NCBI GenBank assembly: GCA_947259225.1
Contig: CAMYLK010000012.1
Location: 34,825-98,824 of the forward strand
From: an uncultured Desulfobulbaceae bacterium
GTDB taxonomy: Bacteria > Desulfobacterota > Desulfobulbia > Desulfobulbales > Desulfobulbaceae
Reading direction: 5' to 3'
Length of the DNA stretch: 64,000 bases
Part shown: in pieces, positions 1-64,000 of the stretch
How positions within the stretch are numbered: position 1 is the stretch's first letter
Layout: every line of letters starts with the position of its first letter
The notes under the pieces: generated by a model
The model's input: only the letters and a program-made list of their open reading frames with translations
The model's database searches: none
What the model was told of the DNA's origin: nothing
Translations under genes and position numbers: made by a program

Positions 1-180
1 CTGAAGAAGAAAGGGCTCGGAGTGCTGATTTCAGATCACAATGTCCGGGAAACGCTTCAGGTCTGTGATTTTGCATACATCATGAATAACGGACAGATAC
101 TCACAAGCGGTGTAGCTGACGATATTATAGAAAGTGAAGTAGCACGTAAAATGTACCTGGGCGATAACTTCAGCATGTGA
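1..180 (+). CDS. lptB: LPS export ABC transporter ATPase LptB, C-terminal fragment
   Basis: The window opens inside a gene. The 59 visible residues show the end of an ABC ATPase: the H-loop in SDHNVRETL, then the D-AYI-NNG-IL-G segment and the ending RKMYLGDNFSM, which is characteristic of LptB. LptB is the cytoplasmic ATPase that powers LPS extraction by LptFG. The rpoN start lies 13 bases downstream, and lptB-rpoN is a widely conserved pair. The start and Walker motifs lie outside the window. The C-terminal signature makes LptB much more likely than another ABC ATPase. Confidence 0.88.
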   Translation: MKKKGLGVLISDHNVRETLQVCDFAYIMNNGQILTSGVADDIIESEVARKMYLGDNFSM

Positions 181-193
181 CAAAAGACAGACA

Positions 194-1642
194 GTGGCTC
201 TAGAACTCCGACAACAGCTTAAACTTGCGCAGAAACTGGTCATGACGCCACAGCTGCGCCAGGCAATCAAACTGTTGCAGCTTAACCGTCTCGAACTGAC
301 TGAAGCTCTGCAGGCCGAAATCGAGCAGAATCCGCTCCTGGAAGAGGTCACCGAAGAACCTGACCAGCTGTCGGTTTCTGATACACTATCTACTGAAGAA
401 AACAAGGAGGTGCCCGAGCCGGTCATTACCAGTCAAATTCCAGGTGATGACCCGTCCAGCCTGGCCGAGGTCAACTGGGCCGATTACGCTAACAACTTTG
501 ACAGTGATTTTTCCTTCGCCCGTGAAACACCTCCGGCTGATGCCCCTTCCCAGTTCGATTTCATCTCACGTCAACCGGGACTTGATGCCTACCTGCAATG
601 GCAGTTGACCCATCTCCAGCTTGATGAGCAGGAACTTGATATCGCCTATTTTATTATCGGCAACCTTGATAGTCACGGATTTCTTACCATCGACCTTCCT
701 GATATTTGCGCCGATACCGGCTGCTCGACAGAAAGTGCAGAACATGTTTTAAACCTGGTCCAGGATCTTGATCCGCCGGGGATTGCAGCTCGAAATATCC
801 GGGAATCCCTCCTGCTTCAGCTTGAAAGAAAAGGCATGAAAAATACGCTTGCCTATATAATTATCTGTGAGCACATGAGTCTTCTTGAAACAAGGAACTA
901 TCCTCTTATTGCCCGCCAGACAGGAGCAACCGCCCGAAATGTAATGAAGGAAATAGAAGTTATAACATCCCTGACACCTTATCCCGGTAATGAATTCAGT
1001 GATGAACAGATAAACTATGTCGTTCCTGATGTTTATGTATACAAAATTGATGACGAGTTCGTCATTCAGCTCAACAATGATGGACTCCCGCAGCTTGGAC
1101 TTTCAAAGGAATATCTTTCCCTGCTCAAGCAGAAAAAATCCCTTAGTTCAGAGTCTGTGGGCTATCTCAGAGAAAAACAGCGAAACGCCGAATGGTTTCT
1201 TAAATCCATCCAGCAGCGCCAGCGGACCATCTACAAGGTCATGGAAAGTATCCTCAATTTCCAGCGGGAATTTTTTGACCATGGGCCCAGCCATCTGAAA
1301 CCACTTATTCTCAGAGATGTTGCCAATGATATTGACATGCATGAATCAACAGTCAGCAGGGTAACCTCAAACAAGTACGCCCACACACCCCAGGGTATTT
1401 ACGAATTAAAATATTTCTTCAGTACCGCAGTGGCAACAGTCGATGGTGAGACTGTCGCTTCGGAAAGCATAAGAAACAGGATACGTCAGCTTATCCAGAA
1501 CGAAAACCAGGCCAAGCCACTGAGTGACAACAAAATATCCGATATCCTGAAGGGAGAAAATATAAAGGTGGCGAGGCGCACTGTTGCCAAGTACAGGGAT
1601 CAAATGGGAATTCTCCCCGTAAAGTATAGAAGAAAAAAATAA
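194..1642 (+). CDS. rpoN: RNA polymerase sigma-54 factor
   Basis: This 482-residue protein starts at GTG. Region I begins with the glutamine- and leucine-rich motif MTPQLRQAIKLLQL. A core-binding region follows, then the DNA-binding domain with an HTH around residues 370-400, and the RpoN box ARRTVAKYR at about residues 460-468, which contacts the -24 promoter element. The length is normal for the family. The GTG start is chosen because the N-terminus then aligns with known RpoN; the Shine-Dalgarno site is weak. It sits between lptB and ptsN. Transcription by sigma-54 needs AAA+ activators, and one is encoded at 45406-46989. Confidence 0.97.
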   Translation: MALELRQQLKLAQKLVMTPQLRQAIKLLQLNRLELTEALQAEIEQNPLLEEVTEEPDQLSVSDTLSTEENKEVPEPVITSQIPGDDPSSLAEVNWADYANNFDSDFSFARETPPADAPSQFDFISRQPGLDAYLQWQLTHLQLDEQELDIAYFIIGNLDSHGFLTIDLPDICADTGCSTESAEHVLNLVQDLDPPGIAARNIRESLLLQLERKGMKNTLAYIIICEHMSLLETRNYPLIARQTGATARNVMKEIEVITSLTPYPGNEFSDEQINYVVPDVYVYKIDDEFVIQLNNDGLPQLGLSKEYLSLLKQKKSLSSESVGYLREKQRNAEWFLKSIQQRQRTIYKVMESILNFQREFFDHGPSHLKPLILRDVANDIDMHESTVSRVTSNKYAHTPQGIYELKYFFSTAVATVDGETVASESIRNRIRQLIQNENQAKPLSDNKISDILKGENIKVARRTVAKYRDQMGILPVKYRRKK

Positions 1643-1650
1643 ACCCTACC

Positions 1651-2115
1651 ATGTTGGAATTAAAAGAAGACAGCGTTCTTCTTGATATTAAGGCCAGGAA
1701 TAAAGACGGCGTTCTGAAAGAACTGGCGGCAGCTGTTCACAGGGACTGCCCCCAGGTAGACCTTGATACCCTTTACAGACTGCTGCGTGAGCGGGAAAAC
1801 ATAGGGTCAACCGGTGTCGGGAATGGCGTAGCCATACCCCATGCCAAAGTGAGCAAACTTGACCGTATTCACCTTGGTTTTGGCCGCAGCAATGAGGGCA
1901 TAGGGTTTGAGGCCATCGACAACCAACCGGTTCACTTTATTGTCATGATTCTTTCACCACCGGACAAACCGGATGAATACCTCAAAACACTCGGGGCTGT
2001 CAGCCGCGTTTTGAAAAAACCGGAGATACGCCAGCAGCTGAGTATGGCGGAAGATCGCAATAACATACTGGAAATCCTGCAGGATTTCCAGTTACTTCCA
2101 GAAAGAAAAAAGTAA
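1651..2115 (+). CDS. ptsN: PTS IIA-like nitrogen regulatory protein PtsN
   Basis: This 154-residue EIIA(Ntr) domain carries the phosphorylatable histidine in GVAIPHAKV (His64). It receives phosphate from NPr/EI-Ntr and regulates rather than transports sugar. It starts 8 bases after rpoN and is probably co-transcribed with it. In many proteobacteria an hpf/raiA gene lies between rpoN and ptsN; none is present here. Confidence 0.93.
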   Translation: MLELKEDSVLLDIKARNKDGVLKELAAAVHRDCPQVDLDTLYRLLRERENIGSTGVGNGVAIPHAKVSKLDRIHLGFGRSNEGIGFEAIDNQPVHFIVMILSPPDKPDEYLKTLGAVSRVLKKPEIRQQLSMAEDRNNILEILQDFQLLPERKK

Positions 2116-2129
2116 CTGGATACCTCTAT

Positions 2130-3479
2130 TTACCTCCGGATCATCTCTGATATCTGAAAAGCCATCTCCAGGCTCTGTTCAGCATTCAATCGCGGATCGC
2201 AGGTTGTCAGATACTTCTCACTCAACTGATCATCCACAAGCTGGCGGGCACCACCGACACATTCTGTGACATTGTTGCCGGTAAGTTCAAAATGAACACC
2301 TCCCGGCACGGTCCCTTCTGACCAGTGTATTTCAAAAAAACAGCGCAGCTCTGCAAGAATATCATCAAAATTTCTCGTTTTGTGACCGCTTGTGGCTGTA
2401 AAGGTGTTGGCATGCATCGGATCACATGTCCAGACAACATGATGCCCTTCCTTCTTCATCGCACGAATAAGCTGTGGCAGGTATTGCTCAATTCCTTTAG
2501 CGCCAAACCTGGTGATAAGCGATATGCGGCCCGGTTCGTTCTCAGGATTAAGCTTCTCGATAATAGCCAGGATATCGTCAATGTCATGCTTGGGCCCGAT
2601 TTTCATACCCAATGGGTTGAGAACCCCCCGTAAAAACTCGATATGCGCCCCATCAATCTGACGAGTCCGGTCACCGATCCACAGCATGTGCGCTGAACAG
2701 TCGTACCAGTCGCCCGTGGTTGAATCCTGCCTGGTTAAGGCCTCTTCATATCCCAGAAACAGGGCCTCGTGCGAGGTAAAAAACTGGGCCTGTTTCAGCT
2801 GGGGAATATCCGTAGAAATTCCTATGGTTTCCATAAAATCAAGCGCTTGGCTGAGCTGGTTGGCCAGCCGCTCATACGACCTGCCCATGGGTGACTGCTT
2901 GACAAATTCCTGGTTCCAGGCATGTACCCTGTGCAGTGCAGCAAACCCGCCCCTGGTAAAGGCCCGTAGAAGGTTGAGTGTCGATGCGGACAGGTAGTAT
3001 CCCTTCAGCATACGTTCAGGGTCAGGGATTCGAGCCTCTTCTGCAGGCTCAATTGAGTTGGCCATGTCACCCCGGTAGCTCGGAATTTCCACACCATCAA
3101 CAACTTCCGTATCGCTGGAACGCGGTTTGGCGTACTGACCTGCAATGCGCCCAACCTTAACAACAGGCTTTCCTCCGGCATAGGTGAGGATAACGGCCAT
3201 CTGCAGCAGAACTTTCAGGGTTTCACGAATATTAGGGGCTGTACAATTGGCAAATTCCTCTGAACAGTCTCCGCCCTGAAGAAGAAAAGCATCGCCATTC
3301 ACGGCTTTTGCCAGCAATTTTTTCAGTTCCCTTATCTCTCCAGCAAAGACCAAAGGAGGTAGTGCGGAAATACTTTCAATGACCTGGTTAAATTTTTCCT
3401 GATCCGGCCATTTTGGCTGTTGCAGGGCTGTATAATTCTGCCAGCTTGATTTATTCCAGGTTACGGTTTTCTGTGTCAT
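2130..3479 (-). CDS. 3-deoxy-7-phosphoheptulonate synthase, class II
   Basis: This 449-residue protein is a plant/actinobacterial-type (class II) DAHP synthase, which condenses PEP and erythrose 4-phosphate as the first step of the shikimate pathway. Visible motifs include FLLQGGDCSEEF near residues 65-76, the KVGRIAGQYAKPRS segment, a SYRGD motif, and the C-terminal WTCDPMHANT and GGVHFELTGNNVTECVGG segments that bind substrate and metal. The length is typical. It converges with ptsN, leaving 14 bases between the stops. aroD, another shikimate gene, lies 13 kb away on the other strand. Confidence 0.96.
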   Translation of the reverse strand: MTQKTVTWNKSSWQNYTALQQPKWPDQEKFNQVIESISALPPLVFAGEIRELKKLLAKAVNGDAFLLQGGDCSEEFANCTAPNIRETLKVLLQMAVILTYAGGKPVVKVGRIAGQYAKPRSSDTEVVDGVEIPSYRGDMANSIEPAEEARIPDPERMLKGYYLSASTLNLLRAFTRGGFAALHRVHAWNQEFVKQSPMGRSYERLANQLSQALDFMETIGISTDIPQLKQAQFFTSHEALFLGYEEALTRQDSTTGDWYDCSAHMLWIGDRTRQIDGAHIEFLRGVLNPLGMKIGPKHDIDDILAIIEKLNPENEPGRISLITRFGAKGIEQYLPQLIRAMKKEGHHVVWTCDPMHANTFTATSGHKTRNFDDILAELRCFFEIHWSEGTVPGGVHFELTGNNVTECVGGARQLVDDQLSEKYLTTCDPRLNAEQSLEMAFQISEMIRR

Positions 3480-3516
3480 TTCTTTATCTCGTTGGTCAAA
3501 TTAATGCTTATTTCAT

Positions 3517-4179
3517 TTATTTCTTAAAGGACGCCTCATCTTCAGGAAGAAGACAGGTCCCGTCTTTACAGCAGACTTCAACATCATACGCATTTAAAAT
3601 CCTCTCCTCCCTTTCCCTTTTTTCCAGGTCGCGAAAAGGGGAGAAAGATCTTTCCCGGAGTATGGCAAAGGCCCGATTCCGGTCCGGGACCGCATCCATC
3701 CCTGTGCCCAGGACCTCTCCGGTCAGGGTGTCGAGCACTTCAGCCTCTCGGCAATTCGTCACCACAGCCAATGGTATCCTGTAGTCGGGCTCCAGAATGC
3801 GGGCAGCAGCTATAGCCGGTCTTTCTCTGGTTACGAGGGAGCCCGGTCCATATCGGATAATCATAATACGGAAGCCGTCGAGGCAAACGGTAAGTTCAAT
3901 GAGAGACTTGACGTACTGGTTATTGAATGTTGTCTCAATACAACGCCGCGGCTCCAGTTCGTCCACGGCATACCCCTTTTCTTCAACAAGCCATCTGGCC
4001 AGCTCCTGCCGGCACCTTTCATCATCCGTATCCGGTAGTTCTTCACCGGTCAGATAATCTTTAAGGGTACCATACACTATATGGTGGCCGGACGTGTCAA
4101 CCATAAAACCCCTTGTGAAAAATGATTCTCCGGGTAAGAGATGCTTCGACTTATCGGTTGTACGGAAAAATACGTACAA
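3517..4179 (-). CDS. HsdR N-terminal-domain (HSDR_N_2-like) protein, stand-alone
   Basis: This protein of up to 220 residues resembles the small stand-alone proteins annotated as type I restriction enzyme HsdR N-terminal domain. The core runs VYGTLKDYL...RQELARWLVEEKGY, with a PD-(D/E)XK-like nuclease fold region ending AVVTNCREAEVLDTLTGEVLG. No helicase motor or HsdM/HsdS partner is near, so restriction activity is unlikely. It follows the AcsE-like gene by 27 bases and is likely in its operon. The longest frame uses TTG at 4179; an ATG at 4104 is preceded by an AAGGGG element and is a good alternative start. The true function is unknown. Confidence 0.72.
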   Translation of the reverse strand: MYVFFRTTDKSKHLLPGESFFTRGFMVDTSGHHIVYGTLKDYLTGEELPDTDDERCRQELARWLVEEKGYAVDELEPRRCIETTFNNQYVKSLIELTVCLDGFRIMIIRYGPGSLVTRERPAIAAARILEPDYRIPLAVVTNCREAEVLDTLTGEVLGTGMDAVPDRNRAFAILRERSFSPFRDLEKREREERILNAYDVEVCCKDGTCLLPEDEASFKK

Positions 4180-4206
4180 CCGTACATTCCCGTTACGTGT
4201 CTTTTC

Positions 4207-5103
4207 TTACAGCTCCAGCCAGGATTCGGAAAAAACGGTCTGCCCCATGAGTGCCTTGCAGGTCTTATAATGCTCTAGAGCAGCACCTTCCAAGGTTGAG
4301 GGATCAGGGTCATTGCCATCCATCATGGAGTGGACCATATCAACATGGTCTTGACGCTCACCCTTGCAGATGGCCATCAATTCTGCGTCATAGGAATTGA
4401 CAATAGCAGTAGACAGACCATGTTTCATCAGCATCATCAGGTAGGTACGATCAAGATATTTGCGCAGCTTCTCATCAACCCCGTTGGACACATTTGACAG
4501 GCCGATGGTGGAGCCAGCGCCTGGGGCAATGTCCTGCAGCATACTCAGGAATTCAAGTCCGGCCAGGGTCTGGTCAGCCCCCAGGGTGATGGGAGAGGCA
4601 ATGGGGTCAAACAGCATTTTTTCATTGGGAATACCTGCTTCGGTCAGGGCCATCAACAGGTCTACCGCAAGAGCTGCCCTTTCGTTGGAATCTCTGGGCA
4701 TGCCATCAGGGCCCCACAGCAGAGCAACCACTTCACATCCTGCTTCAGCTGCCACCGGCACCAGGGCTTCCATGCGCTCCGGCCTGGCCATAATTGAGTT
4801 CAGGACAGCTTTGTCCTTATTAGTCACAGCCTTGAAGCCGGCGGTCATGGCATCAACATTCGTAGTATCAAGAACAAGTGGCAGGTCACTTACTTCCTGA
4901 ACTACTTCAACGACCCAGGGCATAAGCTCTTCGCCATCCTTACGGGCCGGCCCGATGTTGAGATCGAGGTAGGAGGCTCCGGCAGCGGTTTCCTCTTTTG
5001 CCATTTCCTGAATAGGTGCAGGATTGCGTTCCTTCATAGCTGCCCCGCTTCTCGTCCCCATAATATTGATACTTTCGGCAATCGCCTTAACCGTCGTGGC
5101 CAT
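4207..5103 (-). CDS. acsE: Methyltetrahydrofolate:corrinoid methyltransferase (AcsE-like)
   Basis: This 298-residue protein has a dihydropteroate-synthase-like TIM barrel. It contains NIMGTRSG near the start, SYLDLNIGPARKDG around residue 45, VLDTTN, and GLSNVSNG near residue 205. These match the pterin-binding methyltransferases that move the methyl group of methyl-THF to a corrinoid protein (AcsE, or the MetH pterin domain). In a sulfur-metabolising anaerobe this suggests the methyl branch of the Wood-Ljungdahl pathway. No other acs gene is in the window, so a role with another corrinoid partner is possible. An AGGAGA-like Shine-Dalgarno lies just upstream of the ATG. Confidence 0.86.
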   Translation of the reverse strand: MATTVKAIAESINIMGTRSGAAMKERNPAPIQEMAKEETAAGASYLDLNIGPARKDGEELMPWVVEVVQEVSDLPLVLDTTNVDAMTAGFKAVTNKDKAVLNSIMARPERMEALVPVAAEAGCEVVALLWGPDGMPRDSNERAALAVDLLMALTEAGIPNEKMLFDPIASPITLGADQTLAGLEFLSMLQDIAPGAGSTIGLSNVSNGVDEKLRKYLDRTYLMMLMKHGLSTAIVNSYDAELMAICKGERQDHVDMVHSMMDGNDPDPSTLEGAALEHYKTCKALMGQTVFSESWLEL

Positions 5104-5319
5104 TTTATTTCTCCTTTACCTGGATTTATAACGTGAAATGCTTATTTCTTTTTTTATGAAAAGGTGATAATTTATCGTGCTTAAGCATAGTTGTCAATCT
5201 GCAAATTTGACTGACCAAGAGCAAACCTACAAATCTATTACTACTTGAAACAGAATCAGAATAATTTTTCTTCTCATTTCATTATGAACTGATATCCGTT
5301 TCAGTTATTCGGAGTTATT

Positions 5320-7449
5320 ATGAGTTATTATCGCCATCTTGCCTCCTGGCTCTTTATTGTTTTGTTAAGTGCCCCGGGATACGCCAAGGTAATGCCGGTA
5401 GAGTTTGATACCGGAAGAAATCGTCTCATTGGATATATTTTAAGCCACCAGCTTCCAGCTCAGCACTTCGCGCATAAAACACTGGATGACATCTCGCCGG
5501 CCGCCTTCGACCTCTACATTAAGCAGCTGGATCCGAGAAAAAGGTTTCTCCTGCAAAGTGACATCCAGCAGCTCCGTATTTTTACCGATCGCATTGACGA
5601 TGAATTGCGCAGTGGTGAATTTGGCCTGCCCGACAAGGGCTTAATAATACTCAACGCCAGAATAAAGGAAGTCGAGGTTATGGCCCGCGAGTTGATGGAT
5701 AAGGGCTTTGATCATGACCGGAAAGACTTTTTACAGGCAGATATTAAAAAACTCGATTATGCCTCGAGTAAAGACGAACTTAGCGATCGCTGGCGCCGGG
5801 TCCTCAAGCTCCAGGCAATAGAAACCTACCTTGATTTACTCGAACAGGAACAAAAGGAGGGCTCGCAGGAAGGTGATGAGCCCGGCCCTGAGGACATTCT
5901 TACAGCCCCTCCCCTTTTTGATCAAGACATATGGAACAAAGCACTGGATAAAGTAAAAACCCGCAACGAGAACTACCTGCAGCGGCTGCTGAAGGAGACT
6001 CGCCAGGAGCATTATAACCGCTACTTTGATGCCGTGGCAAGAGCCTTTGATCCTCATTCAAATTATATGGCACCAACTTCCAAGCAGGACTTTGACATCC
6101 ATATGAGAGGTACACTTGAAGGGATCGGAGCCCTGCTTCGAGAAGATGAGGGACATATAAAAGTAGTACGGATAATTCCGGGAAGCGCGGCCATGCGGCA
6201 AGGTGACCTTCAGGCGGAAGACACGATACTTTCTGTTGCCGAAAGTGAAGGGGAACCGATTGACATTACTGACATGAGAATTCGGGAAGCTGTCAGTTAT
6301 ATAAGAGGTCCCAAGGGGACTGAGGTTGTCCTGACAGTGCAGAAACCGGACAGTTCCAAAAAAACAATCCCTATTGTTCGCGATGTTGTCCAGATAGAAG
6401 AAACCTACGTCAAGTCGGAAACGCTTGTCGACAACAACGGCAAAAAGATCGGGTATATAAAAATTCCAAGTTTTTACCGGGATTTTACAGCAAAGGAAAA
6501 TAACAATAATGCGCGCAATGTGACCAGCGACACGGCGAAGGAACTGCACCGCCTTAAAAACGAGAAAATTGGAGGACTCATCCTTGATTTACGCAACAAC
6601 GGTGGCGGTTCACTTGCAGACGCCGTTGACGTATCCGGCCTTTTCCTTCCCGGCGGTCCTGTTGTTCAGGTAAAAAATTCCACGGGCAAGATCAGGGTGC
6701 TGGAAGATATTGACAAAAATGTCCAGTATGACGGCCCGGTCATCGTTCTTGTAAACAAGTTTTCCGCTTCAGCTTCTGAAATCCTGGCAGCCGCTCTCCA
6801 GGATTACGGCAGGGCTCTGGTTATCGGTGGAGAACACACCCACGGTAAGGGTACAGTACAATCTATGGTTGATATGAACAGGAACCTCCCGCTTTTTCAC
6901 CGAAAAAAATACGAAGACCTGGGGGCATTGAAAATAACTATCCAGCAATTTTACAGAATAAACGGCGAATCCACCCAGTATAAAGGTATTGTACCGGATG
7001 TGGTCGTACCCACCGTATTTGATTATCTTAAAAGCGGAGAAAAACACCAGGACTATTCACTCCCCTGGGACCAGGTAGACGGAGCATCATACGAGAAATG
7101 GCGTCAGAATTCCCTCAAGGAGGATTATGTCTCGCTTCTCAGCAGCAAATGGGTTAAGCAAAACGCTGAATTCAAAAAAATAATCCAGAGAACAGACAAA
7201 GCCCAGGAGAGATCCGAACGCACAGAAATACCCGTGTATCTTGAAGGTGCCATGAATGAACGCCAGGAATTGAAAGCCTTGTCTGAATTAGAGGACAAGC
7301 TGGCACACCTGAACGGCACAACCGAAAACCAGGAGCCCGAATCAGGGACGAAAAAAGACCTCAAGGAGCAGCTGCAGAAAGACCCTTACGTGCAGCTGGC
7401 CATTCATCTCATGTTCACACCGGTGTTTGTATCAACAACCACTAAGTGA
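5320..7449 (+). CDS. prc: Carboxy-terminal processing protease Prc/Tsp (S41A)
   Basis: This 709-residue periplasmic protease starts with a signal peptide ending near GYAKV. An N-terminal helical domain follows, with a PDZ domain at about residues 255-340 (GIGALLREDEG, PGSAAMRQGDL) and the S41 catalytic core. The Ser-Lys dyad is visible as the middle serine of NKFSASASEI (about Ser484) and the lysine of THGKGTVQ (about Lys510). A Tsp-type C-terminal extension is present. It degrades periplasmic proteins with non-polar C-termini. It is divergent from the AcsE-like gene across a 216-bp AT-rich spacer that must hold both promoters. Confidence 0.95.
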   Translation: MSYYRHLASWLFIVLLSAPGYAKVMPVEFDTGRNRLIGYILSHQLPAQHFAHKTLDDISPAAFDLYIKQLDPRKRFLLQSDIQQLRIFTDRIDDELRSGEFGLPDKGLIILNARIKEVEVMARELMDKGFDHDRKDFLQADIKKLDYASSKDELSDRWRRVLKLQAIETYLDLLEQEQKEGSQEGDEPGPEDILTAPPLFDQDIWNKALDKVKTRNENYLQRLLKETRQEHYNRYFDAVARAFDPHSNYMAPTSKQDFDIHMRGTLEGIGALLREDEGHIKVVRIIPGSAAMRQGDLQAEDTILSVAESEGEPIDITDMRIREAVSYIRGPKGTEVVLTVQKPDSSKKTIPIVRDVVQIEETYVKSETLVDNNGKKIGYIKIPSFYRDFTAKENNNNARNVTSDTAKELHRLKNEKIGGLILDLRNNGGGSLADAVDVSGLFLPGGPVVQVKNSTGKIRVLEDIDKNVQYDGPVIVLVNKFSASASEILAAALQDYGRALVIGGEHTHGKGTVQSMVDMNRNLPLFHRKKYEDLGALKITIQQFYRINGESTQYKGIVPDVVVPTVFDYLKSGEKHQDYSLPWDQVDGASYEKWRQNSLKEDYVSLLSSKWVKQNAEFKKIIQRTDKAQERSERTEIPVYLEGAMNERQELKALSELEDKLAHLNGTTENQEPESGTKKDLKEQLQKDPYVQLAIHLMFTPVFVSTTTK

Positions 7450-7558
7450 CACTTTCGTAAAATTTTTCTTGAAAAGATATTTTAATCATGATAGTTCTTT
7501 GCAAATGGATGAACCTTCATTCATTTTTTTTATACGATCATCTTGCTGAACGGGGAAA

Positions 7559-8095
7559 ATGAAACTGTCTGAAACATTGCTCAACAAGAGAGACAAGATC
7601 CTTTCCGTCTGGGTCAACCGGACTTTGGACAGCTACACCTCTTCAGGTTTTTTTAAAAAAGCCAGCGACCAATTTGCCAACCCTATTGGTGCAAATATTA
7701 AAGACGGGCTCACCAAAGTCCTTGACCTGCTCTTGCAAGGTTCTGCTCCAGAAGAATTTGCCGAGCCGCTGGATCAGGTTATCAGGATCAGGGCAATACA
7801 GCAGTTTACGCCTTCCCAGGCTGTTGTTCCTTTTCTTGAGTTAAAATGGGTGATCCGGCAGATTCTATCCGAAGACAAGAAGGTTATTCTTCAAGAACTT
7901 GATTTGAACTCTCTCGATTGTGAAATAGACCGTGTTGCTCTTGCAGCCTTTGATATCTATACACAATGCAGGGAGCAGCTTTACCAGGTACGAATTAAAG
8001 AACTGAAAAGCGGGAATTATATTTTGAGTGATTCTGGCTGTTCTAACGCTATGCTGCGAAGGAATAAGCGGGATGATTCCTCAAAGATCAACTGA
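7559..8095 (+). CDS. RsbRD N-terminal domain protein upstream of dsrM
   Basis: This 178-residue, mostly helical protein (LLNKRDKILSVWVNRTLDSY, RIRAIQQFTPSQAVVPFLELKWVI) matches the RsbRD N-terminal domain found at the head of dsrMKJOP operons in many sulfate reducers. It lacks a STAS domain and has no transmembrane segment. It ends 132 bases before dsrM on the same strand. A sensory or regulatory role for the Dsr complex is inferred from this conserved position and is not demonstrated. No haem-binding motif is seen. Confidence 0.85.
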   Translation: MKLSETLLNKRDKILSVWVNRTLDSYTSSGFFKKASDQFANPIGANIKDGLTKVLDLLLQGSAPEEFAEPLDQVIRIRAIQQFTPSQAVVPFLELKWVIRQILSEDKKVILQELDLNSLDCEIDRVALAAFDIYTQCREQLYQVRIKELKSGNYILSDSGCSNAMLRRNKRDDSSKIN

Positions 8096-8227
8096 CCGTT
8101 TGAATAGATTTCAAGACAGCATTGCGCTGTCCTGAGGCCGGCAGCCGAGGGGACTGTCGGCAATTTTGGCTTTTTCTGCAATTGAAAAATTGCCATTACC
8201 TTTCAATTTGATGCTAGGGAGTGATCG

Positions 8228-9280
8228 ATGAAGTATGTCATCCCGTTGTTGGCAGTCATTGCCTTGGTGGCGATTGCATGGATAGGGTCTAAAATACCCG
8301 GCATGCAATATCTCTTTGGTGTTGCAATTCCTTACCTGGCTATTGCAACCTTCATTGGCGGATTCTGCTACAGGGTCGTCCACTGGGGCAAGTCCCCGGT
8401 GCCTTTCAAGATCCCGACCACCTGTGGTCAGCAATATTCTCTGCCATGGATCAAGCACGACAAGCTTGAATCGCCTGTCAATACCTCACAGGTGGTGGCC
8501 AGAATGTTTCTGGAAATAGTATTTTTCCGGTCTCTCTGGCGCAACACGAAAGCCGAGGTACATGACGGTCCCACACTGACCTATGAGTCGAGCAAGTGGC
8601 TCTGGCTCTTCGGCATTCTCTTTCACTACAGTTTCCTGGTCATTGTGCTGCGTCACATGCGCCTGTTCCTTGAACCGGTACCTGGCTTTATCCAGGCTCT
8701 GGAGTTTGGTGACAGTATCCTGCAGATCGGCGCACCGACCATGTATCTTACCGACCTGACTATTCTACTGGGCCTGCTGCTTCTGTTCGGCCGCCGGCTG
8801 GTCAACCGCCAGGTGCGCTATATTTCACTTGTAAACGATTACTTTCCCCTGTTCCTCATATTCGGTATCGCGGTAACCGGCATCCTCATGCGGTTCTTCA
8901 TCCGGACGGATGTTGATATCGTGGCCATCAAACGACTGGCTGTCGGTCTGGCTACATTTCAGCCGACAATCAGTACCGATATAGCTTCGATATTTTATAT
9001 TCATATTTTTCTCGTCAGTGTGCTGCTCGCCTACTTTCCGTTCAGCAAACTGATGCATTTGGGCGGAATTTTTCTCAGCCCCACGCGAAACATGGCTAAC
9101 AATTCCAGGATGCAAAGGCACATCAACCCATGGAACCCTGACGTTAAGCCGCATTCGTATGCCGGCTATGAAGATGAATACAGAGAGTTTATGGTTGATG
9201 CCGGTATTCCGGTGGAAAAAGAGCTGCCTCCGAAGGCTGACGAGCCGGAGCAGGCAGAAGAGCCCCCAAAGGCTGACTAA
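8228..9280 (+). CDS. dsrM: Sulfite reduction-associated membrane subunit DsrM
   Basis: This 350-residue integral membrane protein has about six hydrophobic segments and resembles NarI-type b-haem subunits. Histidines in membrane context (LFHYSFLVIVLRHMRL, FYIHIFLVSVLLAYF) are candidate haem b ligands. It exchanges electrons between menaquinol and DsrK. The charged, proline- and glutamate-rich tail (EKELPPKADEPEQAEEPP) faces the cytoplasm and is not conserved. It is the first gene of the complete dsrMKJOP operon, with a GGGAG Shine-Dalgarno before the ATG and dsrK 37 bases downstream. Confidence 0.97.
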   Translation: MKYVIPLLAVIALVAIAWIGSKIPGMQYLFGVAIPYLAIATFIGGFCYRVVHWGKSPVPFKIPTTCGQQYSLPWIKHDKLESPVNTSQVVARMFLEIVFFRSLWRNTKAEVHDGPTLTYESSKWLWLFGILFHYSFLVIVLRHMRLFLEPVPGFIQALEFGDSILQIGAPTMYLTDLTILLGLLLLFGRRLVNRQVRYISLVNDYFPLFLIFGIAVTGILMRFFIRTDVDIVAIKRLAVGLATFQPTISTDIASIFYIHIFLVSVLLAYFPFSKLMHLGGIFLSPTRNMANNSRMQRHINPWNPDVKPHSYAGYEDEYREFMVDAGIPVEKELPPKADEPEQAEEPPKAD

Positions 9281-9317
9281 TAAGTCGGCATGGATATGAG
9301 GTGAGAAGGATATAACA

Positions 9318-10949
9318 ATGGCAATTGCAAGCGTCGACAAATTAGCTAAGAGTGTTGTCAAAGGGCCTTCGTTGATGACCGGCTCCTTCCCCAGGAAAGA
9401 CTGGATGGATATACCGGCGGTATTCGAACCCGGAAACTTTGCCTATCCGGCAAAGGTGGAAAAGGTCGAATACTTGAACGATCAGCAGGGACTGAGTTTT
9501 CCTAATGCCCGGGAATGGTGGCCGGAAGATGATGACTGGAAACTACCCGAAAACTGGAAGGAAATTATCTATAACGGTCTGAAGGACCGGCTGGATAAAT
9601 TCAGGTCCCTGAAAATATTCATGGACTGCTGTGTTCGCTGCGGTGCCTGTGCCGACAAGTGCCACTTTTTTCTTGGCACCGGGGACCCGAAGAACATGCC
9701 GGTTCTCCGTGCCGAGCTTCTCCGGTCCGTCTACCGCCACGATTTTACCAAGGCAGGCAAAATACTGGGTAGAATGGTGGGTGCCCGTGAGATGACCATC
9801 GGTGTCCTCAAGGAATGGTTCATGTATTCCTATCAATGTACTGAGTGCAGACGCTGCTCCGTATTCTGTCCATACGGAATTGACCAGGCTGAAATGACCA
9901 TGATGATGCGCGAACTGCTCCATACAGTAGGCGTCGGCATCAACTGGATTCTCGAGCCTGCATCCAACTCAAACCGAACCGGTAATCACATGGGTCTGCA
10001 GCCGCATACCTTTAAAGATAATGCTGAGTTTCTCGTTGATGACATTGAGAACCTGACCGGCGTAAAGGTTGAGCCAACCTTTAACCGAAAGGGCGCCGAG
10101 GTCCTGTACATCGGCCCTTCTGCGGATGTCTTTGCCGATCCCGGGTTGTTCACGGCCATGGGGATCATGATGATCTTCCATGCCTGTGGCCTCGACTACA
10201 CATGGTCTACCTATGCATCCGAGGGTGGTAACTTCGGGCTCTTCACCAACAACCAGACCATGAAAAAGCTGAACGCCAAGATGTACGCGGAAGCTAAACG
10301 ACTGGGCGTTAAATATATAATCGGCGGTGAGTGCGGGCACATGTGGCGAGTCCTTAACCAGTACATGGATACCATGAACGGTCCGGCTGATTTTCTGGAA
10401 GTGCCCAAATCATCTATTACCGGCACTGTTTTTGATAATGCCGCTTCGACCAAGATGATTCACATCAGCGAATTCACCGCTGACCTGATAAAGCATAACA
10501 AACTGAATATCGACAAGAGCCGCAACGATCATGTTACGGCCACCTGGCACGATTCATGTAACACTGCACGAGGTATGGGCCTTTTAGACGAACCGCGCTA
10601 CATCCTTGACAACGTGGTGAATAACTGGGTTGAGATGCCTGATAACTGCATCCGTGAGAAAACATTCTGTTGCGGGTCTGGAACCGGCTTGAACACGGAA
10701 GAAATTTTGGAGATACGAATGCGTGGAGGCCTGCCGCGCGCCAATGCCGTTAAACATGTTCATGAAAAACATGGTGTTAATATGCTGGGTTGCGTCTGTG
10801 CGATAGATCGTGCGACTCTCCTCGCTCTTATGAATTACTGGGTACCCGAGGTTGGCGTTTTTGGTCTTTCAGAGCTTGTCGGAAACTCACTGATACTTGA
10901 AGGTGAGGAAAGACAGGAACTGGATGAAGGTCTTCGGACAATGGTTTAA
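9318..10949 (+). CDS. dsrK: DsrK, HdrD-like Fe-S subunit of the DsrMKJOP complex
   Basis: This 543-residue protein has two [4Fe-4S] ferredoxin clusters (CCVRCGACADKC near residue 105; CTECRRCSVFCPYG near residue 175). Two HdrD-type CCG regions follow, one around GGECGHMWR and one with CNTARGMGL then CCGSGTGLN. By homology it is the catalytic subunit that reduces the DsrC trisulfide produced by DsrAB. It lies on the cytoplasmic side with DsrM. No TGA interrupts the frame, and the second CCG motif retains cysteines rather than Sec. Confidence 0.97.
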   Translation: MAIASVDKLAKSVVKGPSLMTGSFPRKDWMDIPAVFEPGNFAYPAKVEKVEYLNDQQGLSFPNAREWWPEDDDWKLPENWKEIIYNGLKDRLDKFRSLKIFMDCCVRCGACADKCHFFLGTGDPKNMPVLRAELLRSVYRHDFTKAGKILGRMVGAREMTIGVLKEWFMYSYQCTECRRCSVFCPYGIDQAEMTMMMRELLHTVGVGINWILEPASNSNRTGNHMGLQPHTFKDNAEFLVDDIENLTGVKVEPTFNRKGAEVLYIGPSADVFADPGLFTAMGIMMIFHACGLDYTWSTYASEGGNFGLFTNNQTMKKLNAKMYAEAKRLGVKYIIGGECGHMWRVLNQYMDTMNGPADFLEVPKSSITGTVFDNAASTKMIHISEFTADLIKHNKLNIDKSRNDHVTATWHDSCNTARGMGLLDEPRYILDNVVNNWVEMPDNCIREKTFCCGSGTGLNTEEILEIRMRGGLPRANAVKHVHEKHGVNMLGCVCAIDRATLLALMNYWVPEVGVFGLSELVGNSLILEGEERQELDEGLRTMV

Positions 10950-10976
10950 TTCTCTGGCTTAAGTGGAGGAACAATA

Positions 10977-11348
10977 ATGTACGACAGTGGTAAGATTATT
11001 ACGGGACTGATAATATTTGTCCTGCTTATATCATTTCCCATCTGGTACAACCACGGAGATGCCGGGGAAGTACCGAAACCGGAAATGCCGAAGAACTCGA
11101 AACAATGTGTTCTTCCGACTATTGAAATGCGCAGCAATCATATGCAGCTCCTGGACGAGTGGCGTGATGAAGTTCTGCGAACCGGGGACCGGGCATATTT
11201 TGAAATTGAAGGCAAACAGTACCAGAAGAGCCTGCAGAATGCTTGTATTACATGTCACACCAGTAAGAAGAAATTCTGTGACACCTGTCATACTTATGTA
11301 TCTGTGAGTCCCTATTGTTGGGATTGCCATCTGGCTCCTGTTGAGTGA
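10977..11348 (+). CDS. dsrJ: DsrJ, periplasmic triheme cytochrome c
   Basis: This 123-residue protein has an N-terminal membrane anchor or uncleaved signal (IITGLIIFVLLISFPIWY) and three CXXCH haem sites near the C-terminus: CITCH, CDTCH and CWDCH. That is the DsrJ pattern. It moves electrons on the periplasmic side of the DsrMKJOP complex. A Shine-Dalgarno (GTGGAGG) lies upstream of the ATG. Its TGA is followed after 23 bases by the dsrO start. Confidence 0.96.
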   Translation: MYDSGKIITGLIIFVLLISFPIWYNHGDAGEVPKPEMPKNSKQCVLPTIEMRSNHMQLLDEWRDEVLRTGDRAYFEIEGKQYQKSLQNACITCHTSKKKFCDTCHTYVSVSPYCWDCHLAPVE

Positions 11349-11371
11349 GCAACCAAGGAGGATATAAACTG

Positions 11372-12226
11372 ATGGACAAAAAGAGAAGAGAATTCCTCAA
11401 AATTGCCGGCATATCCACCCTCGCTGGTCTTGGTGCTCCGGCAGTAGTTGACCGCTTTGTCTCCGGCTCAAGCCCGCTGATGGCGAGGGCGGCCATGGAA
11501 GTTGAGACTGGTGGCCACGGCGGCAGCGAAAAAGAAGCGGCCGGGAGGCATGAGAAGGAAGAAGTTAAGTCCGGCACCCGTTGGGGCATGGTTATTGACA
11601 TCAAAAAGTTCATTGATGACCCTGCAATGGGTGATGAATGTGTCAAAGCCTGCCACTCTGTTCACAACGTCCCCTCTTTCTCCCGGAAAAAGGACGAAAT
11701 CAAGTGGATATGGAAGACCGGCTATGCCAACGCCTTTACCGAGCACAGCCATTACTATAAAAATGAAGAAATTGAAAAGAACGACGTACTGGTTCTGTGT
11801 AATCATTGCGATTCTCCACCATGTGTTCGCGCATGCCCGACCAAGGCAACCTTCAGAAACAAGGATGGAATCGTTGCCATGGATTATCATCGCTGCATTG
11901 GCTGCCGGTTCTGCATGGCTGCATGCCCATATGGTGCCCGTTCCTTCAACTGGCTGGATCCGCGTGAAGGGCTTGATATGAACAAGCTCAACCGTGAATT
12001 TCCTACCAGGATGCGCGGTGTTGTCGAGAAGTGCAATTTCTGTGTTGACCTGCTTAGTCGAGGCAAGCAGCCTGCGTGCGTTGAGGCGACCGGTAACACC
12101 AAAGCAATGGTATTCGGAAACCTGAACGATCCGAATTCTGAAATCAGACAGGTACTGAAGGAAAATTATACGATTCAGCGTAAACCTTCACTTGGTACCC
12201 TTCCATCTGTATTTTTTATAATATGA
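11372..12226 (+). CDS. dsrO: DsrO, Tat-exported Fe-S subunit
   Basis: From the ATG at 11372, which has AAGGAGGAT just upstream, the product is 284 residues. It starts with a twin-arginine signal, KKRREFLKIAG. Ferredoxin-type cysteine groups follow: CVKACHSV, CNHCDSPPCVRACP, CIGCRFCMAACPYG and CNFCVDLL...CVEAT. DsrO is the periplasmic partner of DsrP and DsrJ. An in-frame upstream GTG would overlap dsrJ but lacks a better ribosome site. The C-terminus ends in a short hydrophobic FFII 7 bases before dsrP. Confidence 0.95.
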   Translation: MDKKRREFLKIAGISTLAGLGAPAVVDRFVSGSSPLMARAAMEVETGGHGGSEKEAAGRHEKEEVKSGTRWGMVIDIKKFIDDPAMGDECVKACHSVHNVPSFSRKKDEIKWIWKTGYANAFTEHSHYYKNEEIEKNDVLVLCNHCDSPPCVRACPTKATFRNKDGIVAMDYHRCIGCRFCMAACPYGARSFNWLDPREGLDMNKLNREFPTRMRGVVEKCNFCVDLLSRGKQPACVEATGNTKAMVFGNLNDPNSEIRQVLKENYTIQRKPSLGTLPSVFFII

Positions 12227-12233
12227 GGTAGCC

Positions 12234-13403
12234 ATGTTTGAAAAAGCGCTTAAAGGAAATAACAGTTACTGGATATGGCTGGCCTTTCTCGGCACATTCA
12301 TGGCCATTGGGGCTCTCTGCTATATCAGGCAGTATAATTACGGCCTTGGCCTTACCGGAATGAGCCGGGATGTATCATGGGGCCTGTACATATCAAACTT
12401 TACCTTCCTGGTCGGAGTCGCGGCTGGAGGGGTTATGCTGGTCCTGCCCTACTATATTCACAATTACAAGGTATTCGGAAGAATCACCATTCTCGGTGAG
12501 TTTCTGGCAATCGCGGCCATCTCAATGTGCCTGATGTTCATCATCGCCGACCTTGGACAGCCGACCCGGGCCTTGAATGTTCTGCTGCACCCTACACCGA
12601 ATTCAATGCTGTTCTGGGACATGATCGTGCTGAACGGCTACCTGTTCCTTAATATCCTGTGCGGCTGGGTCATTCTCACCGCTGAACGGAAACAGGTCAA
12701 GCCGCCGAAATGGGTATATCCATTTGTCTATATTTCGATCCCATTTGCCATTTCGATCCATACGGTTACAGCTATGCTGTACTGCGGTCTGCCTGGAAGG
12801 CATTTCTGGCTGTCTGCCATCATTGCCCCCCGCTTTCTCGCATCAGCGTTTGCTGCAGGGCCGGCACTGATTATTTTTGTCAGCCTCATCCTCAAAAGAG
12901 TAGCCAACTTTGATGCCGGCAAGGAAGCAACCAACAAGATGGTAACGATTGTCCTCTATGCTGCAATTATCAACGCCTTCTTTCTCATGCTGGAATTCTT
13001 TGTAGGTTTTTACAGTAATATACCCGGTCACATGCATACCCTTCAGTACCTGTTTGTAGGCCTCGAGCATCATGGCCATGTTTATGACAACCTGGTGCCG
13101 TTTATGTGGGGTTTTGTAGTACTGACAACTGTCGGTTTTACACTGATGGCCATTCCCCAAACCAGGCGAAATGACCTGTGGCTTGCCATTGGTTCCGGAG
13201 CCCTTTTCCTTGGCCTGTGGCTTGACAAGGGTATCGGCTTTGTTCTTGCCGGATTTGTTCCCAATCCGCTTGAGGAGATCACAGAGTACTATCCAACCTT
13301 AAATGAAATTATGATCACCATCGCAGTCTGGTGTACAGGTTTCTTTATCCTGACTATTTTATACAAGATAGCTGTTGGGGTTGAGCACGAAGTCGAAGCC
13401 TGA
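12234..13403 (+). CDS. dsrP: DsrP, NrfD-family membrane subunit
   Basis: This 389-residue NrfD/HybB-like protein has about ten transmembrane helices and no cofactor motif, as expected for DsrP. It binds quinone and exchanges electrons with DsrO. Typical segments include YNYGLGLTGMSRDVSWGLYI near the start and GFVLAGFVPNPLEEITEY near the end. It is the last gene of the operon, and a strong terminator follows at 13430. Confidence 0.96.
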   Translation: MFEKALKGNNSYWIWLAFLGTFMAIGALCYIRQYNYGLGLTGMSRDVSWGLYISNFTFLVGVAAGGVMLVLPYYIHNYKVFGRITILGEFLAIAAISMCLMFIIADLGQPTRALNVLLHPTPNSMLFWDMIVLNGYLFLNILCGWVILTAERKQVKPPKWVYPFVYISIPFAISIHTVTAMLYCGLPGRHFWLSAIIAPRFLASAFAAGPALIIFVSLILKRVANFDAGKEATNKMVTIVLYAAIINAFFLMLEFFVGFYSNIPGHMHTLQYLFVGLEHHGHVYDNLVPFMWGFVVLTTVGFTLMAIPQTRRNDLWLAIGSGALFLGLWLDKGIGFVLAGFVPNPLEEITEYYPTLNEIMITIAVWCTGFFILTILYKIAVGVEHEVEA

Positions 13404-13429
13404 TTTTTTCTTGAGCGCCATCTCATGTT

Positions 13430-13465
13430 AAGCCCCCGGTCAGAATTGACCGGGGGCTTTTTTTT
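13430..13465 (+). terminator. Rho-independent terminator of dsrMKJOP
   Basis: A perfect 13-bp inverted repeat (AAGCCCCCGGTCA, loop GAAT, TGACCGGGGGCTT) runs into a T8 tract. It begins 27 bases after the dsrP stop and ends the dsr operon. Confidence 0.95.
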
Positions 13466-13522
13466 GTCTGCTGGTTGTGCTATAAAGCGTCTACATTTAA
13501 AGCTATATTCAACCAGGAAACA

Positions 13523-14233
13523 ATGCGGGCACCGATGGAGTCATCCGTAGACAGCAAAAAACGAATTCTGATCATATATTTTTCGTTTTCAAGCCAGACC
13601 AACAACCTGATCCAGTCCCTGGTTCAAGGCATGGAAAAATACAATGTAAAAGTGATCAGAGAAAGGCTGGTACCTATAGATCAGCTTCGTTTTCCCATCG
13701 GGAGTGTTATGGGGACTATCCGAATGATGATTGTTACTTTTTTTCGGAAACGATTCCCTATTCAACCTATCGGTGACCGATGTTTTGAAGGCTACGACCT
13801 TATTATACTGGCGGGTCCTACCTGGTCATACAATCCAAGTGGCCCTGTCCTTTCTCTTCTGGACCGTGACGGAGAGCGTTTGTTCAAGGGAAAGCACCTT
13901 ATACCGCTTATTTCATGCCGAGGTTATTGGCGTGTACACTGGCTGGGCTTAAAGAGACTCCTCTACAAGAAAGGCGCCAAAGTGATCAATATCATGGTTT
14001 TCGTCCATCCTAACCCGGAACCATGGCGAACGATCGGTGTGTTTCTTAAATTGGCAGGCAGTGTTCCGGAAAAAAAATCATGGTTTGCCAGGAAATACAG
14101 GAAGTACGGTCACACCCGAAAACAGCTCAAGGAAGCTGATCGATTCGGGCAGATGATTGCTAAAGAGGTTGTTCAGGGGGGAAATAACATTCATCATCTC
14201 AATTTCGACACCGAGATTGCCCGCCCGTTATAA
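13523..14233 (+). CDS. Flavodoxin-family protein
   Basis: This protein of about 236 residues carries the FMN phosphate-binding loop of flavodoxins near its N-terminus (ILIIYFSFSSQTNNL) and the later LAGPTWSYNPSGPV loop that stacks on the flavin. The start at 13523 has an AGGAAAC element; a longer frame from TTG at 13475 is less likely because it begins only 10 bases past the dsr terminator. The C-terminal half is basic and of unknown function. It is probably an NAD(P)H- or quinone-linked oxidoreductase, or an electron carrier. It ends 3 bases before the convergent prepilin peptidase gene. Confidence 0.75.
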   Translation: MRAPMESSVDSKKRILIIYFSFSSQTNNLIQSLVQGMEKYNVKVIRERLVPIDQLRFPIGSVMGTIRMMIVTFFRKRFPIQPIGDRCFEGYDLIILAGPTWSYNPSGPVLSLLDRDGERLFKGKHLIPLISCRGYWRVHWLGLKRLLYKKGAKVINIMVFVHPNPEPWRTIGVFLKLAGSVPEKKSWFARKYRKYGHTRKQLKEADRFGQMIAKEVVQGGNNIHHLNFDTEIARPL

Positions 14234-14236
14234 TGT

Positions 14237-15022
14237 TTAGACCTGGCCCATGTGCAGATACAACTGCCAGAACCGGAAAATAGTGTCCTGGAAAAAAAGA
14301 AAGAGGAGCGCTGCCAGGGCAAGAAACGGACCGAAAGGAATTCTGGTTTTACCACCCTTGCCCTGTTTAATCATTGCAAAAATACCAACTACACTGCCCG
14401 TCAGCGAACTGGCGAAAACAACAAAAAGAAGACTTTGCCAGCCAAGAAAGCCTCCGATCATCCCGAGCAGCTTAATATCACCGCCTCCCATCCCTTCCCG
14501 GCCAGTAATGAGGTAATAACTCAAGGCAATCGCATAGAGAATTCCGCCACCGATAAGGATACCCAGGCCCGACTGCTGCCATGTTACCTCGGTGTTGAGG
14601 AACGAACCTCCAAAACCGAGAACGATACCGGGCAGGCTGATCACGTCAGGAATGATCTGATGGTGAATATCGATAAAAATTATTGCCAGCAGTGAGGCAC
14701 CAAAAAGAAAATAGAAAAAAAACTCGAAGGACAGGCCAAACTTAGTGTATAAAGCCAGAGAAAGCATGGCCATGCAGAATTCCACCAGGGGATACTGCAG
14801 TGAAATAGCCTGGCTGCAGCTACGGCATTTTCCACCAAGAAAGATAAAACTCAGGATAGGGATATTGTCGTACCACCTTATTTCCGTTTTGCAGGAAGGA
14901 CAGCGGGACGCGGGAAAGACTATGGACTCGTCTTCTTCTGGCAGGCGCAGGATAACAACATTAAGAAAACTTCCGACAATGGCGCCAAAAATAAAACTTG
15001 TTATGCTGAACAACGGAAGCAC
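14237..15022 (-). CDS. pilD: Prepilin peptidase / N-methyltransferase PilD
   Basis: From the GTG at 15022 the product is 261 residues. It has the zinc-binding pair of CXXC motifs (CPSC...CRSC) in the cytoplasmic N-terminal domain. The two catalytic aspartate regions of the type 4 prepilin peptidase are present (FIDIHHQIIPD and GGGDIKLLG). Several transmembrane helices are visible. It cleaves and N-methylates type IV pilins and type II secretion pseudopilins. A longer open frame upstream to 15295 overlaps pyrK and gives no family-like sequence, so it is not used. No pilin genes are nearby. Confidence 0.93.
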   Translation of the reverse strand: MLPLFSITSFIFGAIVGSFLNVVILRLPEEDESIVFPASRCPSCKTEIRWYDNIPILSFIFLGGKCRSCSQAISLQYPLVEFCMAMLSLALYTKFGLSFEFFFYFLFGASLLAIIFIDIHHQIIPDVISLPGIVLGFGGSFLNTEVTWQQSGLGILIGGGILYAIALSYYLITGREGMGGGDIKLLGMIGGFLGWQSLLFVVFASSLTGSVVGIFAMIKQGKGGKTRIPFGPFLALAALLFLFFQDTIFRFWQLYLHMGQV

Positions 15023-15118
15023 ATTCAACTCTCTGGGACAGAAAAATTTACAATGGAGCACTGAAAAGCAACTCCATTTTTCTAAAACATTGTAACCATT
15101 ACTCTTGTAGCGCTTTCT

Positions 15119-15904
15119 ATGTCTGAATTCCAGGAAAAAGCTCTGATCATTACCAAAGAAACCCTGACCCGTGATGTTTTCCGCCTCACTGTTCAGGCAC
15201 CTCTTATTGCAGAGTCTGCGCAACCTGGTCAGTTTGTCATGATCAGGGTTCAGGAAACACTTGATCCTCTGCTTCGCCGTCCCTTTTCTATTCATAAAAT
15301 CTCTCCGGACGGTTCAGTATCTATTCTGTTTAAAGCCATCGGCAAGGGAACCCGGATGCTGGCTGCCCTTGATCCGGGAATGGAAATAAGCATTATCGGT
15401 CCCTTGGGCAGAGGTTTTGACCTGTCCTCTTCAGCATCTTTTTGTATGATCGGCGGCGGTATGGGTATTGCTCCTCTTTACTTCCTGGCCCAGCAGCTCC
15501 TCGGAGTACAACGCGCCCTTGATAACCCTCCGGTCCTTCTTGGAGCGCAAACCCAGCCTGAACTGCTTCTGCTGGCTCAGGAGTTTACCGAACTCGGCTA
15601 CCCTGTTCATACCGCCACCGATGACGGCAGTCTTGGTCATCATGGTTTTGTCACCGAACTGCTGGATGACATATTAGAAAATGTGCAGCAGATATATGTC
15701 TGCGGTCCCATGCTGATGATGCGTACAGTGGTTAACAAGTGCCTGCAAGCGAATGTTGCCTGCCAGGTGTCTCTGGAGACCCACATGGCCTGTGGAATGG
15801 GTGCCTGCCTGGGCTGCACTTTTCCGGCCACGGAAGGAGGATACAAACATGTGTGCAAAGATGGTCCGGTCTTTTCCGCGGAAGAGGTACTATGGACCCT
15901 GTAA
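15119..15904 (+). CDS. pyrK: Dihydroorotate dehydrogenase electron transfer subunit PyrK
   Basis: This 261-residue ferredoxin-reductase-like protein has the FAD-binding motif LRRPFSIH near residue 60, a glycine-rich NAD-binding loop ([13 protein letters not shown]), and the [2Fe-2S] cysteines in CGMGACLGC...C at the C-terminus. It passes electrons from PyrD to NAD+ in pyrimidine synthesis. It overlaps pyrD by 13 bases, which indicates translational coupling. Confidence 0.95.
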
Positions 15905-16836
15905 ACAGACTCGACAGTATTGACCTGCAGGTCAGAATCGGTTCCCTTGAACTGAAAAATCCCGTACTTACCGCCTCGGGCACTTTTGGCTATGGCCGTG
16001 AGTTTGAATCCCTTGTCAACCTGAACCGGCTCGGGGCGATTATAGTCAAGGGCATTTCACTGGAACCCCGCCCCGGAAATCCGCCTCCACGAATTATTGA
16101 AACCGCATGCGGCATGCTCAACGCCATTGGCCTTGAAAATACAGGGGTGGAAGGTTTTATTCAGGAAAAATTACCTTATCTGCGCACCCTTAAGGCTCCT
16201 GTTATTGTTAATATTCTTGGCGACTCTGTTGAGGATTACTCGAGACTTGCCTCGAGTCTTGATGGGCATAGAGGTATAGCGGCACTGGAGGTCAATATTT
16301 CCTGTCCCAACGTTAAAAAGGGAGGGGTAGCCTTTGGCACAGACCCGGTAATGGCGGCAGAGGTCACCAAGGCTGTCAGAAAAGCGACCAGTCTCCCGGT
16401 AATTGTAAAACTTTCTCCCAACGTAACTGATGTTACCTTGATCGCCAGGGCTGTAGAAGATGCCGGGGCGGACGCAGTGTCGCTCATCAACACACTGCTC
16501 GGCATGGCCATCGATATTCAATCACGCAAACCGAGACTGGCTAATATTGTGGGAGGCCTTTCCGGTCCGGCCATCAAGCCGGTTGCCCTTCGCATGGTCT
16601 GGCAGGTCGCCAAAACAGTATCCATTCCCGTAATCGGGATCGGTGGTATCGGAACCACTGAGGATGCCCTTGAGTTTCTTATTGCAGGGGCAACAGCGAT
16701 CCAGGTAGGCACGGCTAATTTCTATCAGCCTACTGCAGCAGAGGAAATCATTACTGGGTTAGGTGAATATGTCCAGGACAATGACCACCAGAGTATAAGA
16801 GAAGTAATAAACACCCTCCAACTGGATGTTCATTAG
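15892..16836 (+). CDS. pyrD: Dihydroorotate dehydrogenase, class 1B
   Basis: From the ATG at 15892 the protein is 314 residues and begins with the family sequence ([15 protein letters not shown]). The FMN-binding lysine region ([14 protein letters not shown]) and the catalytic cysteine in [12 protein letters not shown] match class 1B enzymes that need PyrK. The longer open frame to 15739 lies inside pyrK and is not real. It oxidises dihydroorotate to orotate. It overlaps pyrK upstream and aroD downstream, so the three genes form one tight operon. Confidence 0.96.
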
Positions 16837-17557
16837 GGCTTTACGAGTGAATTCTCAAGCTTTATCACATAGTCCCGGGGGTATTTGTGTTGCAGTTGCA
16901 GCCTCTGATACCCAAAGTGCTGTATCTTCAGTGCAGCCGGTTATTGATCTGGTTGATGTCGTAGAGATAAGACTTGATGCCATGATTGAAGCCCATATCG
17001 GGAAGCTGTGTCAAGCTATTCCCCGCCCTCTCCTCTTCACCAACCGGCCCCAGTGGGAAGGAGGTGCTTTTCGTGGATCGGATGATGAGCGTTTACTTCC
17101 CCTGTTTGAAGCAGTTCAAAGCGGATCAGCGTTTGTTGACCTGGAGCTGAAAACATCTGCCAAACATCGAGACCGTCTTCTTGCAAAGATGCAAAGTACG
17201 GAAACCAGGTTAATCATATCTCATCATAATTTTGAGGCGACACCTGATCCGGCTGCCTTATCTGAAATACTCCGGAAGCAAATTGAAAGTGGGGCACATG
17301 TCGGGAAAATTGTCACCATGGCGCGTGATCATTTAGATGTCCTGAGGGTACTTAATCTCCAATGCGAAGCCCGTCTGCACAACTTCCCACTCATAGCCTT
17401 CTGTATGGGAGAAGCTGGTAAACTGAGCAGAATAGTGACCCTTCTTTTAGGGGGGTTCATGACTTATGCGGCCCTTGATGAAACCCAGGCAACCGCCCCG
17501 GGCCAACTTACCGTGCAGGAGATGAAATCCTCGCTGGCCCTACTGGCGAATCGGTAA
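16826..17557 (+). CDS. aroD: 3-dehydroquinate dehydratase, type I
   Basis: This 243-residue protein has the type I motifs: VVEIRLDAM early, SHHNFEATP with the catalytic histidine, GKIVTMARD with the Schiff-base lysine, and [11 protein letters not shown]...[11 protein letters not shown]...ATAPGQL at the C-terminus. It converts 3-dehydroquinate to 3-dehydroshikimate. It overlaps pyrD by 11 bases and is presumably co-expressed with it. Confidence 0.95.
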
Positions 17558-17589
17558 ATCAATATATTTTCCAGATGGAAACACCTGCT

Positions 17590-17799
17590 CTATTTTTTCC
17601 GGCCTCCCCTCTTCTTCTTTTTCTTTAATTCGCCTCGTTGACCAGAGGTATTGTTCTCTTTCCCATCCAGTGAATTTTCACTCAGGTACCCTGTCCCACT
17701 GCACTCAGGACATTCCTCCCAGGACAACAGAAACCTGCTCACCCCTTTGAAATAACTTGTCTGGCCTGATCCTGCGCATGTAAGACAAGCTTTTTTCAT
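17590..17799 (-). CDS. Small DnaJ-type CxxCxGxG zinc-ribbon protein
   Basis: This 69-residue protein has two Cys pairs, CLTCAGSG and CPECSGTG, which match half of a DnaJ central zinc-finger domain. It ends in a very basic, lysine-rich tail (KKKKKRGGRKK). The ATG at 17799 is preferred over a TTG 15 bases upstream; a GAGAG element precedes it. Such mini zinc ribbons are common in Desulfobacterota and have no assigned role. The tail suggests nucleic acid contact. Confidence 0.6.
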   Translation of the reverse strand: MKKACLTCAGSGQTSYFKGVSRFLLSWEECPECSGTGYLSENSLDGKENNTSGQRGELKKKKKRGGRKK

Positions 17800-17994
17800 A
17801 AATATGACTCTCAATTATTTATGTAAATGAGATGATTACCTCATAACAAAATACAATTTAACAGAACTATTCTACCAAGACGAGTGGATTTCTATTACAA
17901 CGGGTGATAAAATATTTAAATAGTGATCAAGCTGTACCGTTCAGGTTTGTTCCATGAAGTGAACAATTACAAAAAATACCAATGGAGGAAGACA

Positions 17995-18495
17995 ATGGCA
18001 CAAATTACCCTGCAAGGAAATCCAATTACAACCAAAGGAGAACTCCCGGCTGTCAACTCCCAGGCTCCGCCCTTCACTTTAACCAAGACCGACCTGTCGG
18101 AATGCAGCCTTAATGATTTTTCAGGGCAAACGGTGGTCCTTAATATCTTCCCCAGTATAGACACCTCTGTATGTGCTGCCTCGGTAAGACGCTTCAATGC
18201 CGAAGCCAGCAGTTCTGACAACAGGGTAGTTCTCTGCGTTTCCGCAGACCTGCCTTTTGCGCACCAACGCTTCTGTGAAGGAGAAGGCCTGGACAGGGTC
18301 ATCCCGCTTTCAGTTTTCCGCTCTCCTGAATTCGGCAATAATTATGGAGTTGCCATAACAAGTGGTCCCCTTGCAGGATTGCTCTCCAGAGCGATTGTCA
18401 TAGTCGACCCAGCAGGGAAAGTAGTTTATACCGAACAGGTTCCGGAAATTGCCCAGGAGCCGGATTACGACGCAGCGATTGCAGCTCTTGCATAA
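17995..18495 (+). CDS. tpx: Thiol peroxidase Tpx
   Basis: This 166-residue atypical 2-Cys peroxiredoxin starts at the ATG preceded by GGAGGAAG. The peroxidatic cysteine lies in FPSIDTSVCAASVRRFN and the resolving cysteine in LPFAHQRFCEGEG, both at the Tpx positions. Both are Cys codons; some relatives in this group use Sec in peroxiredoxin-like proteins. It reduces lipid and other hydroperoxides with thioredoxin. Confidence 0.95.
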   Translation: MAQITLQGNPITTKGELPAVNSQAPPFTLTKTDLSECSLNDFSGQTVVLNIFPSIDTSVCAASVRRFNAEASSSDNRVVLCVSADLPFAHQRFCEGEGLDRVIPLSVFRSPEFGNNYGVAITSGPLAGLLSRAIVIVDPAGKVVYTEQVPEIAQEPDYDAAIAALA

Positions 18496-18555
18496 TAGAC
18501 TGTACACTCTTCCGGTACCGGAAAAATATACTGATCACTATCAGGAGGCATTATC

Positions 18556-19371
18556 TTGGTTGTTGAATGGTTTGTTGCGCTTCATCCTGTCAAACAAGCG
18601 CTCGTGGCCACCCTGTTCACCTGGGGATTAACGGCACTCGGAGCCAGCCTGGTGTTCTTTTTCAAAACCATAAACAGGAAGGTTCTGGATGGCATGCTTG
18701 GTTTTGCTGCTGGTGTTATGATGGCTGCCAGCTGCTGGTCACTTCTTATTCCCAGCATAGAAATGTCAGAGGGCAGTGGTTTGCCGTCATGGTTCCCGGC
18801 CACTTGTGGATTTGTTCTGGGCGCTTTGTTTCTGTGGGTCATTGATAAAATCCTGCCCCACCTCCACCCGGGCTTTGCAATGAAAGACGCCGAAGGTATT
18901 AAGACTTCCTGGCAGAAAAGTGTGCTGCTGGTACTTGCCATCACCTTGCACAACATACCGGAAGGCCTGGCCGTTGGGGTCGCTTTTGGCGCCCTTGCTG
19001 CCGATCTTCCCTCAGCGTCTCTGGCCGGAGCAGTTGCCCTGGCCATTGGGATAGGCATCCAGAATTTTCCAGAAGGTACTGCCGTTTCCGTGCCCCTGCG
19101 GCGAGAAGGCATGTCACGCTTGAAAAGCTTCTGGTACGGTCAGTTATCAGGAGCAGTAGAGCCTGTTGCCGGTGTCATAGGGGCAGCTGCTGTGATATTG
19201 ATGCGCCCTATCCTTCCCTACGCACTTTCGTTTGCAGCCGGGGCCATGATATTTGTCGTGGTCGAGGAGGTCATTCCGGAATCTCAGTTGGCGAACAATA
19301 CAGATTTGGCCACCGTGGGAGCCATATTTGGCTTTGCTGTCATGATGACCCTGGACGTCGCTTTGGGCTGA
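18556..19371 (+). CDS. ZIP-family divalent metal transporter
   Basis: This 271-residue membrane protein has about eight transmembrane helices. The metal-binding motifs [11 protein letters not shown] in TM4 and [18 protein letters not shown] in TM5 are those of ZupT/GufA-type ZIP transporters. A histidine-containing loop (ILPHLHPGF) precedes TM4. Translation starts at TTG, and a strong AGGAGG lies 8 bases upstream, which decides the start. It imports zinc or other divalent metals; specificity cannot be read from the sequence. Confidence 0.9.
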
Positions 19372-19497
19372 CAGAAAGGGCGGTACCTGCCAATCTTTGA
19401 AGTTTTATTAAAAAAAAGCGCTTTCTTGATTTTATTTTTTGGGTGATTATTATACAATCGAAGTTGTTCTTGAGAATAATTATTAATTAATTGTAGA

Positions 19498-20466
19498 ATG
19501 TATATTTTCACAAAGATCGATATCCTGAAAGTCATTTTTGCCCCCCTGCTTGCCAGTTTTCTTTTTGTCTTCGCAGTCTTCGGTTTCTTTCTGCCGGAAT
19601 CCAAAAGCAACCTGATGGATCAGAAAAAGGAAACCATTGCTGTTTTGACCCAGACAGCCTGGAACATATTAACTTACTATGAGAAGAAGGCCCAATCAGG
19701 TGAGATTTCTGAAAACATGGCGCGAGCCCTCGCTGCTGAACAGATCAGAGACTTAAGATACGGTGCGGACGGTAAAGATTATTTCTGGATTACCGACATG
19801 CAGCCCAATATGATTATGCACCCCTACAGACCTGAACTTGAGGGCCAGAACCTGTCAAACTATGCTGATCCGAACGGCAAACATCTCTTTGCTGAATTTG
19901 TCCGGGAAGTTGCCACGGATGGTGAGGGGTATGTGCCCTATCTCTGGCAATGGAAAGATGACCGGGATCACATTGCACCCAAACTTTCTTATGTCAGGCT
20001 TTTTAAACCATGGAGCTGGATAACCGGCACCGGCGTTTATGTCGATGATGTTCACCACGAAATTACCCGGATATCAAAAAAACTCATCTATACATCCCTG
20101 GCCATCCTGATAACCATTCTATTCCTGTCTGCATTTATTATTCAGCAGGGCTTGGGTGAAACCAGGAAACGAAGAGCTGCTGAACTGGAACTGCAAAAGT
20201 ACCATGATAATCTGGAAGACCTGGTCAAAAAGAGGACCGATGAACTGCAAAATGCTTTGACGGAAGTCAAGCTGCTCAGTGGACTTCTCCCTATCTGCGC
20301 ATCATGTAAAAAAATCAGGGACGATAAAGGATACTGGAATCAGATTGAATCATATATTCAACAACATTCCGAAGCTGAATTCAGCCACAGCATCTGTCCC
20401 GACTGTATCAAAACACTCTACCCCAAATTTTCCAGTCATTCTTCTGACGAAGAGAAAAACGCGTAG
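19498..20466 (+). CDS. Membrane sCache_2 sensor with Cys-rich C-terminal domain, no known output
   Basis: This 322-residue protein has an N-terminal membrane segment, a periplasmic single-Cache domain (about residues 35-185; DGKDYFWITDMQPNMIMHPY is typical of sCache_2), a second transmembrane segment (about 197-215), a short coiled coil, and a C-terminal domain. In that domain ICASCKKIRDDKGYW and HSICPDCIKTLYP supply two CXXC pairs. This module recurs at the end of PAS and receiver proteins in deltaproteobacteria. No histidine kinase, GGDEF or methyl-accepting domain is present. Its signal and partner are unknown. It starts at ATG 19498 in an AT-rich leader. Confidence 0.75.
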   Translation: MYIFTKIDILKVIFAPLLASFLFVFAVFGFFLPESKSNLMDQKKETIAVLTQTAWNILTYYEKKAQSGEISENMARALAAEQIRDLRYGADGKDYFWITDMQPNMIMHPYRPELEGQNLSNYADPNGKHLFAEFVREVATDGEGYVPYLWQWKDDRDHIAPKLSYVRLFKPWSWITGTGVYVDDVHHEITRISKKLIYTSLAILITILFLSAFIIQQGLGETRKRRAAELELQKYHDNLEDLVKKRTDELQNALTEVKLLSGLLPICASCKKIRDDKGYWNQIESYIQQHSEAEFSHSICPDCIKTLYPKFSSHSSDEEKNA

Positions 20467-20653
20467 CATTTAAATCTGTCACTCCCCGTGCCCCTGTTGT
20501 CCCTTTTACCACCTTGCATCGTACTCCACTGGTAATCTCAACGGTTAATTATACCGAAAACTGAAGAATCCATCGTAACTATCTACTTGCATAACCTGTC
20601 ACTTTTTTTGACTATAATTTGACCGCATATTTTCAAGATCAACTATCAAAATA

Positions 20654-20687
20654 TAAAGCCCCGGAAGAATCATCTCCCGGGGCTTTA
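20654..20687 (-). terminator. Terminator-like hairpin after the rhodanese-cytochrome gene
   Basis: A perfect 11-bp inverted repeat (TAAAGCCCCGG and CCGGGGCTTTA) encloses a 12-base loop. Read on the minus strand it lies about 47 bases past the stop at 20734 and is followed by TATATTTTG. It could also stop the plus-strand sensor gene. Confidence 0.75.
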
Positions 20688-20733
20688 ATAGTTATTGACC
20701 TTCTACAGTTAAGGTTGAGCTGTTAACTGCCTC

Positions 20734-22854
20734 CTACTCTTCAGCACACCAGTTGATCCATGACTCATCGTGAACACTGACATCCTCGAAACCGAGGTAA
20801 CGAAGCATGAAATAGACAGCACTGGCATGCTGGCCTGAGTTACAGGTCGTGACAACCTTTTTGTCAGGTGTTATTCCATTCTTCTTCAATACCCATACGA
20901 GTTCCTCCGGAGACTTAAGGGCCGCATTGTCCATATAAAGTGCGCTCAGCGGCAGACTGACGGATCCCGGTATATGTCCGGCCCGTTCTGCGGCACCATG
21001 TTTGGTCATGCCCTGTACCTGGGTCAGGACCCGTACGTCAAGAACAACGACTTCCGGTTTATCAAGAACTGAGCTGACATATTCATTGTCAACAACTACA
21101 TCCGGATTCGGTTTGCCTGTAAACTTCTTGGCTTTTACAGTGGACGGCTTGTCGGCAAGATGATATCCGGCCTCGTGCCACCCCTCTATGCCGCCATTCA
21201 GGTATGAAACATTTTTCACACCTGCATACTCGAGTATCCAAAGGAGATAACCGGCAACCCTGCCGTCCTTGTCGTACACAACCACATGGTCATCAGCTCC
21301 AATCCCTGCCTTGCCAAGGGCATCGGCAATCTTGTCGTGGCCGACCAGAGTCAGCATCTTGTCATCATCAATGCCCGAGCGAATACCTCTTTTGGTCGGA
21401 TCAAAGGAAACTGCGCCCTCGATATGGCCCTTGTCGTAGGCACCTTGGGGCCGTGCATCAACAACGACAACTTTGCCAATGTTTTTGTGCAGCCATTCAG
21501 CATCCACGACCATGCCGGTCTTCACCTTGGACACATCAACACTGAACGGCGCTGTCTTGTCGAGAGCCTTGGGCACTTTTCCGTCGGGAACCACGACTGA
21601 CTTGTTGGCATCCTTCTCGTAATCAAGCAGGTCAGCCGTACTCAGGAAGAGTTCCCTGTTACCGTGGCAGTTGTTACAGTTTGCATTCTGCCAGGTCTTG
21701 CGCTGAATATTATGCGGTGAGGTGCGCTTCCAGTTGGGAACCTTGGAAAAATTTGTAAAGGCGTCATCCACATAGAATTTAAAAAGATCGGGATCTATGG
21801 GGATATGCCTGACGAGCATATAATCGTAATTGGCATCAGGTGCACCCTTGTCATAATTGAGGCCGATCTTCATGCCTTCCACTTCCTTCTTGTTTTTGAA
21901 GTAGTAGAGGCCGTCCTTGTCGCGACCGGTATGACAGCTGTAGCAGTTAACATACGTCTGTGAATGGCAGACCTGGCACTGCACCTTGCCGGCATGGATT
22001 TCGTGATCACGGACTGAACCGTACTCAAGGCCCTGGTGACAGGTTTCGCAGCGAACCATCTCTTTCAGATGATACCGGCCGGGCAATCCTGATCCGTCGG
22101 CATGCATTTCCTCAGCCTTATGACAGGAAACACAGTCCATGTTCAACTTGGTGGTATGCACATCACCTTCACCGCGTGAACCATAAAACTCCATCCCAAC
22201 TCTGCTGCCGTGACAGGCGGTGCACTGGTTTACCGGGTCGGAGTGCTTCTGGAAAATATGACCGTTAATGAAACCCTTCTTGGCGAATTTCGGTCTGCTG
22301 ACATGGCACCCGCCGCAACTGCTGGTATGACAGCCGGCACAATGCTTGGATCGTGCCTCGTCGATCTTGTCCCATTTACCCATGTCCGCCCTGGTTTTGA
22401 GAATAGTGGGAAAGGTTGAAAGGGTTGTGTGCAGTGAATTTGTCCCGGTTTTAACAATGTCTTCGTGACACTCACCGCATGCTTTTTCCGGGTTCTTCAA
22501 AGCCGGATACGGCTCCATGCCTTTATGGGCATTTTCTTTGTCAGCTGCTGCTGGATTACCGGCATGACAGTCAACACATGCAATTTCTCCATGTACTGTT
22601 TCGAGAAAACCTTCAGAAACCAGTACCTTTTCCTGCGGCTCCAACGGAGCCACTTTGCCGCCTCAGCCGGCACCTGACTGCATGGCTGACTTTTTGACCT
22701 TGACCTCGGCAAGGGAATCTTCCAGCATGTCTTCGTCAAGGTGACACTTGACGCAACTGGAAGATGAACCTGCAAATGCCTGGGCAGACCAGGTCATCAG
22801 CAGGGCACAGCCAAGTAATAGTAGAATCTCCGATTTCCGGCAAATATGCTTCAT
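20734..22854 (-). CDS. Selenocysteine-containing undecahaem cytochrome with tandem rhodanese domains
   Basis: Read with UGA at 22665-22663 as Sec, this is a 706-residue exported protein. It has a signal peptide (LLLLGCALLMTWSAQAFAG), then a first haem site CVKCH at residue 34, Sec64 in QSGAG-U-GGKV, and ten more CXXCH motifs up to about residue 400: CVDCH, CGECH, CAGCH, CGGCH, CTACH, CVSCH, CETCH, CQVCH, CYSCH and CNNCH. Two rhodanese domains follow (about 447-584 and 585-706). The first lacks the catalytic Cys (YDKDGR); the second has CNSGQHAS at about Cys671, as in tandem thiosulfate sulfurtransferases. The reading frame is continuous across the UGA, the signal peptide lies only upstream of it, and a SECIS-type hairpin follows. 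The domain layout resembles OmcKL/ExtKL-type proteins, from memory. A role in periplasmic or outer-surface sulfur redox chemistry is inferred. An ordinary caller would start at GTG 22653 and lose the signal, one haem and Sec. Confidence 0.88.
22635..22665 (-). promoter_or_regulatory. Bacterial SECIS-like hairpin after the UGA
   Basis: The UGA at 22665-22663 is followed after 9 bases by an 8-bp stem (GTGGCTCC and GGAGCCGC, one G-U pair) with a three-base GTT loop. The inner six perfect pairs begin 11 bases after the UGA, close to the spacing known for the E. coli fdhF SECIS upper stem-loop bound by SelB. The loop holds the G and U expected there. Confidence 0.8.
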
Positions 22855-22950
22855 ACCCTACCCCCTTTTACTAAATTAAAAGTTATATACCTCTCCCTGG
22901 TTACAGGAAAAATCTTTATATCTTTATATAAGGTAGCGGTGGAAAAAAAA

Positions 22951-22984
22951 TGTGGCAAATTGTCGCACAGCCACCGTGTGGCAA
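22951..22984. repeat. Direct repeats TGTGGCAA upstream of the Sec cytochrome
   Basis: TGTGGCAA occurs at 22951-22958 and 22977-22984, each followed by a similar AT-rich TTG(T/A)C stretch, 26 bases apart (about 2.5 helical turns). They lie about 100 bp upstream of the minus-strand cytochrome start. They may be tandem activator or repressor sites; the protein is unknown. Confidence 0.35.
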
Positions 22985-23075
22985 TATTTGACAATTGGTA
23001 ATTTAAAAAGGAAGAAATCTTTTTTATTGATGAGTCTAAAAAATCATGCGTGCCAGGGACATAAACAATCGGTTC

Positions 23076-23750
23076 TTATGCCTCGGCCACCTTTCCCGGT
23101 ATTCCATGATAAATATGGGTCATCCAGACCACAGCTACAATGGGAGAAAAAAGGTTGAGTACGGGGACCAGGGTCAAGAGAGTGAGGACCAGCCCGCTGC
23201 CATAAATCAATTTTTTATGCTCCCTCCCTAACTGTCTTGCTCTTGGCTTGCCAAGGTGATAACCGGCAGCACTCTCAAAAAATTCACGGCCCAACAGGTA
23301 ACTGTTCAGGACAATGGACAGCACAAAGCCTATACCAACCAGGTAAAAAGGCAGAACCAGAAGGTTAAGAAAAAGGGCTTTGAGGGTAAAACGGATATCA
23401 TGTGCCAGGTCAGGCCAGAAACTGGGCTCCGTCTCTCGAATTTTATCTTGATATTCAGCCTGTTCAACCCTGTGTATGGTTATTTCCTGGAATACCCCTG
23501 AAATAAGAACCACCAGCACCGGGAGCATAAACCATCCGCCAACTCCAGTTACAATTCCGACCATCCAATTGACAGAGGCATCAAGCCAGCCTCTTTCCAG
23601 GTTGACCAGGTTTGCTGTCAACCAGGTAATCCCGCTGACAAGAGCGACAACTATCAGCAGTGCTAATAAAGCACAAAGCATCATCAGGCCGACTAGCCGA
23701 TCCCTTGCCAAAGATCGCAGTGTTTTTCTGGCTAAAGAAAAATACCTCAT
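23076..23750 (-). CDS. EI24/CysZ-like membrane protein
   Basis: From the ATG at 23750 the protein is 224 residues with several hydrophobic helices and the pattern of EI24-domain proteins: an early helix pair, a long middle loop (VEQAEYQDKIRE), a late YLLGREFFESAAGYHLGK segment, and LGREHKKLIYGSGLVLTLL. CysZ of this family is a sulfate permease, but related proteins have other roles. Its position 220 bp upstream of the rhodanese-cytochrome on the same strand fits sulfur metabolism without proving it. An AAAGGA element precedes the chosen start. Confidence 0.75.
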   Translation of the reverse strand: MRYFSLARKTLRSLARDRLVGLMMLCALLALLIVVALVSGITWLTANLVNLERGWLDASVNWMVGIVTGVGGWFMLPVLVVLISGVFQEITIHRVEQAEYQDKIRETEPSFWPDLAHDIRFTLKALFLNLLVLPFYLVGIGFVLSIVLNSYLLGREFFESAAGYHLGKPRARQLGREHKKLIYGSGLVLTLLTLVPVLNLFSPIVAVVWMTHIYHGIPGKVAEA

Positions 23751-23876
23751 TTTCCCAATTCCTTTGATGCGGTTTTCACATTCACAGAATAATACCAACC
23801 ATGGTCAATATATGCGAGGTTCCTGGAAATCGTTGAAAATGTATTAACTGTGCAGGTCTCTTACTTCAGAAATGGC

Positions 23877-24011
23877 GAAAAGGGAAGGGCCCGGTCCGAA
23901 ATTGACATCGTACCAGGCCCTATCAAGGAGAAACAAGTTGAAGCACTGTCAGAAAGGTGTGTTATAGTCAGTTTTATACTTTGGTCGGTCAGGCTGCAGT
24001 ACTTTCAACTT
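23877..24011 (-). ncRNA. Small RNA gene A, paralogous to the one at 24521-24643
   Basis: On the minus strand a promoter-like pair precedes about 134 nt ending in a terminator hairpin (GGGCCTGGTACGA and TCGGACCGGGCCC) and TTCCCTTTT. The 5' end AAGTTGAAAGTACTG pairs with CAGTGCTTCAACTT at 23935-23948 in a 14-bp stem with one bulge. CUUGUUUCUCCUUGAU follows as a single strand; its CUCCUU could pair with Shine-Dalgarno sites. No open frame of note is present. The start and end are estimates. Confidence 0.75.
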
Positions 24012-24016
24012 AATTA

Positions 24017-24046
24017 ACAGTATCACGGCGTGGTACTGTAAGTCAA
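24017..24046 (-). promoter_or_regulatory. Sigma-70-like promoter of small RNA A
   Basis: On the minus strand TTGACT (24046-24041) and TACTGT (24022-24017) are separated by 18 bases. The -35 sequence, the spacing and the GTGA before the -10 are the same as at the copy near 24.65 kb. Confidence 0.65.
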
Positions 24047-24280
24047 ATTTTTTATCAAAAATAATTCTTTTTAATAATACCTCGCCTCAAGCAAATTCAT
24101 TATGTTGTCGTCTCCTTTACATTTTTTACCTGATTACCACCGAAACTCAGCAGGGCTATTACTGGCAACATGAACATCGTTGTCGCCTGCAGTCTTCTTC
24201 GCATACCTTCGAGCGAGTCCACAAGGCTTAGAGGGACGAGTCTTGTTGGCTCTACAGTGTGTTATTCCGGGCTGAGTGAT
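24047..24280. other. Remainder of the 23751-24900 non-coding gap
   Basis: I see no coding sequence or further structured element here, nor in 24680-24900 before cbiM. No cobalamin riboswitch (no B12 box) and no NikR-type palindrome is visible upstream of the metal transporter operon. Confidence 0.5.
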
Positions 24281-24290
24281 GCGAAGAACC

Positions 24291-24347
24291 GGAATCCAGG
24301 TCACTGGAACATAATGGATTCCTGCTTTCGCGGGAATGACAGAAAGC
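24291..24347. repeat. REP-like palindromic repeat
   Basis: GGAATCCA (24291-24298) pairs with TGGATTCC (24315-24322), and GCTTTC pairs with GAAAGC around GCGGGAATGACA (24324-24347). The phrase GGATTCCTGCTTTCGCGGG is the well-known proteobacterial intergenic palindrome that translates to VIPAKAGIH. It is a single copy here, between the two small RNA genes. Confidence 0.7.
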
Positions 24348-24520
24348 GCCTGAACTGAACTTTTCATGTCTCGTACCCTTAGGATACCTTGCTCTCTTTC
24401 TGCTGCCGGCAAAAAAGAAGAACACTCGTTCAAGGCATAATGGCAATGTTATGATAATATTGCTGAGGATTGATGGTAATCAGGTATTTGATATCAATCC
24501 GTATCATTGTCTAGGCTCTG

Positions 24521-24643
24521 AAAAAGATAAGGCCCGGCTCGAGATCTCGAACCGGGCCTTATCAAGGAGAAACAAGCTGATGCGCTGTCAGTGCTCTTAT
24601 AGTTTAATGGACTTTGGTATGTCAGGCTGAAGCGCTTTCAACT
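24521..24643 (-). ncRNA. Small RNA gene B, paralogous to the one at 23877-24011
   Basis: About 123 nt on the minus strand. The 5' AAGTTGAAAGCGCTTCAG pairs with CTGACAGCGCATCAGCTT through a bulged stem. Where copy A pairs GUACUG with CAGUGC, this copy pairs GCGCU with AGCGC, so the stem is kept by compensating changes. CUUGUUUCUCCUUGAU is identical to copy A. A 16-bp terminator stem (24529-24560, one G-U pair) and ATCTTTTT end it. A trans-acting regulatory RNA is inferred. Confidence 0.8.
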
Positions 24644-24649
24644 TACTCT

Positions 24650-24679
24650 ATTATATCACTGGGAAGTTGGCTGAGTCAA
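24650..24679 (-). promoter_or_regulatory. Sigma-70-like promoter of small RNA B
   Basis: On the minus strand TTGACT (24679-24674), an 18-base spacer, and a perfect TATAAT (24655-24650). The predicted +1 is near 24643, at the AAGTTGAAAG that starts the conserved RNA. Confidence 0.8.
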
Positions 24680-24900
24680 ATAGAGAAAAAACGACATACA
24701 CCCTTCCCTTCATCATTACACTGATTGAAACAGGAACAGGCCCTCTGTTTCATTTTTCCCTTGGCCACACCGGTTATGCGCCTTGACTCTCGGGCCAATC
24801 TCCTTTAAAGTATTATTAATTTGAAATTCGTAACACTTTGCCTTTGGTCTCGTATCAGGTGAACTGAGTTGCATATTAATACTATAGGATAACACAAAAA

Positions 24901-25947
24901 ATGCATATGGCAGACGCGCTTGTTTCTCCAGGAGTTGGCAGCGCCATGTGGGCGGTTTCGGCCGGATTGATAGTTTACTCCTCCTCCCGGGTAAATAGAC
25001 ACCTAGAGGACCGGGCAATTCCCCTGATGGGTGTTCTCGGTGCGTTCGTCTTTGCCGCGCAGATGGTCAACTTTACTATTCCTGCCACCGGGTCAAGTGG
25101 ACATCTCGGAGGTGGGTTACTTCTGGCAATCCTCCTCGGACCTTATGCAGCGTTTCTTACCGTGGCTTCAATTTTGACCGTGCAGGCCCTGTTTTTTGCA
25201 GATGGCGGTATACTTGCACTTGGCTGTAATATTTTCAACCTGGGTTTTTTCCCTTGCCTGGTCGCCTATCCACTTTTTTTTAAACCTACTGTCGGGACTT
25301 CCAATTCACAGACCAGAATTTTTCTGGGTGCTTGTCTGGCCGCAATTATTGGACTGCAGCTTGGTTCTCTCGGGGTTGTTCTGCAAACACTTTTCTCAGG
25401 GATAACGGAACTGCCTTTTAGGACTTTCGTTCTTTTCATGCAGCCGATCCATCTTGCTATCGGTATTGTTGAGGGGCTCGCGACTGCCTCTATTGTCATG
25501 TTTATCTATAAAGCCAGACCTGATATTCTGCATTTCTCATCTCGGGCCAAACCACTCAACCTTGCTCACGTTCATAAGCCAGTATTTTTTTTGCTGATTG
25601 CCGCTTTATTTACAGGTAGTGGAATCAGCCTGTTGAGCTCATCCCTTCCTGACGGCCTTGAATGGTCTTTTTACAAAACCACAGGTAGTGAAAATGTTGT
25701 CGGCTACGAAAGTGCCTTCCATGAAAAACTTGCCGGAGTACAGGAAAAAACAGCACTCCTTCCTGATTATAGTTTCAGGGAACCGATAAACTCATTGGGC
25801 ACAAAGCCTGTTTCACACCATTTAACGAACCAAACCGGTACTTCGGTTTCCGGTTTTATCGGCAGTTTCATGACACTCTTTTTCGCCACCCTGCTGGGTC
25901 TTTTGCTCAAACACCGCAGAAGAGTCTTTCAAAGTTCTGATTCATAG
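24901..25947 (+). CDS. cbiM: Cobalt/nickel ECF transporter S component, CbiM-PDGLE (CbiN-like) fusion
   Basis: This 348-residue membrane protein starts MHMADALVSPGVG, the metal-binding N-terminus of CbiM/NikM in which His2 ligates the metal. Conserved segments include QMVNFTIPATGSSGHLGGG and the long helical CbiM core to about residue 205. A C-terminal part holds LPDGLEWSFYK (a PDGLE/CbiN-like domain) and a last transmembrane helix. With the next two genes it makes a group I ECF transporter importing Co2+ or Ni2+. Cobalt would feed corrinoid enzymes such as the AcsE-like protein. Confidence 0.92.
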   Translation: MHMADALVSPGVGSAMWAVSAGLIVYSSSRVNRHLEDRAIPLMGVLGAFVFAAQMVNFTIPATGSSGHLGGGLLLAILLGPYAAFLTVASILTVQALFFADGGILALGCNIFNLGFFPCLVAYPLFFKPTVGTSNSQTRIFLGACLAAIIGLQLGSLGVVLQTLFSGITELPFRTFVLFMQPIHLAIGIVEGLATASIVMFIYKARPDILHFSSRAKPLNLAHVHKPVFFLLIAALFTGSGISLLSSSLPDGLEWSFYKTTGSENVVGYESAFHEKLAGVQEKTALLPDYSFREPINSLGTKPVSHHLTNQTGTSVSGFIGSFMTLFFATLLGLLLKHRRRVFQSSDS

Positions 25948-25989
25948 ACAAAAACTGTCTCTGGCGCCGCCGCCGTTTGGGTAATTTAC

Positions 25990-26802
25990 ATGTCTCGAGT
26001 TGACACAGGTTTTTTTGACATCAGGTACCTGGATACCCTGGCCCAGGGGGAAACATGGGTTCACAGGCTTGATCCTCGGGCCAAACTTGTTACAACTTTG
26101 ATTTTTATACTCACTGTCGTCTCGTATGATAAATATACTATTACCGGGCTTCTTCCTTTTGTAATTTACCCTGTCACACTCAGTGGTGCCGCTAACCTTC
26201 CTGTTTCATATATTCTGCACAAACTGCTTATCATAGCTCCCTTTGCAATATTGATAGGCCTTTTTAACCCCTTCTTTGACCGTTCTGTTCATATCTATGT
26301 AGGCTCAGTAGGTATAACAGGTGGATGGATATCTTTTATCTCTCTGTTAATACGCTTTATCTTAACTGTTGGAACAGCCCTTATATTTATCGCTGTCACC
26401 AGTTTCAACGGACTTTGTGCAGCCTTGCAGCAACTGAGGGTCCCAACCATATTCATCACACAGCTTCTTTTCCTGTATCGATACATTTTTGTCCTGTTGG
26501 ACGAAGCGGTTCGTATGTCACGAGCCAGAACCTTAAGGACTTTTAATTCTTCAGGGCTCGGGATGAAAACATATAGCTCACTGGTCGGTCACCTGCTGCT
26601 GAAGACTTTAAACCGTGCAGAACGCTTACATCTGGCCATGAGATGCAGGGGTTTCGACGGGCACATTCCCCTCTTCCGGCCCTCCAGAATCGGGAGCGCA
26701 GAAATCACATTTGTATTCTGCTGGACCTGCATTTTTCTGTTAATGCGATTGTATAACATACCGCAGTTGCTGGGCTCCTTAATCCTGGAAGTCGTATCAT
26801 GA
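25990..26802 (+). CDS. cbiQ: ECF transporter T component CbiQ
   Basis: This 270-residue membrane protein has about five transmembrane helices and the T-component motifs: an N-terminal VHRLDPRAKLV segment, the RARTLRTF coupling motif, and a later AERLHLAMRCRGFDG motif that contacts the ATPase. It couples CbiO to the CbiM part. It overlaps cbiO by 4 bases. Confidence 0.94.
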   Translation: MSRVDTGFFDIRYLDTLAQGETWVHRLDPRAKLVTTLIFILTVVSYDKYTITGLLPFVIYPVTLSGAANLPVSYILHKLLIIAPFAILIGLFNPFFDRSVHIYVGSVGITGGWISFISLLIRFILTVGTALIFIAVTSFNGLCAALQQLRVPTIFITQLLFLYRYIFVLLDEAVRMSRARTLRTFNSSGLGMKTYSSLVGHLLLKTLNRAERLHLAMRCRGFDGHIPLFRPSRIGSAEITFVFCWTCIFLLMRLYNIPQLLGSLILEVVS

Positions 26803-27608
26803 GTCACCATATTGTTGAAGCAGAGGGGTTGTCCTACACTTATCCGGATTCAAACCGCGGTATTCACAATATCCGGTTTCGTATTACCCATGGAGAATCA
26901 GTGGCGATTGTCGGTGCCAACGGCGCAGGTAAATCCACTCTTCTCCTTCACCTTAACGGTTATCTTGCACCTGCGACCGGTACAATGAGAATTGGTGATT
27001 TTCCAATCACCAGGAAGAACCTCAAAACTGTACGACGGAGTGTTGGTATGGTTTTTCAGGACCCCGATGATCAGCTTTTCATGCCTACAGTTTTCGATGA
27101 TGTTGCTTTTGGTCCCCTCAATCTGGGTCTTCCTGCTGATGCAGTTGAAAAACAGGTTCAGGAAGCATTGAACAGGGTAAATGGAGTGCACCTGAAAAAA
27201 AGGGCACCTTACAAACTGTCCGGCGGTGAAAAAAGGACTGTGGCCATAGCGACGGTTCTAGCCATGTCACCCGACATCCTTGTCATGGACGAACCATCCT
27301 CTAACCTTGACCCCATGGCACGGAACCTCCTTATTGAACTTTTAAAGACCTTTGAGCATACTAAAATCATTGCAACCCATGACCTTGACCTGGCTCTGGA
27401 TATCTGTGAGCGTACCATCGTTCTCCACGACGGTTATATTACGGCAGATGGGTCAACAATTGATATTTTCCAGGATGAGACACTGCTGTCTGCAAGCGGC
27501 CTGGCCAAGCCTTTAAAGATGCAGGGATGTCCTGTATGTGGAAAATCAAGAAAATCAAACACAAAAAAGCTGGTTGACAGTCCTGAAAAAATAAAAAATA
27601 AAAAATAA
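26799..27608 (+). CDS. cbiO: ECF transporter ATPase CbiO
   Basis: This 269-residue ABC ATPase has a Walker A (GANGAGKSTLL), Q-loop region (GMVFQDPDDQLF, the ECF signature), signature motif (LSGGEKR), Walker B (ILVMDEPSSNLDP) and H-loop (ATHDLDLA). A short C-terminal extension contains one CPVCGKSRKSN pair and a lysine-rich tail, which may bind metal. It is the last gene of the cbiM-Q-O operon. Confidence 0.95.
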   Translation: MSHHIVEAEGLSYTYPDSNRGIHNIRFRITHGESVAIVGANGAGKSTLLLHLNGYLAPATGTMRIGDFPITRKNLKTVRRSVGMVFQDPDDQLFMPTVFDDVAFGPLNLGLPADAVEKQVQEALNRVNGVHLKKRAPYKLSGGEKRTVAIATVLAMSPDILVMDEPSSNLDPMARNLLIELLKTFEHTKIIATHDLDLALDICERTIVLHDGYITADGSTIDIFQDETLLSASGLAKPLKMQGCPVCGKSRKSNTKKLVDSPEKIKNKK

Positions 27609-27877
27609 CTGTCATTTTTACAAAATTGTTTTAACTATAAAATAATATGTAACTCATTTCGTGATGCTTGCTACTAGGGTAAATACTATAGTTGCACCGT
27701 TAACCTGAACCGCTGCAGACTCACAATATTTGCTTTATGGAAGTTGAGAATTTTTTACTCTTTGTCCAAAACTGTAACCAGGATATTCTTTTTTTTGCGA
27801 ACAATTATTAAAAAATTGCTTGCATAGACAGGCACAGCGTGGTACTTTCAAAATACAATTAACTTCATATTTACTGA

Positions 27878-28255
27878 GTGCAGATGGATAAAGATAATTT
27901 TTCAAAAGCCCGGGCAAAATTAGGAAAGACCCAAAAAGAACTGGGAGCGCTTCTGGGTGTATCTTTAAAAGCTGTTCAGAGTTACGAGCAGGGTTGGCGG
28001 CCCGTTCCCCTCCATGTCGAAAGACAAATTTACTTTTTGCTGATTAATCAGCGAAGTAAAGAGTCTGGTAAACGCAAGGATTGCTGGGTACAAAAGAAAT
28101 GTGAAATCAAAAAAGATTGTCCGGCCTGGGAGTTTCAGGCAGGACAGCTTTGCTGGTTTTTGAGCGGTACCCAGTGTGAATGCGCGGCAGAAAAAGAGTG
28201 GAAGGATAAAATGGAGATCTGCCGTGAGTGTGAGGTTCTTTCCTCTCTGATCTGA
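27878..28255 (+). CDS. HTH (XRE-type) protein with C-terminal two-CW-like Cys cluster
   Basis: This protein of 123-125 residues (GTG 27878 or ATG 27884) has an N-terminal HTH (ARAKLGKTQKELGALLGVS, KAVQSYEQGWRPVP). A cysteine-rich half follows: CWVQKKCEIKKDCPAW, QLCWFLSGTQCEC and ICRECEVL. The C-W...C-PAW...CW spacing is that of two-CW domains, which probably bind metal or an Fe-S cluster. It may be a redox- or metal-responsive regulator. It stands alone between cbiO and mnmA, and its target is unknown. Confidence 0.75.
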   Translation: MQMDKDNFSKARAKLGKTQKELGALLGVSLKAVQSYEQGWRPVPLHVERQIYFLLINQRSKESGKRKDCWVQKKCEIKKDCPAWEFQAGQLCWFLSGTQCECAAEKEWKDKMEICRECEVLSSLI

Positions 28256-28446
28256 CATTTTCGTTTCACTCCTGAACCCGAATACTCTATCTGCCTATCT
28301 CTTTTCTGGCCTATTGTTAACCTGGTCTGTATAACCACTTCAAGCTAACCGCTTTTCCCCTGTTACCTAGCTCATGCTTCCTGTTTACCGCTATGAATTG
28401 CCATGGTAAAGTATTCTTTATTTTTCACATGTAAGCAGGTTTATCC

Positions 28447-29511
28447 ATGCCACAACAAAAAATCGGCATAGCCATGAGTGGAGGGGTGGACAGTTCAGTC
28501 ACTGCTTCTATTCTGAAGCAAGAGGGGCATGCAGTGCATGGTTTTTTCATGCTCCTCCCCTTACCCGGTGTCAAAAAGCATATCAAACGGGTGCAGGAAG
28601 TGGCAAATCTTCTCGAAATTCCACTCCATCTTGTTGAAATTGAAGATATTTTCAGCAAGGAAGTCATGAATTATTTTATAAGTACATATCAACGGGGGCT
28701 CACCCCAAACCCCTGTGTGGTTTGCAACAAGCAGGTAAAGTTCGGCGCGTTGTTAACAAAAATTCTGGGCCAGGGTATGGACAGGATGGCAACGGGACAT
28801 TACGCCCGCATCACCCGGATTGATGATGGGAGCTTTGCTCTGCAAAGAGGTTGCGATCCTAAAAAGGACCAGTCATATTTTCTCTGCCGCTTGTCTTCGG
28901 GACAACTGCAAAACCTGGTTCTGCCGCTGGGCGAATTCACCAAAGATGAGGTATATGAGCTGGCGGCTCAAATGAACCTGCACGGTGTCCATGGACCTGA
29001 AAGCCAGGATATCTGTTTTCTGGCTGATGAAACCGTTTCCAGCTTTTTTGCCAAGCAGGGGTTCCATGACATGCCCGGAGATATTATGACGCGTGAAGGT
29101 AAGGTGATAGGGCAACACCGTGGGCTATGGCATTACACAATTGGCCAGAGGCGTGGCCTGGGACTGCCCGATGCCACGCCCTGGTATGTAAAAGGGCTGG
29201 ATGCGGAAAACAACCGTCTCGTTGTCTGTAAAAATGAAGACCTGTTTGCCTACCATGTTATTGTCAGGGATGTGCTCTGGACAGAAAAAACCCCAGCATT
29301 CTCCTGGGAGGGTAATGTGCAGATTCGGGGCCGTCACCCGGCGCCGCCTGCCTCCGTATCTCAAACTGAATACGGGGAGTGGAGCATAACGTTCAAAGAG
29401 CGCCAAAGAGCGGTCACGCCGGGACAGTTTGCTGTTTTTTACAGGGAAGATACGGTCATGGGCAGTGGTATTATAGTTGACCAGATGGCACACACAGGAG
29501 AATGTTCGTGA
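28447..29511 (+). CDS. mnmA: tRNA-specific 2-thiouridylase MnmA
   Basis: This 354-residue ATP-pyrophosphatase has the PP-loop SGGVDSSVTA at the N-terminus. The catalytic cysteines lie in NPCVVCNKQVKFG and SQDICFL, which make the persulfide and disulfide used to thiolate U34 of tRNA-Glu, -Gln and -Lys. The C-terminal barrel (GQRRGLGL, HYTIGQ) is present. It overlaps mtaB by 10 bases, pairing two tRNA-thiolation genes. Confidence 0.95.
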   Translation: MPQQKIGIAMSGGVDSSVTASILKQEGHAVHGFFMLLPLPGVKKHIKRVQEVANLLEIPLHLVEIEDIFSKEVMNYFISTYQRGLTPNPCVVCNKQVKFGALLTKILGQGMDRMATGHYARITRIDDGSFALQRGCDPKKDQSYFLCRLSSGQLQNLVLPLGEFTKDEVYELAAQMNLHGVHGPESQDICFLADETVSSFFAKQGFHDMPGDIMTREGKVIGQHRGLWHYTIGQRRGLGLPDATPWYVKGLDAENNRLVVCKNEDLFAYHVIVRDVLWTEKTPAFSWEGNVQIRGRHPAPPASVSQTEYGEWSITFKERQRAVTPGQFAVFYREDTVMGSGIIVDQMAHTGECS

Positions 29512-30815
29512 AGAAAATTGCCATTGCCACCCTCGGCTGCAAGGTCAACCAGTACGAATCAGCCTCCTTTATTTCCTCCTTTATTGAGACCGGATGTGAA
29601 ATTGTACCCTTTTCGAGCCAGGCCGACGTCTATGTTATCAACACCTGTGCGGTTACAGGTAGGGCCGGGCAGCACTCCAGGCAGCTTGTTCGCCGGGCCA
29701 TGAAAGCCAACCCGGATGCCAAACTTGTTGTAACCGGGTGCTACTCGCAGATGGATCCCCAGCAGGTTCTTGAAATTACAGAAAATCCGCTCTGCATTGT
29801 TGGAAACGGCTACAAACATTTGCTGGTCGAGACTGCCCTTGCCGAGAGTTCGTGTGACCTGTCAATGGTTATGGGAAACATTGGACTCAAACATGAGATT
29901 TCTCCTTTGCAAGTCCGCCGGTTCGGTGGCCGTACGCGTGCTTTTCTGCGAATTCAGGACGGGTGCAACAATTTTTGTTCTTATTGTATCGTCCCTTATA
30001 CAAGGGGCCGGAGCCGTAGCGTTCCCCTTCAGGAGGTGCTGGATCAGGCAGCAGTTTTTTCCGGAGAAGGATACCGAGAGATTGTAATTACCGGTATCAA
30101 CGTCGGCAAATATGGAGCTGACCTGGATGAAGATGAGACCATCTATTCTGTATTTTCCAGGCTTTGCCGTGATTTTCCCGACATGCGTTTTCGCCTCAGC
30201 TCAATCGAGCCAACCGAAGTCAACGATACCCTTCTGGCCCTGATGACTGATCTGCCAAATTTCATGCCGCACCTGCACATTCCTCTTCAGAGTGGAGATG
30301 ACCGGATCCTGCAGGATATGAACAGGCATTATTCGGCAAAATACTTTACAGAGGTTATCAATAATATCCATTCCGTCCTCCCCGATGCAGCTATAGGCTG
30401 TGATATCCTGTGCGGTTTTCCCGGTGAAGACGACACCGCCCACTTAAATTCCATTAGGTTGATTGAAAACCTTCCTGTCACCTACCTCCATGTTTTTCCA
30501 TACTCTAAACGTTCCGGAACCCTGGCAGCAGCAATGAAAAACCAGGTGCCAAAACAGGTTAAGGAAGAACGGGTGCGGAAATTTCGTGCTCTTGACAGGG
30601 TAAAGCGGGATAATTTTTATTCACGTTTTGTCAGCACCACACAAAAAGTTCTGGTTGAACAGCGAAACAGAAAAAACAAACTTCTTCAGGGCTTTTCGGA
30701 AAACTATCTTCCCGTTAAATTAAGCGGCCCGGCCAGCCTCACCGGAGATGTTGTCTCTGTCAGAATCAGCAGACTGAAAGACGGAGAACTATTTGGCAGT
30801 GTGAAGAAGTCGTGA
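29502..30815 (+). CDS. mtaB: tRNA t6A37 methylthiotransferase MtaB
   Basis: This 437-residue radical SAM methylthiotransferase has an N-terminal UPF0004 domain (ATLGCKVNQYE, VINTCAVT, VTGCYSQ), the radical SAM cluster CNNFCSYC at about residue 155, and a C-terminal TRAM-like domain. It adds the methylthio group to t6A at position 37 of tRNA. It belongs to the MtaB branch, not MiaB or RimO. It is the only radical SAM enzyme in the window and is not a peptide maturase. Confidence 0.93.
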   Translation: MFVKKIAIATLGCKVNQYESASFISSFIETGCEIVPFSSQADVYVINTCAVTGRAGQHSRQLVRRAMKANPDAKLVVTGCYSQMDPQQVLEITENPLCIVGNGYKHLLVETALAESSCDLSMVMGNIGLKHEISPLQVRRFGGRTRAFLRIQDGCNNFCSYCIVPYTRGRSRSVPLQEVLDQAAVFSGEGYREIVITGINVGKYGADLDEDETIYSVFSRLCRDFPDMRFRLSSIEPTEVNDTLLALMTDLPNFMPHLHIPLQSGDDRILQDMNRHYSAKYFTEVINNIHSVLPDAAIGCDILCGFPGEDDTAHLNSIRLIENLPVTYLHVFPYSKRSGTLAAAMKNQVPKQVKEERVRKFRALDRVKRDNFYSRFVSTTQKVLVEQRNRKNKLLQGFSENYLPVKLSGPASLTGDVVSVRISRLKDGELFGSVKKS

Positions 30816-30900
30816 CTTGAGATAATATTTTGAAACAGGTAAACTCTACGTTAACTGTTATCAAAAAATTGCCTGTTTTACTCATTTACATGACTGACGT

Positions 30901-32127
30901 ATGATCGGAGAAATAATAGCCATTGGCGATGAGCTGACATCCGGGCGAATTGTCAACACGACAAGCGGTTTCGCGGCCAGCCAGCTCTTTGCCGCGGGGC
31001 ATGAAATATTTGCCATGCATACCATTGGCGATACGCCTTCCTTGATTGGTGAAGCCCTGTTACGGGCCATCGGCAGGGTCGATTTTGTCGTTGTCACCGG
31101 TGGTCTTGGCGCCACGACTGATGATCTGACTAACGAGGCTGTTTCAGAAGCTCTTAACAGACCCCCTACCCTGTACCGTGAAATACTCAAACAGATTCAA
31201 CCACATATACAGGGAAATACCAACGATACCGAGATGCTCAAAAAACTTGCATGGCTGCCTGAAGGGGCTGAGTTGTTAAATTCGGAATCGCGTATGGCCG
31301 GGTACCTCCTGGTCTATGAAAGTACCCCTATTTTCTTTCTACCCGGGGTACCGACACAAATGAAACAGCTCTTTGTCGAGCATGTTCTCCCCTGTCTCGC
31401 CGGGTGGACCCAGGACCAGCGTAATCATATCCGCCAGCGCGTCTACAAAACCGTTGGTATTTCAGAAAATGTGCTTAACAGGCAGTTACAGCCCCTGGAA
31501 AACACGAAAAATATTAAAATCGGATACTATCCTGTCGAGACCGAGGTACATATCAGCTTAACTGTTGTCGGGCAAAGCCGTGAAGAGTCTGAGACTTTGT
31601 TTGCTGAAACGAACGCTAATATTGTACACATACTTGGTGACAATCTTTACGGTTTTGACCAGGAAACATTGGCATCAGTTGTCGGCCGACTCTTAAAAGA
31701 AAACGGTTTAATGATCAGTGTTGCCGAATCCTGCACAGGCGGTCTGCTTGCCAGTAAAATGACTGAAGTTCCTGGTAGTTCCGAATGGTTTACCGGTGGA
31801 GTGATAGCATACACCAATGAACTGAAAGAACAGCTACTTGGGGTGGACAACAGCCTGCTTTCCGAATATGGTGCAGTCAGTGAACCTGTAGCAAGGTCTA
31901 TGGCAGAGGGGGTCGCCGCAAAAACAGGTTCTGATGTGGCACTTTCCGTTACAGGTATTGCTGGTCCATCCGGTGGAACTGATAAAAAACCCGTTGGAAC
32001 GGTTTATATGACTTTATTTGCTCACGGGCAGACAACAAGCCACCGGTATAATTTTTCCGGTAGTCGAAAGGAAATACAGGAAATAACAGCGCAGACTGCG
32101 CTCAATCTCATACGGCACTTATTTTGA
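30901..32127 (+). CDS. cinA: CinA-like nicotinamide-nucleotide amidase / ADP-ribose pyrophosphatase
   Basis: This 408-residue protein has an N-terminal MoCF-like domain (IGDELTSGRIVNT, VVTGGLGATTDDLT) and a C-terminal PncC amidase domain (VAESCTGGLLASKMTEVPGS, GIAGPSGGT). It recycles pyridine nucleotides and is often linked to recA. It ends 18 bases before recA, so the two genes are likely one transcript. Confidence 0.94.
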   Translation: MIGEIIAIGDELTSGRIVNTTSGFAASQLFAAGHEIFAMHTIGDTPSLIGEALLRAIGRVDFVVVTGGLGATTDDLTNEAVSEALNRPPTLYREILKQIQPHIQGNTNDTEMLKKLAWLPEGAELLNSESRMAGYLLVYESTPIFFLPGVPTQMKQLFVEHVLPCLAGWTQDQRNHIRQRVYKTVGISENVLNRQLQPLENTKNIKIGYYPVETEVHISLTVVGQSREESETLFAETNANIVHILGDNLYGFDQETLASVVGRLLKENGLMISVAESCTGGLLASKMTEVPGSSEWFTGGVIAYTNELKEQLLGVDNSLLSEYGAVSEPVARSMAEGVAAKTGSDVALSVTGIAGPSGGTDKKPVGTVYMTLFAHGQTTSHRYNFSGSRKEIQEITAQTALNLIRHLF

Positions 32128-32145
32128 AGTAGAAAGGAGAACACA

Positions 32146-33204
32146 ATGGCGGGAGCTACCGATACAAACCAGGCAGGCAGAGTCAAAAGTGTTGACAATG
32201 CCATTACCCAGATCCAGAGACAGTTCGGCAAAGGTTCAATCATGCGCCTCGGTTCGGAAGAACGTGAAAATATCCCTGTTATTTCTACTGGAGCGATGAG
32301 CATTGACATTGCATTAGGCGTTGGGGGACTACCCCGCGGACGGGTTACTGAAATTTACGGACCGGAATCTTCCGGAAAAACCACTCTTGCCCTGCATGTC
32401 ATAGCCGAAGCACAGCGTAGAGGCGGCACCGCTGCCTTTATTGATGCTGAACACGCCCTTGATACGTCATACGCAGATCGCCTCGGCGTTGACACTGACA
32501 ACCTGCTCATTTCCCAGCCGGATTTTGGTGAACAGGCCCTGGAAATTACAGAAATTCTTATGCGGAGCGGCGGAGTAGACATCATTGTCATCGATTCCGT
32601 TGCCGCCCTTGTTCCACGGGCTGAGATAGATGGAAATGTGGGAGACCATCACGTCGGACTGCAGGCACGTCTCATGTCCCATGCCATGCGCAAATTCACC
32701 GGTGTTCTGAAACGTACCAACACGGTCCTCGTTTTTATCAACCAGATCCGAATGAAAATCGGTGTCATGTTCGGTAACCCGGAAACAACGACAGGAGGCA
32801 ATGCCCTCAAATTCTACAGTTCGATCCGGCTGGATATCCGTAGAATGACCCAGATCAAGGACGGGCAGGATGTTATAGGCAACAGGACCAAGGTCAAGGT
32901 AGTCAAAAACAAGGTGGCCCCGCCTTTTAAAATTGCTGAGTTTGATATTATTTACGGCGAGGGAATTTCAAAAACGGGTGACCTGTTGGACCTGGGAGTA
33001 GAACTGGATATTATCGACAAAAGCGGTGCCTGGTACGCATACCAGAATGAACGGATCGGCCAGGGACGGGAAAACGCGAAAATCTACCTCAAGGAACATC
33101 CGGAAATTAGCTCTGATATCGAAAATAAAATACGTCAGGCCTACGGGTTGCCCTCTGACGAACCTGTTCAGGTGGTGCAGGAGGAAGAGCAAAAAGCAGG
33201 GTAA
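32146..33204 (+). CDS. recA: Recombinase RecA
   Basis: This 352-residue protein has Walker A ([11 protein letters not shown]) at about residue 66, the EHALD motif with the catalytic Glu, Walker B ([10 protein letters not shown]), loop L1 ([19 protein letters not shown]) and loop L2 ([18 protein letters not shown]). The acidic tail is typical. It carries out strand exchange and SOS activation. An AGAAAGGAGA Shine-Dalgarno precedes the ATG. No canonical LexA box was noted near it or cinA. Confidence 0.98.
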
Positions 33205-33234
33205 CTTCATCATCTGCAGCGTTGAAAGTAAGAT

Positions 33235-33273
33235 AATCCCGGCGCCCATATACGGTCGCCGGGATTTCTCGTT
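33235..33273. terminator. Terminator between convergent recA and hsp20
   Basis: A perfect 10-bp inverted repeat (AATCCCGGCG and CGCCGGGATT) with a 12-base loop is followed by TCTCGTTT on the plus strand. It lies 31 bases past the recA stop and probably serves both genes. Confidence 0.75.
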
Positions 33274-33280
33274 TATCCAA

Positions 33281-33769
33281 CTATGAAGTAATATCAATTT
33301 TCTTTGCTTTTGCCCCTTTTACCTTGGGAATCCGTACCTCCAGTATACCATCCTTAAACGATGCTTTTGCCTTTTCCCCGCTCACATTGTCCGGGAGACG
33401 AAAATTGCGGCAGAATGAACCGTATGACCTTTCAACCCGGTGATAATCTTTTTTTTCAATCTTTTCCTCCTGTTTTTTCTCACCGGAAATAGTCAGGGTA
33501 TCTTCGGTGATGGCTACGTTTAAATCTTCTTTGGCAATCCCCGGGATTTCTGCCTTTACAACCATCTCCGCCCCTTCCTCAAAAATATCAATCGAGGGAG
33601 ATATCTCGCCTAACTTGGGGAAATCGGCAAATCCCCATGTTGGGGGCGTCATCAGTGAAAAAGGATGACGAAATAATTTTTCAAAGTAGCGTTCAAACTC
33701 TCCCAAATAGGACTCAGGACGCGTTTCCTCCTTGGTGACCAGTTCTGTCTTTTCCTTATTCTTTGTCAT
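33281..33769 (-). CDS. Small heat shock protein, Hsp20 family
   Basis: From the ATG at 33769, with GGAGG 8 bases upstream, the protein is 162 residues. The alpha-crystallin domain (about residues 55-150) is clear: SIDIFEEGAEMVVKAEIPG, then VAITEDTLTISGEKK, and the late SFKDGILEVRIPK. It is an ATP-independent holdase. The lysine-rich end (VKGAKAKKIDITS) is typical. The longer frame to 33904 has no supporting start site. Confidence 0.94.
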   Translation of the reverse strand: MTKNKEKTELVTKEETRPESYLGEFERYFEKLFRHPFSLMTPPTWGFADFPKLGEISPSIDIFEEGAEMVVKAEIPGIAKEDLNVAITEDTLTISGEKKQEEKIEKKDYHRVERSYGSFCRNFRLPDNVSGEKAKASFKDGILEVRIPKVKGAKAKKIDITS

Positions 33770-33775
33770 AATGTA

Positions 33776-33820
33776 CCTCCTTATTTTTCTTGTGAAGGAT
33801 CTTTCCCGGTACCATCCTTC
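33776..33820 (-). promoter_or_regulatory. Possible switching hairpins in the hsp20 leader
   Basis: In the minus-strand leader GAAGGAU and AUCCUUC (33820-33814 and 33800-33794) form a perfect 7-bp hairpin. The same UCCUU (33799-33795) can instead pair with the AAGGA of the Shine-Dalgarno site (33782-33776). The two pairings exclude each other, so a temperature-sensitive control is conceivable. Confidence 0.35.
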
Positions 33821-34167
33821 AGTTTCCGGTAAACAAAGAACATTGTCCGGCAAAAAATCAGACTCTATAATTAAAGCAGTCCAACTTTTCAGCGAGGGGA
33901 TCAAAACTTATCGCCCCCGGCTACCAGGTAGATGTTCCAGCAATAAACATAGGAACAATTACTAGCAACATGCCGGAAATACTCCCTTTTTCTACTTAAA
34001 AAATAATCATTTTTTGTCGAATATCCATAATATGAATTGATAGGTTGCAGCTCCTGCAAATCTTTTTCGAAAAACATTCGTATCCTCACTTGTTATGCGG
34101 GAGTAAAGCGAATACAATTCGTGAAATCAATCAGTTGCAACACAAGATATTACCGATAAACACTATT
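33821..34167. other. Non-coding stretch between hsp20 and folA
   Basis: This divergent spacer should hold the promoters of hsp20 and folA. I see no CIRCE element, no convincing sigma-32 site and no protein-like reading frame. The sequence is AT-rich. Confidence 0.5.
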
Positions 34168-34647
34168 ATGGAAATCATCCTGATAGCAGCCATGGCAGCC
34201 AACCGGGTTATTGGCAGGAATAATGTCATTCCCTGGCATATTCCTGGAGAGCAGAAACGTTTCAGGGTGACAACATGGGGCCATCCGTTGATCATGGGAC
34301 GCAGGACCCATGAATCCATTGGAAGGGCGTTGCCTGGAAGACGTAATATCGTTGTCACCCGCAACAGGGATTATGGATCACATGGCTGCGAAATAGTACA
34401 TTCCCTTGCAGAGGCATATGCCATATGTCGTGATGAAAAACGCGTGTTTAATATTGGAGGGGAACAGCTTTACAGTCAGGGCCTTTTTCAGGCAGAGACC
34501 CTGATTCTCACTATACTGAATGGTCCTGTGGACGGTGACGCTTATTTTCCAGATTTTTCAAAAAATACATTTACCAAAGTTTCTGAAGAGCAGGTTGACA
34601 CCACCCCACCCTACTCCATTCAAACCTATCGAAGAGTGGATAAATGA
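34168..34647 (+). CDS. folA: Dihydrofolate reductase
   Basis: This 159-residue protein starts at ATG 34168 and begins with the family sequence IILIAAMAANRVIGRNNVIPWH. MGRRTHESIGRALPGRRNIVVTR and VFNIGGEQLY provide NADPH- and folate-binding elements. It reduces dihydrofolate to THF. An in-frame upstream extension to 34045 is not family-like. The Shine-Dalgarno is weak. Confidence 0.93.
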   Translation: MEIILIAAMAANRVIGRNNVIPWHIPGEQKRFRVTTWGHPLIMGRRTHESIGRALPGRRNIVVTRNRDYGSHGCEIVHSLAEAYAICRDEKRVFNIGGEQLYSQGLFQAETLILTILNGPVDGDAYFPDFSKNTFTKVSEEQVDTTPPYSIQTYRRVDK

Positions 34648-34679
34648 TTTAATTTAATTAGTAACTTTTCTCATTGTCC

Positions 34680-34709
34680 TTGACTTACTGTAACTCTATG
34701 AAATAAAAT
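34680..34709 (+). promoter_or_regulatory. Sigma-70-like promoter of the UGA-rich peptide gene
   Basis: TTGACT (34680-34685), an 18-base spacer and TAAAAT (34704-34709) give a predicted start near 34716, about 70 bases before the ATG. The -35 box and spacer length are the same as those of the two small RNA promoters. Confidence 0.6.
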
Positions 34710-34784
34710 ATGTATATAGGTAAATTAAATATCATTTTTTTACCGATAAACACCTAACTTTTCATTATCCAAAAAGGAGGAAAC

Positions 34785-35138
34785 ATGGACAGTAAGGACC
34801 TGAAGAAACTCCTTGCCGGGCTGGGAGTTGCAGCTCTGGTAAGTGCCGGTGGATCTTCTCTGCCAGGGGCACATGCCGCCAGCGCCACCGGATGAAGCGC
34901 TGACAAAGCCGGCGCAGGTAGCGCCGAGAAAGCAGCAGAAAAGGCAGTAGAAAAAGCAGCAGGAACCGGCTGAAGTGGTACAAAAGGCGCCGTGAGCGCT
35001 GTTAAGGAAGAAGCTGCTGCTGCAGTAGAAGAAGAAGCGACCAAACAGGTTGACAAGGCAGTAGATGCTGTCAAAGAAGAAGCTGGAAAAGCAGTGGACA
35101 AAGCCGCAGGGAAAAGCGGCTGAAGCGGCTCCAAGTAA
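34785..35138 (+). CDS. Triple-selenocysteine small peptide, SbtA-like RiPP precursor candidate
   Basis: With UGA read as Sec this is 117 residues ending in TAA. A strong AAGGAGG lies 6 bases before the ATG. Residues 1-31 are MDSKDLKKLLAGLGVAALVS then a small-residue stretch ending AHA, either a leader or a signal peptide. The rest is rich in Ala, Lys, Glu and Gly. UGA codons fall at codons 37, 63 and 113, in ATG-U-SA, GTG-U-SG and KSG-U-SG: each follows Gly and precedes Ser. There is no Cys codon at all. A promoter, SD and terminator frame the gene. From memory, this N-terminus and the repeated USG motif match the SbtA family of thio(seleno)oxazole RiPP precursors, whose partner is the radical SAM maturase SbtM. 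No maturase is encoded here. Alternatives are an exported Sec-rich redox or metal-binding peptide. No uninterrupted frame exists on this strand. Confidence 0.85.
34893..34919 (+). promoter_or_regulatory. Possible SECIS after UGA 1 of the triple-Sec gene
   Basis: UGA at 34893-34895. Starting 12 bases later GCC can pair with GGT around the loop GGCGCA (34908-34919), and the wider GCGCT/AGCGC pair gives an outer stem. The structure is weak compared with the others. Confidence 0.35.
34971..35000 (+). promoter_or_regulatory. Possible SECIS after UGA 2 of the triple-Sec gene
   Basis: UGA at 34971-34973. After a 12-base gap GGCGC pairs with GCGCT (34986-35000, one G-U) around the loop CGTGA. The spacing is close to the 11 bases of known bacterial SECIS elements. 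Confidence 0.5.
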
Positions 35139-35154
35139 GCGTGCGGTCGCACGC
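35121..35154 (+). promoter_or_regulatory. Possible SECIS after UGA 3, extending past the stop codon
   Basis: UGA at 35121-35123. A perfect 6-bp hairpin GCGTGC-GGTC-GCACGC (35139-35154) starts 15 bases later and lies just after the TAA. It is not followed by a T tract, so it is not the terminator; its loop contains G and U. Confidence 0.5.
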
Positions 35155-35171
35155 CTCATACGGTTAAACAT

Positions 35172-35202
35172 AAGCCGGCAACCACCTGGTTGCCGGCTTT
35201 TT
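35172..35202 (+). terminator. Terminator of the triple-Sec gene
   Basis: A perfect 13-bp inverted repeat (AAGCCGGCAACCA and TGGTTGCCGGCTT) with a two-base loop is followed by a T run. It lies 33 bases after the TAA and marks the end of a short single-gene transcript. Confidence 0.9.
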
Positions 35203-35319
35203 CAGTTTCTACCCCCACCCTCTTATTTACTGCATGTGTACTGATTTATTGCAAATAATTCAAAGTTACCATATGATTTCAGCATGTTGCCATCTTCACT
35301 CCTTCTCTTTTAAATATAT

Positions 35320-36039
35320 ATGCGGCGTTTCTTTATTAATCAACAGTCCCTAGCCGGTGATATAGCTCTGCTGTCAGAGGCAGAGTCCCATCATATTGCT
35401 TCTGTTCTTCGCTTACAGTCAGGAGATCCGGTCGAACTTTTTGATAGTTCAGGTACCGTTTATAATGGAAAACTTCTTAATGTTCTACCGGACAGAGTTA
35501 CTGTTCAGATTATTTCCAGAAAACTCGAAAGTCCTGTAAAATCTCCACCGCTTTACCTTTATCAAAGCCTGTTAAAAGGTAAAAAAATGGATTTCCTGGT
35601 CCAAAAAACTACCGAGCTGGGTGTTCACTCCTTTCAGCCGCTCATAACTCGTTACAGTGAAAACCGCGGCAATCCTGACCGACAGCATCAGCGATGGCAA
35701 CGCATCATGCTTGAAGCCTGCAAACAGTGCAAGCGTTCTCGGCCAATGGATATTTTCCCCCGAGTCAAACTTGACCAGGCAGATATAACACTGTTTTCAA
35801 CAAAAATACTGTTATGGGAAGGGGAGAAAGAGATACTCATCGGTCCTGCCCAGTTTCAGGGGCAGGGACCGGTCTGTCTCATGCTGGGACCTGAAGGCGG
35901 TTTTCACCAGGATGAAATTGAATGGGCGAAAGTAAATGGTTTTCAGAGTACTTCTCTTGGCAGGCTGACATTACGGGCAGAAACTGCAGCGCTATCCGCC
36001 ACAGCAATTGTCCAGTTTCTGCTCGGTGCTTTTTCCTGA
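35320..36039 (+). CDS. rsmE: 16S rRNA (uracil1498-N3)-methyltransferase RsmE
   Basis: This 239-residue SPOUT methyltransferase has an N-terminal PUA-like domain (MRRFFINQQSLAGD, SHHIASVLRLQSGD) and the knotted SAM site with MLGPEGGFHQDEIEWA and LGRLTLRAETAALSA. It methylates U1498 of 16S rRNA. It starts about 115 bases past the terminator of the triple-Sec gene and looks independently expressed. Confidence 0.95.
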   Translation: MRRFFINQQSLAGDIALLSEAESHHIASVLRLQSGDPVELFDSSGTVYNGKLLNVLPDRVTVQIISRKLESPVKSPPLYLYQSLLKGKKMDFLVQKTTELGVHSFQPLITRYSENRGNPDRQHQRWQRIMLEACKQCKRSRPMDIFPRVKLDQADITLFSTKILLWEGEKEILIGPAQFQGQGPVCLMLGPEGGFHQDEIEWAKVNGFQSTSLGRLTLRAETAALSATAIVQFLLGAFS

Positions 36040-36144
36040 TTTGCCTGCTTGGCCTTGTACGTGATAGTACCCCTGCTATTCATCTTTTGTAATCCGCATC
36101 CCGACATGATACAGTATGATTTTAATTATAAGTAACCTCAGGAT

Positions 36145-36594
36145 ATGAAAGCAGTTATTCAACGTGTAAGCCATGCTGATGTCTGCGTGGGCAGCCGGGT
36201 TTCCGGCACGATTGCCCAGGGAATCCTTGTGCTTCTTGGTGTTCATCGCGATGACACCATAAAGGATGTAGCCTGGGTGGCAGAGAAAGTTGTTCTCCTG
36301 CGAATCTTTGAGGATGATGACGGATTGATGAACCGTTCTCTGTTGGACGTGGGCGGAGAGATGCTGATTGTCTCTCAGTTCACCCTGCTTGGAGACTGCC
36401 GCAAAGGAAGAAGGCCTTCATGGTCAGCAGCGGCTCCCCCTGAGCAGGCAAACGCTCTCTACCTTGAGTTTATTGAGGCCGTTAACGGGCATGGTATACG
36501 TACAGCAACCGGTGAGTTTCAGGCCATGATGGAGGTCCGCCTGACCAATGATGGCCCGGTAACCCTCATCCTTGATTCACACAACAAAACGTAA
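36145..36594 (+). CDS. dtd: D-aminoacyl-tRNA deacylase
   Basis: This 149-residue protein has the Dtd motifs [16 protein letters not shown] at the start, [20 protein letters not shown] with the SQFTL active-site loop, and [18 protein letters not shown] with the GP cis-proline motif at the end. It removes D-amino acids from mischarged tRNA. It lies 23 bases upstream of the M16 protease gene. Confidence 0.95.
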
Positions 36595-36617
36595 TTCATA
36601 AATAGTCGGAAAAAAAA

Positions 36618-39545
36618 ATGACAAAATTTCAAGTTGGTGCAACATACAGTGGTTTTAAGCTCAACCGGGTGGAAGTTTTGCCGGAGATAGACTCTACGGT
36701 TTTCCATTTTACCCACCAGGTACTAGGTACCCCAACCTTTGCCATAAAAAATAGTGATCCCAACAAAACTTTTTGTGTTGCGTTTCAGACCCTGCCCGAA
36801 GACTCGACTGGGGTTGCCCATATTCTTGAGCATTCCGTTCTCATGGGGTCAAAAAAATACCCTGTTAAAGATGTGTTTGGGGAAATCAACAAGGGTGGCC
36901 TTATGACCTTTCTCAACGCTATGACAGGCTCTGACACCACATGGTACCCCTTTGCCACCCGCAACCTCACCGAATACTTTAACATCATGGATGTCTATTG
37001 TGACGTAACCCTGAACCCGCTTCTTCTTGAAAGTACCTTTGAGCAGGAGGGGTGGCATTATCACAAGGAGGGGCCTGAACAAGGCCTCGAGTTCCAGGGT
37101 GTTGTCCTGAACGAAATGAAGGGAGCCTTTTCCGACCCTATCCGATCTCTCTTTTATCATATGTTCAAAGGTCTGATGCCCGGTTCTACGTATGCACACG
37201 AATCAGGCGGCGACCCCAAGCACATACCTGATCTCAGCTACGAACAGTTCGTCGACTTTCATGAACGGTATTATCACCCTTCCAATGCCACCCTTTTCTT
37301 CTACGGAGACGCTGAACTCGCCGAAGAACTGGCTTTTGTCCAGGATCGTTTTCTGTCCTCCTTCGAAGAGGAACGCAAAAAACAGGAAATCAACCAAGGG
37401 CATAAAATAACAGAGCATGTTTTCATTGAAGACGTCTATGGAGTGCAGCCCGGGAGTGATATTACCGGAAAAACCTTCCTTGCTGTGGGCTCTGCAGTAG
37501 GTACGGTCATGGATCGGAAGCGTAATACTGCCTTCCAGGTGATCGCACAAATTCTGTACAATTCCGATGCCTCTCCCTTAAAAAAAGCGATTCTCGAAGC
37601 CGGTCTCTGCAAAGATTTCGGTGGACTCTTCCTGCCCAACTCATGCTTTACCACCATCATGATGACGTACCTTGTTGGGAGTGAGCCTGAGCACCAGGAC
37701 AGGTTTCGTGAAGTGTATACAATGACGCTTCAAGCTATGGTCACGTCAGGCCTTGACCGTGAGCTGATTCTCTCGGAGCTCAACAAATACGAATTTTCCG
37801 TGCGGGAAGAAATGACAAAAGCGCAGCGAGGCCTTGACCTGATCGGTAAAGCACTACCCGCCATCAAACATGATATTGATCCTTTTGATGCTCTTTGCAT
37901 TGACAAACTCTTCAAGGATATCAGGGAGTTGGCTCTTGAGCAGAGATACTTTGAACAACTTATCCAGGAGCATCTTCTTGACAACCCAGCTACTGTTGAG
38001 GTCGTACTCAAACCGGATACCGGAAAAATGGTCCTGACGCAGCAGGAGGAGCAGGACCGGCTTGACACCCATGCACTAACCATTGAGGAACAAGGGTTAA
38101 ATGATGTTATACAGAGGACCAGGGAACTTATGGAGCTCCAGCACAAACCAAATGACGAGCAAACGCTCGATCTCCTGCCTAAGCTCAAGGTTGAGGACTT
38201 GGTGCAAACCCTTGATTTTCATGAGGTGGAGGCTGGTGAAATTAATGGGCGGCCCTTGCTTGTCAGCAACCTGCCAACCAATTCCATCGCTTACATTGAC
38301 TTCGGCTTTGATTGCTCAGCAATTTCAGCAGAACTCCTGCCCTGGCTCAGTCTCTTTGGCACTATTGTTACGGAAATTGGCACTGACACCAAAGACTACA
38401 TGCAGTTTGCCACTGAGTTGGGCATATATACCGGTGGATTGACGAATTCATTTAGTACCTACAGCCATATTAACGACCCGCTTGACCAGACCAAGCCTTT
38501 TCTCTGGATTCACCTCAAGGCGCTCAGCACTTTACTAAAACCTGCCCTCACCCTGGTGCAGGATATTTTTGGTCATGTATCCTTTAACAACCGGCAACGC
38601 ATCCGGGAAATCGTTCTTCGCGAATTTGCCTGGACTGAGCACTCCGTTCAAAGCGAAGGTTACAGCCTAGCTTCATCACGCGTGTTCTCCCACCTAAGTA
38701 ATTCCGGGAGATACAATGAATATGTCAATGGAACGACCGCATACCTTAGACTGAAACAACTTGCCAATAATTATGACGAACATGAAGAGCACTTTCTTGA
38801 TGCCCTTGCCAGGATTCATGACCTCCTCTTTCGAAAACAGGGCATGATCTATGGCCTGACGGGCTCCGACGCCGATATAAAAGTATTCAGCGATACCTGT
38901 GCCGCAGTTGTTGAATCTTTTCCAGACACACCCTTCGCTCCCATATCACCTGACTTTCAGGAGTTTCACAATAACGAGGGACTGTGCACTTCAGCAGAAG
39001 TCGTTTACAATGTGCAGGGATGCTCCCTGTTTCAGAATGCGCAGGAATACAACGGCCACTTTGAGGTACTCAAAACCTGGATGTCCAGAGATTATCTGTG
39101 GAATACAGTACGCCAGGTGGGCGGAGCATATGGCTGTTTTGTCCAGTTCAACCATATAACCGGTAATTTCGGCCTTGTCAGTTACCGTGACCCGCAAGTT
39201 GTCAAAACTTTTGATGCCTATGACAATCTCTACGACCATATCAACAAGCTTGAACTCTCGCAGCAGGTCTTGGAACAACTCATTATCGGCACGTACGGAA
39301 GTCTCGATCCCCACCAGGCACCATCGGTCAGGGGCACCATAGCAAGAAATGAGTATTTATCTGGAATAACTAAAGAATTTAAGCAAAAGCGTATTGGTGA
39401 TGTTCTAGCTACGACACAACGAGACTTGAAGCGGTTTGCTCCTCATTTTAAAAGCCTGAACAATAACTCCTTTCGTACAACCATCGGCAGTTGTGATAAG
39501 ATCAGGTCCAATGCCGAGCTATATGATGAGATTATTGAACTCTGA
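36618..39545 (+). CDS. M16C (PreP-like) zinc metalloprotease
   Basis: This 975-residue protein is a two-lobed M16C peptidase. The inverted zinc motif HILEH lies at about residue 65, and the third zinc ligand glutamate is in the GVVLNEMKGAF region near residue 175. The C-terminal lobe ends with RQVGGAYGCFVQF, also family-typical. Length and organisation match presequence protease, which degrades short unstructured peptides. No signal peptide is seen, so it acts in the cytoplasm. Confidence 0.93.
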   Translation: MTKFQVGATYSGFKLNRVEVLPEIDSTVFHFTHQVLGTPTFAIKNSDPNKTFCVAFQTLPEDSTGVAHILEHSVLMGSKKYPVKDVFGEINKGGLMTFLNAMTGSDTTWYPFATRNLTEYFNIMDVYCDVTLNPLLLESTFEQEGWHYHKEGPEQGLEFQGVVLNEMKGAFSDPIRSLFYHMFKGLMPGSTYAHESGGDPKHIPDLSYEQFVDFHERYYHPSNATLFFYGDAELAEELAFVQDRFLSSFEEERKKQEINQGHKITEHVFIEDVYGVQPGSDITGKTFLAVGSAVGTVMDRKRNTAFQVIAQILYNSDASPLKKAILEAGLCKDFGGLFLPNSCFTTIMMTYLVGSEPEHQDRFREVYTMTLQAMVTSGLDRELILSELNKYEFSVREEMTKAQRGLDLIGKALPAIKHDIDPFDALCIDKLFKDIRELALEQRYFEQLIQEHLLDNPATVEVVLKPDTGKMVLTQQEEQDRLDTHALTIEEQGLNDVIQRTRELMELQHKPNDEQTLDLLPKLKVEDLVQTLDFHEVEAGEINGRPLLVSNLPTNSIAYIDFGFDCSAISAELLPWLSLFGTIVTEIGTDTKDYMQFATELGIYTGGLTNSFSTYSHINDPLDQTKPFLWIHLKALSTLLKPALTLVQDIFGHVSFNNRQRIREIVLREFAWTEHSVQSEGYSLASSRVFSHLSNSGRYNEYVNGTTAYLRLKQLANNYDEHEEHFLDALARIHDLLFRKQGMIYGLTGSDADIKVFSDTCAAVVESFPDTPFAPISPDFQEFHNNEGLCTSAEVVYNVQGCSLFQNAQEYNGHFEVLKTWMSRDYLWNTVRQVGGAYGCFVQFNHITGNFGLVSYRDPQVVKTFDAYDNLYDHINKLELSQQVLEQLIIGTYGSLDPHQAPSVRGTIARNEYLSGITKEFKQKRIGDVLATTQRDLKRFAPHFKSLNNNSFRTTIGSCDKIRSNAELYDEIIEL

Positions 39546-39873
39546 CATTCGAATAAATACAAGACCATGGTTTCAGTATACGAAATCATACTGCAATATT
39601 CTTTCTGTTTACAACTACTCTTCAACTTAACATGAGCAGCAAAACTGTAACCACAATATGTATGCAAAAGTTATGTCATTCGAAGTTATGAGAACTCGTT
39701 CACCTCGAACGTAGGTGAGAAATCTTTACTCCTGTGCGGCTGGACTTCTACTTTTGTTCGAAATGGCAGATGATTGTACGATTCTAAAAGTAACTTTGCT
39801 GAACTTTAGTGGTAAGCAGGATATTGTGTAATACATAATTTTAAGGGTGTTTGTGTATGACATAAATCATTTG
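39546..39873. other. Non-coding spacer between convergent M16 protease and nadB
   Basis: I see no gene, RNA-like structure or clear terminator in these 328 bases. Confidence 0.5.
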
Positions 39874-41484
39874 TCAGCTTTTCGCCCTTTCAAGAATGGT
39901 ATCCCGTTTGAAATTGTTGTCATCATGGGTGGGGTAATCAACTATGTAATGCAGACCTCGCGATTCTTTCCTCGCACCGGCACTTCGAATGATCAGCTCC
40001 GATACTACAGCAATATTTCTCAACTCCACCAGATCCGGTGTCAGGAGAAAATCATGAAAGTGCTCTCGGATTTCTTCCAGTACCGGAGCAATTCTTCTCC
40101 TGACCAGTTCAAGCCTTTTTTCCCTACGAACAATACCAACATAGTTCCACATCAACCTCCTGATCTGGTCCCAATTATGGCTGATCAGAACATTTTCCTC
40201 AATGGATCGGGCCTTACCTGCCCACCAATTATTAATTTCTCTTTTCGGTAATTTTTTTAGATCATCCCAATTCATTTGTACCCATTTTGCCCCCCGGTGC
40301 GCAAACACTACTGCCTCCAACAGAGAATTGCTGGCCAACCGGTTAGCGCCATGCAGGCCGGTGCATGCTGTCTCACCGAGTGCCAGAAGGCCGCTGATGG
40401 AAGTTTCCCCCCACCTGTTCACCTCCACACCTCCACACATATAGTGTGCAGCCGGTACGACTGGGATGGGCTCTTTTGTCATATCCACCCCGTAACGCTT
40501 ACAGGTCGAATAAATTGTCGGGAATCGATTTTCAATAAACTGGGCAGACCGGTGCGTTATATCAAGGAACACGCAATCTGATCCGCTCTCCTTCATTTCA
40601 GCGTCTATTCCCCTGGCTACGGCATCTCGAGTAGCAAGGTCTCCACGATCATCGTACGTTTTCATAAACGGGACACCCCTCTCATTGACCAGAATCCCAC
40701 CTTCGCCGCGAACCGCCTCTGAAATTAAAAAATTCTTTGCCAATGGGTTAAAAAAACAGGTTGGATGAAATTGGATAAACTCAAGGTTGGCAATTCTGGC
40801 TCCGGCGCGGTATGCCATTGCTACACCATCACCGGTAGCAATATCTGGATTTGTCGTATACAGGTAAACCTTGCCGCAACCGCCGGTACACAGGACAGTA
40901 ACCTTGGCCTGTCGAACCTCAACATCCCCGGTTATACGGTTCAGCACATACGCCCCAAGGCACCGTTCCCTCTGCTCGTCTTTACCTCCCTTTACTTTTG
41001 ATTCAACCAGGAGGTCTATTGCCAGATGGTCCTCAAGTACTTCTATCGAATCATGCATCTCGACCTGAGCAAGCAGAGCCCTTTCTATTTCCCTGCCAGT
41101 TAGGTCAAGTGAATGAGCAACACGGCGGCGGGAATGCCCCCCTTCCATTCCCAGGTCAAGTCCAGACCCATCCTTGCCCTTCTGAAAATGGACGCCCAAT
41201 TTCATCAACTCCTGTACACGCTCGGGGCCTTCCTCAACAACGAGCCTTACAATATCCTCGTTACAAAGCCCATCTCCCGAGACCAATGTATCCTGAACAT
41301 GGTATTCCGGAGAGTCTTTTTCGGACAACACGGCCGCAATCCCTCCCTGTGCCAGGTTGGTCGCTGTATCGACACTCGCCTTTTTAGTCACCAGTGTCAC
41401 CCTGGCAAACGAGGCTACCTTGAGCGCAAAGGACAAACCTGCAATACCACTTCCGACGACCAGAACGTCTGATGTAAAATGCAT
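39874..41484 (-). CDS. nadB: L-aspartate oxidase
   Basis: From the ATG at 41484, with GGAAGAGG upstream, the protein is 536 residues. It has the FAD dinucleotide fold (VLVVGSGIAGLSFALKVA), the flavoprotein motif NLAQGGIAAVLS, a substrate region (MEGGHSRRRVAHS) and the GLHGANRLASNSLLEA segment. It oxidises aspartate to iminoaspartate for NAD synthesis; in anaerobes fumarate can serve as acceptor. The frame extends 20 codons further, but that part is the parS site and is not coding. Confidence 0.95.
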   Translation of the reverse strand: MHFTSDVLVVGSGIAGLSFALKVASFARVTLVTKKASVDTATNLAQGGIAAVLSEKDSPEYHVQDTLVSGDGLCNEDIVRLVVEEGPERVQELMKLGVHFQKGKDGSGLDLGMEGGHSRRRVAHSLDLTGREIERALLAQVEMHDSIEVLEDHLAIDLLVESKVKGGKDEQRERCLGAYVLNRITGDVEVRQAKVTVLCTGGCGKVYLYTTNPDIATGDGVAMAYRAGARIANLEFIQFHPTCFFNPLAKNFLISEAVRGEGGILVNERGVPFMKTYDDRGDLATRDAVARGIDAEMKESGSDCVFLDITHRSAQFIENRFPTIYSTCKRYGVDMTKEPIPVVPAAHYMCGGVEVNRWGETSISGLLALGETACTGLHGANRLASNSLLEAVVFAHRGAKWVQMNWDDLKKLPKREINNWWAGKARSIEENVLISHNWDQIRRLMWNYVGIVRREKRLELVRRRIAPVLEEIREHFHDFLLTPDLVELRNIAVVSELIIRSAGARKESRGLHYIVDYPTHDDNNFKRDTILERAKS

Positions 41485-41509
41485 TTCCTCTTCCTGGAAA
41501 AAATTCAGA

Positions 41510-41525
41510 TGTTTCACGTGAAACA
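41510..41525. promoter_or_regulatory. parS centromere site
   Basis: TGTTTCACGTGAAACA is a perfect match to the 16-bp chromosomal parS palindrome bound by ParB. It sits 25 bases upstream of nadB and 75 bp before parA, exactly where ParABS systems often carry a site. Confidence 0.95.
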
Positions 41526-41599
41526 TCGAAAAAAGATTCACCACTTGGTCAGAGTATAGTATACTTTGATAAAATCAAGCAATAAGAAGAAGGGACATC

Positions 41600-42385
41600 A
41601 TGCGCGGAAAACTCAAAGCCAAAATCGTCGTGCTGGCAAACCAGAAGGGCGGGGTCGGAAAAACGACAACATCCCTCAACCTGGCTTCGGCCCTTGCGGT
41701 GAAAGGGAAAAGAGTTCTACTTGTTGATGCAGACCCCCAGGGGAATGCCTCCAGCGGTGTCGGTATTTTTAATACCGACAATGGCGCGCAGCTTTATAGC
41801 TGCTTCATGGGTGACCTGGTCGCTGAAAACTGTATACGTGACACTGGTATTCCAAAATTAAAGGTGCTTCCTTCTTCAATTGACCTTGTCGGCGTTGAAA
41901 TTGAACTTATCTCCTTGAAAAATAGAGAAAAAATCCTTCGGAAGATCCTTAGTCCACTACGCGACAGATTTCATTACATTATAATAGACTGCCCACCTTC
42001 GCTCGGGCTGCTCACAATCAACGGCCTAACTGCAGCTGATTCGGTCCTGATACCAATGCAATGTGAGTATTTCGCCCTAGAAGGGCTTGCGCAACTAATT
42101 GAAACAATTAGAAAAGTAAAGAAAAACCTGAACCCTGGCCTGTACATTGATGGGCTTCTGCTCACCATGTTTGACCGACGAAACCGGTTGACGCACCAGG
42201 TGGCCACTGAAATAAAAACTCATTTTGGCAAACAGGTTTTTAATACGGTAATTCCCCGAAATGTCAGGCTGAGCGAAAGTCCCAGTTACGGTAAAACAAT
42301 TCTTGAGTATGACCGAAGTTGTTCAGGAGCTAAGGCATATATTAAACTTGGAAACGAATTTTTGCGACGGAGCAAGGTATCATGA
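41600..42385 (+). CDS. parA: Chromosome partitioning ATPase ParA (Soj)
   Basis: This 261-residue deviant Walker ATPase has NQKGGVGKTTTSLNLASAL at the N-terminus, the VDADPQGNASSG switch, and IIIDCPPSLGLLT as Walker B. It is the short chromosomal type with no HTH extension. ATP-driven gradients of ParA move ParB-parS complexes. It overlaps parB by 4 bases. Confidence 0.96.
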   Translation: MRGKLKAKIVVLANQKGGVGKTTTSLNLASALAVKGKRVLLVDADPQGNASSGVGIFNTDNGAQLYSCFMGDLVAENCIRDTGIPKLKVLPSSIDLVGVEIELISLKNREKILRKILSPLRDRFHYIIIDCPPSLGLLTINGLTAADSVLIPMQCEYFALEGLAQLIETIRKVKKNLNPGLYIDGLLLTMFDRRNRLTHQVATEIKTHFGKQVFNTVIPRNVRLSESPSYGKTILEYDRSCSGAKAYIKLGNEFLRRSKVS

Positions 42386-43257
42386 ATACTAAAAGTGTAC
42401 TTGGCAGGGGAGTCGGTGCCCTCTTGCCTCAAGACCTGGACAGTGCAGAAGAAGACAGGTTTTTCTTCTGTGATATTGACAAAATTGAGCCAAACCCCAA
42501 CCAACCTAGAAAGTATTTTGATGAAGATAAGCTGCAGCGTCTTGCCGAATCTATTGCAGAAAGAGGTGTTATTCAGCCTCTGCTTGTATCACGTGCGAAG
42601 CGGAACAGGTACAACCTGATTGCCGGTGAAAGAAGGCTTCGTGCAGCAAGAATAGCCGGTCAGGAAGAAGTCCCCGTTGTTGTAATGGATTCCGATTCAG
42701 AGGGTAAAAACCTGGAGCTCGCGCTGATCGAAAATATTCAGCGTCATGACCTGAACCCTATTGAAGAGGCAGTTGCCTATTCAAGGCTGATCAACGACTT
42801 TGATCTTACCCAGGAAAAGGTAGCCCAAAAGGTGGGGCGTAAACGATCAACCATTACTAACACTCTGCGTCTCCTTAACCTTCCAGACTACTTGCAGGAC
42901 GACGTAGCCAGCGGTATAGTTAGCGAGGGACATGCCAGGGTCCTGCTGCGGCTGAAGGATGATGACCCTAAGATGCAGGAAATACGAGGCCGAATCATCA
43001 GGGAACAGCTCTCGGTAAGAGAAACCGAACGTATCTGCCGGCAATCAAAATCTGGTACTGATAGCAGCAGGAAACTATCACGGAAAAAAAGCGGTGGTGA
43101 TTTGCCACTTTCATATTGCCGGGCGCTGACCACCCAGTTAATTAATCACCTGAACACCAAAATCCGCATTATCCAGAACGGAGAACGTGGTAAACTGGAA
43201 ATTGAATACTATTCAACCGATGATCTTGACCGGCTGGTCACCTTGTTGACCGAATAG
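42382..43257 (+). CDS. parB: Chromosome partitioning protein ParB (Spo0J)
   Basis: This 291-residue protein starts with VLGRGVGALLP, has the CTPase motifs (NPNQPRKYFDE; AGERRLRAARIAG; ENIQRHDLNPIEEA), an HTH (TQEKVAQKVGRKRSTITNTLRLL) that binds parS, and a C-terminal dimerisation domain. It loads on the site at 41510 and spreads by CTP-dependent sliding. Confidence 0.96.
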   Translation: MNTKSVLGRGVGALLPQDLDSAEEDRFFFCDIDKIEPNPNQPRKYFDEDKLQRLAESIAERGVIQPLLVSRAKRNRYNLIAGERRLRAARIAGQEEVPVVVMDSDSEGKNLELALIENIQRHDLNPIEEAVAYSRLINDFDLTQEKVAQKVGRKRSTITNTLRLLNLPDYLQDDVASGIVSEGHARVLLRLKDDDPKMQEIRGRIIREQLSVRETERICRQSKSGTDSSRKLSRKKSGGDLPLSYCRALTTQLINHLNTKIRIIQNGERGKLEIEYYSTDDLDRLVTLLTE

Positions 43258-43286
43258 CCGACAACCCTGAACAGTCAGAGAGAACT

Positions 43287-43601
43287 ATGGCACTTATGCA
43301 GATAACCATAATCCCTCTCGGTACAGGAAGTCCGAGTGTTGGTGATTATGTAGCAGATATCAAGCAATTTCTCATACAAAGAGGGACTGAGCACTCTCTG
43401 CATGATATGGGTACGATTATCCACGGTACAACCGAAGATTTGCTGCAGTTGGCAGGAGATATTCATAATCTCCCCTTTGCCAGGGGAGTGAAACGTGTTG
43501 TTACCCAAATAACACTTGATGACAGGCGTGACATGGAAAGAAAAATAGGTGAAAAAGAGCAGTCAGTGACCAGCCGCATGCTGAGGAAAAAAGAATTATG
43601 A
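43287..43601 (+). CDS. MTH1187/YkoF-type thiamine-binding-like protein
   Basis: This 104-residue protein matches the small MTH1187 family (MQITIIPLGTGSPSVGDYVA at the start; HDMGTIIHGTTEDLL in the middle; late VVTQITLDDRRDMERKIGEK), which forms ferredoxin-like tetramers and is linked to thiamine binding. Its stop overlaps the next start as ATGA, so it is translationally coupled to the CXXC mini-protein. The actual ligand is unknown. Confidence 0.85.
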   Translation: MALMQITIIPLGTGSPSVGDYVADIKQFLIQRGTEHSLHDMGTIIHGTTEDLLQLAGDIHNLPFARGVKRVVTQITLDDRRDMERKIGEKEQSVTSRMLRKKEL

Positions 43602-43747
43602 GGAAAAAATTCAGGCCTCGTAAAGCACCCTTCATCCTGATAACCATCTTTCTGCTACTCCTGCTGATCGGTATTGGTGCGGGTGAGCCGTCAAGGGTAC
43701 TTGAGCAGGCAAAGGCCATCTGTCTCTCCTGTATCGGAATAGGGTAG
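43598..43747 (+). CDS. CD1871A-family CXXC mini-protein
   Basis: This 49-residue protein has a basic N-terminus (MRKKFRPRKAP), one transmembrane helix (FILITIFLLLLLIGIGAG) and an ending VLEQAKAICLSCIGIG with a CXXC pair. This is the pattern of the CD1871A family of CXXC proteins, which are typically encoded next to a membrane 4Fe-4S protein, as here (start 4 bases downstream). It probably works with that protein in redox chemistry at the membrane. Confidence 0.85.
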   Translation: MRKKFRPRKAPFILITIFLLLLLIGIGAGEPSRVLEQAKAICLSCIGIG

Positions 43748-43751
43748 CTGC

Positions 43752-44651
43752 ATGGAAGCTGTCAGGAAATGGGTACAGGTACTATGGCTCTTTCTTGTTA
43801 ATGGATTCTGGGGGTTTCCGCTCACCAGAAACATCTACCAGGGACCGTTAAAAGTCATTTGTTCTCCCGGCCTTAACTGTTACTCCTGTCCGGCGTCAAC
43901 GACATACTGTCCACTGGGAAGTTTGCAGCAGCTGCTGCTTGGCATCCGCTTTTCCCTGGAAACCGGAAGTTTTTATATCGGAACATTCGTCGTTGGTTCA
44001 ATGGGGCTTTTGGGGGCCACTTTCGGCCGCTTCATCTGCGGCTGGGGATGCCCATTCGGTCTGTTTCAGGAACTGCTTCACAAAATACCTTCGCGTAAGT
44101 TTACGGTTCCCAAGAAGCTCAACTGGTGCAAGTTCGCATTTCTTGTTCTTTTTGTTGTCCTTCTCCCGCTGTTTGTGGTGGATGAATTCGGACTTGGCCA
44201 ACCCTGGTTCTGCAAATATGTGTGTCCGGCTGGTACCCTGGAGGCAGGGATCCCCATGCTGATCCTCCAGCCTGACCTTAAAAGCACCCTGGGCTGGCTC
44301 TATGTAAACAAAATTGTTATAATGATCGCGTTTATCGTGTGGAGTGTTGTCTCCTCAAGACCTTTTTGCCGGACAACCTGTCCGTTGGGGGCTTTTTACT
44401 CCCTTTTTAACAAACATCGTTTGATTAAGTTGAAATTAAATGAAGAGAATTGTACTAAATGCGGTGCCTGTCATAAAGTTTGTCCCATGGAGATAAATTT
44501 TAACGAAACACCGGACAGTGGCGAATGCATCAGTTGCATGAAATGTATGACAAAAGCTTGTACCTACGGTGCTATATCTGTCGAAGTGGCAGGATACTCA
44601 CTGCTGGACGAGATACTGCTGAAAAGAAAAAAACAACATAATCCGATATGA
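43752..44651 (+). CDS. Membrane 4Fe-4S ferredoxin-type protein (NapH/MauN-like)
   Basis: This 299-residue protein has about five transmembrane helices and cysteine groups typical of NapH-like electron carriers: CYSCPASTTYCPLG, CGWGCPFGLFQE, CKYVCPAGTLE and CRTTCPLGAF at membrane edges. Two C-terminal [4Fe-4S] sites follow (CTKCGACHKVCP and CISCMKCMTKAC). It likely passes electrons between quinol and a partner. It is in one operon with the CXXC mini-protein upstream and the SH3 protein downstream, which overlaps it by 4 bases. Confidence 0.9.
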   Translation: MEAVRKWVQVLWLFLVNGFWGFPLTRNIYQGPLKVICSPGLNCYSCPASTTYCPLGSLQQLLLGIRFSLETGSFYIGTFVVGSMGLLGATFGRFICGWGCPFGLFQELLHKIPSRKFTVPKKLNWCKFAFLVLFVVLLPLFVVDEFGLGQPWFCKYVCPAGTLEAGIPMLILQPDLKSTLGWLYVNKIVIMIAFIVWSVVSSRPFCRTTCPLGAFYSLFNKHRLIKLKLNEENCTKCGACHKVCPMEINFNETPDSGECISCMKCMTKACTYGAISVEVAGYSLLDEILLKRKKQHNPI

Positions 44652-45118
44652 AGAAACACTGGAAACGACAGGTCTGTATTCTGGGAATTTTTTCCCTGTT
44701 ATTACTCATTACAACTGCAGCCCATGCGGTAATGCTGAGTATTGAGGGAAATGATGTCAATATGCGATCCGGGCCCGGTACAAAGTATAAAGTCATGTGG
44801 GAGCTTGGCAACGGCTTTCCTCTTATAGTTCTGAAGCAGTCCGGCCAGTGGTACAGGGTCCGTGACTTTGAAGGAACCATTGGCTGGGTACATAAGGATG
44901 TCGTCAACAGGACACCCCATATGATCGTCAAGGTCCATAAGAAATCTAAAAAAAGAATTAACGTACGGAGTGGTCCGGGCACGAAATATAGAATCGTTGC
45001 CAAGGCTTACTACGGGGTCGTCTTTACAACTCTGCAGCAAAAGAACGGCTGGGTGAAAGTTCAACACGAGAAAGGAGTCACCGGTTGGATCAAACGCAGT
45101 CTGCTATGGGGCTGGTAA
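44648..45118 (+). CDS. Exported protein with two bacterial SH3 domains
   Basis: This 156-residue protein has a signal peptide (IFSLLLLITTAAHA) and two SH3_3-type repeats. Each carries the VN(M/V)RSGPGTKY motif (about residues 37 and 99) and a GWV/GWI-K end. Such domains bind cell wall peptides or proteins. It overlaps the end of the 4Fe-4S gene by 4 bases and closes the operon. Confidence 0.9.
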   Translation: MKKHWKRQVCILGIFSLLLLITTAAHAVMLSIEGNDVNMRSGPGTKYKVMWELGNGFPLIVLKQSGQWYRVRDFEGTIGWVHKDVVNRTPHMIVKVHKKSKKRINVRSGPGTKYRIVAKAYYGVVFTTLQQKNGWVKVQHEKGVTGWIKRSLLWGW

Positions 45119-45158
45119 CATAATCCCGCCACAGGAATGTAACGGGATTACGTATTTG

Positions 45159-45251
45159 TGGCGGAGAGAGAGGGATTCGAACCCTCGGTGGAGTATAACC
45201 CCCACACTCGCTTAGCAGGCGAGCACCATCGGCCAGCTCGGTCATCTCTCC
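45159..45251 (-). tRNA. tRNA-Ser(GCT)
   Basis: The acceptor stem GGAGAGA pairs with TCTCTCC, discriminator G and encoded CCA follow. The anticodon loop reads CTGCTAA, giving anticodon GCU. The T-loop TTCGAAT and a long variable arm are present. About 93 nt, on the minus strand. Confidence 0.95.
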
Positions 45252-45266
45252 ATAATATAATTTTTG

Positions 45267-45352
45267 TGGCGGAGGGAGTAGGATTCGAACCCACGGAACT
45301 TTCGTTCAACGGTTTTCAAGACCGCCGCCTTAAACCACTCGGCCATCCCTCC
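45267..45352 (-). tRNA. tRNA-Ser(TGA)
   Basis: The acceptor stem GGAGGGA pairs with TCCCTCC, then G and encoded CCA. The anticodon loop CTTGAAA gives UGA, reading serine UCN codons; this is not tRNA-Sec. The long variable arm and T-loop TTCGAAT are clear. It lies 15 bp from the other tRNA-Ser, and both are probably one transcript. Confidence 0.95.
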
Positions 45353-45405
45353 GGTCAGGAGAGTAAATACCATTTCGAGGGGGCCATGTCAATAATCTCC
45401 TCATT

Positions 45406-46989
45406 GTGAAAATGATGAAAAACGAAGATATAAACACCCTGACAGGCAACCAGGATATAGAGCAGAAAAACCTGGGCTGTCTGTATGAAATAACCAAGCA
45501 CCTTGCCTCTTCGCACAATCTTCAGGAATCCCTGGAAAAAATAATGGCCACCCTTGCCAGTATAAAGGGCATGAACAGCGGAACCGTTACTATCGTCAAC
45601 CCGGCAACCGGTGAGCTGGAGATAGAGGTCGCCCACGGAATCACTGCAGATGCGAGGCGCAGGGGGAAGTACAAGGTGGGGGAGGGCATTACCGGGAAGG
45701 TGGTTGTCACAGGAGAGCCTATTATGGTTCCCCAGATCGGAGAAGAACCATTATTTTTAAATAGAACACGAACGAGGGGAGATGAGGAGAAGAAGAAAAG
45801 TTCTTTTCTCTGCGTTCCGATTAAGGCTGGAAATCAATGTATCGGAGCCTTGTCCATAGACCGTGAGTACAAGAATAATTTTGGAGCCCAGTCGGAATAC
45901 GATCTTCGTTTCCTCACTGTTGTAAGTGGTCTCATAGCCCAGACTGTCCAGCGGGTAAGGATCGTAAACGAAGAAAGAGACCTTTTGCGCCGGGAAAATA
46001 TCAAACTTCGAAGGGAGCTGTCGGCAAAAAACAGGATAGAGGAAATAATCGGCAACTCCTCGCGAATGCAAGAGGTGTTTGACATGGTCCACCGGGTAGC
46101 CGAATCCACTGCAACCGTCCTCCTTCGCGGAGAGTCTGGGACCGGAAAAACGCTTGTCGCCAAAGCATTACATGCTCATTCCGGCAGATGCGATGGGCCA
46201 TTTATAGTTGTAAACTGCGCCGCACTCCCGGAGACGCTGTTGGAAAGTGAATTGTTCGGTCATGAAAAAGGAGCGTTTACCGGAGCAATTGCCAGGAAAA
46301 AAGGGCGTTTTGAGCTTGCTCAGGGCGGGACTCTGTTTCTTGACGAAATAAGTGAAATAAGCCCTGCTGTTCAGGTTAAGCTCCTCAATGTCGTTCAGGA
46401 GAGGACATTTCAACGGGTAGGGGGCACCGAAACGTTACAGACCGACATCAGGCTAGTCGCTGCAACCAACAGGGACCTGGAGGCTGGCGTCAAAGATGGC
46501 ACGTTCAGAGAGGACCTGTATTACCGCCTCAATGTCTTCCCGGTATACATGCCTCCTCTTCGCGAAAGGCGGACCGACATCCTCCTGCTGGCCGAACATT
46601 TTCTTGATAGATATAACCAGGAAAACAATAAAACAGTTGAGAGAATATCGACCTCGGCCATCGATATGCTTATTCAATACCATTGGCCAGGTAACGTGCG
46701 CGAACTTCAGAACTGCATGGAACGGGCTGTTTTAATCTGTGACGAAAACACAATAAAGGCCATCCACCTGCCTCCGACTCTGCAAAGTTCTGATTCCATA
46801 GGTTCGGACAAGGCCCTGTCCCTGGCAACGTCTGTTGAAAACTTTGAGCGGGAACTGATAATTGATGCCCTGAAAAAACACAAAGGCAACCAGACAAAGG
46901 CTGCGAAACACCTGGACACAAGTCTGCGTATTATTAACTACAAGATCCATAGCTACAATATCAATCCCAAACAATTCAAAACAGGTTAA
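45406..46989 (+). CDS. NifA-like sigma-54-dependent activator (GAF-AAA-HTH)
   Basis: This 527-residue protein has a GAF domain (about residues 25-180), a sigma-54 AAA+ domain (about 205-435), and a Fis-type HTH (about 485-520). In the AAA+ domain the Walker [15 protein letters not shown], the GAFTGA loop ([13 protein letters not shown]) that contacts sigma-54, and Walker [12 protein letters not shown] are intact. The layout is that of NifA/FhlA-type activators, but no nif or fhl gene is near, so the target is unknown. Start options are GTG 45406 or ATG 45412/45415, none with a strong Shine-Dalgarno. It depends on the RpoN encoded at 194. Confidence 0.9.
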
Positions 46990-47558
46990 TGAAAATTCTA
47001 TTGCACGTGTGCTGCGGGCCATGCGCTTTACATCCACTTCAGATGCTGCGTGATAAGGGACATAGTGTGGAGGGATATTTTTACAATCCCAATATCCATC
47101 CTTTTAAAGAGTTCAGGAGACGCGTATCCGCTCTTGAGGAGATGGCTGGGCAGGAAAACTTTACGGTTGATATTGATGACAATTATGGCTTGACCGAATA
47201 CCTGCGCAAGGTAGTTTTCAATGAAACTGCCCGCTGTTCCATCTGTTATGACATGCGCCTGGAACAGGTGGCGGAAAGGGCTTCTGTTATGGGGGTTGAT
47301 GCCTTTACCACAACTCTTCTCTTTTCCCGTTACCAGAACCATAATCTCATTCGGGAAAAAGGGGAGAGCCTTGCCAGGAAACACAGAGTTTCCTTTTTTT
47401 ATGAAGATTTTCGGATGGGTTGGCAGGAAGGGATTGAACGATCTAAAGATATGGGGCTGTACCGGCAGCCTTACTGCGGGTGCATCTACAGTGAACAGGA
47501 GCGCTACGACAGGATATCACGACGGAAAAATAACAATCGACAGGAATACCATGATTAA
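46989..47558 (+). CDS. queH: Epoxyqueuosine reductase QueH
   Basis: This 189-residue protein has the QueH pattern ([17 protein letters not shown] at the start; RCSICYDMRL mid; PYCGCIYSE late). The cysteine pairs bind a [4Fe-4S] cluster and an adjacent metal. It is the non-B12 alternative to QueG and completes queuosine in tRNA. It starts right after the activator gene and overlaps rdgB by 8 bases. Confidence 0.93.
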   Translation: MKILLHVCCGPCALHPLQMLRDKGHSVEGYFYNPNIHPFKEFRRRVSALEEMAGQENFTVDIDDNYGLTEYLRKVVFNETARCSICYDMRLEQVAERASVMGVDAFTTTLLFSRYQNHNLIREKGESLARKHRVSFFYEDFRMGWQEGIERSKDMGLYRQPYCGCIYSEQERYDRISRRKNNNRQEYHD

Positions 47559-48231
47559 TATTATTGTGTTGGCAACAAACAACAAGAACAAGGTGAAAGA
47601 GCTAAAGGAGCTTCTCAGAGATTCCCCGGTGGAGATTAAATGTGTTGCCGATTACGGGCCGCTACCGGAAGTGGTGGAGGATGGTGAAACTTTTGAGGAA
47701 AACGCCTATAAAAAAGCACATCATTACGCGCGTATTCTTGGCCTACCCTGTCTGGCAGATGACTCAGGTCTGGTTGTAGAGGCCCTGGACGGAAGGCCCG
47801 GTGTCCACTCGGCACGATATGCCGGTGAAAATGCCACAGATTTTGAAAAATGTGATAAACTGCTCAAGGAAATGCTGGGCAAAAACAACCGCAAGGCCTG
47901 TTTTGAATGTGTTCTTTCCCTGGCCACGCCAGGCGGTCCGGCGCTGACCTGGGAGGGAAGCTGTGAGGGAGTGATTACTGAAGAGCGGCACGGAGAATCT
48001 GGTTTCGGGTATGATCCTGTTTTTTATTATCCTGAATTCGGCAAAACTTTTGCCGAGGTTTCCATGGAGGAGAAAAACCGAGTCAGCCATCGGGGCAGGG
48101 CACTGCATGAATTTGCCGCAGAATTTGATAATGTGCTGATCTGGCTTGGCCACCGGCTCCTTGAGCAGAAACCTCAAAAACCAGATCACAAGCAGTTTGA
48201 GAACAAAGACTGGTCTGATGAAATGGGCTGA
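47551..48231 (+). CDS. rdgB: XTP/dITP pyrophosphatase (Ham1/RdgB)
   Basis: From ATG 47551 the protein is 226 residues. Motifs are VLATNNKNKVKELKELL at the N-terminus, LADDSGLVVEALDGRPGVHS, and SGFGYDPVFYYPEFGKTFAE. It removes non-canonical purine nucleotides. A C-terminal tail of about 25 polar residues extends beyond the usual end. The longer open frame back to 47221 lies inside queH and is not real. Confidence 0.95.
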   Translation: MINIIVLATNNKNKVKELKELLRDSPVEIKCVADYGPLPEVVEDGETFEENAYKKAHHYARILGLPCLADDSGLVVEALDGRPGVHSARYAGENATDFEKCDKLLKEMLGKNNRKACFECVLSLATPGGPALTWEGSCEGVITEERHGESGFGYDPVFYYPEFGKTFAEVSMEEKNRVSHRGRALHEFAAEFDNVLIWLGHRLLEQKPQKPDHKQFENKDWSDEMG

Positions 48232-48274
48232 TCTGTATAGCCCATACCACCTTGCCAAAAAAAAGGTAATTTGT

Positions 48275-50629
48275 ATGAAAAATATCACTGGGCTTATCCT
48301 TTTACTTCTCCTGATTATGACCGGTTGTGCCCAAAAAGCACCTGATCCGGTGCAGGTTCAGATACCTACCCGTACAATTGACTACTTGAAAGAGGTGAAA
48401 CCGGTCCTGGATAAGCGCTGCGTGGTCTGTCACTCCTGTTACAACTCTCCGTGTCAGCTCAAACTCAGCTCCTTTGAAGGTCTTGACCGGGGAGCTACCA
48501 AGGAGGCTGTGTATAACTCCTCACGTCTGCAAACCATGGATCCCACGCGCCTCTTTGTTGACGCACAATCAACCGAAGGGTGGCGCAAAAAAGGTTTTAT
48601 CAGTGTGACCGACAGCACCGTCTCGGGAGGGCAGAACGATTCCATTATGATTCAGCTCCTCTCACATAAAATGAAAAATCCGGTAAGCAGTGGCGAATAC
48701 CGCCCGGAAGCTGCTGATCTGACCTGCTCACAAAATCAAATTGAACTTGGCAGTTACCTGAAAAAACACCCGAACCGGGGAATGCCGTTTGGTTTTCCCC
48801 CTCTAAAGCAGGAAGAATTTGAACTCATTGCCGGGTGGCTGGTTCAGGGGGCCAAGGGGCCGAATGATACCCAGCAGAATAAACTTACCTTACCTTCAAA
48901 AGATGATGCCCTGGCGATACAGAAATGGGAAGCATTCTTCAACAGGGACAATCCCAAGCATGGTATGACAGCGCGCTACCTCTATGAACATCTTTTTCTC
49001 GCCCACCTGAAATTCGATACACCAGGCAAAGAGTATTATGAACTGGTCCGTTCCGCCAGCGGACCGGGAGAACCCATAGACCTGATTGCAACCGTTCGAC
49101 CATATGATGATCCCGGTGTTGAAAGGGTCTATTACCGCTTCAGAAAAATTCACTCAACCATTGTGCATAAAACACATATGGTCTTTATCCTTGACGATAG
49201 AAAACTGGAGCGCTTTCAGGAACTTTTCATCAAACCTGAATGGTTACAGGAACCGCACCAGGTCGGGTACGGTATTCAGTTAAGCGCTAACCCATTTGTC
49301 GCCTACGAACAAATTCCTCCCCGATCACGCTATCAGTTTCTCCTTGATAACGCGCACTATATCATCATGACCTTTATCCGGGGACCGGTATGCAAGGGAC
49401 AGGTTGCCCTCAATGTGATAGATGATCACTTCTGGGTCATGTTTCTGGATCCGGACCATGACCTGAGCCTGCAGTATCCTGCATTTCTAAAACTGCACAG
49501 CGAAAGCCTGCGAATGCCAATTGAAAGAGGCAGTGAATTTCGTCTTTTCAGGGCTCTCTCCAACGAATACCAAAAGGCTGCTGTCTCTTTTTACCAGAAG
49601 CGACAGAACTACTATATGTCCCATAATTACAACGGTCTCGGGTATGATGCTGTCTGGAAGGGGAGCACTAAATCAGATACCCCTTTATTAACCGTTTACC
49701 GTCACTTTGACAGTGCTTCGGTCCACAAAGGGGTACTCGGAGAGCTGCCCAAAACAATGTGGCTTATCGATTACCCGCTGTTTGAACGTATCTATTATTC
49801 CCTGGTTGCCGGTTTTGATGTTTATGGCAACGTGGGGCATCAGTTGTCCGTCCGTCTCTATATGGATGCATTACGGGTAGAAGGGGAGAGCTACTTCCTG
49901 GACTTTCTTCCCGCTTCACAGAGGCAGGAAATTATGCAGTCATGGTATGAGGGTGTCGACCTCAAAAAAATTCACTACTTCCCTTCTGCCATGCCAGCCA
50001 AAATAACTTTTTCATCCCAAGATCCCAAACGGGAGTTTTTAGAATATATAGTCAATGAGCATATATTTCCCCCAACGAAAATCGCTTTTGACCCGATAAA
50101 TTACTTTCCGGGAGGTGTTGAACACCCGCCATTGCCTGAAAAATATGAATCTCTTGATGATTACCTCCAGGGTTTTAGAGCAGTTTCCAGGCCAGGTACC
50201 TCATTTTTTTCACTGGTCAATGATTACAATGCCAACCTAGCCTATGTCAGGATCCGGTTGGCAGACGGCGGGGACGCTGTGGTTTCCATTGTGATCAATC
50301 GCTGGCACAATAATGTTGCCTTCCTGTTTGGTGAAGGGGGGGCCCTCGATCCGACAAGGGACCGGGCGGATTTTATCAAAGGCTTTATAGGTTCGTACCC
50401 GAATTTTTTTATAGATGTACATCAGGATGAATTGCCAGCTTTTTTTGACCTGCTGATGAACTTTAAAGGAACCCCGGATGACGAAGAACGTTTGAAAAAG
50501 TACGGGGTGAACAGGGCGGATAATGATTTCTGGGAAAAATACGACTGGTTCCAGCAGCTATTTAATACAGAACAACCTATTGTATCGGGACTGTTTGACC
50601 TGAACCGGTACTATTACCAGGCAAAATAG
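48275..50629 (+). CDS. cti: Fatty acid cis/trans isomerase, lipoprotein form
   Basis: From ATG 48275 the product is 784 residues. It has a lipoprotein signal (ILLLLLIMTGC), a haem site CVVCHSCYNSPCQ near residue 45, and the long body typical of 9-hexadecenoic acid cis-trans isomerases, including HPNRGMPFGFPPL and GLGYDAVWKG. Cti isomerises cis-unsaturated membrane fatty acids to trans under solvent or heat stress. Known Cti are periplasmic in pseudomonads and vibrios; the lipobox here would tether it to a membrane. The longer frame to 48146 overlaps rdgB. Confidence 0.9.
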   Translation: MKNITGLILLLLLIMTGCAQKAPDPVQVQIPTRTIDYLKEVKPVLDKRCVVCHSCYNSPCQLKLSSFEGLDRGATKEAVYNSSRLQTMDPTRLFVDAQSTEGWRKKGFISVTDSTVSGGQNDSIMIQLLSHKMKNPVSSGEYRPEAADLTCSQNQIELGSYLKKHPNRGMPFGFPPLKQEEFELIAGWLVQGAKGPNDTQQNKLTLPSKDDALAIQKWEAFFNRDNPKHGMTARYLYEHLFLAHLKFDTPGKEYYELVRSASGPGEPIDLIATVRPYDDPGVERVYYRFRKIHSTIVHKTHMVFILDDRKLERFQELFIKPEWLQEPHQVGYGIQLSANPFVAYEQIPPRSRYQFLLDNAHYIIMTFIRGPVCKGQVALNVIDDHFWVMFLDPDHDLSLQYPAFLKLHSESLRMPIERGSEFRLFRALSNEYQKAAVSFYQKRQNYYMSHNYNGLGYDAVWKGSTKSDTPLLTVYRHFDSASVHKGVLGELPKTMWLIDYPLFERIYYSLVAGFDVYGNVGHQLSVRLYMDALRVEGESYFLDFLPASQRQEIMQSWYEGVDLKKIHYFPSAMPAKITFSSQDPKREFLEYIVNEHIFPPTKIAFDPINYFPGGVEHPPLPEKYESLDDYLQGFRAVSRPGTSFFSLVNDYNANLAYVRIRLADGGDAVVSIVINRWHNNVAFLFGEGGALDPTRDRADFIKGFIGSYPNFFIDVHQDELPAFFDLLMNFKGTPDDEERLKKYGVNRADNDFWEKYDWFQQLFNTEQPIVSGLFDLNRYYYQAK

Positions 50630-50647
50630 TAAAGAGAAAGGTACCAA

Positions 50648-51694
50648 TCAGTCAGGAGTGTGCTGTAACGTGATCTCCTCTTTAAGGCTTCGCTGAAAAA
50701 GGTCCTGGACAGCCTTGCGGCAGTCCTTGTTTTCATATAAAATCTGATAGGTCTGTTCGAGAATCGGCATCTCCACCCCATGTTTGCGCGCCAGATTATA
50801 GCACGACCGGGTTGTTTTCACCCCTTCGGCAACCATGGTCATTTCCGAGAGAGCTTGAACAAGGCTTTTTCCCTCACCCAGCTTGAGACCGACTGTTCTG
50901 TTTCGGCTTAAACTTCCGGTACAGGTCAGAACCAGGTCACCCAAACCTCCCAGACCTGAAAAGGTAAGGGGATGAGCGCCCAGGTGTACTCCGAGACGCG
51001 TAATTTCAGCCAACCCCCGGGTAATAAGGGCCGCCCTGGTGTTGAGTCCAAACCCCAACCCGTCACATATACCTGCAGCAATGGCAACAACGTTTTTCAT
51101 GGCCGCACTGAGTTCAAGCCCAAGAACATCACTGCTTGTATAGGACCTGAAAAAAGGGGTGGAAAAGAGTTCCTGTACTGCACAGGCGGCATCTTTCTCG
51201 TCAAAGGCAACGGTAACAGCGGTAGGTTGTTCTACAGCAACCTCGGCAGCAAAACTCGGTCCACTAAGTACGCCAAGGTATATCTTACGGGAAATATTCT
51301 GCTGGTGCAGGACATCCCGCATTACCTGGGTCATGGTCTGCAGCGTATTGTTTTCAATACCCTTCACAGCAGAGACAACGAGTGCACCCTCCTGAAGCTT
51401 CGGAACCAGCCGTTCAAATACTGCGCGATAGCCGTGTGATGGTACAACCATTACCACACAGTGAGCATCTTCCACCGCAGCAGCAAGGTCATCAACCGGA
51501 ATCACGGTTGGTGAAAGTTTTGCCCCGGGAAGATACTTTCTATTTTCCCGCTCGGCTACCAGGGTGGCAATATGAGCAGGGTCATGACCCCAAAGAAAAA
51601 CCTTTTCCCCCTTATCGCCGAGGAGTTTGGCCAGTGCTGTACCCCAGCTTCCAGCTCCTATGACGGTTGTCTGTTTAATCTTCAGACACGTCAT
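50648..51694 (-). CDS. gpsA: Glycerol-3-phosphate dehydrogenase [NAD(P)+]
   Basis: This 348-residue protein has the NAD-binding VIGAGSWGTALAKLLG motif and the conserved SAVKGIE, LSGPSFA, ELSAAMKNVVAIAAGICDGL (with the catalytic lysine) and GLGGLGDLVLTCTGS segments. It makes sn-glycerol-3-phosphate for phospholipids. Its start overlaps the end of gyrA by 20 bases, so it is coupled to gyrA. Confidence 0.97.
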   Translation of the reverse strand: MTCLKIKQTTVIGAGSWGTALAKLLGDKGEKVFLWGHDPAHIATLVAERENRKYLPGAKLSPTVIPVDDLAAAVEDAHCVVMVVPSHGYRAVFERLVPKLQEGALVVSAVKGIENNTLQTMTQVMRDVLHQQNISRKIYLGVLSGPSFAAEVAVEQPTAVTVAFDEKDAACAVQELFSTPFFRSYTSSDVLGLELSAAMKNVVAIAAGICDGLGFGLNTRAALITRGLAEITRLGVHLGAHPLTFSGLGGLGDLVLTCTGSLSRNRTVGLKLGEGKSLVQALSEMTMVAEGVKTTRSCYNLARKHGVEMPILEQTYQILYENKDCRKAVQDLFQRSLKEEITLQHTPD

Positions 51695-54170
51695 CAGTAG
51701 ACTCTTCCTCTTCTACCTCTGAATCGCGGGCCAGCAGTGACAGGCCTACTACTTTTTCACCTTTATCAAGGTTTATAAGCCCTACTCCCTGGGTGTTGCG
51801 GCCTATGATCCGCACTGTATTCATTGGCATGCGAATAACTTTGCCGCTGTTGGCGATGAGCATGACCTGGTCATCATCAAGCACCTGAAGAGCCCCGACA
51901 ACTTTGCCGTTGCGTTCACTGGTGCTGATGGCAAATATTCCCATTCCTCCTCTTTTCTGGAGACGATAATCAGATACGGCGGTTCGTTTACCATAACCGT
52001 TCTCTGTAACAGTAAGGATTGAATCGTCACTTTTGATTGCCACAACACCAACAACTTCGTCACCTTCACCAAGGGTTATCCCTTTGACACCTGCGGCAAG
52101 ACGACCCATGGTCCTTACATCCGATTCGTGGAAATGGATGGACTTTCCGTTTTTTGTGACCAGGAAAATCTCGTCATTTCCAGATGTTATGCGTGCTGTG
52201 AGGATTTCGTCATCCTCCTTGATGGTCAAGCCGTACTTCCCTTTGCGAAGAGGCCGTTTGTATGCGGCAATGCTGGTCTTTTTCACACGGCCAAGTTTGG
52301 TCACGGTCAAAACTGTCTGTGATTCATCTGCTTGAGCGAGGTCAGCGATTGGCAGGATAGCAGCCATTTTTTCACCTTCGCCAAGTTCCAACAGGTTGAC
52401 AATGGCCTTACCGCGTGCGACCCGGCTTGCCATCGGCAGCTGATACACCTTACGCCAGAAGACACGCGCTCGGTTAGTGAAAAACAGAAATGTATCAAGG
52501 GTAGAAGCGGTATACAGGTTGGTGACAAAATCCTCCTCTACCGTTGTCATTCCCTTGACTCCCTTACCGCCACGGCGCTGAGAACGGTAGAGCGAAATCG
52601 GATTGCGTTTGATATAGCCTGTATGGGAGACGGTAACCACCATTTCTTCAGGAGTTATCATGTCTTCGGGCAGGATTTCGTCAGGAGCATCGATAATCTC
52701 CGAGCGTCGTTCATCGCCATAGTCTTCTCGAATCTGCTCAAACTCCTCACGGACGATCTGCATGACCACGGAATCATCCCCGAGTATCTTGTTGAACCAT
52801 GAAATTTTTTCCAGGATCTCATTGTACTCGTTAACTATCTTGTCCCTTTCCATACCAGTCAACCGCTGCAGGCGCATATCAAGTATTGTCTGGGCCTGCA
52901 GTTCCGAGAGCTCGAAGCGCTTGACCAATTCAGCCTTAGCCTCAGCAGGATTGGCTGATGACTTTATAAGCTCAACAACCTCATCAAGGTTGCTGATAGC
53001 GATCTTGAGGCCTTCCAACAGGTGAGCCCTTTCTTCGGCCTTACGCAAATCAAACACCGTTCGGCGATAGACGATGGTTTTTCGGTGAACAATAAAGTAC
53101 TCGAGGATCTGCTTGAGATTCAGTACCTCCGGTTTATTATTGACAATACAGAGCAGAATAATGCCGAAGGATTTTTGTAGAGGCGTCATTTTGTACAGCT
53201 GATTGAGGGTGATCTCTGGAATCTCATCCTTTTTCAGCTCAATAACGATCCTTAAACCGTGGCGGTCCGACTCGTCCCGCACGTCTGATATAGAGGTAAC
53301 CCTCTTCTCCTTGATCAGCAGGGCTATCTTTTCAACCAGGGTTGCCTTGTTCTGCTGATAAGGAATCTCGGTGATTATGATTGATTCAGCACCGTTCTTT
53401 CTCTGTTCGATGTGGGTACGCGAACGCATGATCACCACACCGCGTCCGGTCTCGTACGCCTCGCGAATACCTGCCCGACCACAGATGAATGCGCCGGTGG
53501 GAAAATCCGGGCCGGTTATGATCTCCATCAAGCGGTGAACCGATATACTGGGATCCTCCACCAGGGCTATCAATCCATCAACAACCTCGGTTAAATTGTG
53601 GGGAGGTATATTGGTAGCCATTCCTACGGCAATACCGGAGGAACCGTTGACAAGAAGGGTGGGTACCTTTGAGGGCAGGACAGTGGGCTCTAACAGAGAG
53701 TTGTCATAGTTTGGAACAAAATCGACCGTTTCCTTTTCCAGGTCGGCAACTATCTCCTGGTCCAGCCTGGTCATCCTGGCCTCGGTATACCTCATGGCCG
53801 CGGCAGAATCTCCATCCATGGACCCAAAGTTTCCCTGTCCGTCAACCAGGGGGTAGCGCATGGCAAAATCCTGCGCCATCCGCACTATGGTATCATAGGC
53901 TGCTGTATCGCCATGTGGGTGATACTTACCTATAACATCACCGACAATACGTGCCGACTTTATGTAAGGACGATTATAGGTGTTGCCAAGTTCCCGCATG
54001 GCAAAAAGCGCACGCCGGTGTACGGGTTTCAGGCCGTCCCGTACATCTGGTAGAGCACGGCCAACAATTACAGACATAGCATAATCAAGATATGATTTAC
54101 GCAACTCCTTTTCTATGGCTATGCTGGGAAACGGATCCTGCTGTATTGTATTTTCTGTTGTGTCTGTCAT
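51675..54170 (-). CDS. gyrA: DNA gyrase subunit A
   Basis: This 831-residue protein has the N-terminal YLDYAMSVIVGRALPDVRDG, the active-site tyrosine in AAMRYTEARMT, and a quinolone-region HGDTAAYDT. The C-terminal part shows the beta-pinwheel repeats with GyrA box QRRGGKG. The acidic tail (EVEEEESTDDVSED) is common. It acts as A2B2 with GyrB. Confidence 0.98.
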   Translation of the reverse strand: MTDTTENTIQQDPFPSIAIEKELRKSYLDYAMSVIVGRALPDVRDGLKPVHRRALFAMRELGNTYNRPYIKSARIVGDVIGKYHPHGDTAAYDTIVRMAQDFAMRYPLVDGQGNFGSMDGDSAAAMRYTEARMTRLDQEIVADLEKETVDFVPNYDNSLLEPTVLPSKVPTLLVNGSSGIAVGMATNIPPHNLTEVVDGLIALVEDPSISVHRLMEIITGPDFPTGAFICGRAGIREAYETGRGVVIMRSRTHIEQRKNGAESIIITEIPYQQNKATLVEKIALLIKEKRVTSISDVRDESDRHGLRIVIELKKDEIPEITLNQLYKMTPLQKSFGIILLCIVNNKPEVLNLKQILEYFIVHRKTIVYRRTVFDLRKAEERAHLLEGLKIAISNLDEVVELIKSSANPAEAKAELVKRFELSELQAQTILDMRLQRLTGMERDKIVNEYNEILEKISWFNKILGDDSVVMQIVREEFEQIREDYGDERRSEIIDAPDEILPEDMITPEEMVVTVSHTGYIKRNPISLYRSQRRGGKGVKGMTTVEEDFVTNLYTASTLDTFLFFTNRARVFWRKVYQLPMASRVARGKAIVNLLELGEGEKMAAILPIADLAQADESQTVLTVTKLGRVKKTSIAAYKRPLRKGKYGLTIKEDDEILTARITSGNDEIFLVTKNGKSIHFHESDVRTMGRLAAGVKGITLGEGDEVVGVVAIKSDDSILTVTENGYGKRTAVSDYRLQKRGGMGIFAISTSERNGKVVGALQVLDDDQVMLIANSGKVIRMPMNTVRIIGRNTQGVGLINLDKGEKVVGLSLLARDSEVEEEESTDDVSED

Positions 54171-54262
54171 GTGAAAATTTTCCTGTTCATTGCCTTCCCG
54201 GTCTCAAGGCGAACTTTTACATCCACCCTTAACCATTTCAGCACACTATTTTTAAATCTTAA

Positions 54263-56674
54263 TTAGATATCAAGTTCAGAAACTTCCAAGGCGTGATTTT
54301 GGATGAACTCGCGCCTCGGCTCAACCTTGTCACCCATCAATGTGGTGAAGATCTCGTCAGCCGATTCCGCGTCATCAATACTCACCTGGAGCAGGGTTCT
54401 GTTTTCAGGGTTCATGGTCGTATCCCAGAGCTGTTCAGGATTCATTTCACCCAGACCTTTATACCGTTGCAGGTGGCTGCCCTTGAATGTTTCCTCACGT
54501 ACCATCCTGATAAGATCATGCCAGTTGTCAACCGGTATTTCACGGTCCTTGCCACTCGCAGCAACCTTGGTCAAGGTAAACTTTTCCTTCAGGAACGATT
54601 TAATGTCTGGATAAATTTCGAGAGCCTGGCGGTATTCTGCAACGAGAGGGATATTTGGTCCGAGCACGGTCATTACATGGGTCTGCCCCCGAAACGCCAG
54701 GTCCACTTCGTAACATGAAGGACGCCATCGACAGGAGCGAATCTGGCCAACAGTCGGGCCTAATGGTTCGATATCAGCAACAAGCTGTTTTAAGAAATCC
54801 TCATCCTGGAACTGATCTGCAGAGGCAACCCCGTGCTCCAGGAGAAAAATGGTCATTTTTTCTAGAATATCGAGGCGTTCAAGGTAGGAACAGATTCTTT
54901 CGAAAAATGAAAGTTTTTTCAACATTGTGACCATTTCCCCGCCAGCAACCTCAACCCCGCCCTCTGTCTTGAAGCTCAAGATCTGCTGGGCCTGGTTATA
55001 GAGATGATCATTAAGGGCATCGTCATCGATAAAGTAGGTTTCCTTTTTTCCTTTGCCAATCCGGTAAAGGGGCGGCTGACCGATATACACGTGCCCGTTT
55101 TCCACAAGGGGAAGCATCTGCCTGTAGAAAAATGTCAGCAGAAGGGTTCGGATGTGCGCCCCGTCAACATCAGCATCGGTCATGATAATGACCTTGTGAT
55201 AGCGGAGTTTTTCCAGATCAAACTCTTCCCTGCCTATACCGGTTCCCAGGGATGCAATGAGCTGCTTGATTTCTTCACTGCCAAGGATCTTGTCAAAACG
55301 GGCCTTTTCGACATTCATTATCTTTCCGCGTAACGGCAAAATAGCCTGAACACTCCTGTCACGACCCTGTTTGGCACTGCCGCCGGCAGAATCACCCTCA
55401 ACTATGAAAATTTCTCTTTCCGCGGGGTTCTTACTTTGACACTCGGCCAGCTTGCCTGCCATCATGACCGACAGCCCGTCCTTTTTACGGGACAACTCCC
55501 TGGCCTTTCTGGCTGCGTCCCTGGCCCGGGCAGCCTCGACTGCTTTACTGAGTATTCTTTTTGCTACAGCAGGGTTTTGTTCCAGGTAAATTCCCAGTTT
55601 TTCATTACAAAGGGATTCAACAATTGACCTAACTTCGCTGTTGCCGAGTTTAGTTTTGGTCTGTCCCTCGAACTGGGGATTGGGCACCCGCACAGAAACG
55701 ACACAGGTGAGACCTTCCCGCACGTCATCCCCACCCATCTTTTCTTTGAGATGTTTGGGTACAATATCATCACTGGCATAACGATTGATACACTTAGTCA
55801 GGGCAGCCTTAAAACCAAAGACATGTGTTCCTCCCTCCCTGGTGTTTATATTGTTGACATAGGAAAACAACCGCTCGGTATACCCGTCATAGTACTGGAA
55901 ACATACTTCTACCTGGACATCATCTCTTTCGCCGGTGACAAAAACCGGCTCCGGGTGAATTGCGGTTCTGTTCCGGTTCAGGTACTCGATGTATGAGACC
56001 ACCCCACCGTCGTATTTAAAATCATCTTCTTCTCCGCTTCGTTCATCTTTCAGATAAATGCGTACCCCTCTGTTGAGAAAGGCTAATTCACGTAAACGGG
56101 TTTTTACTATTTCATAGTTGTAAACTGTTGTTTCGGTAAATATTGTCGTGTCCGGTTTAAAGGTTATAGTGGTACCACTCTTTTCACTTTTACCTATCTC
56201 CTCAAGCTCGCTTGTGCTATTACCAAAGGCATAGGTTTGGCGATACACCTTTCCGTTACGTTTCACCAAGGCTGTTGCCTCCTGACTCAATCCGTTCACC
56301 ACAGACACACCTACACCATGGAGACCACCCGACACCTTGTAGGTTGAGTGGTCGAACTTACCCCCCGCGTGCAGGGTGGTCATGACCAATTCAAGGGCGG
56401 ACATGTTTTCTGAGGGATGCATATCCACCGGAATGCCTCGCCCGTTATCCTCAACAGATACCGAGTTGTCGGGGTGTATAATGACACTTATTTTGTCGCA
56501 GTGCCCAGCCAGTGATTCATCAATCGAGTTGTCCACAACCTCGTAGATAAGGTGGTGGAGACCTTCCCCCGCTGTATTACCAATATACATGGAGGGGCGT
56601 TTTCGAACAGCCTCAAGCCCGTCAAGGACTTTTATCTGTTCCGCGCCATAATCTGATTTTTTTTCTTCGCTCAC
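54263..56674 (-). CDS. gyrB: DNA gyrase subunit B
   Basis: This 803-residue protein has the GHKL ATPase (EVVDNSIDESLAGHCD, VEDNGRGIPVD, GGLHGVGVSVVNGL), the Toprim domain (FIVEGDSAGGSAKQGRD, IIMTDADVDGAHIRTLLLTF) and the C-terminal QRYKGLGEMN motif. It is 29 bases downstream of dnaN. No recF lies between them, unlike the order in many bacteria. Confidence 0.98.
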   Translation of the reverse strand: MSEEKKSDYGAEQIKVLDGLEAVRKRPSMYIGNTAGEGLHHLIYEVVDNSIDESLAGHCDKISVIIHPDNSVSVEDNGRGIPVDMHPSENMSALELVMTTLHAGGKFDHSTYKVSGGLHGVGVSVVNGLSQEATALVKRNGKVYRQTYAFGNSTSELEEIGKSEKSGTTITFKPDTTIFTETTVYNYEIVKTRLRELAFLNRGVRIYLKDERSGEEDDFKYDGGVVSYIEYLNRNRTAIHPEPVFVTGERDDVQVEVCFQYYDGYTERLFSYVNNINTREGGTHVFGFKAALTKCINRYASDDIVPKHLKEKMGGDDVREGLTCVVSVRVPNPQFEGQTKTKLGNSEVRSIVESLCNEKLGIYLEQNPAVAKRILSKAVEAARARDAARKARELSRKKDGLSVMMAGKLAECQSKNPAEREIFIVEGDSAGGSAKQGRDRSVQAILPLRGKIMNVEKARFDKILGSEEIKQLIASLGTGIGREEFDLEKLRYHKVIIMTDADVDGAHIRTLLLTFFYRQMLPLVENGHVYIGQPPLYRIGKGKKETYFIDDDALNDHLYNQAQQILSFKTEGGVEVAGGEMVTMLKKLSFFERICSYLERLDILEKMTIFLLEHGVASADQFQDEDFLKQLVADIEPLGPTVGQIRSCRWRPSCYEVDLAFRGQTHVMTVLGPNIPLVAEYRQALEIYPDIKSFLKEKFTLTKVAASGKDREIPVDNWHDLIRMVREETFKGSHLQRYKGLGEMNPEQLWDTTMNPENRTLLQVSIDDAESADEIFTTLMGDKVEPRREFIQNHALEVSELDI

Positions 56675-56703
56675 TTTATACCTTTTCGTCTTTTTAATTT
56701 TAA

Positions 56704-57834
56704 TTATAATTTCATGGGCATAACTATACTTAAAAAACCATCGTCATCATCTGATACTATAAGACAAGGACTTTCATCGGAACTTATATATGCCTTTATT
56801 GTGTTCCCCTCCATTACCTGCATTGTTTCAATAAAGTACCGACAGTTAAAACCAAGCGAAAGCTTCTCGCCATTGTACACCACATCAAATTCATCCCTGG
56901 CGCTTCCAAAGTCAGCATTTTGGGAACTTAACAACATATGGTTATCACCAATTTCAATTTTTATGGCCTTGAACATATCTTCTGTGAAAAGGTTAATACG
57001 TTTCAGAGACTCAAGGAAACGAAGTCTGTCAATTTCAACTACGTTATCCTTTGAAATTACTTTTAAAATACTCTGAAAATCAGGAAATTCACCCTGCATT
57101 AAACGAATTATCAAAAGAGAATTTTCACAGTGCAGAACAGCCTGTTTCTTTTCAATACTGAAACGGAAGGTATCTTTATCCTCACAGAATTTCCGTATTT
57201 CCTGAACCCCTCTTCTGGGTATGAGGGTTATGGGATTAAACTTTATATTATCAACTTTTTTATCCACTTCTTTTCCCATTATGGTCAACCGGTGTCCGTC
57301 AGAGGAAATCATTCTAAAATACCTTTTATCCCCATCCTCCTCCTTCTGAAGAAGTGCCGAGGTCAGGCTGTACATGTTTTCTTTATCCTGGGCTATGGAA
57401 AATATTGTTTTATCAATGAGATCACTGAAAACAGAAGCATCCATTTCAATCATATTTTCTTCATCATATTCAGGAAACTTCGGATATTCATCACTTACCA
57501 TTCCGGCCAGTTTATAAAGACTTGATCCGGCTGTTATATCAACCCAGTTTTTTTCCTGTTCCTGGAAATTCAAAATTTCAGAATTTGATTCTCTAGCAAT
57601 CTCAAAGAGTTTTTTTGCAGGCAGAGTTAAAACACCCTTTTCTAAAACTTCAGCTGGCACTACCTGTTTCAATCCTATTTCAAGATCTGTACCTGTAAAA
57701 ATTACTCTATCCTGTTCGACCTCTATCAAAACATTGGATAGAATGGCAAGAGTACCTTTTTTACTGGTAATGTTCTGCTGGGCACCTATGGCCCTTATAA
57801 AATTATCCCGGGAAATGTTAAAATGAAAAGCCAT
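56704..57834 (-). CDS. dnaN: DNA polymerase III beta sliding clamp
   Basis: This 376-residue protein starts MAFHFNISRDNFIRAIGAQQ and has three clamp domains. Family segments include SDGHRLT and LSFNPRYLxE-like LGFNCRYFIETM, and it ends with the canonical SIVMPMKL. It is the processivity clamp. The coding sequence is more AT-rich than gyrA. dnaA is absent from the immediate upstream region. Confidence 0.96.
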   Translation of the reverse strand: MAFHFNISRDNFIRAIGAQQNITSKKGTLAILSNVLIEVEQDRVIFTGTDLEIGLKQVVPAEVLEKGVLTLPAKKLFEIARESNSEILNFQEQEKNWVDITAGSSLYKLAGMVSDEYPKFPEYDEENMIEMDASVFSDLIDKTIFSIAQDKENMYSLTSALLQKEEDGDKRYFRMISSDGHRLTIMGKEVDKKVDNIKFNPITLIPRRGVQEIRKFCEDKDTFRFSIEKKQAVLHCENSLLIIRLMQGEFPDFQSILKVISKDNVVEIDRLRFLESLKRINLFTEDMFKAIKIEIGDNHMLLSSQNADFGSARDEFDVVYNGEKLSLGFNCRYFIETMQVMEGNTIKAYISSDESPCLIVSDDDDGFLSIVMPMKL

Positions 57835-58120
57835 AACAAATATTCCTTTTTTTAAATAAATAGATTTGTTGTTGTCATTAGGCTTGTTAATTTGTTAGTT
57901 TTGAAAACAACCTGTTAATATTATTTGAAATTTAAGGTTAATAAAATATTGGATATCATATTGATTCTTTCTTGATTATTAAGGGAACAAAGTTGTTAAC
58001 ATTTTTATAAACAGGATTTAAACATATTATGTACATATTTATGAAAAAATATGTGTATTTTAAAAATAAAACTATACTTGAAAATGTTTGAAAATACAAA
58101 GAAATAAATACATTCTTCCA
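57835..58120. other. Very AT-rich spacer upstream of dnaN
   Basis: These 286 bases are strongly AT-rich and have only poor matches to DnaA boxes, such as TTATAAACA and TTATGTACA (7 of 9 bases). With dnaN, gyrB, gyrA and parS nearby it could be part of an origin region, but no canonical DnaA box cluster is visible. Confidence 0.3.
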
Positions 58121-59245
58121 ATGAAAAAAACAGGATTAAAAGACCTTGATATATCCCTCGTACCTTTATTTAAAAAAGGTATTAAAAAAGGGGTATTTTC
58201 TGGTGCATCTACTGCAATTTTTTTCAAAGATGGGGGTAAAGAAAAAAGGCTTATACAATTTTACGGCAAGACAAGAAGCGACAGTAAAGGAAAATATATA
58301 AACGAGAATACACTTTTTGATCTGGCTTCATTAACTAAACCATTATGCACAACACTCTGCACTCTCAATTTAATAGAAAAAAACAAACTGGATTGGAAAA
58401 ATTTTCCGAAACACTTAATTAACGATAAAACAAGCTCTTTTTTAAAAGAGAGTAATATTGAACAGCTATTATCGCATTCATCAGGTTTAATTGATTACAG
58501 GCCCTTTTTTATGGATTTTAAGCCGGTTTCTTCAAAAAAGGCTCAAAAAAAAATAATTAAGGCTATCTTTAAAGAAAAACCAATATATAAACCCGGTGAA
58601 AAATGTGTGTATAGTGACCTTGGCTATATCCTAATGGGTAGAATAATTGAAAAGGTATCCGGGACAAGCCTGAACAGGTATTTTAAAAAAGAAATAACAA
58701 AACCCCTGCAGCTTGAAAAAAGTATTTTTTTCAGACCCCTTATGGGTTTAAAAGCAAAACATGTAACAAATGTTGCCGCTACGGAGAAATGTCCCTGGCG
58801 TCATAAAATATTGCAAGGGGAGGTTCACGATGAACACTGCTGGTTGATGGGAGGTGTTGCGGGTCACGCAGGCCTTTTCGGAACAGTTGGCGGGGTCCTG
58901 GGGTTGACAGAAAATATTTTAGGTCAATGGAAAGGAAGAGTGGAGCACCCAGCCTTCAGCAACGAACTTTTGCAGAAGACACTCGGCTGGAAAAAGAAAA
59001 ACCAGACATGGTGTATGGGGTTTGACCGGCCATCGATAAAAGGATCAAGTGCAGGAAAATATTTTTCTCCTGAAAGTGTAGGTCATCTTGGTTTTACCGG
59101 AACATCGTTCTGGATGGATCCAGAAAAAGAACTCATCATTGTGCTGTTGACCAACCGTATCCACCCCACCAGAAAAAACGAAAGAATAAAAAAATTCAGG
59201 CCCCTCTTTCATAATACTGTAATCGAATCACTGGGGATCAAATAA
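58121..59245 (+). CDS. Serine hydrolase (class C beta-lactamase-like)
   Basis: From ATG 58121 the protein is 374 residues. The S-X-X-K active site lies in DLASLTKPLCT at about residue 83, a YSD motif (second element) in CVYSDLGYILMGRI, and a C-terminal LGFTGTSFWMDPEKEL region in place of the KTG box. No signal peptide is obvious. It is very lysine- and AT-rich compared with neighbours, which may reflect transfer or local composition. It may be an esterase or D-peptidase; no antibiotic role can be claimed. Confidence 0.85.
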   Translation: MKKTGLKDLDISLVPLFKKGIKKGVFSGASTAIFFKDGGKEKRLIQFYGKTRSDSKGKYINENTLFDLASLTKPLCTTLCTLNLIEKNKLDWKNFPKHLINDKTSSFLKESNIEQLLSHSSGLIDYRPFFMDFKPVSSKKAQKKIIKAIFKEKPIYKPGEKCVYSDLGYILMGRIIEKVSGTSLNRYFKKEITKPLQLEKSIFFRPLMGLKAKHVTNVAATEKCPWRHKILQGEVHDEHCWLMGGVAGHAGLFGTVGGVLGLTENILGQWKGRVEHPAFSNELLQKTLGWKKKNQTWCMGFDRPSIKGSSAGKYFSPESVGHLGFTGTSFWMDPEKELIIVLLTNRIHPTRKNERIKKFRPLFHNTVIESLGIK

Positions 59246-59247
59246 AA

Positions 59248-59275
59248 AAAGCCCCCGCCGATAAGCAGGGGCTTT
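59248..59275 (-). terminator. Terminator between the serine hydrolase and sulfur relay cluster
   Basis: AAAGCCCC and GGGGCTTT form an 8-bp stem with a 12-base loop. Read on the minus strand a T7 run follows, so it mainly ends the sulfur relay transcript; it may serve the hydrolase gene too. Confidence 0.85.
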
Positions 59276-59308
59276 CAGGTGCAATATAAACTTTATATAA
59301 AATCTATT

Positions 59309-59482
59309 TTACCACCAGCAGATGGTTTTATCTGCATCCATAATTTTATCAACGAGCTGATCATAATCCGGGCTGTCTACATTCAGGTCAAAGCTGTCGG
59401 ATTCTCTGTCTCTGCTAACTATTTCAACAAGTTTCCTGGTGGTTTCATCAGGCTCTGAACGATATACATTTAATACTTTCAT
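59309..59482 (-). CDS. 57-residue protein at the end of the sulfur relay operon
   Basis: A good AGGAG lies 8 bases before the ATG and the gene runs 57 codons to TAA. The protein begins MKVLNVYRSEPDETTRKLVE and ends DKTICWW. It has a single Cys followed by two Trp at the extreme C-terminus, a feature that could act as a sulfur-accepting swinging tail, as in DsrC or TusE. It is not recognisably DsrC. It follows the DsrE-like gene at 59505 by 22 bases and precedes the operon terminator. It is too short for most gene callers. No family name can be given. Confidence 0.8.
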   Translation of the reverse strand: MKVLNVYRSEPDETTRKLVEIVSRDRESDSFDLNVDSPDYDQLVDKIMDADKTICWW

Positions 59483-59504
59483 TGGTTATGCTCCTGAAGA
59501 AAAT

Positions 59505-59807
59505 TTATTTTATTCCGTAGGGGACAATTACGTCCATATCACGAAGTTTCTCTCCGAGTTCCTCAACACTCAAAGCTTCAAAACCGTTATTGTCGCAATT
59601 AGCCTGAACATTGGAAAATACCTCACCCTCCATATCACGAAGCATATCAATACGATCTACATTTTCCTGGTCAAGTTTATCAATCTCAACATCGACAAGA
59701 ACACCGAATGAGTACATATTTTCAACAGCCAGGCCAAGGGCGGAACGCATTCCATCAATGGCGTAATCTTTGTTCCTGATCATAAAGCAAGCTTTTTTGT
59801 ATTCCAT
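59505..59807 (-). CDS. DsrE-family sulfur relay protein
   Basis: This 100-residue protein has the DsrE/TusD-like start MEYKKACFMIRNKDYAIDGM, a GLAVENMYSFGVLVDVEID strand-helix region, and Cys at positions 7 and about 71. DsrE-like proteins bind persulfide sulfur. Its neighbours are another DsrE-like protein, TusA and the 57-residue protein, all on the minus strand. Confidence 0.82.
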   Translation of the reverse strand: MEYKKACFMIRNKDYAIDGMRSALGLAVENMYSFGVLVDVEIDKLDQENVDRIDMLRDMEGEVFSNVQANCDNNGFEALSVEELGEKLRDMDVIVPYGIK

Positions 59808-59817
59808 TGCTTCCCCC

Positions 59818-60129
59818 TTATAAGCTTATGTAGCTGTCAAAATCTTCAATAATAATTCCATGCTGGGTCTGGGTGGCCATTTTTTCCGCTGTCAGGCCCT
59901 CTGGAATGTCATTCTGGTCGTATCCCATTTTTCTGTAACTGTCCAGACAGATGGAAACATCAGCCATCTGGCACAGTTCGGGAAACTGTGGGTCCTTGGT
60001 CAGCTTGGTACCATACCAGGTAAAAAATATTTTAATGTCACTTCCCTTGGCTTTGGCAGCCCTGGTTACACCCATGATGTGCTTCATGTTGTCAGGGTTT
60101 GTTACAAAAATCCCTAAACTCTTAGCCAT
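59818..60129 (-). CDS. DsrE-family sulfur relay protein with CLDSY motif
   Basis: This 103-residue protein starts MAKSLGIFVTNPDNMKHIMG and has Cys53 and Cys61, the second in ADVSICLDSYRKMGY, the location of the active Cys in many DsrE/DrsE2-like proteins. A GGAGGGG Shine-Dalgarno precedes the ATG. It lies 10 bases upstream of the next DsrE-like gene. Confidence 0.85.
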   Translation of the reverse strand: MAKSLGIFVTNPDNMKHIMGVTRAAKAKGSDIKIFFTWYGTKLTKDPQFPELCQMADVSICLDSYRKMGYDQNDIPEGLTAEKMATQTQHGIIIEDFDSYISL

Positions 60130-60210
60130 GATACCCCTCCTTAAATGATAACCGGCGCTATTCCGTCAAGGAAAAAGCGCCGTTATTCAATTGCTAAGTA
60201 TAAATAACAA

Positions 60211-60468
60211 TTATCCTTTTTTGATGTAAAAGCTTGTGAAGCCGTCTTCGTCTTTGAGGCCGATAAATTCATGGCCGGAACGCTCACACCACCCCGGGAT
60301 GTCATTCCTGGAACCAGGATCGGTTCCGTCAACCCTCAGGATTTCACCTGAGTTGATTTTTCCGATTTCTTTTTTTGTGCGAAGCAGTGGCATTGGGCAG
60401 CTCAGACCTTTTGCGTCTAAATGGGATGCTACATCAAGTCCATCTGGTGCTATTTTTGCGTCACTCAT
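60211..60468 (-). CDS. TusA-family sulfurtransferase
   Basis: This 85-residue protein has the TusA core LDAKGLSCPMPLLRTKKEIG with the persulfide-carrying Cys24 in CPMP, and a second conserved part DIPGWCERSGHEF. It is the first gene of the relay operon. TusA-like proteins pass sulfur to DsrE partners and are often paired with YeeE/YedE, encoded divergently here. Confidence 0.93.
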   Translation of the reverse strand: MSDAKIAPDGLDVASHLDAKGLSCPMPLLRTKKEIGKINSGEILRVDGTDPGSRNDIPGWCERSGHEFIGLKDEDGFTSFYIKKG

Positions 60469-60681
60469 TTACTAATCCTCCTACCATGAGATGAATTGGA
60501 TATGTTTATGAAAACAAAGGTAATTTCATAAACAGTCAGGAAATACGCAGTATCTCTCGTTACCGCTAACAATCCTTAGTAAAAAATTTTTATACCGAAT
60601 AGGTGTTTTTATGTCAAGGGTAAAATGAATGGCAATTCAAATAGTTTTTATCATTCAACATCTTGTTTTTTCTAAAAAAAC

Positions 60682-60711
60682 TTGACAGCTAAGAAGTATT
60701 CTCTGTAATAT
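60682..60711 (+). promoter_or_regulatory. Upstream sigma-70-like promoter of yedE
   Basis: TTGACA (60682-60687), an 18-base spacer, and TAATAT (60706-60711), on the plus strand before yedE. Confidence 0.6.
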
Positions 60712-60726
60712 TTTTACTCAACTTTC

Positions 60727-60755
60727 TTGACAAAAAACATGAGCACAGGTAAAAA
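60727..60755 (+). promoter_or_regulatory. Second sigma-70-like promoter of yedE
   Basis: TTGACA (60727-60732), a 17-base spacer and TAAAAA (60750-60755). The -10 overlaps the left arm of the inverted repeat at 60749, so a protein bound there would block it. Confidence 0.55.
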
Positions 60756-60780
60756 TTTCCCCACAGAGTGGGATTTTTAC
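60749..60780. promoter_or_regulatory. Long inverted repeat overlapping the yedE promoter
   Basis: GTAAAAAT...CCCAC pairs with GTGGGATTTTTAC around AGA. The arms are 13 bases, with a three-base insertion in the left arm. It may be an operator overlapping the -10, or an RNA hairpin in the leader. It is not followed by a T tract. Confidence 0.5.
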
Positions 60781-60865
60781 TCTTGCAGGGATAAGGAATC
60801 GGACAACAGTTTTTATTTGGGTTGTGACCGGATCTTTAAAAAAAAAAACTGGAGGAGGGGACAGT

Positions 60866-62134
60866 ATGGCAGAAAACTTGTTAGGTTCAAAAACTAAAGA
60901 ACTTTATAATGCGTTGTGCAAAAAGGAATGGGACGCAACTACGACAGGGATTTTGATTGCCTTGTTCAGTATTCTGATCATGGCCTGGTGGAGGCCCTGG
61001 GGTGCTGTGGGTGCGGTACGTAACTGGGGGGACTGGATACTCTATGGAATAGGTATCTATTCGGATCCGGACACCCTGGAGCTTCTCAGGTTTACCGATG
61101 ACGAGGGAACGGTAAACATAACAAAATCCATCTGGTATAATACCGGTTCGGTCATTGGAATAGGGTTTGTTGGAGGGGCATTTCTCTCAGCTTGCCTTGG
61201 CGGTCAGTTTGCCCTTCGTTTTCCACCAACCCGTGAGTGGATAAAGGCTATCGTTGCCGGTATCCTGATGGGCATAGGAGCAACATTTGCCGGTGGCTGT
61301 AATGTCGGCGGCATGTACAATGCGCTTGGCAACCTGAGCGCGCACGGCTTTGCCATGTGGTTTGGCCTTATATTTGGTGTCCTGCTCGGGCTATGGCTGC
61401 TTTATAAGGAAATGGAGCATATCACCTGGGGCAGCGGCGGGGCTAAAACTATCGATTTACCGGCAGCTGTACAGTTTATTATCGGTCTTGCAGTCATTAG
61501 TGCATTTGTCTGGGGCGCATACCAATATGCCAACTATGACGGGGATGATGCTGAAACCTATATTACTTCACTGTCGGGCATCCTTCTTATTGCTGTAGCT
61601 CTTGGCTATACAATGCAGCGGGGCCGTTGGTGTATGGTGCAGGGTTTCCGTGAACCGCATATGACCGGTAACACTACTATGGCAAAATCTGTTGCCCTTT
61701 CTATCTGTATTGTGGCCATTGGCGCAGCCGTCCTCAAGTATGGCGTACCGATACGAGCTGAGGGAGAACCTGTTCTGAACAACGTATACTATGTGCGCGG
61801 CACCTTTGGCTGGGGCGGTGTATTCGGCGGTTTTATGTTCGGCCTGGGAGCGATGCTGGCCGGCGGCTGCGGTACAGGAACCCTGTGGCGAGTCGGTGAA
61901 GGACAGATTAAACTATGGCTGGTTATGCTTGTCTTCGGCATCTCCTGTTCCCTGTGCGGCCTCTGGGTAAAAGCCAATGAATGGGAAGCTGACGGTGTAC
62001 TCGGCAAACATGTGTATATGCCGGATGTTATGGGCTATGGCCCGGCTCTGGCACTTATCCTTTTGTCAATGGGACTCTGGTACGTTGTCGTTACCTGGAA
62101 TGAGGAAAGCAACAAGCTTATTCTGCCCATGTAA
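60866..62134 (+). CDS. yedE: YeeE/YedE-family sulfur (or selenium) transporter
   Basis: From ATG 60866, 5 bases after a strong GGAGGAGGGG, the protein is 422 residues with about ten transmembrane helices. It has the paired YeeE/YedE motifs GATFAGGCNVGGMYNALGN and AMLAGGCGTGTLWRVGEG, whose cysteines conduct thiosulfate in characterised relatives. YedE-type members are also linked to selenium use. It is divergent from the TusA/DsrE operon, fitting a transporter plus relay. Given the Sec genes in this genome, selenium transport is a real alternative to thiosulfate uptake. Confidence 0.88.
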   Translation: MAENLLGSKTKELYNALCKKEWDATTTGILIALFSILIMAWWRPWGAVGAVRNWGDWILYGIGIYSDPDTLELLRFTDDEGTVNITKSIWYNTGSVIGIGFVGGAFLSACLGGQFALRFPPTREWIKAIVAGILMGIGATFAGGCNVGGMYNALGNLSAHGFAMWFGLIFGVLLGLWLLYKEMEHITWGSGGAKTIDLPAAVQFIIGLAVISAFVWGAYQYANYDGDDAETYITSLSGILLIAVALGYTMQRGRWCMVQGFREPHMTGNTTMAKSVALSICIVAIGAAVLKYGVPIRAEGEPVLNNVYYVRGTFGWGGVFGGFMFGLGAMLAGGCGTGTLWRVGEGQIKLWLVMLVFGISCSLCGLWVKANEWEADGVLGKHVYMPDVMGYGPALALILLSMGLWYVVVTWNEESNKLILPM

Positions 62135-62165
62135 AAAGATAACCTGAAAGAAACTCAAGTATTAT

Positions 62166-62204
62166 AAATCGCGGTGTCCTACCAGGGGCATCGCGATTTT
62201 TTTT
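62166..62204 (+). terminator. Terminator of yedE
   Basis: AAATCGCGGTGTCC and GGGGCATCGCGATTT pair with one mismatch and one G-U pair, followed by a T8 run. It lies 31 bases after the yedE stop. Confidence 0.88.
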
Positions 62205-62248
62205 GTTCTATTGGTCAGGTTGTGTATAGTTTGAACAGGGGATATAGA

Positions 62249-62869
62249 ATGGATTTAATTGAAAGAAGGATACTGCGCAAGACAACCCTGGCCAGGCGCG
62301 ATGCCCTTCCAGCGGATGAGAGGGGTGCAATGAGTCTGGAGATTTGCGGGAGACTGCTTAAACTTGATATGGTGCGCCAGGCGACGTCAATTTTTATCTA
62401 CATGCATTTTCGCAGTGAAGTTCAGACCATGGAATGTGTAAACCAATGCCTTGCTGCTGGAAAAGCTGTCAGTATTCCCTTTACCTTGAAAGATGAGAAG
62501 CGGTTAGTGGCTGTTCATGTTTCAGACCCATTCAAAGATGTTACACCTGGTTATTGCGGAATACCGGAGCCGAGAGAACAGCTGATCCGCACCTCCGGTC
62601 TTAATCCGGCCGAAATCAACGTAGTCGTTATTCCCGGATCTGTCTTTGACCCGTCCGGAAGCCGCCTCGGATATGGAGGTGGGTACTATGACCGGTTTCT
62701 TGTGCATGAGGCACCCCGTGCACTACGCGTCGGACTGGCCTTTGAAATCCAGGTGATAGAGAAAGTACCGGTTCAGTCACATGATCAGTTCATGGACCTG
62801 ATTGTGACGGAAGAAAATATTTATGACTGCAGGAGGATACGTGATGCGCAAGACAGCAGTTTATCGTGA
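62249..62869 (+). CDS. 5-formyltetrahydrofolate cyclo-ligase
   Basis: From ATG 62249 the protein is 206 residues with LRKTTLARRDAL near the start and the C-terminal ATP-binding signature GSRLGYGGGYYDRFL. It recycles 5-formyl-THF. The frame extends back to 62174 through the terminator and is not used. Its end overlaps the next gene by 26 bases, so they are co-translated. No 6S RNA could be recognised upstream. Confidence 0.94.
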   Translation: MDLIERRILRKTTLARRDALPADERGAMSLEICGRLLKLDMVRQATSIFIYMHFRSEVQTMECVNQCLAAGKAVSIPFTLKDEKRLVAVHVSDPFKDVTPGYCGIPEPREQLIRTSGLNPAEINVVVIPGSVFDPSGSRLGYGGGYYDRFLVHEAPRALRVGLAFEIQVIEKVPVQSHDQFMDLIVTEENIYDCRRIRDAQDSSLS

Positions 62870-63911
62870 TGATCTTTTTCTTGAACATGAACCAGGCTTC
62901 GGACATGTCGAATCACCCGACAGGTTGAGGGTTATCTACGAGGAGCTTGATAAGGAGGAGACCGGGAAAAATCTTGTCTTTCCTGCTTTTGAACCGGCTT
63001 CACTGGAAACAATCAGTCTCAACCATTCACCCCAGCTTGTCAAAAGGGTGGCGGAAACAGCAGGACAGTCGCATGATTACCTTGATGCGGATACCCAGAC
63101 CTCTGCCATGTCTTTTGATGCAGCATGTCTTGCTGTTGGGGCATTGGTAGACGGCATGCAAAAGATTGCGGACCGGGAAGTTGATAATGCCTTCTGCCTG
63201 GTGCGGCCACCGGGTCACCACGCTGAACACAGCAGGTCCATGGGGTTCTGCCTGTTCAATAATGTCGCAGTTGCCGCGAGGTGGGCCCAGGAGCACCTTG
63301 ATATGGAACGGATATTCATTGTAGACTGGGACCTGCACCATGGAAACGGGACCCAGCACAGCTTTTATGATTCAGACAGAGTGTTCTATTGCTCAACTCA
63401 TCAGTATCCATATTATCCCGGCACCGGAGCGATAGTTGAAGTCGGCGAGGGAAAAGGGGAAGGTTTCAATTTAAATGTCCCTCTGCCGGGGGGGCAGGGT
63501 GACCTGGATTATACCCTGATATTCAATGAATTTTTTGCTCCTGTTGTCCGACAGTATAAACCTCAGTTCATTCTTGTTTCCTGTGGTTTTGATGTATACG
63601 GTGGCGACCCGCTCGGCGGGATGCGGGTAACACCTTCAGGGTTTGCGGCAATGACCAGAATCATGCAAAACCTGGCTGACGAGGTATGCTCTGGCAACCT
63701 GCTCGTAACACTTGAGGGAGGGTATAACCTTAATGGAATGAAAGATGGGGCCCTCGCAGTTTTGACTGAACTTTACGGCGCAGCATTAAGCCCGTTCTAC
63801 CCGGGTGATTTTGACCCTGAAAATATTCTTGAGACAGCCTCAGAAACAGCAGATTTTCCACAGTATCTGAACCAGGCACTTGGACTTGCAAAAAGCTACT
63901 GGAAGCTGTAA
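62844..63911 (+). CDS. Histone deacetylase-family (acetoin/acetylpolyamine-type) hydrolase
   Basis: From ATG 62844, with AGGAGG 7 bases before, the protein is 355 residues. The catalytic His pair and zinc ligands are in RPPGHHAEHSRSMGFCLFNN and VDWDLHHGNGTQ, with a later SCGFDVYGGDPLGG and LEGGYNL. This is an intact zinc-dependent class II-like deacetylase. Bacterial members remove acetyl groups from polyamines or proteins; the substrate is unknown. Confidence 0.93.
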   Translation: MRKTAVYRDDLFLEHEPGFGHVESPDRLRVIYEELDKEETGKNLVFPAFEPASLETISLNHSPQLVKRVAETAGQSHDYLDADTQTSAMSFDAACLAVGALVDGMQKIADREVDNAFCLVRPPGHHAEHSRSMGFCLFNNVAVAARWAQEHLDMERIFIVDWDLHHGNGTQHSFYDSDRVFYCSTHQYPYYPGTGAIVEVGEGKGEGFNLNVPLPGGQGDLDYTLIFNEFFAPVVRQYKPQFILVSCGFDVYGGDPLGGMRVTPSGFAAMTRIMQNLADEVCSGNLLVTLEGGYNLNGMKDGALAVLTELYGAALSPFYPGDFDPENILETASETADFPQYLNQALGLAKSYWKL

Positions 63912-64000
63912 AGTACAATAGTGTAAGCCAGAATGGAGACAGGTAGTCTGATATTTCTCGTTGCTGTGAAAGGATAAACACTCAAATTGAAAAGTAATGC
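63912..64000. other. Window end
   Basis: I see nothing in the last 89 bases; a further gene may begin beyond the window. Confidence 0.5.

Follow-up and report, generated by a model that had tools for sequence, protein, structure and literature searches.

The window (the whole stretch of 64,000 nucleotides analysed here) carries on its forward strand a single 117-codon frame, sbtA, that runs from an ATG at 34785, behind the Shine-Dalgarno sequence AAAAAGGAGG, to a TAA stop at 35136–35138, both read directly, and contains three in-frame UGA codons. It is flanked by two genes placed by tblastn synteny, which on family knowledge we take to be folA and rsmE; an ORF further upstream is presumed Hsp20-like from family knowledge only. 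The features of the locus are as follows.

33281–33904, minus strand: presumed Hsp20-like small heat-shock ORF, between recA and folA
34168–34647, plus strand: folA (dihydrofolate reductase), left neighbour; start chosen inside the ORF 34045–34647
34680–34709, plus strand: promoter-like hexamers TTGACT-18-TAAAAT; scan match, near chance
34785–35138, plus strand: sbtA, precursor of the SbtA family; three in-frame UGAs and a TIGR04081 match
34785–34877, plus strand: leader MDSKDLKKLLAGLGVAALVSAGGSSLPGAHA; TIGR04081 region, then a signal-peptide-like AHA terminus with a putative cleavage site
34893–34895, plus strand: UGA 1, residue 37, ATG-U-SADKAGAGSA
34971–34973, plus strand: UGA 2, residue 63, GTG-U-SGTKGAVSA
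35121–35123, plus strand: UGA 3, residue 113, KSG-U-SGSK-stop
35172–35199, plus strand: terminator-like stem of 12 pairs with a T-rich tail; scan match, near chance
35320–36039, plus strand: rsmE-type gene, right neighbour of sbtA

Each UGA is preceded by a Gly codon (GGA, GGC and GGC for UGA 1, 2 and 3) and followed by a Ser codon (AGC, AGT and AGC), and the frame 34785–35138 contains no Cys codon. The frame, its strong Shine-Dalgarno sequence, the three Gly-UGA-Ser contexts and the absence of cysteine had all been described in the initial annotation and were seen again on direct reading. The SbtA-like leader that it had proposed is borne out by a match to NCBIfam TIGR04081 ('SbtA family thio(seleno)oxazole RiPP natural product precursor') at 43.2 bits against a curated cut-off of 30.5, with the model spanning residues 1–26. 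Downstream of the leader, the precursor contains repeated C/U-[SG]-[GA] sites (GUSA, GUSG and GUSG). The window gene is an added member of the known SbtA family. A Pfam search of the precursor found no family at E up to 10, PF10048 and other bufferin precursor families included. The promoter and terminator that were thought to delimit the gene exist as scan matches, but the scan found two of each kind and shuffled sequences gave nearly as many (means of 1.0 promoters and 0.8 terminators), so these matches are weak evidence. Genes of this family are easily overlooked because every UGA resembles a gene end.

When the window peptide was used as a single-sequence query against the contig collection, no relative came up, and a protein homology search with the window SbtA returned 6 short metagenomic matches. 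Since these searches were nearly empty, the family survey was built from TIGR04081 and TIGR04082 searches and an SbtM alignment. SbtA scored over the TIGR04081 cut-off in 34 of 57 genomes (host included); in a sample of 395 genomes from the phylum, 37 had it. SbtM was matched in 33 of the 57, in 32 of them over the TIGR04082 cut-off. Both proteins were present in 32 genomes, SbtA alone in 2, SbtM alone in 1 and neither in 22 (Fisher p 1.7e-12); a hand count from coordinates placed sbtA and sbtM adjacent on one contig in 23 of the 32 genomes having both. The scan of the contig collection with the SbtM alignment matched 379 relatives, of which the best 80 were used; their titles include Desulfobulbaceae, Desulfobacterales, Deltaproteobacteria and Nitrospirae. 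Among these, the record of the cultured Desulfogranum japonicum DSM 18378 (L253) has sbtA next to sbtM. Within the stretch examined around each of these best 80 of 379, an SbtA-like gene lay near SbtM at 68 loci and no sbtA was found at 12.

Among 141 non-redundant SbtA genes, 56 have three UGAs in an accepted context, 49 have two, 13 have one, 12 have four, one has five and 10 have none. Several selenocysteines in one bacterial protein are unusual. The initial annotation had set random placement of the UGAs in homologs against its own reading; the UGAs instead keep to one kind of context, G/S-U-[SG]. UGA and Cys exchange within that context, as had been anticipated, with equivalence judged by context and not by column alignment. 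Dropped from the counts were a mis-extracted row (G249), duplicate genes, any UGA that opens a tandem pair, lipobox Cys residues and Cys residues no more than 12 residues from a UGA, and one UGA site of L037 was skipped at a contig end. Some frames read through past their probable true end (for example L223, L247 and L180), and the context rule removes most of these far UGAs. L064 has a truncated or frameshifted appearance.

The bacterial selenocysteine signal acts near its UGA, and each UGA therefore needs a nearby hairpin. In the window gene, a SECIS-like hairpin is predicted behind each of the three.

34910–34926, plus strand: predicted SECIS-like hairpin 1, CGGCGC AGGUA GCGCCG, -10.7 kcal/mol, coding for GAGSA
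34986–35000, plus strand: predicted SECIS-like hairpin 2, GGCGC CGUGA GCGCU, -6.1 kcal/mol, coding for GAVSA
35139–35154, plus strand: predicted SECIS-like hairpin 3, GCGUGC GGUC GCACGC, -9.4 kcal/mol, directly 3' of the TAA

These hairpins, the post-stop one among them, and the hairpin-coded repeat described below were all absent from the initial annotation. In 41 genes of this order, the best hairpin had a median of -8.8 kcal/mol at 95 UGA sites versus -2.4 at 2347 other codons within those genes, and 37 further genes from the phylum survey gave -9.85 kcal/mol at 76 UGA sites versus -3.0 at 1297 codons. Over all 141 genes, a hairpin at or below -5 kcal/mol follows 288 of 315 UGA sites (27 have none) but only 3 of 50 comparable Cys sites. 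No more than 18 genes supply these Cys sites, about half of which belong to L165, L182, L202 and L238, and some do not represent genuine motif sites (the terminal IEGC, L180, L202 position 78, L150 and L161). By set, the UGA counts are 88/91 and 74/77, and a weaker 126/147 in the named-locus set; before the Cys exclusions the hairpin was found at 161/166 UGA and 4/42 Cys sites. At 92 of 95 sites the first or second base of the apical loop is a G, and at 59 of 67 internal sites the loop begins 17 or 20 nt past the UGA, in one codon phase.

Where the last UGA stands a few codons ahead of the stop, the stop codon either contains or precedes the start of the hairpin in 26 of 27 cases, and 91 of 96 C-terminal UGA sites in the full set have a hairpin. 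The hairpin that would serve the last UGA is thereby placed past the stop codon, in the 3' UTR. Several individual genes depart from the simple pattern. Tandem UGA pairs, 3–6 codons apart, were seen 11 times (in L029, L032, L151, L157, L163, L169 and others), and the first UGA lacks a -5 kcal/mol hairpin in three of them (L032, L151 and L157); one SECIS may serve both UGAs of such pairs. In L177 the first position of a tandem pair is Cys. At codon 95 of L054, Cys replaces the C-terminal UGA and a hairpin of -8.4 kcal/mol still follows, likely the relic of a UGA site after a recent exchange. L030, L038, L061 and L149 end in AAIEGC and not in a C-terminal UGA unit, and their terminal Cys is without a -5 kcal/mol hairpin.

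Because an in-gene hairpin is itself translated, it leaves a repeated peptide motif, [SG]A[GV][SG][AT]. Judged from the sequences compared here, the repeat motif behind the internal UGAs is the predicted hairpin in translation. It was found at 178 of 216 internal UGA sites versus 0 of 37 internal Cys sites of similar context, in a count that used a slightly wider pattern than the one given and than the pairing test below. By set the UGA counts are 59/64 and 44/50, and again weaker in the named-locus set (75/102); before the Cys exclusions the motif stood at 98/112 UGA and 1/33 Cys sites. The Cys-rich precursors L165, L182 and L238 keep their [GS]C[SG] sites and lack the motif. Alternatively, the motif might be kept for protein function, for instance recognition by SbtM, with the hairpin a by-product of Gly/Ala/Ser-rich codons, and the nearly fixed spacing behind most internal UGAs would suit that explanation. 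The pairing test, however, used 99 sites picked by peptide motif, so that pairing did not guide the choice, and found 5.89 of 6 positions paired versus 3.90 after synonymous recoding, a value reached in 0 of 2000 draws. The motif is also missing from every internal Cys site, including those of genes with an adjoining SbtM, and the C-terminal UGA has a hairpin without the motif. Selection on the peptide is accordingly rated as quite improbable, and translation of the hairpin is the preferred reading.

Sixty distinct hairpins were compared with shuffled versions. Paired cells made up 97.2% versus 82.8% (0/500 shuffles), cells with double changes numbered 74 versus 20.4 (0/500), and the covariation score was 0.536 versus 0.258 (0/500), with a maximum of 0.290 for slid versions. 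Pairs with double changes (4 versus 2.9; 88/500) and pair types (8 versus 7.9; 397/500) showed no excess in these hairpins. The hairpin sites are mutually related, so these statistics are not probabilities of independent events.

The selenocysteine machinery was sought in the host genome, a draft of 288 contigs that is 93% complete with 5% contamination. SelA (630 bits) and SelB (351 bits) are both over their cut-offs. Three further genes bear on the system.

C4:167517–169070: SbtM maturase, TIGR04082, 726 bits, on another contig than sbtA
L023 3740–4804 (G000:C4), plus strand: SelD; its single in-frame UGA lies in the motif CG-U-AAKIG, and the hairpin predicted downstream of it is strong
L056 (G000:C42) 6970–6737, minus strand: second SbtA-type gene, lipobox leader VTQGC

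The maturase, which the initial annotation had placed elsewhere, is thus encoded on a different contig of the same genome, about 3 kb from selD, and its CxxxCxxC motif and several cysteines of the SPASM region are invariant in an alignment of nine SbtMs. SelD with its in-frame UGA and hairpin gives the organism another gene of the selenocysteine type. The second SbtA-type gene has one UGA, four codons ahead of its stop (RGNSG-U-SGL), and a hairpin follows this UGA; a gene in G042 (L065) ends in the close variant IRGKSG-U-SGL.

Of the machinery named in the initial annotation, selA, selB, selD and an sbtM-like radical SAM gene were found and selC was not found in the draft: no tRNA-Sec scored over the cut-off (150/351 and 61/352 candidates scored). 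Nine of 14 tRNA-Sec candidates, those in scanned stretches, were rejected as ordinary tRNAs by ARAGORN. A DNA probe from the selC region of a congener, run without a positive control, had no match in the host genome. All six congeners have a tRNA-Sec (70.8–74.2 bits), which makes a gap in the draft the simplest reading of the missing selC. The initial annotation's reading of the gene as a selenocysteine-rich, SbtA-like RiPP precursor is upheld by the TIGR04081 match, by the SbtM of another contig, by SelA, SelB and SelD and by the exchange of UGA and Cys, with tRNA-Sec unseen in the draft.

SelB was over the cut-off in 6 of 6 selected genomes with a UGA-type sbtA versus 0 of 4 Cys-type genomes, one of which (G443) contains SelB-like fragments. 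G017 and G054 have a UGA-type sbtA and no SelB at E up to 1e-60; their tRNA-Sec scores 72.6 and 70.5 bits, respectively, and the missing SelB likely reflects draft gaps. A general change of code, with UGA read as tryptophan or another residue, would account for four public metagenome proteins of the SbtA family (P0002–P0005) that have W at the expected UGA places, as in a TGA=W translation. These W residues probably come from gene calling with such a code. A changed code is at odds with the presence of SelA, SelB and a UGA-type SelD, with the SECIS-like hairpins that the UGAs carry, and with Cys at such sites in Cys-type genes, three of the four tested genomes of that type being without SelB; it is considered exceedingly improbable.

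Five relatives, two in the genus (G001 and G002) and three in the family (G009, G010 and G031), have the order folA-sbtA-sbtM-rsmE. In the window, folA, sbtA and rsmE are in place and sbtM is missing between sbtA and rsmE; G007 and G019 also have folA-sbtA-rsmE without an intervening sbtM. The congener G006 has a UGA-type sbtA beside an rsmE match with no sbtM between them, and its SbtM is on another contig. The host SbtM groups with those of G004 and G006 (100/99, in a tree with half of the inner branches open and bootstrap unsettled) and falls outside an 11-row clade (99/99) holding the linked SbtMs of genus and family. Its identity is 64% to G004 and G006 and 51–53% to G001–G003. The simplest reading of these sequences is loss of sbtM from the locus, its task passing in trans to a divergent SbtM encoded elsewhere.

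The absence of sbtM from its place between sbtA and rsmE, together with the lack of a tRNA-Sec over the cut-off, could also mean that sbtA is a relic whose translation stops at codon 37. Against decay, all three predicted hairpins are present, the post-stop one included; SbtM, SelA and SelB each pass their cut-off, and SelD contains a UGA as well; and G006 shares the arrangement with its UGA-type sbtA and an SbtM on another contig. A relic is therefore judged very unlikely, and a gene still served by an SbtM in trans is the favoured reading.

A third gene beside SbtM was sought at 26 loci and then at 80 loci (best 80 of 379), with about 4 kb per side. No family except SbtM occurred in more than 12 of these best 80 of 379. 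Conserved folA, recA and insulinase genes were rejected as partners and reflect lineage synteny, and GGDEF sensor proteins, the commonest other cluster at 12 of the 80 loci (best 80 of 379), lie in scattered positions; the other annotated clusters are unrelated. Six clusters were annotated (GGDEF, nuclease, RNase H, methionine sulfoxide reductase, flavodoxin-like and histidine kinase), all of them present at 5 loci or more and distinct from three clusters of small ORFs that overlap sbtA; they contain no peptide exporter, peptidase or immunity gene at the 80 loci (best 80 of 379). Methionine sulfoxide reductase (PMSR) is present at 6 of the best 80 of 379, L267 (5332–6042) and five others, in scattered positions, possibly by chance. 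A defence role was also discarded: PADLOC gave no match for SbtA, and for SbtM only viperin-type radical-SAM similarity.

The leaders resemble export signals: each of the 141 carries a Lys or Arg no later than residue nine. Fifty of them contain a strict lipobox, versus at most 28 in 1000 shuffles, with the lipobox Cys exactly at residue 29 in 34 of the 50. An A-x-A cleavage site was counted in 38 leaders versus a shuffle mean of 32 and maximum of 43, without excess, and was rejected as family-wide export evidence because shuffles reach the observed count. For the window SbtA, whose leader ends in GAHA, export is plausible. By their sequence features, the leaders point to the cell envelope and not to a freely secreted antibiotic. 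The main rival end use is antagonism of other bacteria: the available part of a 2026 review (PMC13188914) lists 'Selenobacteriocin, TIGR04081, SGUG, 2 Sec' in a table. A secreted, bacteriocin-like product would undergo the same maturation and differ in its end use. The lack of an exporter or immunity gene in the annotated clusters at the best 80 of 379 SbtM loci and the lipobox leaders of 50 of 141 genes, which point to anchoring, argue against such a use, and it is held to be unlikely.

Taken together, it is highly probable that the window carries an sbtA gene whose three hairpin-linked UGAs likely encode selenocysteine, whose product is predicted to be converted by an SbtM in trans to selenooxazoles, and whose signal-like leader would direct export. 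The predicted hairpin behind each UGA would cause it to be read as selenocysteine by a tRNA-Sec as yet unseen in the draft. The SbtM of the other contig would then turn the Sec residues into selenooxazoles, going by published SbtM chemistry, and the leader would send the peptide out by the general secretion route. In relatives, lipobox leaders suggest lipid anchoring of SbtA peptides. At the envelope the peptide may bind soft metals or take part in redox reactions; since the clusters studied around sbtM show no recurrent metal gene, this role is proposed purely by analogy with the thiooxazole bufferins. A broader and more tentative proposal, which may well prove wrong, is that SbtA is the anaerobes' selenium counterpart of bufferins, an exported or anchored metal-or-redox buffer whose repeat is written by one SECIS per UGA.

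If this proposal is true, the protein sequence is dictated by the decoding signal and not designed by protein function. On the comparisons made here, SbtA clearly exemplifies a conserved peptide motif that is set by a predicted RNA structure. The pattern can be put as a rule: G/S-UGA-[SG], a loop about 17 or 20 nt on, and a post-stop hairpin for the last site. With this rule, SbtA-type genes can be located directly and given their proper ends, likely Sec positions can be told apart from Cys positions, and the role of SbtA peptides becomes open to testing.

In selenoproteins of the E. coli FdhF type, selenocysteine is specified by a local SECIS, a hairpin shortly downstream of the UGA with a G early in the apical loop. 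The SbtA UGAs resemble this in their nearby downstream predicted hairpin and early loop G, but differ in that several UGA-hairpin units are found in one short gene, the last of them in the 3' UTR.

The SbtA/SbtM thio(seleno)oxazole RiPP system itself (Lewis et al. 2021, as described in the available parts of PMC11002830 and PMC13188914) has the same leader family and U-[SG] motifs, and SbtM and selenocysteine machinery are likewise present in the window's genome. According to the accessible text of PMC11002830, SbtM removes four hydrogens from Cys- and Sec-containing substrates, the Cys product is a thiooxazole by NMR, and a Sec insertion element adjoins the TGA of SbtA. The window gene differs from the 2 Sec of the table entry in PMC13188914, as far as that source is available, in having three UGAs and no Cys, and from the usual system in that sbtA and sbtM are unlinked. 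It also has the post-stop hairpin and the hairpin-coded repeat, of which no mention was found in the accessible portions of the literature searched, review accounts of SbtA/SbtM included and primary SbtA papers outside the search. The hairpin-level feature is new relative to that literature; no claim of literature-wide absence is made.

Bufferins, as presented in the available part of PMC12452194, are thiooxazole peptides made by MNIO enzymes; they have general-export signal peptides and sequester periplasmic copper, about 16% of Buf2 leaders are of the lipoprotein type, and the bufferin-related Buf_EGKCG group has repeated Cys motifs. Unlike these MNIO- and Cys-based peptides, SbtA has a radical-SAM maturase, predicted Sec and no Pfam match. 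Like them, it is expected to contain a thiooxazole-type ring and has a putative export leader, with a share of lipoprotein leaders in the family.
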